The translations under genes and the position numbers were made by a program. The notes beneath the pieces are model-generated. The model ran no database searches and was not told where the DNA came from. It saw only the letters and a program-made list of their open reading frames with translations. Below, piece after piece: positions 1 through 53,223 of a stretch of DNA of 53,223 nucleotides; within the stretch, counting starts at the first letter, position 1; each line of letters opens with the position of its first letter. The DNA comes from Akkermansia muciniphila (GTDB lineage: Bacteria; Verrucomicrobiota; Verrucomicrobiia; Verrucomicrobiales; Akkermansiaceae), in assembly GCA_945873305.1 (NCBI GenBank), contig CAMCCX010000006.1, forward strand, positions 1-53,223, read 5' to 3'.

Positions 1-43
1 ATGGTGCCGTAATTGTTTTGAGGTGGTGGGCGACGGGAATGGA

Positions 44-583
44 TTATTTGCCGACGCTTTTGCCTTCTTTGCGGCGAACTTTCTCACCGACGTAGCGAAC
101 GCCTTTGCCCTTGTAAGGCTCGGGTGGATAGAAGCCGCGGACTTCGGCAGCGAACTGACCGACGAGCTGCTTGTCGATGCCTTCGACCTTGATCTTCGTG
201 TTCTCAACGACCGTGACGTTGAGGCCGGAAGGGATGGGGTGAAGCAGCGGGTGCGAACGACCCAGCGAGAGGTCGAGTTCCGAGCCCTTGACTGCGGCGC
301 GGAGACCGACGCCGATGATTTCAAGATCCTTCACGAAACCTTCCGAAACGCCGACGATCATGTTCTGAACGAGGCTGCGGGCGGTGCCGTGGAGGGCTTT
401 GTGTTGGCGAAGCTCGGTGGCGCGGGAGACGACGACAGTGCCGTCTTCGCTGGTGAGCGAGATGCCTTCGGGAAGCGGGAAGTCGAGTTTGCCCTTCGGG
501 CCTTCGACGATCACCGTGCGGCCGTCAAGTTTGACGGCGACCTTCGCGGGGACAGAGATTGGTTTGAGTCCGACTCGTGACAT
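44..583 (-). CDS. rplF: 50S ribosomal protein L6
   Basis: This 179-residue protein is the large-subunit protein L6, which binds 23S rRNA near the factor-binding site. The start MSRVGLKPISVP and the C-terminal part PPEPYKGKGVRYVGEKVRRKEGK are typical of the family, and the length matches the usual 175-180 residues. It is the last gene of the spc-type cluster inside the window and lies 29 bases after rpsH, so it is almost certainly part of the same transcript. The ATG start is clear. The next gene of the cluster would lie to the left of the window edge. Confidence 0.98.
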   Translation of the reverse strand: MSRVGLKPISVPAKVAVKLDGRTVIVEGPKGKLDFPLPEGISLTSEDGTVVVSRATELRQHKALHGTARSLVQNMIVGVSEGFVKDLEIIGVGLRAAVKGSELDLSLGRSHPLLHPIPSGLNVTVVENTKIKVEGIDKQLVGQFAAEVRGFYPPEPYKGKGVRYVGEKVRRKEGKSVGK

Positions 584-612
584 GGTAGTGTTTTCCTTTG
601 ACGAGTTAGGGT

Positions 613-1008
613 TTACCAGACGTTGGCGAGGAGCTCGCCGCCGAGGTTTTGCTTCTTGGCGGAGCCGCCGGACATGACGCCTTTCGAGGTGGAAAGGATC
701 GAGATGCCGAGGCCGGACATGACGCGTGGAACTTCACCTGCGCCGACGTAGTGGCGGCGGCCGGGAGTGGAGACGCGCTTGAGGTCGGTGAGGACCGCGC
801 GGCCGTCGATGAACTTCGGCTTGGCCTTGAGCGTGGTGCGCTCGCCAGTGACGACTTCATAGTTCCAGAGGTAGCCTTCTTCCTGAAGAATGCGGGCGAT
901 GTCGGCCTTGATCTTGGAGTAAGGAGCGGAGAATTCCTCATTGCCCGCACGGGCGGCGTTTTTGAAACGCGTGAGGAAGTCGGAGATTGGATCGGTGAGA
1001 ACTGCCAT
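613..1008 (-). CDS. rpsH: 30S ribosomal protein S8
   Basis: This 131-residue protein is S8, a primary binder of the central domain of 16S rRNA. It starts MAVLTDPISDFLTRFKNA and ends with the conserved block ISILSTSKGVMSG followed by GGELLANVW, as usual for S8. It lies only 33 bases after rplE. In the textbook spc order rpsN (S14) sits between these two genes. Here the gap is too short to hold it, so S14 must be encoded elsewhere. Confidence 0.98.
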   Translation of the reverse strand: MAVLTDPISDFLTRFKNAARAGNEEFSAPYSKIKADIARILQEEGYLWNYEVVTGERTTLKAKPKFIDGRAVLTDLKRVSTPGRRHYVGAGEVPRVMSGLGISILSTSKGVMSGGSAKKQNLGGELLANVW

Positions 1009-1041
1009 AATAGGATTCCTTTTAAAGTGTGGGTCCGGTGT

Positions 1042-1626
1042 TTAGTTGGCAGCGACGGCCTCGAGTTCGTTGGCCTTTTTCATGTCGCGGAAAGGCAGGC
1101 CAAGCTCCATGAGCAGGGCGCGGCCTTCGGCGTCGGTCGGTGCGGAGGTCACGAAGATCAGGTCGAAGCCGATGGTGCGCTTGATCTGGTCGATTTCGAT
1201 TTCCGGGAAGATGGATTGGTCACTGATGCCGCAGGCGTAGTTGCCGCGACCGTCGAACGACTTCGAGGAAATCCCGCGGAAGTCGCGGATGTTCGGAGCG
1301 GTGACGTTGATGAACCGGTGAAGGAATTCCCACATGCGGGCGCCACGGAGGGTGACGCGGGCGCCGAGGGCTTCTCCTTCACGGAGCTTGAAGTTGGCGA
1401 CGGCCTTCTTCGAGAAAGTGATGGACGGGCGTTGGCCGGTGATCTTTTGGATCTCGTTGACCGCGTCATCGACGGCGACCTTGCGGTCCGGTGCCTTGCC
1501 CATGCAAGAAGTGACCACGATCTTTTCAAGACGTGGAACCTGATGGAGGTTGGTGTATCCGAGGCTCTTCTTGAGCGCGGGGACGACCTTGTCCTTGTAG
1601 TGTTGTTGTAGTGCTGGTGTGCTCAT
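1042..1626 (-). CDS. rplE: 50S ribosomal protein L5
   Basis: This 194-residue protein is L5, which binds 5S rRNA and contacts P-site tRNA. Recognisable blocks include ITGQRPSITFSKKAVANFKLREG in the middle and the C-terminal region with IFPEIEID and the TSAPTDAEGRALL segment. The length is slightly above the usual 180 because of short extensions at both ends. It follows rplX by 58 bases and precedes rpsH by 33 bases in a co-directional run. Confidence 0.97.
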   Translation of the reverse strand: MSTPALQQHYKDKVVPALKKSLGYTNLHQVPRLEKIVVTSCMGKAPDRKVAVDDAVNEIQKITGQRPSITFSKKAVANFKLREGEALGARVTLRGARMWEFLHRFINVTAPNIRDFRGISSKSFDGRGNYACGISDQSIFPEIEIDQIKRTIGFDLIFVTSAPTDAEGRALLMELGLPFRDMKKANELEAVAAN

Positions 1627-1684
1627 GTTTTTGCGGGTCAGCGCTGATTGCTCAGGCGCTTAAGCGCGGGCGGAAGCTTTCGCT

Positions 1685-1915
1685 TCAGCCCACTTTTTTG
1701 ACATTGGAGATATGGACCGGGCCGTCGATGGTCTTGAGACCGCCGGAATCGGCTTCGGTGGCTTTGACGGCCTTGATGATCGGGCGGCCACCTTCGACGG
1801 TGACCTTGCCCTTGGCGGCGTTCACAAGCAGCACGGTGCCGCGCTTGCCTTTGTGATTGCCTGCGATGATTTCGACTTGATCGCCTTTTTTGACGTGGGT
1901 CTTGATGCGGCTCAT
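1685..1915 (-). CDS. rplX: 50S ribosomal protein L24
   Basis: This 76-residue protein is L24, an assembly initiator of the large subunit. The N-terminal KOW motif is visible as [21 protein letters not shown], and the later block with [11 protein letters not shown] is the family's C-terminal strand region. At 76 residues it is at the short end of the family (usually about 75-105). It lies 34 bases after rplN and 58 bases before rplE. Confidence 0.96.
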
Positions 1916-1949
1916 GAAATTGGAATGGGTGAGGAGTTAGGGCCGAGGT

Positions 1950-2315
1950 TCAGAGAACTTCGGGGGCGAGGGAAACGATTTTCATGAACGCGCGCTCGCG
2001 GAGTTCACGGGCGACGGGTCCGAAGATCCGGGTACCGCGCGGGTTGTTGTCCTTGTCGATGATGACGACCGCGTTGGAGTCAAAGCGGAGGATCGAACCG
2101 TCGGCGCGGCGGATCGGATAGGCGGTGCGGACGACCACGGCCTTCACGACGCTGCCTTTCTTGACGGCGGCGGTCGGGATGGAGTCGCGGATGTGGCAGG
2201 TGATCACGTCACCGATGCAAGCGGTGCGGCTGCGCTTGCCGAGCACGCCGATCATTTTTGCGCTGCGCGCGCCGGTGTTGTCGGCGACGACGAGCATGGT
2301 TTCCATCTGGATCAT
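1950..2315 (-). CDS. rplN: 50S ribosomal protein L14
   Basis: This 121-residue protein is L14, which lies at the subunit interface. It begins [17 protein letters not shown] and ends [17 protein letters not shown] followed by [11 protein letters not shown], nearly identical to the canonical pattern, and its length is typical. It is separated from upstream rpsQ by 54 bases that contain a small repeat. Confidence 0.98.
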
Positions 2316-2330
2316 GACAATAAATTAGGT

Positions 2331-2366
2331 AAAAGCTGAAATGCTGAAAAACGGAGAAGCTGAAAT
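2331..2366. repeat. short GCTGAAA-type repeat between rpsQ and rplN
   Basis: The spacer between rpsQ and rplN contains repeated GCTGAAATG and GCTGAAAAA words, three in about 36 bases. A similar run of CAGCGTTTCAGA and TTTCAGCG words occurs between gatC and gatA at 45063-45096. The sequence is not coding and looks like a simple dispersed intergenic element. Confidence 0.55.
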
Positions 2367-2369
2367 GGA

Positions 2370-2639
2370 TTAGTGCGAGATGACTTCGGCGAGCGTCCAG
2401 CACTTCAGTTTGGAAAGCGGACGGGTCTCGACGATGCGGACGCGGTCGCCGATCTGGCCCTGGTTGCTCTCGTCGTGCACGTAGTATTTCTTGGAGCGCT
2501 TGACGATTTTGTTGAATTTCGGGTGGGGAACACGGGCGACGTGTTCGACCACGAGGGTCTTGTCCATTTTGTTGGAAATGACCACGCCGACGCGGGTTTT
2601 ACGGAGGTGGACTTGTGCGTCCGAAGGAGTCTCGCTCAT
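2370..2639 (-). CDS. rpsQ: 30S ribosomal protein S17
   Basis: This 89-residue protein is S17, a primary 16S rRNA binder. The conserved stretch [19 protein letters not shown], the block [19 protein letters not shown] and the motif [13 protein letters not shown] are all present. The length is normal. It lies 24 bases after rpmC in the usual rplP-rpmC-rpsQ order. Confidence 0.98.
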
Positions 2640-2663
2640 GGTAAGAATAGGTTGGAACTTGGA

Positions 2664-2858
2664 TTAGGCGAGCGACTTGGCGGTGACGGCCGTGAGCACT
2701 TGCGCGGTTTCGCGACGCACCTGGCGGATGCGGGCGGGATTTTCCAAAGTGCCGGTGGCGCGTTGGAGACGAAGGTTGAGAGCTTCCTGTTTGAGTTCCC
2801 GAAGACGGACTTCGAGCTCGGCGGAGGAGAGTTCGCTGGTGGTTTTGGCTTTGGCCAT
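2664..2858 (-). CDS. rpmC: 50S ribosomal protein L29
   Basis: This 64-residue, mostly helical protein is L29, found at the nascent chain exit site. The block LRELKQEALNLRLQRATG and the following ENPARIRQVRRETAQVLT are the family signature. It lies between rplP (36-base gap) and rpsQ, its standard place. Confidence 0.96.
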   Translation of the reverse strand: MAKAKTTSELSSAELEVRLRELKQEALNLRLQRATGTLENPARIRQVRRETAQVLTAVTAKSLA

Positions 2859-2894
2859 GGTTCAGACGGTATTAGATTGAATTGATCTAGCGGA

Positions 2895-3314
2895 TCAGGC
2901 GTGCGGATTGCGGGCGACGAGGCGGGTGCGGATGCCGAGCTTGTAGGATGCGAGACGCATGGCCTCCTTGGCTGCGGATTCAGGAACACCACCGATTTCG
3001 AAGAGCATGTTGCCCGGACGGATGACAGCCACCCAACCTTCGACAGCGCCTTTGCCTTTACCCATCCGGGTTTCCGGAGGACGCGAGGTGATGGACTTGT
3101 GTGGGAAAATCCGGATCCAGACTTTTCCTTTCCGTTTGAGCGAGCGGTTGATCGCGATCCGGCAAGCTTCGATCTGGCGGTTGGTCATCCATCCGCGGTC
3201 GAGGGTTTGCAGACCGAAGTCACCGAAGGCGACGGTGGTTCCGCGCTGGGCGTTACCGGAGCGGCTTCCGCGGTGGCTTTTGCGGAACTTGGTTCGTTTG
3301 GGCATCAAAGGCAT
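2895..3314 (-). CDS. rplP: 50S ribosomal protein L16
   Basis: This 139-residue protein is L16, located near the A-site tRNA elbow in the large subunit. [16 protein letters not shown] at the start, the block [11 protein letters not shown]-like [14 protein letters not shown] and [19 protein letters not shown] are diagnostic. Two starts are possible: [10 protein letters not shown] from 3314 or MPKRTKF from 3305. The longer form is common in the family and is chosen here. Confidence 0.98.
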
Positions 3315-3365
3315 AACTCGGTCCTTCTATGAAAAGTGTTGTTTGGGAATTGAGAGATTGAAATA

Positions 3366-4103
3366 TCAGTTGCGTGGATTCGGGCGACGATCGCCTCCGC
3401 GATCCCCACCACCGCCACGACGATCGCCGCCGCGGTCACCACGGTCGTTGCGACCTTGGGGTTGCTTGCCGGTGCCGTCGTCTTCCTTCTTGTTGACCCA
3501 GCACTTGATGCCGATGATGCCATACAAGGTGCGGGCTTCGGCGAAGCCGTAGTCGAGAGGAACACGGAGAGTTTGCAATGGCACTTTGCCTTCGCGATAG
3601 CCTTCGGCACGGGCGATGTCCGCACCACCGAGGCGGCCGGCGCAACGGAGACGAATGCCTTCGGCACCGAATTCCATGGCGGTTTGCAGCGCGCGCTTCA
3701 TGGCGCGGCGGAAGGAAATCCGGCGCTCAAGTTGCACGGCGATTTGCTCGGCGACGAGTTGGGCGTCCAGCTCGGGCTTGCGGATTTCGATGATGTCGAT
3801 CTTCACCTGGGCACCTTTGCAGAGGCCGGTGATGTCCTTGGTCATCACTTCGATTTCCTTGCCTTGGCGACCGATGATCAAACCGGGACGGGAAGTGTGA
3901 AGCGTGACGCGGACGCTGTTCCAAGCGCGCTCGATGACGACGCGGGCCAGACCGGCGTTCACCAGCTTGTTCTTAAGATAGCCACGGATCGCGAGATCTT
4001 CGTGGAGCTTGTCGGTATAATCTTTGCCGCTGGCATACCATTTCGAGCGCCAGTCTTTGTTGACTGCGAGACGGAATGCGATCGGATTTACTTTTTGGCC
4101 CAT
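3366..4103 (-). CDS. rpsC: 30S ribosomal protein S3 with RGG-rich tail
   Basis: This 245-residue protein is S3, part of the mRNA entry channel. It begins MGQKVNPIAFRLAVNKDW, and the KH-type RNA-binding motif is visible as GLIIGRQGKEIE near residue 80. The core ends near residue 205 (GIIGIKCWVNK). It is followed by about 40 residues rich in Arg, Gly and Asp with repeated [16 protein letters not shown]. This tail is longer than in most bacteria and would be flexible and RNA-binding. It sits between rplV and rplP as expected. Confidence 0.98.
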   Translation of the reverse strand: MGQKVNPIAFRLAVNKDWRSKWYASGKDYTDKLHEDLAIRGYLKNKLVNAGLARVVIERAWNSVRVTLHTSRPGLIIGRQGKEIEVMTKDITGLCKGAQVKIDIIEIRKPELDAQLVAEQIAVQLERRISFRRAMKRALQTAMEFGAEGIRLRCAGRLGGADIARAEGYREGKVPLQTLRVPLDYGFAEARTLYGIIGIKCWVNKKEDDGTGKQPQGRNDRGDRGGDRRGGGGDRGGDRRPNPRN

Positions 4104-4133
4104 ATTCGGTGAGGGATGAAATTAAGAGGTGTA

Positions 4134-4559
4134 TCAGGCTTGTTCTTCAACAGCTGCGGCAGCGGCTGGAGCTTCTTCGGTTTTTTTGGCAGCAGCCTTG
4201 CGGGCGACCTTCTTTTTCTTCTCGGGGGCGGAACCGACGAGAGTGATGGAGATGTGGCTGGTGCGCTTGAGGATCGGACCGGCGGATCCCTTGGCGCGCG
4301 GCTTGAACCGGCGAAGCGTCGGACCGGCGCCGATGACGGCTTCCTTGATCACGAGCGTCGAGGCATCGAGCGAGAAATTGTTTTCGGCATCCGCGATGGC
4401 GGTCTTGAGCGTCTTGCCAATGAGCTGTGCGGCTTTCTTGGGCGTGAAGGTCAGAATATCAAGGGCGCTCGATACGGCGAGGCCTTGAATTTCGCGGGCT
4501 ACGTCACGCGCCTTTTTAGGCGAGAGGCGAACGAATTTAGTGGTGCTTTTGACTTCCAT
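4134..4559 (-). CDS. rplV: 50S ribosomal protein L22 with Ala/Lys/Glu tail
   Basis: This 141-residue protein is L22, which lines the exit tunnel. KFVRLSPKKARDVAREIQG at the start and GPTLRRFKPRAKGSAGPILKR near the middle are diagnostic. After about residue 110 there is an added low-complexity tail of Lys, Ala and Glu (EKKKKVARKAAAKKTEE and then an alanine run). Upstream of it, where rpsS is expected directly, an unrelated secreted protein gene is inserted 20 bases away. Confidence 0.97.
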   Translation of the reverse strand: MEVKSTTKFVRLSPKKARDVAREIQGLAVSSALDILTFTPKKAAQLIGKTLKTAIADAENNFSLDASTLVIKEAVIGAGPTLRRFKPRAKGSAGPILKRTSHISITLVGSAPEKKKKVARKAAAKKTEEAPAAAAAVEEQA

Positions 4560-4579
4560 GGAACGTCGGACGTGAGTGG

Positions 4580-5305
4580 TTACTGCGCGGATGCTTGTGT
4601 TTCGAGAACGGCGAGATCGCCGGGGCGTGGGGATTCGGCGACGTTGTCGAGGTGTTCGACAAAGGCACCACTGACGCCCTTGCGGACGTCAGCGAGAATG
4701 GCGTTACCGTAGGGCTGTTGCCCGCGGGTGAGACGAAAGGTCATGCCGATTTTAGCGCCTTGGCTTTCGCCAAGATTCAAAACCATCATGCCACTTTCTT
4801 GATCGAGACTGACAATCCGGGCCTGCTGCAAGGAGCCGGTCCGAATATCGGGGCGGGGCTTCTGGCGCAGTCCGAGGACAGCGTCAAGCTCTCTTAGTGA
4901 AGTTTCCACACGAAGTCTTGCATCCGGGTCGGAAACCACCGCCAGGCGGAGGTAATCGTTGACCGCGGCGGAAAGGCGCGTGACGGAATTTTCGAGGTTG
5001 GCGGTGCGCTCGCTTGCGAGTTGCAAGTCCGCGGCGGCCTGGACGAGGCGGTCGTCCCCTCCGTCGAGCAGGTTCTTGCCGAGTGCTTCGAGACGCTCGC
5101 GGACTTGGGCCAATTGGCCGGACGCTTGCTTCTCTCCGCTGTTGGCCTCGGCGAGGCTGCGCTGGAGAACCCGGTTCTGCTCCTGGAGATCGACGATGAT
5201 TTCCTGAAGCTCCCCGGCGTTTGGCGCTTGGCCCGCACACGTCCCGGCAACGGCCAGCGACCCGAGGGCGGCGGCAAATGCTGAGAGATGGAAGGTGGAA
5301 CGCAT
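4580..5305 (-). CDS. secreted coiled-coil protein inserted in the S10 operon
   Basis: This 241-residue protein is not ribosomal. It has an N-terminal signal peptide (Met-Arg start, hydrophobic stretch LSAFAAALGSLAVAG, likely cleavage near AGQA). A long predicted coiled coil follows at about residues 30-115, rich in Glu, Gln, Leu and Arg. The C-terminal domain, about residues 150-235, looks beta-rich (ARIVSLDQESGMMVLNLG, then GAKIGMTFRL and GNAILADVRKGVSGAFV). The C-terminal part loosely recalls small beta-barrel domains found in other secreted coiled-coil proteins, but I cannot assign a family. The gene lies in the operon between rpsS (27-base gap) and rplV (20-base gap), in the same orientation, so it should be made at ribosomal-protein rates unless separately controlled. 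Its function is unknown. Confidence 0.85.
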   Translation of the reverse strand: MRSTFHLSAFAAALGSLAVAGTCAGQAPNAGELQEIIVDLQEQNRVLQRSLAEANSGEKQASGQLAQVRERLEALGKNLLDGGDDRLVQAAADLQLASERTANLENSVTRLSAAVNDYLRLAVVSDPDARLRVETSLRELDAVLGLRQKPRPDIRTGSLQQARIVSLDQESGMMVLNLGESQGAKIGMTFRLTRGQQPYGNAILADVRKGVSGAFVEHLDNVAESPRPGDLAVLETQASAQ

Positions 5306-5332
5306 GGACGTAGGGGAGTGAACCGAGGTGGA

Positions 5333-5605
5333 TTATTTCTTACCGATGCCGCCGTGGGTCTTGAAGATCCGGGTCGGGGAAAATTCGCCGAGTTTGTGGC
5401 CAACCATGTTTTCGGTCACGTAAACGGGAACGAAGGTTTTGCCGTTGTGGACGGCGAAGTTATGGCTGACGAAATCCGGGGTGATCATCGACTTGCGGCT
5501 CCATGTCTTGATGGGCTTGCGGTCGGATCCGGCTTCGGCGACGGCGTCGATCTTGGCGAGAAGCTTTTGATCGACGTATGGGCCTTTTTTGAGTGAGCGT
5601 GGCAT
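5333..5605 (-). CDS. rpsS: 30S ribosomal protein S19
   Basis: This 90-residue protein is S19, in the head of the small subunit. It starts [20 protein letters not shown], and the block [21 protein letters not shown] is characteristic. The C-terminal part [16 protein letters not shown] is also typical. It follows rplB by 35 bases. Its usual neighbour rplV is displaced by the secreted coiled-coil gene. Confidence 0.98.
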
Positions 5606-5640
5606 GAAATCAGTGAGTTAGATGGTTCGCTAAAAGTGGA

Positions 5641-6486
5641 TTACTTCTTCTTCGCTTTGTGACGGGACTCGACAATGAAGACGCTGGTGGTCTTGCGCTT
5701 GTTACGAGTCTTCTGACCCTTCGCGTGGCCCCATGGGCTGGTAAGGTGCTGGCGACCACCACCGGACTTCGACTTGCCTTCGCCACCACCGTTCGGGTGG
5801 TCAACCGGGTTCATCGTCATGCCGCGGACGGTCGGGCGAACGCCCTGCCAGCGGGTGCGGCCGGCTTTGCCCGAGGTTTCGTTCATGTGGTCGCGGTTTC
5901 CGACTTGGCCGATCGTGCAGAAGCAGCGGTCGTTGAAGCGGCGGATTTCACCGGAAGGCATTTTCACCAGCGCCCAGCCGCCATCGCGGTTGGAGAGCAC
6001 GGCGAGCTGGCCGGCGGCGCGGGCGACTTTGCCACCGTTGCCTGGGATGAGCTCGATGTTGTGGATCGAGGTGCCGAGCGGCACGGCGCTGAGTGGCATG
6101 GCGTTGCCCGTTTTCGGAGCGACGTTGGCGCCGGCGACGACGGTGGTTCCGACTTCCAGGCCGAGTGGGGCGAGGATGTAGGATTTCTGGCCGTCTTCGT
6201 ATTGGATGAGGGCGATGCGGCAGGTGCGGTTCGGATCGTATTCGATGCCGACGACGGTTGCGGGCGCATCGTGCTTGCCACGACGGAAGTCGATCAGACG
6301 GTAGTGGCGCTTGTGGCCACCGCCGATGTGACGGGTGGTGATGCGGCCGGTGTTGTTACGGCCGCCGCTGCGCTTGAGAGGCGTGAGAAGACTCTTCTCA
6401 GGCTTGCTTTTGGTAATCTCGTCGAAGGACGGGAGTTGCTTGTAGCGAGCGGACGGGGTGATTGGCTTGAAAGTTTTCAGGGGCAT
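5641..6486 (-). CDS. rplB: 50S ribosomal protein L2
   Basis: This 281-residue protein is L2, needed for the peptidyl transferase centre. [18 protein letters not shown], the RNA-binding block [20 protein letters not shown] and the C-terminal block [19 protein letters not shown] containing the conserved His are all visible. The length is normal. It lies between rplW and rpsS in standard order. Confidence 0.98.
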
Positions 6487-6533
6487 GACAATCGGAACGT
6501 TAGAGTGTTACGTTTGGGGCTGCGGTAAATCGC

Positions 6534-6818
6534 TTAGACGAGATCAAGCGATTCGCCTTCCTTGAGGCGGACGATGGCTTTTTTCCAGTGGTTGGTGCGA
6601 CCGGCGTCGGCACGACGCTGGCGCTTGAGTTTGCCGTCGTAGTTGGCAGTGCGGACTGCCAGAACGGTTTTTCCGAAGAGTTGTTCGACGGCCTGCTTGA
6701 TTTCAAGCTTGTTGGCCTTGCGGTCCACTTCGAGGGTGACCTCGTTGTTGTTCTCCTGAAGCATGGTGGCTTTCTCGGAGAGGCGGACGTTTTTAATGAC
6801 CTGGTAAATGTCTTTCAT
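6534..6818 (-). CDS. rplW: 50S ribosomal protein L23
   Basis: This 94-residue protein is L23, the docking site for trigger factor and SRP at the tunnel exit. The start KDIYQVIKNVRLSEKAT, the block VDRKANKLEIKQAVEQLFG and VRTANYDGKLKRQRRADAG show the family. It lies 23 bases after rplD and 47 before rplB. Confidence 0.97.
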   Translation of the reverse strand: MKDIYQVIKNVRLSEKATMLQENNNEVTLEVDRKANKLEIKQAVEQLFGKTVLAVRTANYDGKLKRQRRADAGRTNHWKKAIVRLKEGESLDLV

Positions 6819-6841
6819 GATCTCGGTGTTAGGTCCGGGGT

Positions 6842-7450
6842 TCAGGCGGTGCGAGCCGCGAGGGTTTGCACGGCATCACCCACGAGGATGATGGTGTTGG
6901 CGAGGAGGAGTTGCTCGACGTTGACGTCCGAACCCGTGACGAGTTGGGCGTAAGCGACGTTGCGGGCGGCGAGGTAGGTGGAGTCGTCGAAGGAATTTCC
7001 AACCACGAGGATCTTGCCGAGAGGCGCGATGGCGTCGAGAGCCGCCACAAAGGACTTGGTCTTGCCATCGGCAACGGCGAACGAAGCGACGGTCAGAACC
7101 TTGCCGGCGCTAACAAGGTCACCCAAGGTGCGGCGGAGAGCGAGCTTGCGGACGGTCTTCGGAACCTTCTTGGAATAGTCGCGGGGGCGTGGTCCGAAGA
7201 CAACACCACCACCGACGAAGATCGGAGCGCGCTTGTCGCCGTGACGGGCGCCACCGGTGCCCTTTTGTTTGTAGATCTTGCGGTTGTTACCGGAGACCTC
7301 GCCCCGGGTCTTGGTGCAAGCGGAGCCGGTGCGGCGGTTGGCGCGATAGGCGACCACGAGATCGTGGACGGCTTGGCGACCTTTCTCGGCACCTACCAAC
7401 ACGAGGTTGGCGGCTTGAGCGTCTTCTGCGGTGAAAGTCTTAGCGGACAT
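6842..7450 (-). CDS. rplD: 50S ribosomal protein L4
   Basis: This 202-residue protein is L4, which reaches into the exit tunnel and in some bacteria represses its own operon. The extended loop is visible as RTGSACTKTRGEVSGNNRK followed by YKQKGTGGARHGDKRAPIF, and the C-terminal domain contains NVEQLLLANTIILV. The length is normal. It lies 38 bases after rplC and 23 before rplW. No L4-binding leader could be identified upstream of rpsJ. Confidence 0.97.
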   Translation of the reverse strand: MSAKTFTAEDAQAANLVLVGAEKGRQAVHDLVVAYRANRRTGSACTKTRGEVSGNNRKIYKQKGTGGARHGDKRAPIFVGGGVVFGPRPRDYSKKVPKTVRKLALRRTLGDLVSAGKVLTVASFAVADGKTKSFVAALDAIAPLGKILVVGNSFDDSTYLAARNVAYAQLVTGSDVNVEQLLLANTIILVGDAVQTLAARTA

Positions 7451-7488
7451 GACTGTGAATCGTGAGAGGTTTCAAAAATGCCACCAAA

Positions 7489-8124
7489 TCAGGCGGACTT
7501 TTTCTTGGCTGGGCGGACGGTGACGTAGTTGCCGTTGGAACCGGGAACCGCACCAGAGACGAGGATGACGCCGTCTTCTTTGCGAACGGCAACGACCTTG
7601 AGATTTTGAACGGTCGAACGGGTGGTTCCCATGTGGCCGGGCATCTTTTGGTTTTTCCAAACGCGACCTGGGGTCGAGCGGCAACCGATGGCGCCCGTCC
7701 GGCGGTGCATCATGGAGCCGTGGGTCATCTTCAAACCACCGAATCCGTGGCGCTTCACAGCACCTTGGAAACCGCGGCCCTTGGATTCGCCGATCACGTC
7801 AACCCACTGGCCTTCGGTGAAGGTGTCGAGACCCGGATGAACTGCTGGAAGCTCGACGCCGTTTTCGACGCGGAATTCCTGGATGAAACGCTTTGGAGCG
7901 CAACCGGCCTTCTTGGCGATGCCGAGAGCGGGCTTGCTGGCGCGTTGTTCCTTTTGATCGCCGTAGCCGACTTGGACCGCGGTGTAACCGTCGGTTTCAG
8001 GGGTCTTCGATTGGAGAATCGTGTTACCGGAAACTTCGATAACAGTAACAGGGATCATGATGCCGGCCTGTTGGTCGAACAGGCGGGTCATACCGATTTT
8101 TTTGCCGAGGAGGCCGAGTGACAT
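7489..8124 (-). CDS. rplC: 50S ribosomal protein L3
   Basis: This 211-residue protein is L3, one of the first proteins to assemble on 23S rRNA. LGLLGKKIGMTRLFDQQAG at the start, the block GFGGLKMTHGSMMHRRTGA and TPGRVWKNQKMPGHMG contain the conserved loop reaching the peptidyl transferase centre. The length is normal. It is separated from rpsJ by a 56-base spacer with an AAATTT-type repeat. Confidence 0.98.
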   Translation of the reverse strand: MSLGLLGKKIGMTRLFDQQAGIMIPVTVIEVSGNTILQSKTPETDGYTAVQVGYGDQKEQRASKPALGIAKKAGCAPKRFIQEFRVENGVELPAVHPGLDTFTEGQWVDVIGESKGRGFQGAVKRHGFGGLKMTHGSMMHRRTGAIGCRSTPGRVWKNQKMPGHMGTTRSTVQNLKVVAVRKEDGVILVSGAVPGSNGNYVTVRPAKKKSA

Positions 8125-8129
8125 GGCTT

Positions 8130-8161
8130 TGGAAATTTGAGATTTGAAATTTGAAATTTAA
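8130..8161. repeat. GAAATTTGAGATTTGAAATTT simple repeat between rpsJ and rplC
   Basis: The spacer upstream of rplC carries a run of near-identical words (GAAATTTGA, GATTTGAAATTT, GAAATTTAAG) repeated over about 32 bases. It is very AT-rich compared with the flanking genes and looks like a small dispersed intergenic element. It lies directly before the rplC start codon, where it may affect translation. Confidence 0.5.
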
Positions 8162-8180
8162 GAAACAGACGCTCCTGAAC

Positions 8181-8489
8181 TTAGATGCGGATGGTGATAT
8201 CGACACCGGCAGGGAGGTTGAGCTTCTTGAGCTCGTCCACGGTGCGGGCGGTAGGATCGACGATGTCGAGAAGGCGCTTGTGAGTGCGGATTTCGAACTG
8301 TTCCATCGACTTTTTGTTAACGTGAACCGAGCGGTTGACGGTGAACTTCTCGATACGGGTCGGAAGTGGGATCGGGCCGGCGACGCGGGCGCCGGTGCGT
8401 TTCGCGGTCTCCACGATTTCTTGGGCGGAGCGGTCGATCGCGCGGTGATCGAAGGCGCGCAGACGGATGCGGATTTTCTGATTTTCCAT
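8181..8489 (-). CDS. rpsJ: 30S ribosomal protein S10 (NusE)
   Basis: This 102-residue protein is S10, which also serves as transcription antitermination factor Nus[29 protein letters not shown] is visible across residues 6-33 and [19 protein letters not shown] follows; both are diagnostic. It lies 57 bases after fusA with no tuf gene in between, so the str and S10 clusters are joined. Confidence 0.98.
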
Positions 8490-8546
8490 ATGGAGGTTGT
8501 TTGACGGTTTACGTGGTGGGGCTACAGGGCGAGTAATCAGAACAGG

Positions 8547-10688
8547 CTAACCGAGACGGTCGCTGACGATTTCTTCGACGATATTGGTTGGGACTTGCTC
8601 GAAGTGCGATGGAGTCATCGCATACGAGGCGCGTCCCGAGGAGAGGGTGCGGACGGCGGTGGAGTAGCCGAACATTTCTTTGAGAGGCACATTGGCATGC
8701 ACGATGGAGAGCTTGCCTTTGGACTCGGTGTTTTGGATCTGTCCGCGGCGGCGGCTCAGATCGCCCATGACGTCACCTTGGTAATCGTCAGGGGTGGAAA
8801 CCTCCACGGCCATGATCGGCTCGAGTAGGATGGACTTGGCTTTCTTGAAGCCGTCCTTCATGGCGAAAATGGCCGCCATGGTGAAAGCGTTTTCGTTGGA
8901 ATCAACGTCGTGGTAGGAACCATCGAGGATTTCAACATGGACGTCGATGACGGGATAACCGGCGACGATGCCGTTGGTCATCGACTCGTTGATGCCCTTG
9001 TAAACGGCGTTGATATATTCTTTAGGAATGGTGCCACCGATGACTTTGTTCTCGATGGTGAGTCCCTTGCCCTTTTCGTTCGGCTTAACGGAAAGAATCA
9101 CGTGGCCGTATTGACCGCGGCCGCCGGATTGTTTGATCAACTTGCCTTCGCCGCCAGCGGCTTGAGTGATGGTCTCGCGGTAGGCGATTTGTGGAGCGCC
9201 GGTATTCGCCTCGACTTTGAACTCGCGGCGGATGCGGTCGATGATGATCTCCAGGTGAAGTTCACCCATTCCGGAAATGATGGTCTGGCCGGTTTCCTCG
9301 TCGGTCTTGACCATGAAGGTCGGGTCCTCTTCGGAGAGGCGGCCAAGTGCCATGCCGAGTTTCTCCTGGTCGGCCTTGGTGCGGGGTTCGACGGCCATCG
9401 AGATGACCGGTTCCGGGAAAGTCGGGGGCTCGAGAACCACGTCGTGGTTTTCGGCGGCGAGCGTGTCGCCGGTGGTGACATTCTTGATGCCGACCATGGC
9501 GGCGATGTCACCGGAATAACAGGCGTCGATGTCCTTGTGCTCGTTCGCCTGGATTTGAATCAAGCGGCCGACGCGCTCGGAGCGGCGGGTGCGGGGGTTG
9601 TAAACCGTGTCTCCCTTGCGGATGACGCCGGAATAGACGCGGAAGAAAACGAGTTTGCCAACAAACTTGTCGGCCCAGAGCTTGAAAGCGAGGGAAACGA
9701 ACTTGTCGTTGTCCGAGGTGACGACTTCGATGTGTTTCTCGTGGTCGTCGGGGTCCATGCCAATGGCCGCCGGAATGTCGAGCGGGCTTGGGAGGTAATC
9801 GATGACCGCATCGAGCAGATACTGGACACCCTTGTTTTTGAAAGCGGAACCACCGGCAACGGGCACCAGCAGATTGTTGATCGTGGCGCGGCGGATGCCT
9901 TGCTTGAGCTCTTCGAGAGTGATCGGCTCTTCGTTGAGGAATTTTTCGCCGACCACGTCATCCACATCGGCAACCGCGTTGACGAGCTCGTCGTGGGCTT
10001 CTTTGCAGAGATCGATTAGATCGCCTTCAAGTTCCTTCACCGTGTAGGTGGAGCCGAACTTGTCGTCGTCGGAGTAATAGATCGCCTTTTGGTTCACCAC
10101 GTCGATCTGGCCGATCAACTGGTCTTCGGCACCGATCGGGATGAGGATGCGAACGGCATTTGCACCGAGTTTATCCTTCACCTCGTCGAACACGCTTTGG
10201 AAATCCGCGCCGGTGCGGTCCATCTTGTTGACGAACACGATCCGCGGAACGTGGTATTTCGAAGCTTGCCGCCAGACGGTTTCGGTCTGCGGCTGGACGC
10301 CGGCGACACCGCAGAAAACGACGATGCAACCATCCAACACACGAAGGGACCGCTCGACTTCAGCAGTGAAGTCAACGTGTCCCGGAGTATCGATGATATT
10401 GATGCGTTGTTTCTGACCGGGGAAAAGCTTGGTCATCCCCTGCTCCTCGTGCTGCCACCACTCGGTGGTGACGGCGGCGGAGGTGATGGTGATTCCACGC
10501 TCGCGCTCCTGCTCCATCCAGTCGGTCGTCGCGCCACCATCGTGAACTTCGCCGATCTTGTGAATCATTCCTGTATAGAACAGGATCCGCTCGGTGAGCG
10601 TCGTCTTGCCCGCGTCAATGTGCGCGGCGATCCCGATATTTCGGGTGCGCTCGAGCACGTATTGGCGGTTTGGACTGTTCGGATTCAC
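8547..10688 (-). CDS. fusA: translation elongation factor G
   Basis: This 713-residue GTPase moves tRNA and mRNA through the ribosome after each peptide bond. The G1 motif AHIDAGKTTLTERIL, the G3 motif DTPGH and the G4 motif NKMDRTG are all intact. The C-terminal domains carry the usual GMGELHLEII block and SGGRGQYGHV. The length is normal for EF-G (about 700). It is 30 bases after rpsG and 57 before rpsJ, so the gene is embedded in one long ribosomal transcript. Confidence 0.98.
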   Translation of the reverse strand: MNPNSPNRQYVLERTRNIGIAAHIDAGKTTLTERILFYTGMIHKIGEVHDGGATTDWMEQERERGITITSAAVTTEWWQHEEQGMTKLFPGQKQRINIIDTPGHVDFTAEVERSLRVLDGCIVVFCGVAGVQPQTETVWRQASKYHVPRIVFVNKMDRTGADFQSVFDEVKDKLGANAVRILIPIGAEDQLIGQIDVVNQKAIYYSDDDKFGSTYTVKELEGDLIDLCKEAHDELVNAVADVDDVVGEKFLNEEPITLEELKQGIRRATINNLLVPVAGGSAFKNKGVQYLLDAVIDYLPSPLDIPAAIGMDPDDHEKHIEVVTSDNDKFVSLAFKLWADKFVGKLVFFRVYSGVIRKGDTVYNPRTRRSERVGRLIQIQANEHKDIDACYSGDIAAMVGIKNVTTGDTLAAENHDVVLEPPTFPEPVISMAVEPRTKADQEKLGMALGRLSEEDPTFMVKTDEETGQTIISGMGELHLEIIIDRIRREFKVEANTGAPQIAYRETITQAAGGEGKLIKQSGGRGQYGHVILSVKPNEKGKGLTIENKVIGGTIPKEYINAVYKGINESMTNGIVAGYPVIDVHVEILDGSYHDVDSNENAFTMAAIFAMKDGFKKAKSILLEPIMAVEVSTPDDYQGDVMGDLSRRRGQIQNTESKGKLSIVHANVPLKEMFGYSTAVRTLSSGRASYAMTPSHFEQVPTNIVEEIVSDRLG

Positions 10689-10718
10689 GGACGGAATTGC
10701 TGGAACGCTATCGATAGA

Positions 10719-11192
10719 TTAGAAACGGAAGTGAGCGAAGGCGCGGTTGGCTTGCGCCATCTTGTGCACGTCGTCGCGTTTGCGGACGGCACTGCCTTGG
10801 TTGTTCGCAGCGTCCTTGATCTCGTTGGCGAGAGCGACGTGCATCGGAGTGCCCTTGCGGTTGCGGGCGTAGTTGACGAGCCAGCGCATGGAGAGCGACT
10901 CGGAACGGTCCGGAGCCACTTCGAGCGGCACTTGATAGGTCGCACCACCGACGCGGCGGGATTTGACTTCCACGCGTGGCTTGGTGTTTTCAACGGCGCG
11001 GGTGATCACTTCGAGAGGGTCGATGGTATCGACACCTTCGTTAGCGCGATCGATCGCGGCGTAAACGATGCGTTGAGCGAGTGAACGCTTTCCGGATTCC
11101 ATCACCTTGGTAATAAGGTGACCAACGAGGGCGCTGTCGTAGCGAGGATCGCGACGGTCTGGCTTGGTAAAGATGCGCTTGCGGCGTGGCAT
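10719..11192 (-). CDS. rpsG: 30S ribosomal protein S7
   Basis: This 157-residue protein is S7, a primary binder of the 3' major domain of 16S rRNA. MPRRKRIFTKPDRRDPRYDS at the start, VEVKSRRVGGATYQVPLEV in the middle and the C-terminal NRAFAHFRF fit the family. It lies 34 bases after rpsL and 30 before fusA. Confidence 0.98.
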   Translation of the reverse strand: MPRRKRIFTKPDRRDPRYDSALVGHLITKVMESGKRSLAQRIVYAAIDRANEGVDTIDPLEVITRAVENTKPRVEVKSRRVGGATYQVPLEVAPDRSESLSMRWLVNYARNRKGTPMHVALANEIKDAANNQGSAVRKRDDVHKMAQANRAFAHFRF

Positions 11193-11226
11193 GGCGTTGG
11201 GATGGTGAGTTGGTTAAATGATAGGA

Positions 11227-11640
11227 TTACTTCTTCCCGCCTTTTTTGGCAGGAGCGGCGACGGCACCGGGTTTCGGACGCTTCGCACCATACTTGGAGC
11301 GGCTTTGGCGGCGCTTATCGACACCGAGGGTATCGAGCGAACCACGAACGATGTGGTAGCGCACACCTGGAAGGTCCTTCACCCGTCCGCCGCGAACGAG
11401 GACGATGGAGTGTTCCTGGAGGTTGTGGCCTTCACCGCCGATGTAGGCGATGACTTCGAATCCGTTAGTGAGGCGCACTTTGGCCACTTTACGGAGAGCC
11501 GAGTTAGGCTTCTTGGGCGTCCGAGTCATGACTTGAAGACATACTCCGCGGCGCTGTGGGCAGTTGACAAGAGCGGGTGACTTCGACTTTTCGGCCGGAG
11601 TGAGGCGTCCCTTGCGAACGAGCTGATTGATGGTCGGCAT
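11227..11640 (-). CDS. rpsL: 30S ribosomal protein S12
   Basis: This 137-residue protein is S12, which helps decode mRNA in the A site. The start at 11640 was chosen because [12 protein letters not shown] is the standard N-terminus and is preceded by an AAGGAA ribosome-binding site about 4 bases upstream. The conserved loop [20 protein letters not shown] contains the Lys residues altered in streptomycin-resistant mutants, and they look wild type. Family residues at [19 protein letters not shown] are present. The C-terminal tail is slightly longer than usual and Lys/Gly/Pro-rich. It is the first gene of the joined str-S10-spc cluster. Confidence 0.98.
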
Positions 11641-11800
11641 GATTTCCTTGCGGTGGTTCTGATTTTCCCATGGGGACAAACCGGAGCGACGACAAGGCGA
11701 CCTTGTAGTAGCTTTTTTCCGGAGCTGGACCCGATAAATTTTCCCTGTAATTTGAGCCGCTTCGAAACCAATCGTCAGCGGCCCTCGCTGTGGGGGGGCG

Positions 11801-11828
11801 ACTCTAGGAGCCGAACCCAACCTGACAA
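11801..11828 (-). promoter_or_regulatory. candidate promoter of the ribosomal cluster
   Basis: On the minus strand a TTGTCA box (11828-11823) is separated by 16 bases from a TAGAGT box (11806-11801), resembling a sigma-70 promoter. It would give a leader of roughly 155 bases before rpsL. No autogenous binding structure was recognised in that leader. The assignment rests on sequence resemblance only. Confidence 0.3.
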
Positions 11829-11887
11829 GCCCTATTTTGAAATTTTCTTCTAATTTTACATCAGAAGCGGCGATTGTTTGAAAAACC

Positions 11888-11962
11888 TGGTGGCAGCGGG
11901 CGGATTCGAACCGCCGACCAAGGGCTTATGAGTCCCCTACTCTACCGCTGAGCTACGCTGCC
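11888..11962 (-). tRNA. tRNA with CAU anticodon, probably elongator tRNA-Met
   Basis: A full cloverleaf can be folded. The acceptor stem is GGCAGCG/CGCTGCC, discriminator A73 is followed by an encoded CCA, the T-arm is GGCGG-TTCGAAT-CCGCC, and the anticodon loop is CTCATAA. The first pair is G1-C72, so it is not the initiator, which has an unpaired first position. Elongator Met is most likely. A tRNA-Ile read as CAU and modified by TilS is possible, because the variable loop TGGTC resembles that species. The flanking bases AACCTGG and CCAGGTT extend the acceptor helix. The gene lies upstream of the ribosomal cluster promoter. Confidence 0.93.
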
Positions 11963-12056
11963 CAGGTTCTCCAGAGGCGGATGCCCCGTCAGGAGGCGAG
12001 GTCGGTAACGGTCATGACGAGAATTGTCCACCGGAAATTTGAAAAATCATCCGCAG

Positions 12057-14690
12057 TCAATGGCGCGCGGCCAAAGCCCGTCCCGTGGGCGACTTCTTAT
12101 TCTTCCGGATCGCATCCGGAGGTCCTTCCGCGACAAGCAATCCGCCATGAATCCCGCCACCCGGACCGAGCTCGATCACCCAGTCGGATGCGGCGATCAC
12201 GTCCAGATGATGCTCCACCACCAACACGCTGTGACCGGCGTCGCGCAGTTTCAAAAACGCGGCCAGCAGCTTCTCCACATCGCCGAAATGCAGCCCGGTC
12301 GTCGGCTCATCGAACAAATACAACGTGTGCGGCGCCTGCGGTTTCGCCAACTCCACCGCCAGCTTCAGCCGCTGCGCCTCGCCGCCGGAAAGCGTGTTAG
12401 CCGGCTGCCCGAGCTGCAAATACCCGAGCCCGAGATCCTCCAGCGTTTCTAAAATCCGATGAATCTTCGGGATCGGCCGGAAAAACACCCGCGCCTCGCT
12501 TACGGAAAGCGCCAGCACCTCGGCGATGGATTTCCCTTTATAAGTCACTTCCAACGTCTCGCGATTGAACCGCCGGCCATTGCAAGCCGGGCATGTCACC
12601 CAGGCGTCCGGCAGGAAATGCATCTCGATTTTCAACCGCCCGTTCCCTTGGCAGCGCTCACACCGCCCGCCCGCCGCGTTGAAACTGAAGCGCCCCGGGC
12701 CGTAGCCGCGTTGTTTCGACAAATTCAGCTTCGTGAAAAGGTCGCGAACCAGATCAAACACCCCGGTGAACGTCGCCGGATTCGAACGCGGACTGCGGCC
12801 GATCGGCGACTGGTCCGCCACCACGAATTTCTCGATCAACTCCAGCCCGTCGATCCCGTCATGTTTCCCCGGCGCCTCGCCCGAGCCATGGAAATGCCGG
12901 GCCAGCGCCCGCCGCAGAATATTGTCCGCCAGCGTGGATTTCCCGCTCCCACTCGGCCCGCTCAAACAAACCAGCCGCCCCAACGGAATCACCACATCCA
13001 AATTCCGCAAATTATGCTCCCGCGCCCCGCGGATCACCAGCTCCCCGCTCTTCTCCTTCTTGAATCTGGATTCTTGCCTCTGGTTTCTCCCCCGCAACCA
13101 CTCCCCCGTCGGCGAATCAATCTCCCCCGGCACCCCCGCCGCCAGCAGCTCACCACCTGCAGCCCCAGCACCCGGCCCGATATCGATCAGCCAATCCGCC
13201 GCCCGGATGATTTCCTCGTCGTGCTCCACCACCACCACCGTATTTCCCAAATCCCGCAACCGCGTCAGCGCCCCGATCAATCTTGCCGTGTCCGCCGCGT
13301 GCAGACCGATGCTCGGCTCATCGAGCACGTAAATCACCCCGGACAGCCCCGCGCCCAGTTGCGTCGCCAGCCGGATCCGCTGCGCCTCGCCGCCGGAAAG
13401 CGTCCCGCTCGTCCGTTGCAGCGTTAGATAATCCAGCCCCACCTCCATCAGGAACGCCAACCGCGTCCGCACATCGCTTGCCAGCCGCTTGCAAACCTCC
13501 GCCTTCCCCGCCTCAAACTCAATCCCCTCCATCCACCGCATCGCATCCGCCACGCTCAATTCACAAAAATCCTGAATCCCCAGCCACTCTTCCTTCTCTT
13601 CCCTTCGACGTTCGATGTTGAGCGCTCGATGTTCGATGTTCCCTCCCAAAATCTTCACCGCCAGCCATTCCGCCTTCAACCGCTTCCCCCCACAAACCCC
13701 GCAAGCCCGATGCGCCATGAACTTCGCCAGCTTCCGCCGCGTGATCTCCGATTTCGCTTCGCGATACCGCTTCAAAGTCTTCTCAGCATCCTCCCCCTCC
13801 GCCAGCAGCGCCGGATCACAAAACATCTCCGTCCCCAGCCCCTCGCACGCCTCACAAGCCCCGAGGTGCGAGTTGAAGGAAAAATGCTTCGGCGAAAGCT
13901 CCTCCACCACGAACCCCGTCCGCGGATTCCGATAACTCGTCTGAAACGCCAAATCCCGCCAAGCATCCCCGCCCGGTTCCTGCACCGCCGCCCGCGCCTC
14001 CGCCCCGCACAACCGCAACGCCGTTTCCACTGAATCCGCCAACCGCGACTCCACCCCCGGCCGGATCACGAACCGGTCCACCACGATCTCCACCGCCGCC
14101 GGAAACTCCGGCCATTTCGCCGCCGCCTCCTCGATTTCCAAAACCTCCCCGTCCACCCGCACCCGGATGTATCCCTGCCGCTGCAAATCCCCCAACAACC
14201 GCGCCGGTTCCCCCAGCTCCTCCGCCGGCAGCGGTGCCAGCAAAACCACCTTCGTCCCCTCCTCCATCGCCGCCAGCACGTTCACGATGTCCGCCGCGCT
14301 CATCCGCTCCAGCCGCTCGCCCGTCACCGGATCGTGCGGAATCCCCGCCGCCGCCCACAATACACGCAGGTAATCATAAATCTCCGTCGCCGTCGCCACC
14401 GTCGAGCGCGGATTCAGCCCCCCGCCCCGCTGCTCGATCGCGATCGCCGGGCTCAGCCCCTCGATCGAATCCACATCCGGCTTCTCCAACTGATCCAGAA
14501 ACTGCCGCGCATACACCGACAGCGATTCCACATACCGCCGCTGCCCCTCCGCATACAGCGTGTGAAATGCCAGCGACGACTTCCCCGACCCGCTCGGCCC
14601 CGTGATCACCACGAGTTTCCCCCGCGGGATGTCCACGTCGATGTTCTTCAGGTTATGCTGCCGTGCCCCACGGATTCGGATCGCGTCCAC
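12057..14690 (-). CDS. UvrA-family ABC ATPase, divergent paralog
   Basis: This 877-residue protein belongs to the UvrA excinuclease family. Both ABC ATPase cassettes are present: Walker [11 protein letters not shown] near residue 32 and [10 protein letters not shown] in the second half, two signature motifs LSGGEAQR, and Walker B-type segments ending in DEPSIGLH and DEPTTGLH. The region for UvrB binding (about residues 130-230) is present. The first zinc module looks damaged: the second CxxC (CEAC) before GLG is there, but the preceding CxxC found in E. coli UvrA is absent, and the insert after it is short. The second and third zinc pairs (CGVCGG and the CERC/CPAC region) are kept. At 877 residues it is about 60 shorter than canonical UvrA. 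GTG is the start codon. A separate canonical uvrA is likely elsewhere, so no gene symbol is given. Confidence 0.88.
13604..13652. repeat. TTCGATGTT-type repeat read in frame inside the UvrA paralog
   Basis: Inside the UvrA-like gene the plus strand carries TTCGACGTTCGATGTTGAG followed by CGCTCGATGTTCGATGTTC, four GATGTT/GACGTT words in about 40 bases. On the coding strand it is read as [12 protein letters not shown] within a Lys/Glu/Arg-rich loop just after the CGVCGG zinc pair. E. coli UvrA has no such segment here. It looks like a short repeat inserted in frame. Confidence 0.6.
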
Positions 14691-14843
14691 ACACCCACAT
14701 CAATCCGCCCCGCCGGAACTTCCAAGCCCCAAACGCCCCAGGCGTTTCCCGATAAGACTTCTTACCGACGGCCTCAGCGGCAGCCATCCGCGAGCTGTGA
14801 TTTCAAAGTGGCGGTGGTTTCCAACCGCCATGCCGATCCTGCG

Positions 14844-14891
14844 CATGGGCGCATCCCCAGGGAAGGGCGATATCCGATCGCCCTGCCCATG
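14844..14891. repeat. nested palindrome (REP/MITE-like)
   Basis: An outer inverted pair CATGGGC (14844-14850) and GCCCATG (14885-14891) encloses a perfect 8-bp stem AGGGCGAT/ATCGCCCT with a 5-base loop (14864-14884). No gene is present here and there is no T-run, so it is not a standard terminator. About 100 bases to the left, AAACGCC-CCA-GGCGTTT (14731-14747) forms another small hairpin. The stretch 14691-15393 contains no convincing gene. Confidence 0.6.
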
Positions 14892-14995
14892 AGAAGCCAA
14901 TGAAGTGAGCGAACGCACAGATCATTGACTCGCCATGGACACGGCGGACAGATTCCGCCGCCCCTTGGGCAGCGGCCCTCTTCATTTCCACCGTC

Positions 14996-15224
14996 AAGAA
15001 ACGCCCCCGCGCAGTCAAGAAATCGACATTTACGTCGAAGAAACGCCCTCACCCATCCGAGAAATCGACCCCGACATCCAAGAAACGACCTCGCGCAGTC
15101 AAGAAACGCCCCCCGCAGCCAAGAAACACCCTCGCACATCCGAGAAACGACCTCACGCAGCCGAGAAACACCCTCACGCACTCAAGAAACGCCCTCCGCA
15201 GCCAGGAAACGACCGCGCCCATCC
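14996..15224. repeat. 11-unit, 21-bp minisatellite
   Basis: AAGAAACG-type words begin at 14996, 15017, 15038, 15059, 15080, 15101, 15121, 15142, 15163, 15184 and 15204, a period of 21 (twice 20) bases. The approximate unit is AAGAAACGCCCTCGCGCAGTC with many substitutions. Because 21 is a multiple of 3, both strands show heptapeptide repeats (for example FLGCVRS on the minus strand), but no reading frame has a plausible start or body, so it is treated as non-coding. A-tracts recur every two helical turns. No unique spacers separate the units, so it is not a CRISPR array. Confidence 0.85.
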
Positions 15225-15227
15225 GAT

Positions 15228-15300
15228 CCGTAACAGAACGAGATCGAATAATCCACACAATCACAATTACTTACACATAAACCATCAGATTTCCAGCCTT
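15228..15300. other. AT-rich stretch next to the minisatellite
   Basis: Immediately after the 21-bp array the composition switches to AT-rich for about 70 bases. The word TAATCCACA at 15249-15257 differs from the DnaA box consensus TTATCCACA by one base. No replication gene is nearby. The juxtaposition with iteron-like repeats is noted, but a function cannot be concluded. Confidence 0.3.
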
Positions 15301-15393
15301 CATCCTCACCCGCGACCTCATCGACCACGCCACCGCCGCCGGTGAGATTTCTGGACCCTTGAACTCCAGGAGCATTCGTCCTAGCCTTTCACC

Positions 15394-15582
15394 ATGTCCA
15401 CCAAGGAACTCGCCATGGAAACCATCAAGGGCCTTCCCGAAGACGCCACTTGGAGGGAGATCGAGGCCCGCATCCGCCTCCTTGCCGAAGTCAACACGGG
15501 CTGCGAAGAACTCCAGCGGGGAGAGGGAACGACCGTCACCGACGAAAGCGAATTCCTCAATCTGGCCAGGGCCAAGCGATGA
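15394..15582 (+). CDS. antitoxin of a ParE-type toxin-antitoxin pair
   Basis: This 62-residue acidic protein carries the motif LPEDATWREIEARIRLLAEV near the start, typical of small addiction-module antitoxins that pair with RelE/ParE toxins. It overlaps the toxin start by four bases (ATGA at 15579-15582), as expected for coupled translation. The N-terminus would bind DNA or dimerise and the C-terminus would wrap the toxin, by analogy with the family. No specific antitoxin family name can be assigned with certainty. Confidence 0.75.
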   Translation: MSTKELAMETIKGLPEDATWREIEARIRLLAEVNTGCEELQRGEGTTVTDESEFLNLARAKR

Positions 15583-15887
15583 ACCTCATCCTCTCGCCCT
15601 CGGTCGTTCGCGACCTGCAAGAGATTTCCAACTACACCCTTCATACTTGGGGCGCGGAACTGGAGGACCGCTATTTGAAAGGTCTTTGGGGGAAACTCGC
15701 CGAAATCCAGTCCAACCCGGACTCCTTCCGGCTACGGGAAGATTTGGCAAAAAGCTGCCGCTCCGCCCGCCACGAGAAGCACGTCATCTTCTTCTCCATT
15801 CAAGGGCAGACGCTTCAGGTCATTCGGATCCTCCACGGCGCGATGGACTTCAACAGTCACTTGGCAGCCGAGGATTTTCCGGACTGA
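15579..15887 (+). CDS. RelE/ParE-superfamily toxin
   Basis: This 102-residue protein matches the ParE/RelE fold. The N-terminal strand LILSPSVVRDLQEISNYT is followed by a helical pair, then RSARHEKHVIFFSIQGQTLQ and the C-terminal VIRILHGAMDFNSHL, a typical ParE ending. The start at 15579 was chosen because it overlaps the antitoxin stop and gives the normal length. ParE toxins usually poison DNA gyrase while RelE cleaves mRNA. The ending favours ParE, but the target cannot be read from the sequence. Confidence 0.8.
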   Translation: MNLILSPSVVRDLQEISNYTLHTWGAELEDRYLKGLWGKLAEIQSNPDSFRLREDLAKSCRSARHEKHVIFFSIQGQTLQVIRILHGAMDFNSHLAAEDFPD

Positions 15888-16005
15888 TCTCGGGTGTCTC
15901 TGACGGAACGTCCACGCAACGCACGCTTTCGACCCAACCATAAATCCACCCGATCACAACCATTGATGGTACCAGTCCCAAATAACAGACATTGAGGCTT
16001 TGGCC

Positions 16006-16098
16006 ATTCGACGATCGCGATTTCTCGTGTTTTGATCCGCTGCCGGTAACGCGGATTCTTGTCGCCGGTGAGGAAAACATCGAAGCGGCCATTCGATC
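16006..16098 (-). pseudogene. decayed C-terminal fragment of a PIN-like (DUF5615-type) protein, copy 1
   Basis: The minus strand encodes NGRFDVFLTGDKNPRYRQRI followed by KTREIAIVEWPKPQ. This resembles the middle of small PIN-like DUF5615 proteins, which usually read FDVFLTGDKNLRYQQ...IAIVELP. There is no start codon or N-terminal half. After PKPQ the resemblance stops. The 93 bases are about 85% identical to 16867-16958. Family assignment is from memory of the motif. Confidence 0.5.
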
Positions 16099-16107
16099 AT
16101 CGATATC

Positions 16108-16368
16108 TCAATCCAGAGGCCTGATCTTCGCAGGCATCTCCATGGCTTCAACTTTGCGAAAAGCCTCTCTCAGATCGTTCTGATGGATTGCGGCCCATTC
16201 AGTGACAAGCCCCCTGGCTCTCGGCGGGAACTGCCCTTCGATAAACGCGAGGGTCTCAATATCGACCACCGCTTTCCTCCCGGCATAGAGCGCGTGAAAA
16301 TGGGGCGGCGAGTGATCACCGAAATACATCTGGATGACGATGCCGTAAAATCGGGAAAGCTCAGGCAT
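16108..16368 (-). CDS. DUF4160 domain protein
   Basis: This 86-residue protein begins MPELSRFYGIVIQMYFGDH and continues SPPHFHALYAGRKAVVDIET, the core of the DUF4160 family (the HSPPHFHA motif is diagnostic). The start at 16368 was chosen for the family N-terminus. It overlaps the end of the DUF2442 gene by eight bases, so the two are translationally coupled. DUF4160 and DUF2442 genes are often adjacent and have been suggested to be toxin-antitoxin-like, but the biochemical role is unknown. Confidence 0.85.
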   Translation of the reverse strand: MPELSRFYGIVIQMYFGDHSPPHFHALYAGRKAVVDIETLAFIEGQFPPRARGLVTEWAAIHQNDLREAFRKVEAMEMPAKIRPLD

Positions 16369-16642
16369 GGGAGTGTAACTGGCGCAATGCGGGAAAAACA
16401 TCTTCAGGGCGCTTTCCGGTCAGCCTCATGTAGAGCGCGTCAGGACAAAGGTCGATTTCTCCGGGCCATTCGGGAGATCCGTCATTTGAAAGGATGACCT
16501 GCTCGAAAAACCCGGGTTCCAACCATGCGGTAAAAACCCCGCGCCCTGCAAAAGATGACAAATCCACTTCTCCGCTAGCCCCGTCTTCAAACCGGAGGAA
16601 TAGCTTGTAGCCGTCTCTGGGGGCTAACTCCGTGATTCTCAT
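16361..16642 (-). CDS. DUF2442 domain protein
   Basis: This 93-residue protein starts MRITELAPRDGYKLFLRFED with the DUF2442 pattern of an N-terminal beta region, then VDLSSFAGRGVFTAWLEP, and ends in WPGEIDLCPDALYMRLTG. The start at 16642 (ATG) gives the usual length. It is the first gene of the pair with DUF4160. The pair sits between two decayed copies of one gene fragment, which suggests an accessory cassette. Confidence 0.85.
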   Translation of the reverse strand: MRITELAPRDGYKLFLRFEDGASGEVDLSSFAGRGVFTAWLEPGFFEQVILSNDGSPEWPGEIDLCPDALYMRLTGKRPEDVFPALRQLHSHA

Positions 16643-16765
16643 GCGGAGAAAACTCGCGCATCCACTCCGCTTTGTCGAGACTCCGGTTTTGAAGGATTTT
16701 TTACCGTCCGCCAATCCAATCGAAGGTGTCTCGAAGGCGTCAGTCCCGACTAACAAGCATTCGGA

Positions 16766-16963
16766 TCATGACTCGATCTGGATGTCATCACCGGCCATCG
16801 GGTTTCGGATGGCGGCGCGGATTGGGTCCTGATAAGGCTCCAACGATTGGAGACGGGTGAAGGGCAATTCGAAGATCGCGATTTGTCTGTTTCGATCCGC
16901 TGCTGACAACGCGGATTCTTGTCGCCGGTGAGGAAAACATGGAGGCGGCCATTCGATCCGGCT
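16766..16963 (-). pseudogene. frameshifted C-terminal fragment of a PIN-like (DUF5615-type) protein, copy 2
   Basis: The minus strand reads NGRLHVFLTGDKNPRCQQRI and ET, then a +1 frame change restores RQIAIFELPFTRLQSLEPYQ followed by DPIRAAIRNPMAGDDIQIES and a stop at 16766. Together this is a convincing C-terminal half of the same family as copy 1, with an internal frameshift and no N-terminus. Bases 16867-16958 are the segment shared with copy 1. The rest of 16757-17087 holds no other recognisable gene. Confidence 0.55.
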
Positions 16964-17087
16964 GATCCGTTCGGCGTTTCACTCCACGCTCGACGCGCCC
17001 TTTTGTTTCGTCGAGTTTCGCCCAATTCAAAGCCCTGCTCGAAACCAATCGCGCCACGATCCAACAATTCCCAGACTAAAACCCACC

Positions 17088-19163
17088 ATGCCCCGCCTCG
17101 CCCGCATTTTCCTCTGGATCGCCGTCTCCCTTCTCGGAGCCACCGCCGTCGCCATCGCCGCCTTCCAGCGGAACGAACCCGTCAACGCGCTTTGGTTGGT
17201 CGTCGCCGGGGTCTGCACGTTCGCCGTCGCCTATCGGTTTTACTCGGCATGGCTGGTCGCCAAGGTGCTCACCATCGACGACCTCCGCGCCCCCGCCGCC
17301 GTCACGTGCAGCGATGGGAAAGACTTCGTTCCCACGCCCAAGTGGGTCGTCTTCGGCCACCACTTCGCCGCCATCGCCGGACCCGGCCCGCTGGTCGGTC
17401 CGGTGCTCGCCGCGCAATTCGGCTATCTTCCCGGCACGCTCTGGATCCTCGTCGGAGCCACCCTCGGCGGCGGCGTGCACGATGCCGTCATCCTCTTCGC
17501 CTCGATGCGCCGCAACGGGAAATCACTCGGCCAAATGCTCAAGGAGGAGCTCAACCCCGTGATCGGCCTCATCGCCATGATCAGCTTGTTAGCGATCATG
17601 ACCATCCTGCTCGCGGTGCTTGGATTGGTCGTCGTGAAGGCCCTTGCGGAAAGCCCGTGGGGGCTGTTCACCATCGCCGCCACCATCCCTCTGGCCTTCG
17701 TGATGGGCGTCATGATCAAGAGCGGAAAGGTCAGCGTCACCGCCGCCTCCGTCTTCGGCGTCGTCGGATTATTCGCCGCGGTCGTCGGCGGGAAATACCT
17801 GTCACCCGCCTGGACCGCCGCGCTCACTCTCAGCTCCACCCAGCTCGCGTGGGCGATCATGATTTACGGCTTCGCCGCCAGCGTCCTGCCCGTCTGGATG
17901 CTGCTCGCCCCGCGCGATTACCTCAGCACTTTCATGAAACTCGGCACTGTCGCCGTGCTGGGGGTTTTCATCGTCATTCTCGCCCCGCCGCTGCACATGC
18001 CCGCCATCACGCCGTTTGTCAGCGGCGGCGGTTTCGTCGTGCCCGGGCCGGTGTTTCCCTTCGTCTGCATCACCATCGCCTGCGGGGCCGTTAGCGGATT
18101 CCACTCGCTCATCGCCTCCGGCACCACCCCCAAGCTGCTCGCCCGCGAGAAGGACATCCGCCTCATCGGCTACGGCTCGATGGTGGTGGAAATGTTGGTC
18201 GCGCTGATGGCCATCATCGCCGCCTGCGCGCTCCAGCCCGGCGAGTATTTCGCCATCAACTCGCCGATCGACCCCAACGACGCCGCCGCCGTCACCGCGC
18301 AGATCGCGAAGATCAATTCCTACGGCCCGGAATACGCCGTCACCGAGGCCCACATGCAACAGCTCGCCAGCGACCTCGGCGAGCCGCACATGATCGGCAA
18401 AGTCGGCGGCGCGCCCACCTTCGCCGTCGGCATGGCGCAGATGTTCGCCAAGGTCATCCCGGGCAATACCGCGCTCTCGCTGTGGTATCACTTCGCCATC
18501 ATGTTCGAGGCGTTGTTCATCCTCACCACGCTCGACGCCGGCACCCGCGTGGGCCGCTTCATCCTCCAGGATTTGTTGGGAAACATTTCCCCCCGGCTCG
18601 GCAGGACCGACTCGTGGTTGGGCAACATCCTCGCCACCGGCCTGCTCGTCGGCGCCTGGGGCTTCTTTCTCTATCAAGGCGCGCTCGACCCCGCAGGCAT
18701 CGCCAAATCCCTGTGGCCCATCTTCGGCATTTCCAACCAGCTGCTCGCCGTCATCGCCTTCTGCCTCGGCACCGTGGTCCTCATCAAGATGGGCAAGGCC
18801 CGCTACTGCTGGGTCACCGCCGTGCCGATGCTCTTCCTCACCGCCGTCACCTTCACCGCCGGCTATCTGAAACTTTTCTCCGCCAACGCCGCCGGTTTCC
18901 TCCCCGCCATCCGCACCCTGGAAACCCAAATCGCCGCCGGCCTAACCGGCAAGGCGCTCAAAGCCGCCGAGACCTCGCTCTTCAACGCCCGCATCGACGT
19001 GGTCATCACCATCACCTTCCTGTTCTTCGTCGCCATCATCGTCCTCGGCACCGCCCGCGAGTGCTGGCTGCTGCTCACCAAGCGCAAGGCCATCGTTCTC
19101 CATGAGAGCGAATACGTCCGGCACTCCGGTGACAGCGAGGTGCTGCCTACCAACATCCTGTGA
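17088..19163 (+). CDS. cstA: CstA-family peptide/pyruvate transporter
   Basis: This 691-residue integral membrane protein belongs to the carbon starvation CstA family, which imports peptides or pyruvate. Diagnostic blocks are FGHHFAAIAGPGPLVGPVLA near residue 90 and AVSGFHSLIASGTTPKLL near residue 340. There are about 16 hydrophobic segments. The length is typical of the family (about 690-720). It stands alone on the plus strand and converges on the dehydrogenase gene downstream, with a palindrome between them. Substrate cannot be decided from the sequence. Start MPRLARIFLWIAV is plausible, with a hydrophobic first segment. Confidence 0.95.
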   Translation: MPRLARIFLWIAVSLLGATAVAIAAFQRNEPVNALWLVVAGVCTFAVAYRFYSAWLVAKVLTIDDLRAPAAVTCSDGKDFVPTPKWVVFGHHFAAIAGPGPLVGPVLAAQFGYLPGTLWILVGATLGGGVHDAVILFASMRRNGKSLGQMLKEELNPVIGLIAMISLLAIMTILLAVLGLVVVKALAESPWGLFTIAATIPLAFVMGVMIKSGKVSVTAASVFGVVGLFAAVVGGKYLSPAWTAALTLSSTQLAWAIMIYGFAASVLPVWMLLAPRDYLSTFMKLGTVAVLGVFIVILAPPLHMPAITPFVSGGGFVVPGPVFPFVCITIACGAVSGFHSLIASGTTPKLLAREKDIRLIGYGSMVVEMLVALMAIIAACALQPGEYFAINSPIDPNDAAAVTAQIAKINSYGPEYAVTEAHMQQLASDLGEPHMIGKVGGAPTFAVGMAQMFAKVIPGNTALSLWYHFAIMFEALFILTTLDAGTRVGRFILQDLLGNISPRLGRTDSWLGNILATGLLVGAWGFFLYQGALDPAGIAKSLWPIFGISNQLLAVIAFCLGTVVLIKMGKARYCWVTAVPMLFLTAVTFTAGYLKLFSANAAGFLPAIRTLETQIAAGLTGKALKAAETSLFNARIDVVITITFLFFVAIIVLGTARECWLLLTKRKAIVLHESEYVRHSGDSEVLPTNIL

Positions 19164-19208
19164 CCGCCAGCAACCAAACCGTTTGCCAAAAACGGGTGCC
19201 GGCCTGAC

Positions 19209-19279
19209 GACGGTCCGGAGTTCAAACTTCAGTTTGCTCTTCGCGCAAGAGCACGCTAAAGCGCGAACTCCGGACCGTC
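19209..19279. repeat. 71-bp palindromic element with 15-bp inverted ends
   Basis: GACGGTCCGGAGTTC (19209-19223) is perfectly inverted as GAACTCCGGACCGTC (19265-19279). Inside, GCTCTT-CGCGC-AAGAGC (19236-19252) forms a second hairpin. The element lies between two convergent genes, cstA and the dehydrogenase. It could act as a bidirectional transcription block, but it lacks T-runs and looks more like a non-autonomous mobile repeat. Confidence 0.75.
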
Positions 19280-19298
19280 TCGTGGTGAGGCACCCGCT

Positions 19299-22200
19299 TC
19301 ATTTTGCCTTCAGGCTGGCGAGGTATTCGATCAAGTCCCGGAGCTGGAACGGGGTGAGTTGGCTGAGCAAGCCGGCGGGCATGCCGGAGACCGGTTCGCT
19401 GCGGGATTTGATCTGCGCGGGCGGGATGGTTAGAATCTTTCCGGTGGCATCCTTGAGAACCAGCTCGGTGGCGGATTCCTTCTGGATGGTTCCCGCGACT
19501 TGGCCGCCGTCGGTTTTGGTCACGGCGATCAACGCGAATCCCCTGGCGATCCTGGCCGCGGGCGTCACCAGCGATTCCAACAGATAGGTGCGGTCCGATA
19601 ACAACTTGGCCCCGGTTGCCGCGTTTCCGCCGAAGCGGGAAACCAACAATGGCGCGACCGGATCGTCTTTTGGCAAACTCGTTTCGTAGTCCTTCACGAG
19701 CTTGACGAGCCGCGCGTCGGTCGATGCGCGGGCGGCTTCCAGAACATCCAACTCCAGCTCCCCGGCGACGCGCCCCGCCACGAGTGCCTTCATCCGATCG
19801 ATTAGAACGGCTTCCGCTTCCGGCGTGTGGATCCGGCCCAGTGCCGCGAGGGCGTTTTGTTGGTCGGCCTGGGAACCGTCCTTCAGGGAATCGGCGAGGG
19901 CCGTGACGGATTGACCGCCTTGATCGGTTGCAAGGAGCGCCCGTTTGACCTCGGGGTTCTTGTCTGCGCGGAGTCTTTGGGTGAAATCGGCGGGCAGCGG
20001 CACCGCCATCGCGGCCAAGGCTTGCAAGGCGGCGACCCTGGGTCCGGCCGGGAGCGCGGTATTTCCGGCCATCCGCATGAGCGATGGGCCCGTTTCCACG
20101 AGTCCAAGCGCGGCGGTGGCCTTGGCCAGCGCGGCCTGTACGACCGGACTGGAGTTGGTTAGTAGACCGTCAATCGATACGGTTAAAGCGGCGGTTGCCG
20201 CGCTGCCATCGCGTGCTGGCAGCGGGCGGAAATTCCCAATGATGCGGTCCCGGGCGGGAGGCCGCGCCCATTCGCCGAGCACTGTCGCCGCGTCGGTGAG
20301 CGACCGTTCGTCTGCCTTGTGCTCTTGAAGCAGGCGGATCAAGGCGTTTGCCCCGGAAGCACCGCCGAGGCGGTAGTTGGCGTTCACCACGCGCTGCCAG
20401 AAGATTGGGGCGAGCGCGGCGGATAGATTCGAATGATCGACCGTCACCTGCGCGGCGAGGGCGGACATCGCCGCGTCGATGGGCGCGTCGTGAATCGCCC
20501 GTGCCGCTTCGACCACCAGCAACGGATCGGGGTCTTGCAGGAAACCCGCGACTTCGGGCATCGCGCGCAGCCGCATGGCTAGCAACACGCCGAGGCGGAC
20601 GCTGCGGTTCGGGTCGGCGGCGAGTTTGGAGAGCTCCGCAGGGTCCTTGATGCCGCTCAAGGCCATCGCGCAGGCGTGGCGGAGATAGGCGTCCTGGTCG
20701 GCATTGGCGGCGAGCAATTTCAGAATTCCGGGCACGGCCTTGAGACCTCCCAGGCGCCCCAATCCGTTAGCCGCAAAAAACCGCACCCGCGGCGATGAGT
20801 CCGCAAGCGCCGCGATGAGGGAGGATTCCGCCCCGGCGAAGCGGACCTTGCCCAAAGTCTTTGCCGCCTGCGCGCGGATCTCGGGATCGGACGATTTCAG
20901 CAGCGGCAGCAAGCGCGCGGCCTGGGATGAATCGTTGCGGCTCCACTGGCCGACGCACCAGATGGCATGGATGGCGGCGAGTTGCGATTTCGTCTGTTGC
21001 AGCACTTGGTTCACGGCGTCCGAAACTCCTTCGGCCGCCGGGCCCCGGGCGGCGAGTTCGAACTGCGCCCGCTGGCGGATCCGCATGTCGCCGTGGAATA
21101 GAAGCGCTGTTAACCCTTTGGTTTTGCGGGACGCCATGCCCTCGGCGAGCAGCCGCTGGACCTCCTTGACGGCGGGCCTGGCAAGCGCCTGCGGATTGGC
21201 GGCCCGATAGACGCGCCCCTTTCCGTTGCGTGCATATCCATCAGGGAAATCGCAGAGATAGAGCTGGCCGTCCGGCGCGAAGGTGATGTCGGTGAAGGTG
21301 CATTTTTCGAGGAATGGCCGGGCGTTTTCCATGCGGAAGGTCGCTCCGTCCTGTTTCACGGACCAGGTGTAGATCGCGGAATTCGCGGCGGTGGCCCGGA
21401 AGTGGGTGAGGAAAAAGTGGTCGTCGTATTCGGCGGTCAGGCCGGTGACGCCGGGGTTGTAGGCGAGGCCGGCCGGGCCGTCGCCGCAGTTGCCGACGTG
21501 GGGCAGATAGGCGGCCGGGCGGATGCTCGGATCGGAGGATTTTGCGGGAGGCTTTCCTTTGCCGCGTTTCGGCTGACGCGTTTCGCCATAGTAGTCGCTT
21601 TGGCGGTAAGCGTGATTGACGAAAATGTCCTCGTTCAACCACGGGTCGCGGTCATTTCCCATCTGCGGCCATTGGTAGCCGATGCGCCAGCCGCTGTCGC
21701 CGCCATCGACAACATAAATGACCCGCTCCTCGTCGCCCTTGTCGGCGTCGTTGTCGCCGGTGAAGAGATTCCCGTATTTGTCGAACGCCAGATCGTGGGG
21801 ATTTCTCATGCCGCGGTGCACCAGCTCGAAGCCGCCGCCGTCCGGCCAACAACGATAGACGCCGCCCTCATGGGTCTTCACATGCAGGCCGCGGTCGCCG
21901 ATCGAGGTGTAGAGCATGCCGTCGGGTCCCATGACCGGGCCGTGGAAATCATGGCCAGTGTAGTTGTAGTGCACGCCGAAGCCTTCGAGCACGGCGGTGC
22001 GGCCGGTGCTGCGGCCATCGGCATCCGGCTTGTCGAGCCGCCACAAGTTAGGAATGTTTGCGAAATAGACCTGGTCGCCCCAGGCGAGGATCCCGCCCGT
22101 CGCGCCATCGACGATGGAATTGAAACCCTCGGCAAACAGGCTGCTGCGGTCCGCCTTGCCATCGTGGTCGCGGTCTTCCAGCAGCCGGACGGCTTCGGTC

Positions 22201-22595
22201 TCGATGCCGAAGTCCTTCGTCTTGTCGCCGTGGACCTTGAAATTCAGCGCGAGCCGGTCCTCGACGGTGCGGCAGGCGAGGTCCGCCTCCATGACTTCCC
22301 TGGGTTTGCCCCGGGAGTCCCACACGCTGGTTTTGTAGCGGTGGGTTTCCCCGACGTAGAGTTTCCCCTGATCATCGAAACTCAGGCAAACCGGGTTTCC
22401 GAGCATCGGCTCCTCGGCGAACAAACTCACCTTGATCCCGACGGCGGGTTTGATGAGTTGGAGCGAAGCGGCACCACCGTTGGTGAAGGGTGCCGGCGTC
22501 GGATGGGGGTCCATTTTCGCCATCGGCGCGCCGAAGGAGGCGTGGGCGACGAGGAGCGAGAGGACGGGCAAGGCTTGGAAGCGGTTTGAACTCAT
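19299..22595 (-). CDS. PVC-type membrane-bound dehydrogenase-like protein, HEAT repeats, no haem motif
   Basis: This protein of about 1098 residues has a signal peptide (LPVLSLLVAHASFGA). An N-terminal propeller-like domain follows, of the 'Piru_Ver' putative membrane-bound dehydrogenase family, with KVSLFAEEPMLGNPVCLSFD, GLYVGETH-like KLYVGETHRY, and GMRNPHDLAFDKYGNLFTGDN. The middle, about residues 500-950, is a run of HEAT-like helical repeats. The C-terminus keeps the end of the PVC haem-binding domain (RTYLLESLVTPAARIARGF, then LRDLIEYLASLK), but the cytochrome core with CxxCH is missing between GAKLLSD and RTYLLESL. An ATG at 22595 was chosen over a TTG at 22604. Presumably exported, it may have lost electron transfer and kept a binding role. 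Confidence 0.85.
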   Translation of the reverse strand: MSSNRFQALPVLSLLVAHASFGAPMAKMDPHPTPAPFTNGGAASLQLIKPAVGIKVSLFAEEPMLGNPVCLSFDDQGKLYVGETHRYKTSVWDSRGKPREVMEADLACRTVEDRLALNFKVHGDKTKDFGIETEAVRLLEDRDHDGKADRSSLFAEGFNSIVDGATGGILAWGDQVYFANIPNLWRLDKPDADGRSTGRTAVLEGFGVHYNYTGHDFHGPVMGPDGMLYTSIGDRGLHVKTHEGGVYRCWPDGGGFELVHRGMRNPHDLAFDKYGNLFTGDNDADKGDEERVIYVVDGGDSGWRIGYQWPQMGNDRDPWLNEDIFVNHAYRQSDYYGETRQPKRGKGKPPAKSSDPSIRPAAYLPHVGNCGDGPAGLAYNPGVTGLTAEYDDHFFLTHFRATAANSAIYTWSVKQDGATFRMENARPFLEKCTFTDITFAPDGQLYLCDFPDGYARNGKGRVYRAANPQALARPAVKEVQRLLAEGMASRKTKGLTALLFHGDMRIRQRAQFELAARGPAAEGVSDAVNQVLQQTKSQLAAIHAIWCVGQWSRNDSSQAARLLPLLKSSDPEIRAQAAKTLGKVRFAGAESSLIAALADSSPRVRFFAANGLGRLGGLKAVPGILKLLAANADQDAYLRHACAMALSGIKDPAELSKLAADPNRSVRLGVLLAMRLRAMPEVAGFLQDPDPLLVVEAARAIHDAPIDAAMSALAAQVTVDHSNLSAALAPIFWQRVVNANYRLGGASGANALIRLLQEHKADERSLTDAATVLGEWARPPARDRIIGNFRPLPARDGSAATAALTVSIDGLLTNSSPVVQAALAKATAALGLVETGPSLMRMAGNTALPAGPRVAALQALAAMAVPLPADFTQRLRADKNPEVKRALLATDQGGQSVTALADSLKDGSQADQQNALAALGRIHTPEAEAVLIDRMKALVAGRVAGELELDVLEAARASTDARLVKLVKDYETSLPKDDPVAPLLVSRFGGNAATGAKLLSDRTYLLESLVTPAARIARGFALIAVTKTDGGQVAGTIQKESATELVLKDATGKILTIPPAQIKSRSEPVSGMPAGLLSQLTPFQLRDLIEYLASLKAK

Positions 22596-22650
22596 CGATG
22601 GCAAAACTGGCTTTTACGGCGTGAAGTCCCGGATCTTTCCTGATTGCGGC

Positions 22651-22980
22651 TCAAACCGCCTCACGGATCTCCGGCCGACGGCGGGCTCGTGGGCTGCCCC
22701 GGCAACTCCCCCTCTTGCCATACACCCCCTCGGCCGTAGAAACCTGCTGAAAATTCCCGCCATTTTCGATGCGGCACCCCTCCGCACGGCCGCCGTGCGC
22801 GGGCATCCGGCTCCGGCACCCCTCCGCGCGGCCGCCGCGCGCGGGCTTGAGTTTGCCGAAAAGGGTGTTGGCCTCGTGGCCGTGCTTTTTCAGTTCCTTG
22901 GAGGAGAAGAGCCCGCCGTCCGGGATGCCCGCGCCGAGCGAGGCGTGAAGGCTGGTGAGGTAGGTTTCAACCGGACGCAC
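22651..22980 (-). CDS. hypothetical small ORF ending in GC-rich repeats
   Basis: The first 50 codons (RPVETYLTSLHASLGAGIPD, then GGLFSSKELKKHGHEANTLF) have the codon use of a real gene. The rest reads through the GC-rich repeats as GGRAEGCR-type peptide. The only start is a GTG at 22980. The same frame is open upstream to the stop codon of the DUF2442-like gene at 23047. I do not recognise the family. It may be a gene fragment whose end was replaced by repeat sequence. Confidence 0.35.
   Translation of the reverse strand: MRPVETYLTSLHASLGAGIPDGGLFSSKELKKHGHEANTLFGKLKPARGGRAEGCRSRMPAHGGRAEGCRIENGGNFQQVSTAEGVYGKRGSCRGSPRARRRPEIREAV
22771..22846. repeat. GC-rich palindromic doublet
   Basis: Two copies of a 34-base unit occur at 22771-22804 and 22813-22846. 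Each begins CGGCACCCCTCCGC and contains a self-complementary core (CGCACGGCCGCCGTGCG and CGCGCGGCCGCCGCGCG). The second core is the first with a few A/T to G/C changes. This is the form of a REP-type tandem palindrome. Confidence 0.7.
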
Positions 22981-23046
22981 GGGAGCATGGCTAACGAGGA
23001 TGAAGGCTGAGTGGCAGTCTTTTTTTCGAGGAATGTCTCTCGCAAT

Positions 23047-23271
<225 letters not shown>

Positions 23272-23275
<4 letters not shown>

Positions 23276-24057
23276 TGCGGCAGGTGGTCGCCGCAATATT
23301 CCTCGCCGTCGTGGCCGATACGGAACTCGTCGTGCGGGTGGGAAACGTCGGTTTTCTGGCAGAGGGCGCAGGTGTGGAAGGCGGCGGAGGCGGGGGTTTT
23401 CGCGGCGTTGAAGCGCTTTTTCCGCTGGCCGGACTCGATCGCCCGCGCGGTGCCGCGCAGCGCGGGGATGCCGGCCCAGATGAAATAGTTGGCGAAGGCC
23501 ACCAGATAGAACGGCAGCAGGACCGGCTGGCCCGCGGCGTCGAGAAGAATCCCGGCGGCCATCAAGATCCCGAGGAACCGCACCTGCACGGGGAGCACGA
23601 ATAACAGCAGGATTTCCACCTTCGGGAAAAGCGTGGCGAAGGCGAGGAAGGCCGCGCCGAAGAGCACCACCCCGCTCGACGGGATGTCGATGGGATAGAC
23701 GAAATTCGCCAGCAGCACGAGGCCGATGCCGGTGTAATAAAACAACGATGTCTTGAAGCAGCCCCAGGCGTTTTCGAGGCCGTCGCTGACCATGAAGACG
23801 AAGCTCACCGCGCACAGCAGAAACAACAGGCTGACGGGATTGAAGGTGCCGAATTGCGAACCCGCGAAAAACATCGTCGCCACCCGCCAGACTTCGCCGG
23901 AGAAAATCTTCGCCCGGTCGAACTCGAAAAGCGGCCCGATGTCCGGCCGCAGGATTTGCAAAACGTAAACGAGAACGTGGAACAACGCGTAGTAGCGCAG
24001 AAATCCGGGAAATGCCAGCCAGCCGCAGCGGCGCTCCAATCGATCGAAAAAAGTCAT
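23272..24057 (-). CDS. rhomboid-like membrane protein with C-terminal zinc-binding-type tail
   Basis: This 261-residue protein has about six hydrophobic segments. One segment, DIPSSGVVLFGAAFLAFATL followed by FPKVEILLLFVLPV, resembles the rhomboid GxSGxxFG region, with PSSG in place of GxSG. The usual catalytic His in the last helix (normally in an AHxxG context) is not seen; the corresponding stretch reads AFANYFIWAGIPAL. The C-terminal 30 residues contain CALC and, further on, YCGDHL, plausible zinc ligands. Start at 24057 (MTFFDRLERRCGW) is chosen; MFPAV 15 bases upstream is possible. It may be an inactive rhomboid. It diverges from gcvT and overlaps the small DUF2442 gene. Confidence 0.65.
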
Positions 24058-24124
24058 GACGGCGGGGAACATCGCGGCTTCGCGCCGATTGACAAGCGCA
24101 GGTCGCGCTTTCAGTCTCCGCGGC

Positions 24125-25198
24125 GTGATTTCCGAAATCAAAAGCTCGCCGCTCGAAGCCGCCCACGTGGCGCTCGGTGCCAAACTCGTCCCCTTCGCCG
24201 GCTGGAACATGCCGGTGCAATACACCTCGATCATCGACGAGCACACGGCTGTCCGCACCGCCTGCGGGATTTTCGACATTTCCCACATGGGACAATTCAT
24301 CGTCAGCGGACCGACGGCGGCGGCATGGTTGAACGGATTGCTGACGAACGACATCGCCAAGCTCGGCATCGGCGAGGGGCAATACACGTTGATGCTCAAT
24401 GAAGTCGGCGGCGTGATCGACGATTTGATCGCCTATCGGTCCGGCGCAACGGAGTTTTTCCTGGTGGTGAACGCGTCGATGATCGACGAGGACTTCGCCT
24501 GGATGGCGGCGCGGCAGGACGCGAACGTGACGCTGCGCAACGAGAGCGATCTGTGGGCCGGGATGGCGGTGCAAGGGCCGACCGCCGTGGACATTTTCGC
24601 CAAGGTTTTCCCGGCTGAAACGCTGCCGCCGCGCAATGGAATCATGACCACCGCCACGGGCGCGGTGGTTTGCCGGACTGGCTACACCGGCGAGGACGGC
24701 TTCGAATTCTTCAGCCCGGCCGCCGAGGGCGTCGCTTGGTGGGACAAGTTTCTCGCCGCCGGAGCGAAACCCTGCGGCCTCGGCGCGCGGGATTCGCTGC
24801 GCCTGGAAATGAGCTATCCGCTCAACGGCAACGATTTATCTCCCGAGCGCACGCCGATCGAGGCGGGGCTCGGGTTTTTCTGCGCGCTGGAAAAAGGCGC
24901 CTTCGTCGGCCGCGACACGCTGGTCCGCCAGAAGGCAACCGGCCCGGCGGTGAAGCTGACGGCGCTGCGCTATCTGGACAAAGGCCCGCCGCCGCGCGCG
25001 CATTATCCGGTCGTTTCCGCCGACGGCGCGGTGCTCGGAGAACTCGCGAGCGGCGTGCTTTCGCCCTCGCTGATGACCGGCATCGGGATGGCGTATCTGC
25101 CGGCGGAGTTCTCGGAAATCGGGACTCCGCTACAAATCGAAGTCCGCGGGCGGCTGTTCCCGGCGGAGGTCGTGAAGAAGCCTTTTTATAAGAAATAG
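24125..25198 (+). CDS. gcvT: aminomethyltransferase (glycine cleavage T protein)
   Basis: This enzyme of about 357 residues transfers the methylene group from the lipoyl arm of H protein to tetrahydrofolate. [20 protein letters not shown] followed by NMPVQY at the start, [15 protein letters not shown] and the later [13 protein letters not shown] are diagnostic. A GTG start at 24125 ([10 protein letters not shown]) gives the family N-terminus. An ATG at 24056 would add 23 unlikely residues and overlap the divergent rhomboid-like start. gcvH follows 62 bases downstream. gcvP is not in the window. Confidence 0.96.
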
Positions 25199-25260
25199 GT
25201 CTTATCGGGACCTATGAGACCTATCATTTTCAAACTATCAACCATCCACTGACTTACCTT

Positions 25261-25638
25261 ATGCACAACCCCGCCGACCTCCGCTACGCCACCTCCCACG
25301 AATGGATCCGCCTTGAGGGCGACATCGCCACCGTGGGCATTTCCGACCACGCCCAGGAAGAACTCACCGACGTCGTTTTCGTCGAGCTGCCCGCCGTGGG
25401 CCGCGCGGTGGACGCGGGTGATCCGACCGCCGTCGTGGAATCGGTGAAAGCCGCCAGCGACATTTACGCGCCCGTCAGCGGCGAGGTCGTGGAGGTGAAT
25501 CCCGAGGTCGAGGCCGATCCTTCGCTCGTCAACACCGATCCCTACGGCAAGGGCTGGATCTTCAAGCTCAAGGTGAAAGACACGGAGCACGTCTCCAAGC
25601 TGATGGACGCCGCGGCCTACGCCTCACAAATCAGCTAG
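25261..25638 (+). CDS. gcvH: glycine cleavage system H protein
   Basis: This 125-residue protein carries the lipoyl cofactor of the glycine cleavage system. The lipoylation site is in [19 protein letters not shown], with the modified Lys after Val, and [19 protein letters not shown] is the family N-terminus. The ATG follows gcvT by 62 bases, so both are likely co-transcribed. Its stop overlaps the end of the convergent pgsA gene by eight bases. Confidence 0.97.
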
Positions 25639-26230
25639 ATTTGGTTTTCAGCAACTCGCGCCCGCTCCAGACGTAGTTCCAGCCGGAAATCACCGTCAGC
25701 GCGACCGCCGCCCACAGGAAGACCGGCTGCACCCAGCCGCCTTCCCATGACGGGCGGGCGAGGTGTTTCAAAGGCTCGACCACGGGGAAAAACTGCTTGG
25801 CTTTTTCGCCGGTGAGCCAGATCAGGCCGGTGATCAGATAGGCGAGCTGGAAGGTGGTTTTCCATTTCCCCAGACCGTCGGCGGCCAACACTTGACCCGC
25901 CTCGATGGCGATTTGCCGCAGGCCCGTCACCAGAAACTCGCGGCCGATGATCAGCGCCGTCACCCACACCGGGCAGAGGCCTTTTGCCGTGAAAAACACA
26001 AACGCCGCGCTCACCAGGATCTTGTCCGCCAGCGGGTCCATCAGTTTTCCCAACGGCGTCACCAGCCCCATTTTCCGCGCCAGGTAGCCGTCCACGAAAT
26101 CGCTCACCGCCGCCACGATGAAAAGCACCAGGCCGGTGCCGTAACCGGTCAGAGAGCTTTGCGACACAGCCACCACGAAGGCGGCGGTCATTACAAGCCG
26201 CGAAAACGTGATCGCATTCGGTAAGTTCAC
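25631..26230 (-). CDS. pgsA: CDP-diacylglycerol-glycerol-3-phosphate 3-phosphatidyltransferase
   Basis: This protein of about 199 residues makes phosphatidylglycerol phosphate. The CDP-alcohol phosphotransferase motif is complete: [20 protein letters not shown] followed by MDPLADK. About five membrane segments are visible. A GTG start at 26230 gives [11 protein letters not shown], the typical PgsA N-terminus; a TTG at 26281 would add 17 residues. It converges on gcvH, overlapping by eight bases, and diverges from gnd. Confidence 0.93.
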
Positions 26231-26333
26231 GCGCGCAATGTGTGAAATGAATAGCTGGATGGCAACAAGGGGTTGCACCAAACCACCAATCTCCCTACAT
26301 CCTCGTCCGCCTGTTTCAACGGCGTCTTATTTT

Positions 26334-27752
26334 ATGAGCAATAGCGATTTCGGACTTATCGGTCTGGCCGTCATGGGTCAGAATCTCGTTCTCAACGTGG
26401 AATCCCGCGGATTCCAGGTCTCGGTTTACAACCGCACCACCACCGTGACCGACGAATTCGTCGCCAAGCATCCCGACAAAAAACTCGTCGGCGCGAAGTC
26501 GCTCGAAGAGTTCGTCCAGTCCCTCGCCTCCCCGCGCAAGGTGATGATCATGGTGAAAGCCGGTGGCCCGGTGGACGCTGTCATCGAGTCGCTCATCCCG
26601 CTGCTCGACAAGGGCGACATCATCATCGACGGCGGAAATTCGCTCTACACCGACACCGAGCGCCGCGACAAATGGCTCGGCGATCTTGGCTTCCGCTTCA
26701 TCGGTGCCGGCGTCTCCGGCGGTGAGGAAGGCGCCCGCAAAGGCCCATCCATCATGCCCGGCGGACCTGCCTCCACCTGGGAGGTCATGAAGCCGATTTT
26801 CGAATCCATCGCCGCCAAGGCCGAGGGCGAGCCCTGCGTTTTCCACATCGGACCCGGCGGTGCCGGCCACTACGTGAAGATGATCCACAACGGCATCGAA
26901 TACGGCGACATGCAGCTCATCTGCGAGGCTTATAACATTTTCAAAGCCGCCGGTTTCACCCCGGACGAACTCGCCGATGTCTTCACCGACTGGAACGACG
27001 GCGACCTCGAGAGCTACCTCATCCAAATCACCGCCGAGATCTTCAAACAGAAGGACAAAAAGACCAAGAAGCCGCTCGTCGATCTCATCCTCGACACCGC
27101 CGGCCAGAAAGGCACCGGCAAGTGGACGCTCATCAACGCGATTGAAAACGCCGTCGTCGTTTCCACCATCAACGCCGCCGTCGAAGCCCGCATCCTTTCC
27201 TCGATGAAGGACAAGCGCGTCGCCGCCAGCAAAATCCTCGAAGGACCTAAGCCCGAGATCGACGTGAAAAAGAAGAAGCTCGTGAAAAAAGTTCACGACG
27301 CGCTGTTCGCCTCCAAGATCATTTCCTACGCCCAGGGCCTCGACCTCATCACCGCCATGGGTGCAGAAAAGGGCTGGGACCTCGACCTCGCGAAAATCGC
27401 CGCCATCTGGCGTGGCGGTTGTATCATCCGCGCCCGGTTCCTCAACGACATCACCGAGGCCTACCGCAAGAATCCGAAGTTGGAAAACCTCATGCTCGCC
27501 CCGTTCTTCACGGACCTCCTCAACGGCTTCCAGGAAAACTGGCGCGAAGTGATTTCCATCGCCACCCTCGCCGGCATCCCGGTCCCCGCGTTCAGCGCGT
27601 CGCTGGGTTACTACGACAGCTATCGTAGCGCCGTGCTTCCCGCGAACCTGCTGCAAGCGCAGCGCGACTTCTTCGGCGCCCACACCTACGAGCGCACCGA
27701 CAAGAAGCGCGGCGAGATGTTCCACACCGACTGGCCCGAGGTCATCGGCTGA
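26334..27752 (+). CDS. gnd: 6-phosphogluconate dehydrogenase, decarboxylating
   Basis: This 472-residue enzyme oxidises 6-phosphogluconate to ribulose 5-phosphate in the pentose phosphate pathway. The N-terminal nucleotide fold reads FGLIGLAVMGQNLVLNVESRG, and the catalytic region is GPGGAGHYVKMIHNGIEYGD with the catalytic Lys and the NGIEYGD segment. The C-terminal block with YDSYRSA and QRDFFGAHTYER is also typical. The ATG at 26334 gives the family length. A strong terminator follows directly. Confidence 0.98.
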   Translation: MSNSDFGLIGLAVMGQNLVLNVESRGFQVSVYNRTTTVTDEFVAKHPDKKLVGAKSLEEFVQSLASPRKVMIMVKAGGPVDAVIESLIPLLDKGDIIIDGGNSLYTDTERRDKWLGDLGFRFIGAGVSGGEEGARKGPSIMPGGPASTWEVMKPIFESIAAKAEGEPCVFHIGPGGAGHYVKMIHNGIEYGDMQLICEAYNIFKAAGFTPDELADVFTDWNDGDLESYLIQITAEIFKQKDKKTKKPLVDLILDTAGQKGTGKWTLINAIENAVVVSTINAAVEARILSSMKDKRVAASKILEGPKPEIDVKKKKLVKKVHDALFASKIISYAQGLDLITAMGAEKGWDLDLAKIAAIWRGGCIIRARFLNDITEAYRKNPKLENLMLAPFFTDLLNGFQENWREVISIATLAGIPVPAFSASLGYYDSYRSAVLPANLLQAQRDFFGAHTYERTDKKRGEMFHTDWPEVIG

Positions 27753-27768
27753 GCGATTCTTTGACCAG

Positions 27769-27797
27769 ACGGCCGGGAGCGATCCCGGCCGTTTTTG
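27769..27797 (+). terminator. rho-independent terminator after gnd
   Basis: A perfect 10-bp stem ACGGCCGGGA/TCCCGGCCGT with a GCGA loop is followed by TTTTT, 16 bases after the gnd stop. This is a textbook intrinsic terminator on the plus strand. Confidence 0.93.
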
Positions 27798-27816
27798 ATT
27801 TCAACCCGCGCGCAAT

Positions 27817-28905
27817 TTGACAGCGATCCGAAATTCCCAGTTAGACGGCTGGCGGGCCTTCGCGGTGCTGGGAGTGATGTGGCTGCACTGGGCGCCGCCG
27901 GAATGGCGCGGCCATTTCCCGTTTGAGATCGGGCTGTTCTTTTTCCTAACACTGACTGGTTTCCTGATCACCCGGATCCTGTTGCGCGAGCGGGCGGCTT
28001 GCGAGATCGGCGGCGGCAAATGGCGGACCAGGGCTTACCTGAATTTCCAAAAACGACGGATGACGCGCATCCTGCTGCCGTGCTACGCGGCGATGCTTTT
28101 CGCGATCCTCGTGGGCGCTCCGGACATCCGGCAGCACTGGCCCGCTTACTTCGGGCATTGGTCGAACTTCCACATGGCGTTCATGGAAGGCTGGCCATCG
28201 GGAACCGCGCACTACTGGACGCTGGCGATCCAAGTGCAGTTCTATCTGCTATGGCCGCTGGTGGTATTCCTCACGCCGCGGAAACTGCTCGCCGCAGTAT
28301 TCGGGCTTTGTGTCGTGCTGGCCCCCTTGTCGCGGATGATTCTGGAAAGGTGGTTTCCTGGAATCCATCACAGCCAGGCGATCACTTCCACCGCGCTGGA
28401 TTATTTCGGAACCGGAGCCTTGCTCGCTCTCGCGCTGGAACGGGGAATGCAGGCGGGAAACGCGAGCTTGAAACGAGCCGCGTGGCTCGCCTTCGCCGGG
28501 TATGCGGCGCTCTATATTTTCAACGAGCTGAAGCAACCGCTAGAAGGTTTTCGCTATATCCAGCAAACGCTGGTCTCAGTGGCGTTCGCAGGCCTGATCT
28601 CCGCGACCTTGGCGGGATTCGGCGGGTGGCTTGGAAAATCACTCGATCATCCCGCAGTGCAATACGTCGGGCGGCTGAGCTTCGGGCTCTATCTGTTCCA
28701 CACACCGGTGCCGTTGTTTCTCGGCTACGTGCTGCCGTGGCTGTGGCATCCGTTTTTCAACGGACCCTGGCTCCTGCTGCGCCTGGCGGCGTTCGGCCTG
28801 ACCTCATGGGCGCTGGCCTATTTGTGCTGGCGCTATCTGGAAACGCAGGGCCGAAAGCGTGTCCCGGCTGTCTCAGCCGGGAGCGGAGGCTCGGGATCCG
28901 ACTGA
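27817..28905 (+). CDS. acyltransferase 3 family membrane protein
   Basis: This 362-residue protein belongs to the acyltransferase 3 (OafA/YrhL-like) family that O-acylates sugars of surface polymers. It begins with NSQLDGWRAFAVLGVMWLHW, containing the conserved LDGWRAxAVL and the catalytic His region, and ends with the typical VGRLSFGLYLFHTPV. About ten membrane segments are visible. The start is a TTG at 27817, just after the gnd terminator. The last 15 codons and the stop lie inside a palindromic repeat (28858-28920), which gives the odd tail VPAVSAGSGGSGSD. Substrate is unknown. Confidence 0.88.
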   Translation: MTAIRNSQLDGWRAFAVLGVMWLHWAPPEWRGHFPFEIGLFFFLTLTGFLITRILLRERAACEIGGGKWRTRAYLNFQKRRMTRILLPCYAAMLFAILVGAPDIRQHWPAYFGHWSNFHMAFMEGWPSGTAHYWTLAIQVQFYLLWPLVVFLTPRKLLAAVFGLCVVLAPLSRMILERWFPGIHHSQAITSTALDYFGTGALLALALERGMQAGNASLKRAAWLAFAGYAALYIFNELKQPLEGFRYIQQTLVSVAFAGLISATLAGFGGWLGKSLDHPAVQYVGRLSFGLYLFHTPVPLFLGYVLPWLWHPFFNGPWLLLRLAAFGLTSWALAYLCWRYLETQGRKRVPAVSAGSGGSGSD

Positions 28906-28920
28906 GACAGTCGGAACACA
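28858..28920. repeat. GTGTCCCG-type palindrome, copy 1, overlapping a gene end
   Basis: CGTGTCCCGGCTGTCTCAG is inverted as CTGAGACAGTCGGAACACA, two mismatches apart, with a 25-base middle. The same element recurs in opposite orientation at 42326-42384. The acyltransferase stop codon (28903-28905) is inside the right arm. The element lies between this gene and the convergent DUF1501 gene. Confidence 0.8.
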
Positions 28921-28926
28921 TTCCAA

Positions 28927-30249
28927 TTACCCGATGAGTCCCATCTTCGGATAGTTCGCGCCGAGGATGGGCTTCAGGTTCGGGGCCTTGAGCCAGTCGC
29001 CGAGGATGGTGCCATAGACGCTGCGGAAATCGACGGTGTGCTTGATGTCGCCTTCCGATAGATCGGTGAGGCTGGGGTGGCTGCCGTGGAGGCCGCCTTT
29101 GATGCCGGCGCCGGCGAGGAAGAGGCAGGAGGCCTTGCCGTGGTCGGTGCCGGCGCTGGCGTTTTCCGAAACGCGGCGGCCGAATTCGGAGAAGGTCATG
29201 AGCACGACGCGCTTGTCATTTCCCTGCTGCTTGAGATCGGCGAAGAAGGATTTCAGCCCGCTGTCGAGCTGGCCTAGCAGGCGGTCGTGGGAATTGACCT
29301 GCTGGTTGTGGGTGTCGAAACCGCCGTGGCTCACATAATAAACGCGGGTCGGCATGCCGCCTGCGATCATGCGGGCGACGAGGTTGAGATTCCTAGCGAG
29401 CGGAGTGCCGTCGTAGCGGACGCTGGTTTTATGTTTGGCGGCAAGCTCGAGGATGGTCTTCGAGCTGACACGGGCGTCGAGCGCGACGCGTTCGAGGAAG
29501 GCGAGATTTCCCTCGCCGGTGATGCCGCCCACTTTGCCGCCCGCGGCCATGGCGATGGAGCCGCCGTCGGTGGGCTCGTCCTCGTCGTGATCCGCTGCGG
29601 TGTTAGGTTTGTTGAGGTCGGCGAAAAATTGTTCCGCCTGGTCCTTGTCGCCGCCGCTGTGGATCCAGCGGTAAAGTTCGGGGGAGTTGAGGCAGACGCC
29701 GGGGTTTTTCAAGGCGCCGAAACTCTCGGGCTGGGTCTTGTTGAAGCTGATGCCGACGGTGGGATCGGCACCAGGGCAGGCGTTGTCGAAGTAGCGGCCG
29801 AGCCAGCCGGTGTTGGAATGATTGGTGGTGTCGGCGGTTTCCCAAATGGAGGTGGAGACGAAGTGCGAGCGGTTCGGATTCGGATAGCCGACGCCTTGGA
29901 CGATGCCGAGATCGCCTTCCTTGAACAGCGAGCCGAGGAAGGGCATCGCGGCGTTCAGGCCGACGTGGTCGCTGAGCTTGATGATTTCCTTCTCCTTCTT
30001 GGCGAGGCGCGGGCGGGCCTTGTGATAGGCGTCATCCGCGAAGGGAACGAGCGTGTTGAGCCCGTCGTTTCCGCCTGCGAGTTGGAGGACGATTAGAATG
30101 GTGTCGTCCTTGCCGGTGACCGGCTGGACGGCGAGGTCGCGGGCGCCTTCGTGGAGCTGGCCGAAGGTGCGCTCGACGAACATCGGGACGGTCCAGGTGG
30201 CGGACGCGCCGAGGACGGTGGAGCGGAGGAAATCGCGGCGGGTTTTCAT
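28927..30249 (-). CDS. DUF1501 family secreted protein (Tat-type signal)
   Basis: This 440-residue protein begins MKTRRDFLRSTVLGASATWT, a twin-arginine type signal, so it is likely exported folded. The body has the DUF1501 pattern: LIVLQLAGGNDGLNTLVPFA near residue 55, SHGGFDTHNQQ near residue 310, and MTFSEFGRRVSENASAGTDH then GKASCLFLAG. The family is related to the alkaline phosphatase/sulfatase fold and is common in PVC bacteria, but its substrate is unknown. It lies 11 bases after the DUF1800 gene and is surely co-transcribed. Confidence 0.9.
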   Translation of the reverse strand: MKTRRDFLRSTVLGASATWTVPMFVERTFGQLHEGARDLAVQPVTGKDDTILIVLQLAGGNDGLNTLVPFADDAYHKARPRLAKKEKEIIKLSDHVGLNAAMPFLGSLFKEGDLGIVQGVGYPNPNRSHFVSTSIWETADTTNHSNTGWLGRYFDNACPGADPTVGISFNKTQPESFGALKNPGVCLNSPELYRWIHSGGDKDQAEQFFADLNKPNTAADHDEDEPTDGGSIAMAAGGKVGGITGEGNLAFLERVALDARVSSKTILELAAKHKTSVRYDGTPLARNLNLVARMIAGGMPTRVYYVSHGGFDTHNQQVNSHDRLLGQLDSGLKSFFADLKQQGNDKRVVLMTFSEFGRRVSENASAGTDHGKASCLFLAGAGIKGGLHGSHPSLTDLSEGDIKHTVDFRSVYGTILGDWLKAPNLKPILGANYPKMGLIG

Positions 30250-30260
30250 GATAGGTGAAT

Positions 30261-31781
30261 TTATGAGAGTTGATAGTATGGCGTACTGAGCATCAAGTGG
30301 CAGAGCTCGGCGGTTTCCTTGTCGGTTAAAACGGCGCCTTTTTTGGTGACCGCGTATTCAATGAACGATTTGCGGGCCTTGTCTGGCAGCGGGCATTGGA
30401 AGAACCGGAAGACCAGCGAATCGACGAGATCGGTGGGATTTTCCCGCAGCGGTCGCGGGGCGATTTTTTCGTAGTCGGGCCCCTTCCAACCGCGGCCCAT
30501 CTGCTTGGGGCCGGGTGCCATGCCGGGGGTTTTGATTCTCTCGGGCATCATGGATTTATCCGTCTCGCCCGCGCCTTTGGTGAGAAATCCGGCGAGGTTG
30601 TAGCGGGTGAGCAGGGTGTTGGTGTTGATCCACGCCTGTCCCCAGTCCCAGCCGGCGACGTTGGGCGGCATGAACAGCACCTGCCCTAACTGCTGCTGAG
30701 CGGTGACCGGAAACCCGACGGGCGGCTCGGTGATTTCAAGCTGTTTGAGAAGCTCGATGAGGTATTGGACCGGCGATTTGATCTGCGAGCGGATGGCGGC
30801 CTCGGCGTAAAATTCCTTGGACAGGAAAATTTCACGCAGCAAGGGGCCGGTCTGGAAATCCGCTTTCAAGAAGCTCCCGGCGAGGGCGTCGAGCGCGGGC
30901 TCGGAGGGATTTTCATAAACGAAGAACTCCCAGATTTTTTTCGCCATGAAGCGGGCGGGCTGCTTTTTCGCGAAGATGAGGTCGATGACGTCCTTGCCCG
31001 CGAATGGGCCGGTTTTGCCGAAGATGGTTTTATCCGTCGGGTCCCATTGGCGTTTGTCGTGGCTGACTTTCCCCTCGCCTTGATTCAGATAGTAGCCGGT
31101 GAACGCGCGGGCGGCTTCGCGGATGTCCTGCTCGGTGTAGTTGCCCTCGCCGAGGGTGAAAAGCTCCATCACCTCGCGGGCGAAATTCTCGTTAGGCATG
31201 TTCTTCTTCGAGCTCTGGGTGTCGAGATAAAGCACCATCGCCGGGTCCATCAGAATCGCGTGGGTGAGGCCTTTGAAACTGCCGAAAGCACTCCGCCGGA
31301 ACAGCTCGTTCTGACGCATCATGAACACCGGCTGCTTCACCTTTTGGATCGAGGTGGCGAAGTGGTCATGCCAGAAAAGCGTCATTTTCTCGCGCAGCGG
31401 GGCCTGCGTTTTGAGCATCCGGCGGAACCACCAGGCCTGGCCTTCAAGCGCTTGTTGGCGGTTTTCCTGCTGGATTTTTTTGATGGCCTCGCGCTTCGCG
31501 GCTGCGGCCGCTTCGGGAGAAAGACCTTCCATCGCCTTTCGGTTGCTGCGGAAGAGCTGGCGGCGTTCGCGCATGTCGGCGAGCGCCTGGTCACCAACAC
31601 TCCACGCCGGAAGCGGGAACGCATCCAGCGGCTCGGCGGGCGAGAGCAGGGAGTCCACGGCCTTTTCCCGACCGAGTGCGTGGAACGATTTGATTTCCGC
31701 AGGGCTGCCGCCGAAACCGGCGCGGTTCAGGAGGTGGGCGGCCTCAAAGATGGTCCAGGTTTCGTCAGCTCGGGCTAGCAT
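30261..31781 (-). CDS. DUF1800 family protein
   Basis: This 506-residue protein has DUF1800 hallmarks: EAAHLLNRAGFGGSPAEI at the start, LREKMTLFWHDHFATS in the middle, ENFAREVMELFTLGEGNYTE and the block FMPPNVAGWDWGQAWIN. The ATG at 31781 was chosen because the family begins here; upstream codons are opposite the U32 gene. No signal peptide is seen, although its partner DUF1501 protein has a Tat signal. DUF1800-DUF1501 pairs are frequent in Verrucomicrobia and Planctomycetes; the role is unknown. Confidence 0.9.
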   Translation of the reverse strand: MLARADETWTIFEAAHLLNRAGFGGSPAEIKSFHALGREKAVDSLLSPAEPLDAFPLPAWSVGDQALADMRERRQLFRSNRKAMEGLSPEAAAAAKREAIKKIQQENRQQALEGQAWWFRRMLKTQAPLREKMTLFWHDHFATSIQKVKQPVFMMRQNELFRRSAFGSFKGLTHAILMDPAMVLYLDTQSSKKNMPNENFAREVMELFTLGEGNYTEQDIREAARAFTGYYLNQGEGKVSHDKRQWDPTDKTIFGKTGPFAGKDVIDLIFAKKQPARFMAKKIWEFFVYENPSEPALDALAGSFLKADFQTGPLLREIFLSKEFYAEAAIRSQIKSPVQYLIELLKQLEITEPPVGFPVTAQQQLGQVLFMPPNVAGWDWGQAWINTNTLLTRYNLAGFLTKGAGETDKSMMPERIKTPGMAPGPKQMGRGWKGPDYEKIAPRPLRENPTDLVDSLVFRFFQCPLPDKARKSFIEYAVTKKGAVLTDKETAELCHLMLSTPYYQLS

Positions 31782-31865
31782 GGAGGGGAAACCCTGCCGC
31801 AAACCGGAAGTTGCTTGAAAAATTCCCGTCTGTTTTTCAGGTCCGACCCGTGATTCATTCCCGCC

Positions 31866-34325
31866 ATGCAACCGCGCAACCTTGATCCCACGCCCGAACT
31901 CCTCGCCCCTGCGGGAAACTGGGACTGCGCCCGCGCCGCCGTGGCCGCCGGTGCCGACGCGATTTATTTCGGCCTGCCGCGCTTCAACGCCCGCCTGCGC
32001 GCGGATAATTTCATCGATGCGGATCTCGACGAGCTCATGGAATACCTCCACCGCCACGGCGTGAAAGGCTTCATCGCGATGAACACCCTCATCTTCACCA
32101 GCGAAATGAAGGCCGCCGAGGAGCAGCTCCGCAAGATCGCCGCCGCCGGAGTGGACGCGCTCATCATCCAGGACCTCGGCCTCGCCAAGCTCGCCCGCGA
32201 AGTCGCGCCGAACGTCGAGTTGCACGCCTCGACCCAGATGACCATCACCTCGCCCGAGGGTCTCGCCTTCATTGAATCGCTCTTTCCGCTAGAGCGCGCG
32301 GTCCTCGCCCGCGAGCTTTCCATCAAGGAAATCGAGCGTTTTCAGGCATCCTCCGTGGAGACGAAAACCCCGCTGGAAGTCTTCGTCCACGGCGCGCTCT
32401 GCGTCGCCTACTCCGGCCAATGCCTCACCAGCGAGTCGCTCGGCCAGCGCAGCGCCAACCGCGGCGAATGCGCGCAAGCCTGCCGCATGCCCTATGAAAT
32501 CGTCGTCGATGGCGAGACCCGCGAACTCGGCGCGGTCCGCTATTTGCTCAGCCCGCAGGACCTCGCCGCCGTCGATCTCGTCCCCGAACTCGTCCGCGCC
32601 GGGGTGAAATCCTTCAAGATCGAAGGCCGCCTCAAGTCGCCCGAATACGTCTCCGCCGTCACCCGCGTCTATCGAAAAGCTCTCGACGCCGCGATGGCCG
32701 AGACCGAATCCCCGATCACCCCGTCCGACCGCTACGAGCTGGAAATGACCTTTTCCCGCGGCCTCAGCACCGGCTGGTTCGCCGGCACCAACCACCCGTA
32801 TCTCACCCACGGCAAATTCGGCAAAAAGCGCGGACCGCTGCTCGGCACCATCACCGATTGCGGCCCCGGCTGGATCCGGATCGGCGAACTCACCGGCGTC
32901 CCGTTCACCGCCGGCGACGGCGTCGTCTTCGATGCCGGCGAAAACCGCGACCTCGAGCAAGGCGCCCGCATCTGGGTGATCGAGGGCGACCGCCTGATTT
33001 TCCACCTCACCTACAGCGGCATCAACTTCGACCGCATCAAGCCCGGCCACACGCTCTACAAGACCTCCGATCCCAAGCTCGACTCCGAGCTCCGCCGTTT
33101 CTGGCAGAACTCGCGCCCCGCCGAGAAGAAATCCGCGATCGACATTATTGTCAGCGGCAAGCCCGGCGAGCCACTGGAAATCCGCAGCGGCGAATTCGCC
33201 GTGCGCAGCGAGGCCCCGCTGCAGGAAGCCGCGAAGCACCCGCTTGGCACCGAGAAACTCGTCGAGCAGCTCGGCCGTCTCGGCGATTCCTCGTTCGAAC
33301 TCGGCACGCTCGACAATCAGCTAGAGGGAAATTGCCACATCGCCGTCTCCGCCCTCAACCAACTCCGCCGCGCCTTGGTCAAGCAGCTGGAAACCGCCGC
33401 CGCGATCAAGCCGGTGCTGCCGAAAATCACCACCACCTATCAGGACCTTCTTCCTTCGACGTCCGACGTTGGAAGTTCCGATACTGCAAAATTATCCGTC
33501 CTCTGCCGCACGCTCGGCCAAGTCACCTCCGCCCTCGAATGCGGCGTGGAAACCCTCTACTGCGACTTCGAAGATCCCCGCCGCTACAAGGATGCCGTCG
33601 CGCTGGTGAGATCTGGGAATTCCCAAATCCACCTCGCCACTCCGCGCATCCTCAAGCCCGGCGAAACCGGCTACTTGAAGCTCATCGAGAAAGCCGAACC
33701 CGACGGGCTGCTCCTCCGCAACCTCGGCGCGCTCCACTACTATCAGGACCGCCACGACCTGAAGAAAATCGGCGACTTTTCGCTCAACGTCGCCAACCCG
33801 ATCACCGCAAAGCTCCTGATGGAGAACGCCGGTCTGGACCATCTCACCGTCTCCTACGACCTCAACATCGGGCAGGTGCTAGAATTGCTCCACAGCGCTC
33901 CGCCCGAGTGGTTCGAGCTCACGCTGCACCAGCACATGCCGATGTTTCACATGGAGCACTGCGTTTTCTGCGTCTTCCTCAGCAAAGGCACCACGTATAA
34001 AGACTGCGGCCGCCCCTGTGAAACCCACGTCGTCCATCTCCGCGACCGCGTCGGCCAGCTCCACCGCCTGCAAGCCGACGTCGGCTGCCGCAACACGCTT
34101 TTCAACGGCAAGGCGCAGACCGGCGCGCGCTATTACGAACACCTCCGCACCGCCGGCCTCTCGCGCTTCCGCGTCGAGCTGCTGGACGAGGCCGAGGACG
34201 CCGCGAAGACCATCCGGGCCTATCAGGATTTGCTCAGCGGCAAGTCCGACGCCTTCGACCTGATCGACCAAGTGCAGGCGCTCGAAAAACTCGGCGTCAC
34301 CGAAGGCACGCTGGCCGAGCATTAA
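31866..34325 (+). CDS. U32 family peptidase / RlhA-type 23S rRNA hydroxylation protein
   Basis: This 819-residue protein has an N-terminal U32 domain (PTPELLAPAGNWDCARAAVA, then AGADAIYFGL). Its signature EVFVHGALCVAYSGQCLTS carries Cys residues that, with ECAQACRMPY, likely bind an iron-sulfur cluster. A second Cys-rich region near residue 700 reads MEHCVFCVFLSKG and CGRPCETH. In E. coli the RlhA (YdcP) member hydroxylates 23S rRNA C2501. This protein is longer (819 against about 650), with a C-terminal extension. Residues around 525-540 (LLPSTSDVGSSDTAKL) lie in a loop possibly made by a short inserted repeat. It diverges from the DUF1800 gene. Confidence 0.87.
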   Translation: MQPRNLDPTPELLAPAGNWDCARAAVAAGADAIYFGLPRFNARLRADNFIDADLDELMEYLHRHGVKGFIAMNTLIFTSEMKAAEEQLRKIAAAGVDALIIQDLGLAKLAREVAPNVELHASTQMTITSPEGLAFIESLFPLERAVLARELSIKEIERFQASSVETKTPLEVFVHGALCVAYSGQCLTSESLGQRSANRGECAQACRMPYEIVVDGETRELGAVRYLLSPQDLAAVDLVPELVRAGVKSFKIEGRLKSPEYVSAVTRVYRKALDAAMAETESPITPSDRYELEMTFSRGLSTGWFAGTNHPYLTHGKFGKKRGPLLGTITDCGPGWIRIGELTGVPFTAGDGVVFDAGENRDLEQGARIWVIEGDRLIFHLTYSGINFDRIKPGHTLYKTSDPKLDSELRRFWQNSRPAEKKSAIDIIVSGKPGEPLEIRSGEFAVRSEAPLQEAAKHPLGTEKLVEQLGRLGDSSFELGTLDNQLEGNCHIAVSALNQLRRALVKQLETAAAIKPVLPKITTTYQDLLPSTSDVGSSDTAKLSVLCRTLGQVTSALECGVETLYCDFEDPRRYKDAVALVRSGNSQIHLATPRILKPGETGYLKLIEKAEPDGLLLRNLGALHYYQDRHDLKKIGDFSLNVANPITAKLLMENAGLDHLTVSYDLNIGQVLELLHSAPPEWFELTLHQHMPMFHMEHCVFCVFLSKGTTYKDCGRPCETHVVHLRDRVGQLHRLQADVGCRNTLFNGKAQTGARYYEHLRTAGLSRFRVELLDEAEDAAKTIRAYQDLLSGKSDAFDLIDQVQALEKLGVTEGTLAEH
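33449..33485. repeat. possible in-frame repeat insertion in the U32 gene
   Basis: The words CCTTCGACGTCCGACGTTGG and AAGTTCC are similar to the TTCGACGTTCGATGTT repeat in the UvrA paralog. They encode a Ser/Asp-rich loop between the two halves of the protein. Similarity is modest and this is offered as a lead. Confidence 0.3.
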
Positions 34326-34335
34326 CAGCCACGGA

Positions 34336-36036
34336 TCAGATGTAGGAACGGTAGGCAGGCTGATAGGTGGAGCGGCGGACCGCAGGCTCTATCTCGTCAT
34401 CGGTGAGAGCAATGCCCGCCAAGCCGGAATGAACGGCTTCCCGCGCGACGGCGGTGGCGATCTTCACCGACACCTCGCGAATGCGGGTGAGTGACGGATA
34501 GATCCGGCCGAGCGCGAGGTCTTCGTCGGTCACGAGGTCGGCGAGCGTGCGGGCGGCGACGAGGAACATGCGTTCCGAGACTTCCGCGGATTCCACGACC
34601 AAGGAACCCAGGCCGACGCCGGGGAAAATATAGACGTTGTTTCCCTGACCGGGAACGAAGGTGCGACCTTCGAATTCGACGGTGGGAAACGGACTGCCGC
34701 TGGCGAAAATCGCGCGGCCGCCTGACGACTTATAAGCAGCCTCCGCAGTGCATTCCGCTTGGGAGGTCGGATTGGAGAGTGCGAAAATCACCGGGCGCTC
34801 GTTGAACTCCGCCATGCGGGCGATGATTTCCGGAGTGAACTTCGCGGGCGTGCCGGAGACGCCGATCAAAGCGGTGGGGCGGAGGATTTCCACCGCCTCC
34901 GCCAGCGTGGCCAGCGGCGGATGTTCGTGCGCGTAAGGAATTTTGTGATGCGCGAGTTCTGTCAGACGTCCCCGCACCACCAGGCCTTGCGAATCGACAA
35001 ACCAACAGCGCGCCCGCGCCTCGGATTCTGATAGGCCGGCGTCGCCCGCCGCGGCGCAGAACAAGTCGGCGATGCCGGTGCCCGCCTCGCCCGCGCCGAG
35101 GAAGAGGAGTTTTTGCTCCGCGAGCGATTGCCCGGTTTCGCGCAAGGAGGCGATCAGGCCGGCGAGGGCGACGGCCGCGGTGCCTTGGATGTCGTCGTTG
35201 AAACTGCAAATCCGCTTCTGATAGTCGCGCAGCAGGCGGAAGGCGGTGGTGTTGCCGAAGTCCTCCCACTGGAGGAGCACCTTAGGGAAAACGCGCTTCA
35301 CGGCGGTGACGAATTCTTCGATGAAAGCGTGATATTCCTCGCCCCGCACCCGCGGCTGGTTCAGCCCCAGATAGGTCGGGCTGTCGTGGAGGCTTCCGTT
35401 ATTCGTGCCGACGTCGAGCGTGATGGGCAGGCAGTAGGCCGGATGCAGCCCGGCGCAGGAGGTATAGAGCGCGAGTTTTCCAACAGGAATTCCCATGCCG
35501 AGCACCCCGAGGTCGCCGAGGCCAAGGATACGCTCGCCATCCGTGACCACGATCATCCGCACGTCGGTCTGCGGCCAGTGGCGCAGGATTTCCGCGATGC
35601 GGCCGCGCTCGCGAATACTGATGAACATCCCACGAGGACGGCGGAAAATCGCGCCGTAGTCGAGACAGGCCTGGCCGACGGTGGGCGTGTAGATGATGGG
35701 GATCATCTCCTCGGGGTGGGTTTCGAGGAGCTTGTAGAAGAGGGTTTCGTTGCGGTTTTGCAGCAACGTGAGAAAGACGTATTTGCCGAGTGGCTCCGCC
35801 TGGTGCTGGAAATTGGCGTAGGCGCGGGCCAGTTGCTCTTCCAAGGTGAACACTCGCGGTGGCAGCAGTCCGCGCAAGCCGAGTGCGTCCCGTTCCTCTT
35901 CCGGGAAAGCCGTGCCTTTGTTCAACAGGGAATTGGCAAGCAGGGCGGAACCGCGGGGAAACGCGGCGCCACCGATGGCCTGCAAGCTTGGCGCGTGCGT
36001 GGCGGGTGTTTTCACTGCCCGACATTGGAAAGCCAT
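34336..36036 (-). CDS. maeA: NAD-dependent malic enzyme
   Basis: This 566-residue enzyme converts malate to pyruvate and CO2. PIIYTPTVGQACLDYGAIF, then RRPRGMFISIRERGRI, the metal/malate region LLQWEDFGNTTAFRLL, CSFNDDIQGTAAVALAGLI and the nucleotide fold FLGAGEAGTGIADLF are all present. The length equals E. coli MaeA (565). The ATG at 36036 gives the family N-terminus. Coenzyme preference (NAD over NADP) is inferred from overall likeness to MaeA. It converges on the U32 gene with a 10-base gap. Confidence 0.93.
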   Translation of the reverse strand: MAFQCRAVKTPATHAPSLQAIGGAAFPRGSALLANSLLNKGTAFPEEERDALGLRGLLPPRVFTLEEQLARAYANFQHQAEPLGKYVFLTLLQNRNETLFYKLLETHPEEMIPIIYTPTVGQACLDYGAIFRRPRGMFISIRERGRIAEILRHWPQTDVRMIVVTDGERILGLGDLGVLGMGIPVGKLALYTSCAGLHPAYCLPITLDVGTNNGSLHDSPTYLGLNQPRVRGEEYHAFIEEFVTAVKRVFPKVLLQWEDFGNTTAFRLLRDYQKRICSFNDDIQGTAAVALAGLIASLRETGQSLAEQKLLFLGAGEAGTGIADLFCAAAGDAGLSESEARARCWFVDSQGLVVRGRLTELAHHKIPYAHEHPPLATLAEAVEILRPTALIGVSGTPAKFTPEIIARMAEFNERPVIFALSNPTSQAECTAEAAYKSSGGRAIFASGSPFPTVEFEGRTFVPGQGNNVYIFPGVGLGSLVVESAEVSERMFLVAARTLADLVTDEDLALGRIYPSLTRIREVSVKIATAVAREAVHSGLAGIALTDDEIEPAVRRSTYQPAYRSYI

Positions 36037-36109
36037 CGAAACAGACGCAACGCGTCTGCTTTGATATGACGCGCAAATCATGACACTTCGGGCTGGCCCG
36101 ACCTGCCGT

Positions 36110-37549
<1,440 letters not shown>

Positions 37550-37552
37550 GGC

Positions 37553-40500
37553 TCAGTAGCGGGTGATGGTTTCGTGAAGGTTGAGCACCACCCGGCAAAG
37601 TTGCGCCCAAGCGGCGAGTTCCGCCGGATCCTGGCCAGTGCCGGGATCGGACAGGCCGGTTTTGAGGAAGGCGACGGCGTCTTCCGGCTTGGATTGGTAA
37701 AACTCGCGTTGGGCCGCCAAGAACTTGGTGAGGGATTCGATCTCACCGGGTTTCGCGTCACGGGAAAGCGCGAGGCGGATGGAATGCTGGATTTTTTCGG
37801 CATCGCCCGCGCCGGGCTTTTCGCGAGCCAGCCGCAAGGCGAAGCCCCGCGCGGACTCGACGAAGGACGGGTCATTCAACAGCGTGAGCGCCTGCTGCGG
37901 GCTGTTGGATTGGAAGCGGTCCGCGGAGCACTCCTCACGGCTCGGGGCGTCGAAGCCTGCCAGCATCGGGTGCATGAAGCTGCGCTGCCAGTGCATGTAG
38001 AGGCCGCGGCGGTATTGGCCGGCACCGGTGGTGGCCTGATAGTCCCGCTGGGGGAAGGTGAGGTTCGCATAGTAGCCTTCCGGCTGATAGGGCATCACGC
38101 TGGGTCCGCCGGTGGTGTCGGCGGCGAGCAGGCCGGAGATGGCGAGCGCATTGTCCCGGACGAACTCCGCGTCCAGCCGGCGGGCGGATTGCCCGGCGAG
38201 CAAACGGTTCGCCGGATCGATTTCCGCAAGCTCGGGGCGGGAGGCGGATTGCTGTCGGTAGCTGCGGCTGGTGACGATGAGGCGCACGAGGTGTTTGATG
38301 TCCCAGCCGCATTCGCGGAACTCGACCGCGAGCCAATCCAACAGTTGGGGGTGGGACGGCCACTCGCCCTGGTTGCCGAGGTCGTCGAGCACGCCGGACA
38401 AGCCCTTGCCGAAGAATTGTTTCCACAGTCGGTTGCTGAACTGTCGCGCGGTGAGCGGATTTTCCGGATCTATCAGCCACTTCGCGAGGTCGAGACGATT
38501 CAGGCGGGTGCCGTCCGTCCTCACTGATTTATGGGGCAGGAATTCGGGAACCGCGGGCTGCACTTCCTCGGCGGGATTCATCCAGGCGCCGCGCGGAAGG
38601 ATGTGGGTGGAAGGAATTTTTTCGGCCGGCACCGCTTGGGCAACCACCGAGTGGGCGTAGCCGGCACGGCAGGCGATGATCGCATCGCGGAGCGTCCGGT
38701 AGGCTTCCGGCAGGGCGGCGTCCGGCGTGCGACTCTGGATCCAGGCCGCGGCGAGTTCGCGATCTCCCGCCGCGCTGGATTCCGGCGCTTTGAAAGCCGC
38801 GACCAGCTCGGTCCGGCAGGCGTGAGTCGCGCCCGGAATGGCGTCGCCAAACGAAGTGATGCTGAAACGGATTTTCCCGATGTCGGCGCTGGCCAAGGTC
38901 ACTTGCAGGACCCGGCCCTCGGCGGGCGGCAATGATTCCGCGAGATGATAGAGCGCATGATGCGGCAGCGAGGCGGCGTCCTGCGGCTCTTCCCACTTGG
39001 CGGGAGCGGAACGCCATTCGGCTTCGAGAAGAGGGCTGTTCTCGCCGTTGTTATATTTGAGGGGCGTCCAACGGTCCGCCTGGCTGCGGGCGATTTTGAG
39101 AGGCGCCGAGGCGAGAGTGAAGGTGGGGGTCACGGCGAACTTGCCGTCTGGCTGGCGGCCGACCTTATCCGCGTTTTTTGGATCGGGCAGCGCCTCGAAG
39201 CGGATCGCGCGGATGCTGATGTTAGGCAGCGGAAAATTCAGAGTGAGGAATTCTTCCTTCTGCGGCGGGCCGGTGAAGACGATGGAGGCGTCCGTGGAAA
39301 CTTCGTGAACGGTGCCTTTGGCCGCCTTGATTTCCGCCGGCGCGAGCTTGGCCCAACCGGTGGGATGGGCGGCGAGGAAAGCCGTAGTTTGTTCGCGCCA
39401 CAACTCGAAGGCCGCCTCATCTTTCGCGGTTTTCAAAGGCGCGAGCACTTCCACTGCGGATTCCCGCAGCCCGGCAAGGCGGGTCTCCAACGCGGCGTTC
39501 TTGCTGTAGATTTCTGGCGGAAACGGCCAGTCGTTGTTCATTTTTGGCAGCTCCGGATTCGGCGTGAAAGCGTAGTCGGCATACACGCCCCATTGCCGGA
39601 CATCGGCGAAAAACGCGCCCAGGGAATAGAAATCCTTGGCGGTGACGGGATCGAACTTGTGGTCGTGGCACTCCGCGCAACCGGTGGTTAGGCCGAGCCA
39701 TACCGCGCCCACGGCCCGGACGCGGTCGCCCATCGATTTCGCCAGATACTCCTTGGCTTGCGCGCCGCCTTCGCGAGTCATCAGGTTGAGCCGGAGAAAT
39801 CCGGTGGCGATGCGTTGTTCGTCGGTGGCGTTAGGGAGCAGGTCGCCGGCGAGTTGCTCGGTGGTGAACTGGTCGAAGCGCTTGTTGTCGTTGAAGGATT
39901 TGATGACGTAGTCGCGATAGGGGAAAACGCGGGCGTTTTGATCGCCATGGTAGCCGACGGTGTCGGCGAAGCGCACGATGTCGAGCCACGGCACCGCCAT
40001 GCGCTCGCCATAGCGGGGCGACGCGAGGAGTCGCTCGACTTGCTTGGCGTAGGCATCCGGACTCGGGTCGGCGAGAAATGCGTCGAGCTCGGCCGGAGTG
40101 GGCGGGAGGCCTATCAAGTCGAGCGACAACCGGCGCAGCAAGGTGGCCTTGTCGGCAAGAGGCGAGGGGTCGATTTTTTCGCTCTCGAGAGTGGACAGAA
40201 CAAACGCGTCGATCGGATTGGCGACTTCATCCGCGTGCTTTTTCAGCTCAGGAACCGGAGCTTTGACAAGCGGCGTGAAGGCCCAGTGCTCCTCGTATTT
40301 CGCACCTTGTTCGATCCACGCACGGATGAGGGATTTTTGCGGGTCGGTCAGATCCTTGTGAAATTCCGGCGGCGGCATGACTTCCTCGGGGTCGCGCGAA
40401 ACGATGTGTTTGAGGATCGCGCTCTCGTCGGGTTTGCCGGGAACGATCGCCCGTTCGTCCGAGTCCTTGAGTTTGGCGTAGGCGCCCTCCGGCGTGTCGA

Positions 40501-40705
40501 GGCGCAGGCCGGCCTCGCGTTTTTTCGAATCGAATCCGTGACAGGCGAAGCAGGTGTCGGAGAAAATCGGCCGGATGTGGGCGTTGAAAGTGACCTGCTC
40601 CGGGAGCTTTCCGACTGGATCATTCGCGGCGACGACGGGTTTGTTTCGATCGCACCCCGAGTTGAGGAAGGCGAGGAAAAGTGCAAGGTGAGGAAACCAT
40701 TTCAT
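37553..40705 (-). CDS. PSCyt1-DUF1549-DUF1553 planctomycete-type cytochrome protein
   Basis: This 1050-residue protein starts with a short signal sequence (HLALFLAFLNSGCDRN), which may be a lipoprotein signal although the lipobox is imperfect. Next is a cytochrome-like domain with the haem motif CFACH near residue 52 and EEVMPPP, matching PSCyt1. DUF1549 follows (RRLSLDLIGLPPTPAELDAF, FADTVGYHGDQNARVFPYRD, GCAECHDHKFDPV), then DUF1553 toward the C-terminus (NPLTARQFSNRLWKQFFGKG, LVRLIVTSRSYRQQS). It is co-transcribed with DUF1501 downstream. Such proteins are thought to act in the periplasm on polysaccharides or electron transfer; the exact role is unknown. Confidence 0.92.
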   Translation of the reverse strand: MKWFPHLALFLAFLNSGCDRNKPVVAANDPVGKLPEQVTFNAHIRPIFSDTCFACHGFDSKKREAGLRLDTPEGAYAKLKDSDERAIVPGKPDESAILKHIVSRDPEEVMPPPEFHKDLTDPQKSLIRAWIEQGAKYEEHWAFTPLVKAPVPELKKHADEVANPIDAFVLSTLESEKIDPSPLADKATLLRRLSLDLIGLPPTPAELDAFLADPSPDAYAKQVERLLASPRYGERMAVPWLDIVRFADTVGYHGDQNARVFPYRDYVIKSFNDNKRFDQFTTEQLAGDLLPNATDEQRIATGFLRLNLMTREGGAQAKEYLAKSMGDRVRAVGAVWLGLTTGCAECHDHKFDPVTAKDFYSLGAFFADVRQWGVYADYAFTPNPELPKMNNDWPFPPEIYSKNAALETRLAGLRESAVEVLAPLKTAKDEAAFELWREQTTAFLAAHPTGWAKLAPAEIKAAKGTVHEVSTDASIVFTGPPQKEEFLTLNFPLPNISIRAIRFEALPDPKNADKVGRQPDGKFAVTPTFTLASAPLKIARSQADRWTPLKYNNGENSPLLEAEWRSAPAKWEEPQDAASLPHHALYHLAESLPPAEGRVLQVTLASADIGKIRFSITSFGDAIPGATHACRTELVAAFKAPESSAAGDRELAAAWIQSRTPDAALPEAYRTLRDAIIACRAGYAHSVVAQAVPAEKIPSTHILPRGAWMNPAEEVQPAVPEFLPHKSVRTDGTRLNRLDLAKWLIDPENPLTARQFSNRLWKQFFGKGLSGVLDDLGNQGEWPSHPQLLDWLAVEFRECGWDIKHLVRLIVTSRSYRQQSASRPELAEIDPANRLLAGQSARRLDAEFVRDNALAISGLLAADTTGGPSVMPYQPEGYYANLTFPQRDYQATTGAGQYRRGLYMHWQRSFMHPMLAGFDAPSREECSADRFQSNSPQQALTLLNDPSFVESARGFALRLAREKPGAGDAEKIQHSIRLALSRDAKPGEIESLTKFLAAQREFYQSKPEDAVAFLKTGLSDPGTGQDPAELAAWAQLCRVVLNLHETITRY

Positions 40706-40769
40706 GATTCGAAGGCCGCTATACGTGAGGATTGTCGGGTTTTGCTCAGTCCGATTCCGGACCGATCCG

Positions 40770-41132
40770 TCACCCTTTCCACAGCATCCGCACGCCGAAG
40801 ATGACTAACACGCAGCCGAAGATGCGGGTGAGCGTGTGGTTGCTGAGCGAGCGCATCAGGTCGCTGCCGAACCACGCGGCGACGGCGGAGGCGAGGCCCA
40901 CGGCGAGGACGATCTTCCAGTCGATGAGACCGGCGACGCGGGAATTGTTAGCAGTGGCGGCGATGGCGGTGACGATGATGACGGCCATCGAGGTGGCGAC
41001 GGCTTGTTTGTGCTCGATGCCGAGCGCGAGCACGAAGGCCGGCACCATGACGAGCCCGCCGCCGACGCCGCAGAGCGCACCTAGCAGCCCGGCGAGCAGG
41101 CCGATGAGAATGGCGGAAACGATGAATTTCAT
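40770..41132 (-). CDS. TauE/SafE family permease, short
   Basis: This 120-residue protein has about four membrane segments. It contains GLLGALCGVGGGLVMVPAFV followed by QAVATSMAVIIVTA, the repeat signature of TauE/SafE (DUF81) permeases. Most members are about 250 residues with two such repeats; this one is a single-repeat form that would have to pair. It overlaps the end of holA by four bases (ATGA), so it is translationally coupled. Sulfite or anion export is only a family-level guess. Confidence 0.85.
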   Translation of the reverse strand: MKFIVSAILIGLLAGLLGALCGVGGGLVMVPAFVLALGIEHKQAVATSMAVIIVTAIAATANNSRVAGLIDWKIVLAVGLASAVAAWFGSDLMRSLSNHTLTRIFGCVLVIFGVRMLWKG

Positions 41133-42277
41133 CGGCGGGCAGGGGATTTCCTGGCAGATGCGATTTCCACGATCAGTCGGTGGAGGACGAGCCGATGGTC
41201 GAGGCCGGTGGTGACGAGGGCCTGGTCGGCCTTGAGGGTGGCTTCCATGACGTGCTGGAGGCCGGCGAGCTCGAAGTTTCTCGCGTTGTCGGCGGCGAGG
41301 AAGATCGGGAAAACGTTCACGCCGGAGCCGTCTTTTTTCTGCGGCAGCCAGGCGCGGTCGGACTCGGGCAGGCGGTTGAGGCCGCCGGAGAAGGCGCTGT
41401 AGTTGCCGGTGGGGACCTTGAACTTCTCGATGATGAGCTTGGCCATGAAGAGGTTTCTCACCACGCCGATGATCGAGGCGCGCATGATGCCGATGGCGGA
41501 TTCGTCCGCTTCGAGCTGTTGGTCGATGAGCTGGATGGCGCGGGCGGCGTTTCCTAACTGGATCGCCTTGCCGATTTCGAAAACCACGGCGGCGCGGCTG
41601 AGCGGGACGAGCACGCGGACGTCGTCCTCGGTGATTTCGCGGCGCTCCGGGCCGAGGTAGAGGTCGAGTTTTTCGAGCTCGTTGCCGATTTGCTGGGATT
41701 GCTCGCCGGCGAGCATGACGAAGAGTGCCATGGCGTCGCGGTCGAAGGTGAGGCCGAGTTCGCGGGCGCGCTTGGCGACGAGCGAGGCGACCTGGTCCTG
41801 CCAGTCGTCGCGGCTGGTGTCGATGCGGTCGTGGACTTGGACGTCGGCGGCTTTTTCGATGAATTTCCAGAAGCCGCGGCGCTTGTCCACACCTTGGGCG
41901 GTGAGCAGGAATTTCACGCCGTCCGGGATGCCTTTTTCGAGCGTGTTGCGGAGGGATTCCACGCCGGCTTCGGTGCGTTGGGAGCGGCCGGTGACGTTGT
42001 CGGCGAGGAAATTCGCGTTGCGCAGCCAGACCACCTTGTCGCCGCCGAACATCGGGATGGTAAGCAGCGCCTGGACGGTGGAAGAGCAGATTTCGAAGGC
42101 GGACTCGGAATTGTCCGCGATGCCGTCGATGGTCTCATGGGTGAAACCGTCGTCCACGCCGTTGGTGAGCTGGTTGTAGAGCAGCAGCGCCTTTTCGCGG
42201 ACGAGGCCTTCATCGCTGCCGACGACCGCGAAAAAATTTCCGGCGTTCTGGGGAGATGTCTTTGCTTTCGCGGCCAC
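41129..42277 (-). CDS. holA: DNA polymerase III delta subunit
   Basis: This 382-residue protein resembles the clamp-loader delta subunit. It has the N-terminal AAA-like part (FFAVVGSDEGLVREKALLLY), a central three-helix region with LTFDRDAMALFVMLAGEQSQ then QIGNELEKLDLYL, typical of HolA, and a C-terminal collar-like helical part. The start is a GTG at 42277. The sequence is divergent but the layout and the QIGNELEKL block support the call. Confidence 0.85.
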   Translation of the reverse strand: MAAKAKTSPQNAGNFFAVVGSDEGLVREKALLLYNQLTNGVDDGFTHETIDGIADNSESAFEICSSTVQALLTIPMFGGDKVVWLRNANFLADNVTGRSQRTEAGVESLRNTLEKGIPDGVKFLLTAQGVDKRRGFWKFIEKAADVQVHDRIDTSRDDWQDQVASLVAKRARELGLTFDRDAMALFVMLAGEQSQQIGNELEKLDLYLGPERREITEDDVRVLVPLSRAAVVFEIGKAIQLGNAARAIQLIDQQLEADESAIGIMRASIIGVVRNLFMAKLIIEKFKVPTGNYSAFSGGLNRLPESDRAWLPQKKDGSGVNVFPIFLAADNARNFELAGLQHVMEATLKADQALVTTGLDHRLVLHRLIVEIASARKSPARR

Positions 42278-42325
42278 GGGAATTTCCTAGAGAGATGCGG
42301 CGGGCGGTGCAAGCGCGGGGAAAAA

Positions 42326-42384
42326 TGTGTTCCGAATGCCTCAGTCGGAAGCGGTGTCATCCGCCTGAGACAGTCGGGACACGT
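42326..42384. repeat. GTGTCCCG-type palindrome, copy 2, overlapping the tadA end
   Basis: TGTGTTCCGAATGCCTCAGTCGG on the left is answered by CTGAGACAGTCGGGACACG on the right, with a short middle. It is the same element as 28858-28920 in the opposite orientation. The tadA stop codon (42341-42343) lies inside it. Confidence 0.8.
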
Positions 42385-42874
42385 TCTTTTTCCGCTCGCG
42401 GGCTTCGCGGAAGAAACTTTGGAGCAAATACAGGCATTCCTCGCCGAGCACGCCGGGGGTGACGTCGCAGCGATGGTTGAGCGGAGGATTGGCATCGAGC
42501 AGGTTGATCCAGCTGCCGGCGGCTCCGGCTTTGGGGTCTGGGCAGCCGAAAACCACGCGCTCCGGCCGGCAATGGACGATGGCTCCGGCGCACATCGGGC
42601 AGGGTTCCTTGGTGACGTAGAGCGTGCATTTTTCCAGCCGCCAGTCGCCGAGCGCTTCCTGCGCGGCAGTCAGCGCGAGCATTTCCGCGTGGGCGGTGGC
42701 GTCCTTGAGCGTTTCCACCTGGTTCCAGGCGCGGGAAATGATCCGACCCTCGCGCACGACCACGGCGCCGACCGGGACTTCCTCGGCGGCGTAGGCCTTG
42801 CGGGCCTCGCGCAGCGCTTGGCCCATGAAGTAAGTGTCGCTGTGCAAATCAATAATCGGTCCGTCGTCTTCCAC
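42341..42874 (-). CDS. tadA: tRNA-specific adenosine deaminase
   Basis: This enzyme of about 177 residues converts A34 of tRNA-Arg to inosine. The zinc site is clear: TAHAEMLAL and EPCPMCAGAIVHCRP, with the His-Ala-Glu and PCxxC motifs. The GTG start at 42874 keeps the usual region before YFMGQALREARKAY. The C-terminal tail VSRLSQADDTASD is encoded by the palindrome that also supplies the stop codon. It diverges from rpe. Confidence 0.93.
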   Translation of the reverse strand: MEDDGPIIDLHSDTYFMGQALREARKAYAAEEVPVGAVVVREGRIISRAWNQVETLKDATAHAEMLALTAAQEALGDWRLEKCTLYVTKEPCPMCAGAIVHCRPERVVFGCPDPKAGAAGSWINLLDANPPLNHRCDVTPGVLGEECLYLLQSFFREARERKKNVSRLSQADDTASD

Positions 42875-42975
42875 GCCCGATGGGTAGCGGATGCCGCCGC
42901 GGCAAGCACGTTGTTTCATCCGCGGCGGAAATTTTTCCGTGCCTGGCGGGTCGTTCCGTGGTTCGTATCGGCCCA

Positions 42976-43644
42976 GTGATTCCGAAAAATTTCCGAGACC
43001 GTGTCGTCGCCCCATCGCTATTGGCGGCGGACTTTTCCTGCATCCGCGATGAAGTGAGCCGCGCGATCCACGCCGGCGCGGACTGGATGCATCTGGACGT
43101 GATGGACGGCCACTTCGTGGAAAACATTTCCTTCGGCCCGGCGATCGTCCAGGCGGTGCACGAGTCGAACGACATTTTCCTCGATGTCCACCTGATGATT
43201 TCTCGGCCGGACCGTTATTTGCAGCAGTTCATCACCGCCGGCTCGGATTTGATATCGGTCCACGTGGAGGCGGAGCACGATGTCGCGGAGACCCTGGGCC
43301 GGATCCGCGCGGCCGGCTGCCAAGCGGGCCTCGCGCTCAATCCAGCCACGCCGATCAGCGCGGTGGAGCCGTTTCTGGCGGAAATCGACTTGCTCCTGTG
43401 CATGACGGTCGTTCCCGGCTTCGGCGGGCAGGCGTTCATGCCGGAGGTGCTGGAAAAAATCACCGCCGCCGCGCGACTCCGCGAGGCGAAGGGGCTTTCC
43501 TATCACATCCAAGTGGATGGCGGCATCGACGCCGCCACCGCCGCCCGTTGCTACACCGCGGGGGCGAACGTGATGGTCGCCGGCTCCTCCACTTTCCGCG
43601 CGCCGGACATGACCGCCGCGGTCACGAGCATTCGCAATGCTTGA
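42976..43644 (+). CDS. rpe: ribulose-phosphate 3-epimerase
   Basis: This enzyme of about 222 residues interconverts ribulose 5-phosphate and xylulose 5-phosphate. Motifs VAPSLLAADFS, DWMHLDVMDGHFVENISFG, MTVVPGFGGQAFMPE and VDGGIDAATA are diagnostic for the beta-barrel active site. A GTG start at 42976 is chosen, with another GTG at 42958 possible. The methyltransferase gene follows 31 bases downstream in the same direction. Confidence 0.97.
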   Translation: MIPKNFRDRVVAPSLLAADFSCIRDEVSRAIHAGADWMHLDVMDGHFVENISFGPAIVQAVHESNDIFLDVHLMISRPDRYLQQFITAGSDLISVHVEAEHDVAETLGRIRAAGCQAGLALNPATPISAVEPFLAEIDLLLCMTVVPGFGGQAFMPEVLEKITAAARLREAKGLSYHIQVDGGIDAATAARCYTAGANVMVAGSSTFRAPDMTAAVTSIRNA

Positions 43645-43675
43645 GTTTTTTCTGATGTCGCGCTAGATTGACCAC

Positions 43676-44485
43676 ATGCCGTTGATTGACCAGCTCTTTT
43701 CTATCGGCCCGGTCCGGAAAGCCATTTGGCAATTCTGGTATCCATTTCTCACGCGGCGACTGCAGGACGAGGAGGTCATTTTCCTCAACTACGCCTTCGA
43801 GACCGACCCGCCGATGGGGATCGCCCTCTCGCCCGAAGACGAACCTAACCGCGCATGCGTCCAGCTCTATCACCACGTCGGCGCGCAGGTGAACTTCCAG
43901 CGGCAAAACGTCTTGGAAGTCAGTTGCGGCCACGGCGGCGGCGCGTCCTATCTAGCGCGGACACTCAAGCCCGCCAGATACACCGCGCTCGATCTCAACC
44001 CCGCGGGCGTCGCGTTTTGCAAAAAGCGCCATCAGGTCGAGGGCCTTGAATTCGTCCAAGGCGACGCGCAAAACCTGCCGTTTCCTGACAACTCGTTCGA
44101 TGCGGTCATCAATGTCGAGGCCTCCCACTGCTACCCGGACTTCCCGCGCTTCCTATCCGAAGTGGGCCGCGTGCTCAAGCCGGGCGGTTATTTCCTCTAC
44201 GCGGATTTCCGCTTCAGCGACGGCATCGAAAAATGGGACGAGGCGCTGAAAAGCGCACCGCTCAAATTTCACCAAGGGCGGGACATCAGCGCGGAAGTCC
44301 TCCGCGGCATGGACTGCAATTCCGAGCGGTCCGCCGCGCTGCTCGACAAAAAACTGCCGAAGTTCCTTCACGGGCTCGGTCGCGACTTCGCCGGAGTGAA
44401 GGGCTCGCGGGTTTATAACGCACTCTTGAATGACGGGCTTTTTTACCGCTCCTACTGCTTCCAGAAGCCTTCCCGGCCTTCGTGA
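43676..44485 (+). CDS. class I SAM-dependent methyltransferase
   Basis: This 269-residue protein has the class I methyltransferase fold: motif I VLEVSCGHGGGASYLART near residue 85, motif II-like ALDLNPAGVAFCKK, and FPDNSFDAVINVEASHCYPD with motif III-like VLKPGGYFLYADFR. The N-terminal 70 residues show no clear domain. The substrate is unknown. It lies downstream of rpe and may be co-transcribed. Confidence 0.88.
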   Translation: MPLIDQLFSIGPVRKAIWQFWYPFLTRRLQDEEVIFLNYAFETDPPMGIALSPEDEPNRACVQLYHHVGAQVNFQRQNVLEVSCGHGGGASYLARTLKPARYTALDLNPAGVAFCKKRHQVEGLEFVQGDAQNLPFPDNSFDAVINVEASHCYPDFPRFLSEVGRVLKPGGYFLYADFRFSDGIEKWDEALKSAPLKFHQGRDISAEVLRGMDCNSERSAALLDKKLPKFLHGLGRDFAGVKGSRVYNALLNDGLFYRSYCFQKPSRPS

Positions 44486-44513
44486 AGCGGATGATTTTCC
44501 GTGCTCCCGGCAT

Positions 44514-44549
44514 AAAAAAGGCCGCCGGGGAGTCCCTTCCCCGGCGGCC
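44514..44549 (-). terminator. strong intrinsic terminator facing left
   Basis: A perfect 12-bp stem GGCCGCCGGGGA/TCCCCGGCGGCC with a 6-base loop (44520-44549) is preceded on the plus strand by six A residues (44514-44519). On the minus strand these become a T6 tract, so the terminator stops transcription travelling leftward. The plus strand has no T-run after the stem. No minus-strand protein gene precedes it. Confidence 0.85.
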
Positions 44550-44640
44550 AAATCGTCATACCCACTCCCACACCCGTAGGATTCGGCAGACAACTATTGC
44601 TGTTACACCCTTACATGAGAGAGCGATTGCTCGCTGCTTT
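44514..44640 (-). ncRNA. candidate small RNA ending at the terminator
   Basis: A minus-strand promoter-like pair TTGAAC (44677-44672) and TCTTAT (44653-44648) with an 18-base spacer would start an RNA near 44640. It would run leftward about 125 bases into the strong terminator. Its 5' part contains a hairpin AGCGA-GCAA-TCGCT with a GNRA loop (44635-44622). No known RNA family was recognised, and no convincing ORF is present. Confidence 0.35.
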
Positions 44641-44760
44641 CAAAGGGATAAGACCTTCAAGTTTTATAAACGTTCAAAGAATTTTAAAAACTTTTCCATC
44701 TTTTTGACAGGCCGCACTTGGCACTTGGAAAACCCGCGCCGTTTCAAGACGCTCCCGGCC

Positions 44761-45054
44761 ATGTCGCACAGCCACATCGACGTTCGCTACGTCGCCAATC
44801 TCGCCCGCCTCGAACTCACCGACGAAGAGGTGGCCACGTTCCAGCCGCAGCTCGAAGCCATCTTGAGCCACGTCGAAGCGCTCTCGAAACTCGACGTTTC
44901 CGGCATCGAGCCGACCGCCCACGCCGGTGCCGTTTTCGGGAAAATGCGCGATGACACGCCGCACGAAAGCCTCTCCCAAGCCGCGATGCTCCAAAACGCG
45001 CCCGACCAGGCCCAAGGCCAGATCCGCGTCCCCAAAGTCGTCACCGACGCGTGA
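44761..45054 (+). CDS. gatC: aspartyl/glutamyl-tRNA amidotransferase subunit C
   Basis: This 97-residue protein is GatC, the small subunit of the amidotransferase that makes Gln-tRNA and Asn-tRNA from misacylated tRNAs. VANLARLELTDEEVATFQP and VSGIEPTAHA are typical, as is MRDDTPHESL in the C-terminal half. The ATG at 44761 was chosen for the family start. gatA follows 49 bases later; gatB is not in the window. Confidence 0.95.
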   Translation: MSHSHIDVRYVANLARLELTDEEVATFQPQLEAILSHVEALSKLDVSGIEPTAHAGAVFGKMRDDTPHESLSQAAMLQNAPDQAQGQIRVPKVVTDA

Positions 45055-45062
45055 TCCTTCGT

Positions 45063-45096
45063 ATTTCAGCGTTTCAGATTTCAAAATTTCAGCGTT
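45063..45096. repeat. TTTCAG-type simple repeat between gatC and gatA
   Basis: The spacer contains TTTCAGCGTTTCAGATTTCA and AAATTTCAGCG in succession. It is AT-rich against flanking genes and resembles the repeat at 2331-2366 read on the other strand. Confidence 0.5.
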
Positions 45097-45103
45097 TACC
45101 CCA

Positions 45104-46507
45104 ATGACCATCACCACCCTCCGCCGGCAGCTCCTCGCCGGGGAAACCACGCCCGCCGCCATTCTCGGAAAGCTCGCCGGGGAAATCTCCGCCCGCGACG
45201 GCCAGACCGGCGCCTACCTTTCCCACAATCTCGAATCCGCCCTCGCCGAGGCCGCGAACGCCGACCTCAGCCTACCCCTCGGCGGCATCCCGATCGCCAT
45301 CAAGGACAACATCAACGTCCTCGGCCAGCCCTGCACCTGCGGCTCGAAATTCCTCGAAAATTTCATCTCGCCCTACGACGCCACGGTCATCCGCAAGCTC
45401 CGCGCCGCCGGGGCCATCCCCTTCGGCCGGATGAACCAGGACGAATTCGCGATGGGCTCCTCCACCGAAAATTCCGCGCTCCAGACCACACGGAATCCCC
45501 ACGATCCCGCGCGTATTCCCGGCGGCTCGTCCGGTGGTTCCGCCGCCGCGGTGGCCGATCTCACCGCCATCGCCGCGCTCGGTTCCGACACCGGCGGCTC
45601 GATCCGCCAGCCCGCCTCGCACTGCGGAGTCGTCGGGCTGAAACCCTCCTACGGCCGCGTTTCCCGCTACGGACTCGTTGCCTTCGCCTCATCGCTCGAC
45701 CAGATCGGCCCGCTCGCCCAAAGCGTCGAGGACGCCGCGCTCATCCTCCAAGCCATCGCCGGCGGCGATCCGCTCGACTCGACCTGCCTCGACGCCCCGG
45801 TCCCGGATTACCTCTCCGGCCTCAACGACGGCGTGAAAGGCCTCAAACTCGGCATTCCCAAGGAATACTTCGGTGAAGGCATCGACCCCGGCGTCCGCAA
45901 AAACGTCGAGGCTGCGATCCAAAAACTCGCCGCCCAAGGCGCGGAAATCGTCGAGATTTCCCTGCCCCACACCGAGCACGCCGTCGCCACTTACTACGTC
46001 ATCGCCCCGGCGGAAGCCTCGTCGAATCTATCCCGCTTCGACGGCATCCGCTACGGCCACCGCGCCGCCAACCCGGCCGACATTCTCGATCTTTATAAAA
46101 AATCCCGCGAGGAAGGCTTCGGCCCGGAAGTGAAGCGCCGGATCATCCTCGGCACCTACGTGCTCTCGTCCGGCTATTACGACGCCTATTACAGCCGCGC
46201 CCAAAAAGTCCGCACGCTCATCCGCCGCGATTTCGAGAACGCGTTCCAACAGGTCGATGCCATCCTCTCGCCCGTCGCCCCCAGCCCGGCGCGCAAGATC
46301 GGCGGCTTTTCCGACGATCCGCTCCACGAATACCTCTCCGACATTTTCACCCTCGCCGCCAACCTCGCGGGCATCCCCGGCATTTCCATCCCCTGCGGCC
46401 GCACCGATTTCGACGGCGGGAAAAACCTCCCCGTCGGCCTCCAGATCCTCGCCCCGCATCTCGGAGAGGCGAAATTGCTCCAAATCGCCAAAGCGGCGGA
46501 AGCGTGA
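45104..46507 (+). CDS. gatA: aspartyl/glutamyl-tRNA amidotransferase subunit A
   Basis: This 467-residue amidase hydrolyses glutamine or asparagine to supply ammonia to GatB. The Ser-cisSer-Lys catalytic triad is visible: Lys in PIAIKDNINV, the first Ser in PGGSSGGSAAAVA, and the catalytic Ser in LGSDTGGSIRQPASHCG. The length is normal. The ATG at 45104 gives the family start. It is in the same transcript as gatC. Confidence 0.97.
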   Translation: MTITTLRRQLLAGETTPAAILGKLAGEISARDGQTGAYLSHNLESALAEAANADLSLPLGGIPIAIKDNINVLGQPCTCGSKFLENFISPYDATVIRKLRAAGAIPFGRMNQDEFAMGSSTENSALQTTRNPHDPARIPGGSSGGSAAAVADLTAIAALGSDTGGSIRQPASHCGVVGLKPSYGRVSRYGLVAFASSLDQIGPLAQSVEDAALILQAIAGGDPLDSTCLDAPVPDYLSGLNDGVKGLKLGIPKEYFGEGIDPGVRKNVEAAIQKLAAQGAEIVEISLPHTEHAVATYYVIAPAEASSNLSRFDGIRYGHRAANPADILDLYKKSREEGFGPEVKRRIILGTYVLSSGYYDAYYSRAQKVRTLIRRDFENAFQQVDAILSPVAPSPARKIGGFSDDPLHEYLSDIFTLAANLAGIPGISIPCGRTDFDGGKNLPVGLQILAPHLGEAKLLQIAKAAEA

Positions 46508-46534
46508 CGCGGGTCGCCCGCGTGATCGCCTGCA

Positions 46535-46759
46535 TCAGGTTGTGGCCCGCCATCGGCTTGTCCACCTAAGGAGCCACGACACTCGTTTCTTAAAGCCACT
46601 GGCAAAGACGAAGATCGGGACAATAAGGTCCCCACTCTTGTCCAGCGCCCACTTCTGTTTGCATTCGTAGTCGTCGCAAGCCGAGGTGGGAATCACCACC
46701 GCACTCGACTCCACGCCCAGTTTCTCATCGAGGATCTCCTTGTCCACGTGCACGTCCAC
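46535..46759 (-). other. orphan coding fragment, probable gene remnant
   Basis: On the minus strand a well-formed stretch DPAFEPRLVDVHVDKEILDE then KLGVESSAVVIPTSACDDYE, followed by CKQKWALDKSGDLIVPIFVF, looks like part of a real protein. The frame runs in from the right without a clear start. The C-terminal end (KKRVSWLLRW) changes character. I do not recognise the family. A truncated gene is the most likely reading. Confidence 0.4.
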
Positions 46760-46829
46760 CAGCCGGGGCTCGAAGGCGGGGTCGCTATTCTAGATAGGGA
46801 GAATGAGATTTGAGGGAGCGCGTTCAAGG

Positions 46830-46875
46830 AGCGCGTTCATTTTGAACGCTAGGTGCGCTGGACATTCTGTCCAGC
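46830..46875. repeat. small palindromes in the gatA-purH gap
   Basis: Two inverted repeats lie close together: AGCG..TTCA-TTT-TGAACGCT (46830-46850) and GCTGGACA-TTC-TGTCCAGC (46857-46875, perfect 8-bp stem). The remainder of 46760-47346 carries no convincing gene. A 90-codon ORF at 46937-47209 has unlikely composition. Confidence 0.6.
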
Positions 46876-47346
46876 AACCCCCGGTGAAACGCACATCGCC
46901 CGACAGCAAGAATGACGGGCTGACACAGTCGATAGGATGTCGACCCTCCTTGCGATGGACGCGGATCAAGAGGTCCTCGGAGAGTTAAACGCTGTCGCCG
47001 GAGCGAAAAAACAGACAGCCGACGAGCCAACGGTGACAGCCGGAAAGCCAAGGGGTTTCACGGAGAGAGTGTCGATTCCGGTGGCGGAAGGGCGGAGGCG
47101 GGAAACGGCCTGCAAGAGGGCATCGATCGGGTCCCTCCGGGATGCCGCCGCCCTGAATCCCCCCCTTCCCCGCCAAGGCGTGTCGTTGTTGGTGCTGGAG
47201 TGGGACTAAAAACAGATTGCGCGGCCCCGGAAAAGCCACTTAATCTCGGCCCTATTCCGCTTGCCCGTGGGCGGCGGGTTGGTTACGGCGTTGGCGGTGA
47301 CCGGCACCCCGCCGGGCTCACTCCCACACCGCGAAAGACTTTATTT

Positions 47347-48888
47347 ATGGCCATCACCCGCGCTCTTCTCTCCGTCTCCGACAAAACCGGCTTGGCCGAA
47401 TTTGCGAAGGAACTCCACGAAATGGGAGTCGAACTTCTTTCCACCGGCGGAACTTCCGTGACTCTGCGGGAAGCCGGATTGCCCGTCATCGACGTCTCGG
47501 AATTCACCGGCGCGCCGGAACTTTTCGACGGCCGTTTGAAAACGCTCCACCCGAAAGTCCACGGCGGCCTGCTCCAGCGCCGGGACGACGCGTCGCACAT
47601 CGCCCAGGCCAAGGAAAACAACATTCCGCCGATCGATCTGGTGGTGGTGAATCTCTATCCGTTTGAGGAAACCGTCGCCAAGCCGGACGTCACGCTGGAA
47701 GAAGCCATCGAGAAAATCGACATCGGCGGCCCGTCGATGCTGCGCAGCGCGGCGAAGAACCACGCGAGCGTCACCGTCATCGTCGATCCCGCCGACTACC
47801 CGCGGGTGATCGAGGAAATGAAGGACAACAACGGCAACACGACCAAGGGTTTCCGCGAGCAACTCGCGGTGAAGGTTTTCCTCCGCACCTCGCAATACGA
47901 CGCGGCCATCACCAACTACCTCGGCCAATGCCGGACCGGCACCTGCTGCAATTTCACGCTCAGCCTGCCGCTCGAACAAGAGCTCCGCTACGGCGACAAT
48001 CCGCACCAGAAGTGCTCGCTCTACGGGCATTTCAACAATTTCTTCACCCAGGTCCAAGGCAAGGAACTCAGCTACACCAACGTCCTCGACATCGAGGCCG
48101 CGGCGGACCTGATCCTCGATTTCGTCCGCCCCACGGTGGCCATCCTCAAACACACCAACCCGTGCGGCGTCGGCCAGGACGACGAGGACCTGCGGGTCGC
48201 CTGGCAGAAAGCGTTTGAAACCGACCGACAAGCCCCGTTCGGCGGCGTGATCGTCTGCAACCGCCCGCTCACGCTGGAACTCGCCCGCGTGATTTCCGAG
48301 ATTTTCACCGACGTCATCATCGCCCCCGAGTTCGAGAGCGACGCGCGCGCGCTGCTCCAGAAGAAGAAAAACCTTCGTCTCATGAAAATGAACGAGGCCT
48401 ACCGCGATGAGAAAAAGTCGTCGGTCATCCGCTCCTGCCCCGGTGGCATCATGGTCATGGACCGCGACCACACCGCGCTCGGCCTTGAGAATCTCGAATC
48501 CAAAGTCGTCACCAAACGCCCACCGACCCAAGAGGAAATGCGCGCCATGCGCTTCGGCTGGCGGATCGTCAAACACGTGAAGTCCAACGCCATCGTTTAC
48601 TCCAGCTCGGACCGCACGCTCGGCATCGGCGCGGGCCAAATGAGCCGCGTGGATTCCTCACGGATCGCGATTTGGAAAGCCAAGGAAGCCGGACTCGATC
48701 TTAAGGGCAGCATCGTCGCCTCCGACGCGATGTTCCCGTTTGCCGACGGCCTGCAATCCGCCATCGACGCCGGAGCCACCGCCTGCATCCAGCCGGGCGG
48801 CTCGATGCGCGACGAGGAAGTCATCGCCGCCGCGGATGCCGCGGGCATGGCCATGGTCTTCACCGGCCACCGCCATTTCAGGCATTGA
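47347..48888 (+). CDS. purH: bifunctional AICAR formyltransferase / IMP cyclohydrolase
   Basis: This 513-residue enzyme performs the last two steps of IMP synthesis. The N-terminal cyclohydrolase domain begins [20 protein letters not shown], and [17 protein letters not shown] follows. The transformylase domain carries KHTNPCGVG, and the C-terminus shows [16 protein letters not shown] and TGHRHFRH. The length is usual. The ATG at 47347 gives the family start. The leader before it is GC-rich and structured but not clearly a known riboswitch. Confidence 0.97.
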
Positions 48889-48903
48889 TCGGAGAGAATC
48901 GCG

Positions 48904-49323
48904 TCAGCTCGCGAGAAACGGATTTCTCACGATCACACCGTCGTAGTCCTGCCCGTGGTTGAGATCCTCGCTGAGGAGCTCATCACAGCGGGAGGTTTTG
49001 GCGGCAGCAAGAATCGCAGCATCCCAGTAGGACGTCTGGTAGCGTTCCTTGATCGCCAGTGCGGACTGAAGGACCGCGACGGTGTTGTCCTGAATCCGGA
49101 AACGAAGCCATTTCTGGACGAGGCGGGCTGCGATGTCGTGAGGCAAAGCGTCGGGGCGACTTGCATGGGTGGCCTGCACGTAAAACTCCTGAAGCACCTG
49201 CACGGAAAGAACGAGATCCGTGCAGGTCAGAATTTCCCCGGCGATTCGGGATTTCTCGGGCTCGGGCTGGGCAGGTTCCAAATCGAGCGAATAGAGCAGG
49301 ATATTGGTATCAACGAAGCGCAT
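48904..49323 (-). CDS. vapC: PIN-domain toxin (VapC-type)
   Basis: This 139-residue protein has the PIN nuclease fold. The first acidic residue is in [14 protein letters not shown], the second in the middle at VLQEFYVQ (Glu), and the third in [11 protein letters not shown] (Asp). These match the conserved metal-binding set of VapC RNases. It overlaps the upstream vapB by 14 bases, the usual type II arrangement. Its RNA target is unknown. Confidence 0.87.
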
Positions 49324-49573
49324 GGCGGTCGTGTAGCTCCTCGCGGCTCAGGTTGTGGGCGGGATTGAGACCGATGCCACGGGCGCGCAGCTCGGCTCGC
49401 AGTTCCTGTTCTTCCCGCTGCAAGCGCTGGAAATCGGATTCCACAGACTCACTGGAGGTGAGCTGGAGCAGAAACGCCTTGAACATGGCGGAGAGAGACG
49501 TGGAGCGTTCAGCGGCCTTGATCCGGGCTTGGCGGTAAAGTTCGTCGTCCACGGAGATGGTGATGTTCTTCAT
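49310..49573 (-). CDS. vapB: VapB-type antitoxin
   Basis: This 87-residue protein begins KNITISVDDELYRQARIKAA, a ribbon-helix-helix-type DNA-binding start, followed by a helical Glu/Arg-rich C-terminus. It precedes and overlaps vapC. It likely represses its own promoter and neutralises VapC. Three 8-base repeats immediately upstream may be its operator. Confidence 0.8.
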   Translation of the reverse strand: MKNITISVDDELYRQARIKAAERSTSLSAMFKAFLLQLTSSESVESDFQRLQREEQELRAELRARGIGLNPAHNLSREELHDRHALR

Positions 49574-49577
49574 GACG

Positions 49578-49601
49578 GATCCACAGTTTCACAGTATCAC
49601 A
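49578..49601. promoter_or_regulatory. three tandem 8-bp repeats upstream of vapB
   Basis: The words GATCCACA, GTTTCACA and GTATCACA lie head to tail, five bases before the vapB start (reading leftward). On the coding strand this is TGTGATAC-TGTGAAAC-TGTGGATC. They overlap the expected ribosome-binding zone. An autorepression site is plausible. The rest of 49602-49731 has no gene. Confidence 0.4.
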
Positions 49602-49731
49602 GATCAATCAACGGTGGATTTTGAGAACGGAAGACGGGAGAAGCAGAAACAGTCAGGACACGACCGGATCATTCCCATGGCTGCCGGATCGGCAGGCAGG
49701 CATCAAGGTCATTCGCCCGGCACCTTTCGGA

Positions 49732-51606
49732 TCAGGAAGCCACTTCAAAGCCCGCGGCCTTTGCATCGCGCGGCTCGGCGTTGCGGAAGCTCCGCCAGCA
49801 ACTGGCAGGAAGGCGGGTGAGCACGACTAGCAGGCCTTGGGAAATGACGAATCCGAGCAGCCACGGAAACGCCTTGTCCATGAATCCGTAGGAATGCAGG
49901 CCCACGCCGAGCATGTTCACGCCGAACCAGGAGAACGCGGTGATCGCGTTGCCGAAGATGGCCATGGCCATCAAGCCGCGCTGACGGATAAAGCCGCCCC
50001 AGCGTGCGTGAAGAATCAGGGCGCACCATAACACGATGAGCAGCGCGCCGTTTTCCTTGGGATCCCAACCCCAGAACCGGCCCCACGACTGGTCGGCCCA
50101 GATGCCGCCGAGTACGGTGCCGACAAAGCTGAAAAGGGTGGCGAAGCAGACAACCCCGTAAACCATCCGTCCTAACTTCTGCGCCGTTTCACGCGTCAGC
50201 AGACGGGTGAAGAAGCCGAGCACCACGTAGGCGATGGCGAGGAATCCCGCGAGAAACATCGCGGAATAACCGGCGGTGATGACGACGACGTGGGTGGCCA
50301 GCCAGATGTTGCTATCAAGCACCGCCTGCATCATTTCAAGCGTATCACCGCTGGAACCGAGGTGGTGCGCGATGATCAGGGTGATGAACCCGACCATGCC
50401 CGCGCAGGCCGCGCCGATGCCGTCACGGAAGATGCGCTCCAACACGAGGCCAATCAGGACCGCGCCCCAGCCGACGAAGATGGCGGACGAGTAGAGATTG
50501 GTCACAGGCGGACGCCCTTGCAGATACATGCGCGAGAACATGCCGAACGAGTGGACGGCGAGCGCCAGCAGGAGCAACAGGAACGCCGTCTTGCGCAAGC
50601 CCTGCGGGCAAACGAGCCATGACGTGCAGGCCAGCAGGAATGCCGCGACATACAACACCATGCTTTGATAGAACGGCTCCATGTGATTGAAGCGCCATTC
50701 GTAAGCGGAGCGTCCGGCCAGAGCCGGTTGTTCGATCCCGAGCCAGCCCGCGTATTCGCTGGCGGCCCGCGCGAAGGCGGCGTGATCACCCGCGCGGAAC
50801 GCGTCGCCCAGATCGACGAAGGCGGCGACGGAAGCGGGAATGGACTGCGGCGAGTCCACCCGGATCAGCGCACCACCAACGGTTAGCCAGTCGGCGACCT
50901 GCCCGCCCGCCGCGGGAACCACAGCGAGCATGTAGGCGTTTTGAGATTGGGATTCGTAACGGGCGACCGATGTCTTGAGCAGCGCGAGTTGGTCCTTCTC
51001 CGCCGGCGGCGCGCCCGGCTTGAGCGAGGAGGACGCGGTCGCAACGGCTTTGGCATAGGTCTCGATCTCGTCAGCGAAACGGGTGGCCTTTTCCGGCTGC
51101 ACGCTGCATCCGAGGCGCTGATAGAGAACCAGCGCGTTGCGCAGATTGTAGATGGCCGTCTGGAAAGGAGTGCGTTGGGCGGCTTCCATGTCCGCGCTGG
51201 CTTTCCCCTCCTCGTCGATTTTTTCCAAGTAAGGGCGTAATTCCTCGAACGTGCAGTAGCGCTTGTCCGCCTGGGGCATGCCGAGCATTCCCAAAACTTC
51301 CTGATTGTGCACGGCAAACACCGGATACCGGTCCGCCACCGAGGCGTTGAAGAGAACATCCGCCAGCCAGCGCGAGGCCTCCATTTTCACGCCGCCTTCC
51401 AGACGCAGCGTCTGCTTGCCGCGCATGATCAGCAGGGAATTCCGGGCCACGGTGTCGAGCGGCTTGACGCGCCCGCCCACCAATACCGGCAGGCGGCTGA
51501 AGGTCCGGAGGTCGAAGTCGCCCGGCTTCGGCTTGGGCGTGACCCAGGACGACGCCAGCCACAGACCTGCCAGAACCAGAACGATGTAGGGAAGAAAACG
51601 TTTCAT
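49732..51606 (-). CDS. ccsA: cytochrome c maturation protein CcsA
   Basis: This 624-residue membrane protein delivers haem for cytochrome c assembly (system II). The WWD-type haem motif is clear as WGRFWGWDPKENGALLIVLW near residue 515, and conserved His residues occur in flanking helices (FITLIIAHHLG and THVVVITAGY). The N-terminal 300 residues form a periplasmic region with LPVLVGGRVKPLDTVARNSL, characteristic of the CcsA forms in PVC and Bacteroidetes. The gene overlaps resB by four bases (ATGA), so both are coupled. Confidence 0.93.
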   Translation of the reverse strand: MKRFLPYIVLVLAGLWLASSWVTPKPKPGDFDLRTFSRLPVLVGGRVKPLDTVARNSLLIMRGKQTLRLEGGVKMEASRWLADVLFNASVADRYPVFAVHNQEVLGMLGMPQADKRYCTFEELRPYLEKIDEEGKASADMEAAQRTPFQTAIYNLRNALVLYQRLGCSVQPEKATRFADEIETYAKAVATASSSLKPGAPPAEKDQLALLKTSVARYESQSQNAYMLAVVPAAGGQVADWLTVGGALIRVDSPQSIPASVAAFVDLGDAFRAGDHAAFARAASEYAGWLGIEQPALAGRSAYEWRFNHMEPFYQSMVLYVAAFLLACTSWLVCPQGLRKTAFLLLLLALAVHSFGMFSRMYLQGRPPVTNLYSSAIFVGWGAVLIGLVLERIFRDGIGAACAGMVGFITLIIAHHLGSSGDTLEMMQAVLDSNIWLATHVVVITAGYSAMFLAGFLAIAYVVLGFFTRLLTRETAQKLGRMVYGVVCFATLFSFVGTVLGGIWADQSWGRFWGWDPKENGALLIVLWCALILHARWGGFIRQRGLMAMAIFGNAITAFSWFGVNMLGVGLHSYGFMDKAFPWLLGFVISQGLLVVLTRLPASCWRSFRNAEPRDAKAAGFEVAS

Positions 51607-52775
51607 TTGGAGGCGACTGGCTTGATGCGCCGGGCGAACCCGGTCAGATGAAAGGTGAACTGGAAGATCAGCCCGATGGAGACGATCACACAGGCGATAT
51701 ACGGTGCCTGATAGCTCGGATTACGGACCACTTGCAGAACCGTCCCGCTATTATCCGGCTCGAAACCGGACTGATAGTAAGTGTCGCCGAGGTAGCGCAG
51801 CGGGTGGTTCATATAGATCAGAACTTGGCGGCGCTCGTGGTTCACATCGTCGGCAAGGTTGATCGTGCTGGAGAAGTTTTTCGGGATCTGGGTGCCGGGA
51901 TATACCTCGTGGGTGAAGTCCTTCAGCGTCATGCTGTAAGGCTTGTAGTAGCGGGCCGGCCTTAGCTGGATGCTCCACTGGCGGCCATCCACCTCGAAAT
52001 TCTGGGGTGCGGCCATGGCGTCGGAAACCAGCCAGGTGCCGAGCGAGACGCCGCCTTTTTCGGGGATGATTTCCAGCACGGCGCTCATCACGTCGCGGTC
52101 GTTCATCTTGGTGGCCCGGGGAACCGGTTTCACGGAAATCCGCGCGCCGGTCCCTTTGCTGGAGGCGGGGACCGAGGCTCCCGCGCCCTCGCCGGTCATT
52201 TTGAGTTCCGAGTTTCGATAGAAACTCCGGACCATCATGCGGAATGGCAGCGACTCGTCGGTGATGGAGCCGCCGTCCGCGAGGACATCGCCCGGCACGG
52301 CGGTGACTTGGTCGGTGTCAGCATCAGATAGATCCACCACTGCGAGCTCCACCCGCATGCTGTCTTCCGAGTAGTTCTTGGTTTCCCCCTCCTTGAGACG
52401 CATGTAGCTGGAAACCGAAAACAAATCGGTGGCAAGGCCGCCGGCGAGCATGATGATGAGACCGAGGTGGGTGAGCTGGATGCCGAACTTCTTCCACGTC
52501 CAACTGAAGCGCCGGATGTGCGCGGCAATTAGATTCACCAACAGCACCGCACCGATCAAGTGACCGCCTGGGAAGACCGGAATCCTGAAGCTATCCGGAG
52601 AGCTGGACCACCAGACGAACCAACTTTGGAAATACTCTTCCTGAATGAAAAACAGCCCGAAGCGGACTTGCGCCAACGTCCCGGCGAATACCAACACGAG
52701 AGCGGCTGATAGGCCGAAAATCGTCAGGCGCAGTGAGGAAATCCCTTCCAGCAATCGATTGAGAACTCTCATCAT
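51603..52775 (-). CDS. resB: ResB-like cytochrome c biogenesis protein
   Basis: This 390-residue protein is a ResB/Ccs1-type partner of CcsA. It has about four membrane segments: SLRLTIFGLSAALVLVFAG, then FPGGHLIGAVLLVNLIAAHI, FGIQLTHLGLIIMLAGGLAT, and a last one near the C-terminus. A large periplasmic region lies between segments three and four. The ATG at 52775 overlaps the stop of the upstream gene (ATGA). CcsA and ResB together export and attach haem to apocytochromes, which fits the many haem proteins in this genome. Confidence 0.9.
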   Translation of the reverse strand: MMRVLNRLLEGISSLRLTIFGLSAALVLVFAGTLAQVRFGLFFIQEEYFQSWFVWWSSSPDSFRIPVFPGGHLIGAVLLVNLIAAHIRRFSWTWKKFGIQLTHLGLIIMLAGGLATDLFSVSSYMRLKEGETKNYSEDSMRVELAVVDLSDADTDQVTAVPGDVLADGGSITDESLPFRMMVRSFYRNSELKMTGEGAGASVPASSKGTGARISVKPVPRATKMNDRDVMSAVLEIIPEKGGVSLGTWLVSDAMAAPQNFEVDGRQWSIQLRPARYYKPYSMTLKDFTHEVYPGTQIPKNFSSTINLADDVNHERRQVLIYMNHPLRYLGDTYYQSGFEPDNSGTVLQVVRNPSYQAPYIACVIVSIGLIFQFTFHLTGFARRIKPVASK

Positions 52776-53223
52776 TCGGGTTTGTTGAAACGCACGGACT
52801 CGAGGAAGACCGTGAACTTTGCTTTCTCCGCGCCGACGAGCGCGTCCGGACCGGTGAGTTTGAAGAACCATGTGTCGGAACCATGACGAGTCCATCCCGC
52901 GACCAGGCGGTTCTGCGGGCCGGTGATGTCGATGAGCGAGATCGTCTTGGACCCTACGGTTAGTTTTGAAACGATTGCGGTCAAGCCGGCCGCATCCACC
53001 GGAGGCAACCCGACTTGCTGGCGCCAACGATTGACGTTTTCAAGATCCCCGCCGACATCGCCGGGGAAATGGGTGACCGCCATTTCCGCCTTGGCGCCGT
53101 CCGCATTCGCGACGCTGAAGGTGGCATAACGCATCGAGCTGGTGGCGGGGACCAGTGCCCAACCGGCGGGAACCTGCCAGCTGAGACTGCCGTCCCCAAC
53201 CGGGGCAGCGGCAGCAGGAACCG
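52772..53223 (-). CDS. hypothetical protein upstream of resB (5' end outside window)
   Basis: The reading frame is open to the right edge of the window, so only the C-terminal 149 residues are seen. They include SLSWQVPAGWALVPATSSMR, then FSVANADGAKAEMAVTHFPG and LENVNRWRQQVGLPPV. The C-terminal half is a predicted beta-rich domain. It is translationally coupled with resB (ATGA overlap). I recognise it only as a protein often found beside ccsA/resB in such bacteria; its role is unknown. Confidence 0.75.
   Translation of the reverse strand, partial: VPAAAAPVGDGSLSWQVPAGWALVPATSSMRYATFSVANADGAKAEMAVTHFPGDVGGDLENVNRWRQQVGLPPVDAAGLTAIVSKLTVGSKTISLIDITGPQNRLVAGWTRHGSDTWFFKLTGPDALVGAEKAKFTVFLESVRFNKPE

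Follow-up and report, generated by a model that had tools for sequence, protein, structure and literature searches.

The position of X in the S10 operon

The S10 operon is among the most conserved gene strings of bacteria, and in the locus studied here a gene for a protein of the exported type lies within it. In the window (the whole stretch of DNA that was analysed, 53,223 nt), an ORF that starts with ATG, according to the ORF list and the translation, runs from 5305 to 4580 on the minus strand and encodes a 241-aa protein that combines a signal-peptide-like N-terminus, helices and a beta domain, as judged from ORF calls and homologues. We use X as the working label for this protein. The initial annotation had placed a same-strand gene between rpsS and rplV, with gaps of 27 and 20 bases, and both statements held. 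The upstream neighbour, rpsS (uS19; 5333-5605, minus strand), and the downstream neighbour, rplV (uL22; 4134-4559, minus strand), score above the Pfam and NCBIfam cut-offs, and the spacers measure 27 nt (rpsS-X; 5306-5332, minus strand) and 20 nt (X-rplV; 4560-4579, minus strand). Further downstream lies rpsC (uS3; 3366-4103, minus strand), identified by a curated model, and the remaining upstream part of the operon, rplB, rplW, rplD, rplC and rpsJ (5641-8489, minus strand), was assigned from the gene order, which is the same in relatives. X itself is covered by no curated family, and its Pfam matches are sub-threshold and confined to the helical stretch. When the operon was searched with Rfam no structured RNA was found, a tRNA being the sole match; a tRNA gene lies at 11891-11962 on the minus strand, upstream of rpsL. 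X lies on the same strand as its neighbours, is separated from them by short gaps, and holds its position at the scale of the class, and this is what we take as residency in the S10 operon.

Occurrence of X in the order and in the class

A search among relatives detected a homologue of X in 56 of 59 genomes of the same order and in 42 of the 42 high-quality genomes. The three genomes that lacked it (G002, G020 and G027) also lacked rpsS in their assemblies. A one-off insertion, which the initial annotation had named as a finding that would refute its reading, was not what we found: X is present in each of the 56 same-order genomes with a recognisable rpsS, and no close relative open to checking had it at another position. 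The identity drops from 97% within the genus to approximately 26-38% for homologues from five further families of this order. In every same-order locus that was read the rpsS-rplV gap was filled by an ORF on the same strand (234-310 aa), including loci for which the window protein gave no tblastn match.

For the class, rpsS, rplV and X were each searched in an identical set of 141 genomes and the rpsS-rplV gap was computed. The gap was trimodal, i.e., longer than 500 nt in 76 genomes, 390-457 nt in 12, and 200 nt or less in 46, and two further gaps (227 and 337 nt) contained no X-like ORF. Strong full-length matches to X lay exactly between rpsS and rplV in 75 of 76 cases, and in the 76th genome the rplV match fell on another contig. 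The gaps of intermediate length encode proteins of 111-130 aa that have a hydrophobic N-terminus and the beta domain only, with profile matches inside the gap for 11 of these 12 genomes. No gene was present between rpsS and rplV in 47 genomes of the class sample, which belong to 21 families, and in genomes without X the two genes are rejoined at 25-130 nt. These comparisons indicate that X is neither universal nor obligatory, with clean loss in many families and a beta-only form in one clade. Other arrangements were also observed. Two genomes of 0.9 Mb (L105 and L106; G084 and G075) carry 148-313 nt of apparently decayed sequence at the X site, and X is retained in a 2.5-Mb genome that belongs to their family. 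In L093 (G185) a long insertion rich in Pro, Ala and Lys precedes the helical part and brings X to 558 aa, and in L107 (G113) a gap of 552 nt holds a 127-aa ORF that is not recognisable as X.

X beyond the class and in split operons

Apart from the named records, taxonomic affiliations are given here by kinship label. X was also found between rpsS and rplV in families outside the class (f54, f56, f61, f64, f66 and f73). Of the 76 genomes sampled outside the class, 38 had rpsS and rplV far apart or on different contigs. Twenty-one such split loci were read, and in 16 of them a homologue of X lay 12-117 nt upstream of rplV (hmmsearch E-values of 5e-12 to 5e-26), so that X precedes rplV-rpsC-rplP (loci L231-L239, L242-L244, L247, L248, L250 and L125, from several families). 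It follows that the operon was broken between rpsS and X, and that X was kept with rplV. In a tree built for 64 loci from five ribosomal proteins, X occurs on both sides of the deepest split, seven present/absent changes are needed, and one clade has reduced X to the beta domain. With ancestral presence at the root, the seven changes translate into about six or more losses; this implies that X has been present since the base of the Verrucomicrobiota and was lost at least about six times.

A profile search of contigs added Verrucomicrobium sp. BvORR034 and BvORR106, a Phragmitibacter MAG and others to the carriers of X, and among the 15 loci whose stored contig extends to the neighbouring genes nearly all have X between rpsS and rplV. 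X was found only in Verrucomicrobiota, the phylum to which the searches were confined. The literature searched yielded no description of the rpsS-rplV gene. The PVC signature protein CT421.2 (PMC3444138) was considered, but it is a different protein of only 53-80 aa. Taken together, the sequence comparisons present X as a real, old and standing member of the S10 operon in most Verrucomicrobiota, inherited vertically either within the operon or just ahead of rplV.

The homologue in Akkermansia muciniphila

The X homologue of A. muciniphila (G151) has 236 aa and lies between rpsS and rplV (L191:6231-6941, minus strand). We take this genome to be that of the type strain; its M60 protease matches PDB 7sci, an Akkermansia protein, over its length. 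In the published locus tags of this species, L16 is AMUC_RS01690 and S10 is AMUC_RS01735 (PMC7671984), and the interval has room for exactly one extra gene, so that X should be AMUC_RS01705, as interpolated from the tags rather than read directly. The ribosomal cluster Amuc_0294-0308 has been reported to be upregulated as a complete cluster on GlcNAc versus mucin (PMC11480725), and from its inferred position X would fall within this range.

Predicted export signal, helices and beta domain of X

The initial annotation had described a signal peptide, a long coiled coil and a beta-rich C-terminal domain. A signal-peptide-like N-terminus and a beta domain are predicted, with approximately 115 residues of helix between them, and weak Pfam coiled-coil matches in the helical part would fit a coiled coil. 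The N-terminus of X (MRSTFHLSAFAAALGSLAVAGTCAGQ; approximately residues 1-27, 5225-5305, minus strand) is signal-peptide-like by hydropathy, with a peak of 2.0 over 12 residues, and has low pLDDT in the model. A hydrophobic, signal-like N-terminus was observed in 93% of 106 family members, as scored by hydropathy, and most of the members without it look like start-codon choices. The canonical lipobox is absent from X, and a lipoprotein was rejected, as a strict lipobox was found in only two loci. The claim that a protein of the exported type is embedded in the S10 operon thus agrees with both the signal-like N-terminus and the conserved position, and we hold the position, age and export of X, taken jointly, to be highly probable.

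Residues 30-144 (4874-5218, minus strand) are predicted to form a helical stalk, probably a coiled coil, with a conserved LEALG hinge (residues 72-76) and a conserved R86-L87. AlphaFold2, run with a 15-sequence alignment, predicted three helices (residues 30-79, 85-121 and 127-144) and, at approximately 161-235, a beta domain with a pLDDT of about 93, and a second run with the Verrucomicrobium X protein gave the same layout. The pTM values of the two models were low (0.39 and 0.32), which makes the modelled stalk arrangement and the oligomeric state tentative. A phage scaffold identity was rejected, since the match to Pfam PF06810 (9e-5) is below the family's own cut-off and covers the helical stretch only.

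The C-terminal, FlgT_C-like beta domain (residues ~159-236; 4598-4831, minus strand) carries the residues conserved across the family. G179 is present in each of the 106 sequences without exception, and G187, R208 and D230 are found in 104, 101 and 103 of them, respectively, beta-only forms included. The beta domain would be the functional core of X: one clade retained only the signal peptide and this domain.

Selection, codon usage and transcription signals

In seven genus pairs the dN/dS of X was 0.11-0.28, compared with 0-0.09 for the ribosomal neighbours, and its dS was within the range of the neighbouring genes. These values point to purifying selection on the X ORF, and they indicate that it is the protein, and not the RNA, on which selection acts.

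The initial annotation had further proposed that X is made at ribosomal rates, and here codon usage speaks against it. The codon adaptation of X is 0.47, compared with 0.60-0.76 for the ribosomal genes of the window, and in 12 of 21 loci, A. muciniphila included, it was lower than for any of the ribosomal genes. That X is an abundant envelope component, as the initial annotation also suggested, is a proposal. The spacers would fit X being read together with the ribosomal genes. No promoter-like site above chance was found in the pyrimidine-rich rpsS-X spacer or in the X-rplV spacer, and the stretch between rpsS and rplV, the latter spacer included, contains no minus-strand terminator-like site, so that nothing was detected that would isolate X from the operon. 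We infer that X is co-transcribed with rpsS and rplV on the S10 mRNA. Neither spacer carries a Shine-Dalgarno sequence, and in the genus such a motif preceded X or rplV in none of 30 loci. In the window (583-11192) about 16 of the 19 ribosomal genes likewise lack a Shine-Dalgarno sequence; their leader is rich in pyrimidines and has C at -1 before the ATG.

Possible functions of X

As the best explanation, which we rate at about an even chance of being correct as a whole, X would be an ancestral, phylum-wide envelope scaffold or docking protein whose supply is coupled to growth by its standing membership of the S10 operon. X would be made from the S10 mRNA, leave the cytoplasm by the Sec route and act in the periplasm, where its helices would form an oligomeric stalk with the FlgT_C-like beta domain (G179/G187/R208/D230) as a docking module. 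One envelope scaffold or assembly factor would in this way be supplied in step with ribosome production and hence with the growth rate. The scaffold or docking role taken alone is the least certain step, and we put it somewhat short of even. Codon adaptation below that of the ribosomal genes argues against a very high output of X, and with at least six losses X must be dispensable in many lineages. A stronger version, which we advance only tentatively, would make X an ancestral growth-coupling device, in which the scaffold gene lies between rpsS and rplV or leads the split rplV operon, and one transcript sets both envelope capacity and ribosome number.

Three other readings were weighed. X could be a periplasmic chaperone or export-quality factor of the Skp type, whose dose follows the rate of protein synthesis and hence the export load. 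Its predicted make-up of a signal peptide, long helices and a small beta domain is broadly Skp-like, and coupling a chaperone to ribosome synthesis would be sensible, as for secY in the spc operon. However, no Skp/OmpH Pfam domain was detected in the window protein at E-values up to 10, nor was it among the 25 most frequent matches in 15 relatives; moreover, the beta domain resembles FlgT and not Skp, and the helical arms were dispensed with in one clade. We consider this reading unlikely.

Alternatively, X might be a historical passenger, i.e., an old insertion held in place by the inertia of gene order, whose envelope function is useful but has no relation to the ribosomal genes and whose co-transcription carries no regulatory meaning. 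The many losses and the one truncation, which left the operon without visible change, would fit, as would the codon use of X, which is not ribosome-like. Yet its position has been held over phylum-scale time, the strong homologues in the class have essentially never moved (75 of 76), and the X-rplV linkage outlasts operon fission. The last point argues against pure inertia, and we regard the passenger reading as distinctly doubtful.

The position of X directly upstream of rplV in split operons, where it precedes rplV-rpsC-rplP, could also suggest a role that is mainly in cis, in which translation of a secreted leader recruits the S10 mRNA to the membrane or, in a SecM-like manner, senses secretion, and so adjusts rplV and the later genes. 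The synonymous sites of X, however, are no more constrained than those of its neighbours. Furthermore, no conserved C-terminal arrest sequence of the SecM type was found; the tails of X, where arrest peptides act, vary, and conservation resides in the folded beta domain. Together with the many clean losses, in which rpsS and rplV were rejoined at 25-130 nt, this argues against an obligatory cis role, and we regard a leader function as improbable. Finally, a one-off insertion or a spurious ORF in a MAG, which could at first not be excluded, is refuted by the conservation of X across families and classes and by its purifying selection.

How cells coordinate their envelope with ribosome synthesis is a standing question of growth physiology, and a secreted protein that would have been in the S10 operon since the base of the phylum, and that stayed with rplV where the operon was broken, points to a direct link between the two. 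X would be testable through the genetics of V. spinosum (PMC12283558) and through the A. muciniphila homologue. It may also serve as a phylum marker.

Comparison with known systems

When the window and Verrucomicrobium X proteins were used as queries in Foldseek, the top matches were FlgT chains (8z5n and 3w1e; E-values of 2e-5 to 6e-5). FlgT, the Vibrio flagellar T-ring protein (PF16538, FlgT_C; PDB 3w1e and 8z5n), is like X an exported protein with this C-terminal beta-domain fold, and hhalign of the X beta domain with the FlgT_C-bearing proteins of the class gave 85%, but X lacks the N and middle domains of FlgT. The FlgT_C Pfam model did not match the window protein; eight of 15 relatives matched, with a best E-value of 0.0089, which is short of the cut-off. 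A flagellar T-ring protein was rejected, since the L-ring gene flgH is absent from the window genome, from A. muciniphila (G151) and from the Verrucomicrobium relatives. The FlgT_C-like domain occurs in varied proteins, and therefore this likeness does not fix the function of X.

MreC, the elongasome scaffold (PF04085), shares with X the order of a helical stalk and then a beta domain in the periplasm, and its structures rank below or next after FlgT in Foldseek (2j5u, E-value of 9e-4). There is, however, no match in sequence, with hhalign probabilities of 5% for the domain and 23% for the full length and no PF04085 match in Pfam. An MreC orthologue was rejected on the 5% for the domain and because the true MreC is encoded elsewhere in the window genome (G000:C44).

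Closer in sequence are the TM-anchored helical plus beta proteins of Verrucomicrobiota, which have a homologous beta domain (hhalign 98%, E-value of 1e-14) and a helical stalk. These paralogues differ from X in that they are encoded outside ribosomal operons, often two in tandem, and have an N-terminal membrane anchor instead of a cleavable-type signal (e.g., L054:3555-5572, L055:2547-4157, L058:3961-5929 and L053:4604-5755).

As for the position of the gene, the nearest parallel is secY of the spc operon, likewise an envelope/export gene within a ribosomal-protein operon and tied in this way to ribosome synthesis; secY, however, is near-universal and encodes the translocon, whereas X is itself an exported protein and its gene belongs to the S10 operon.
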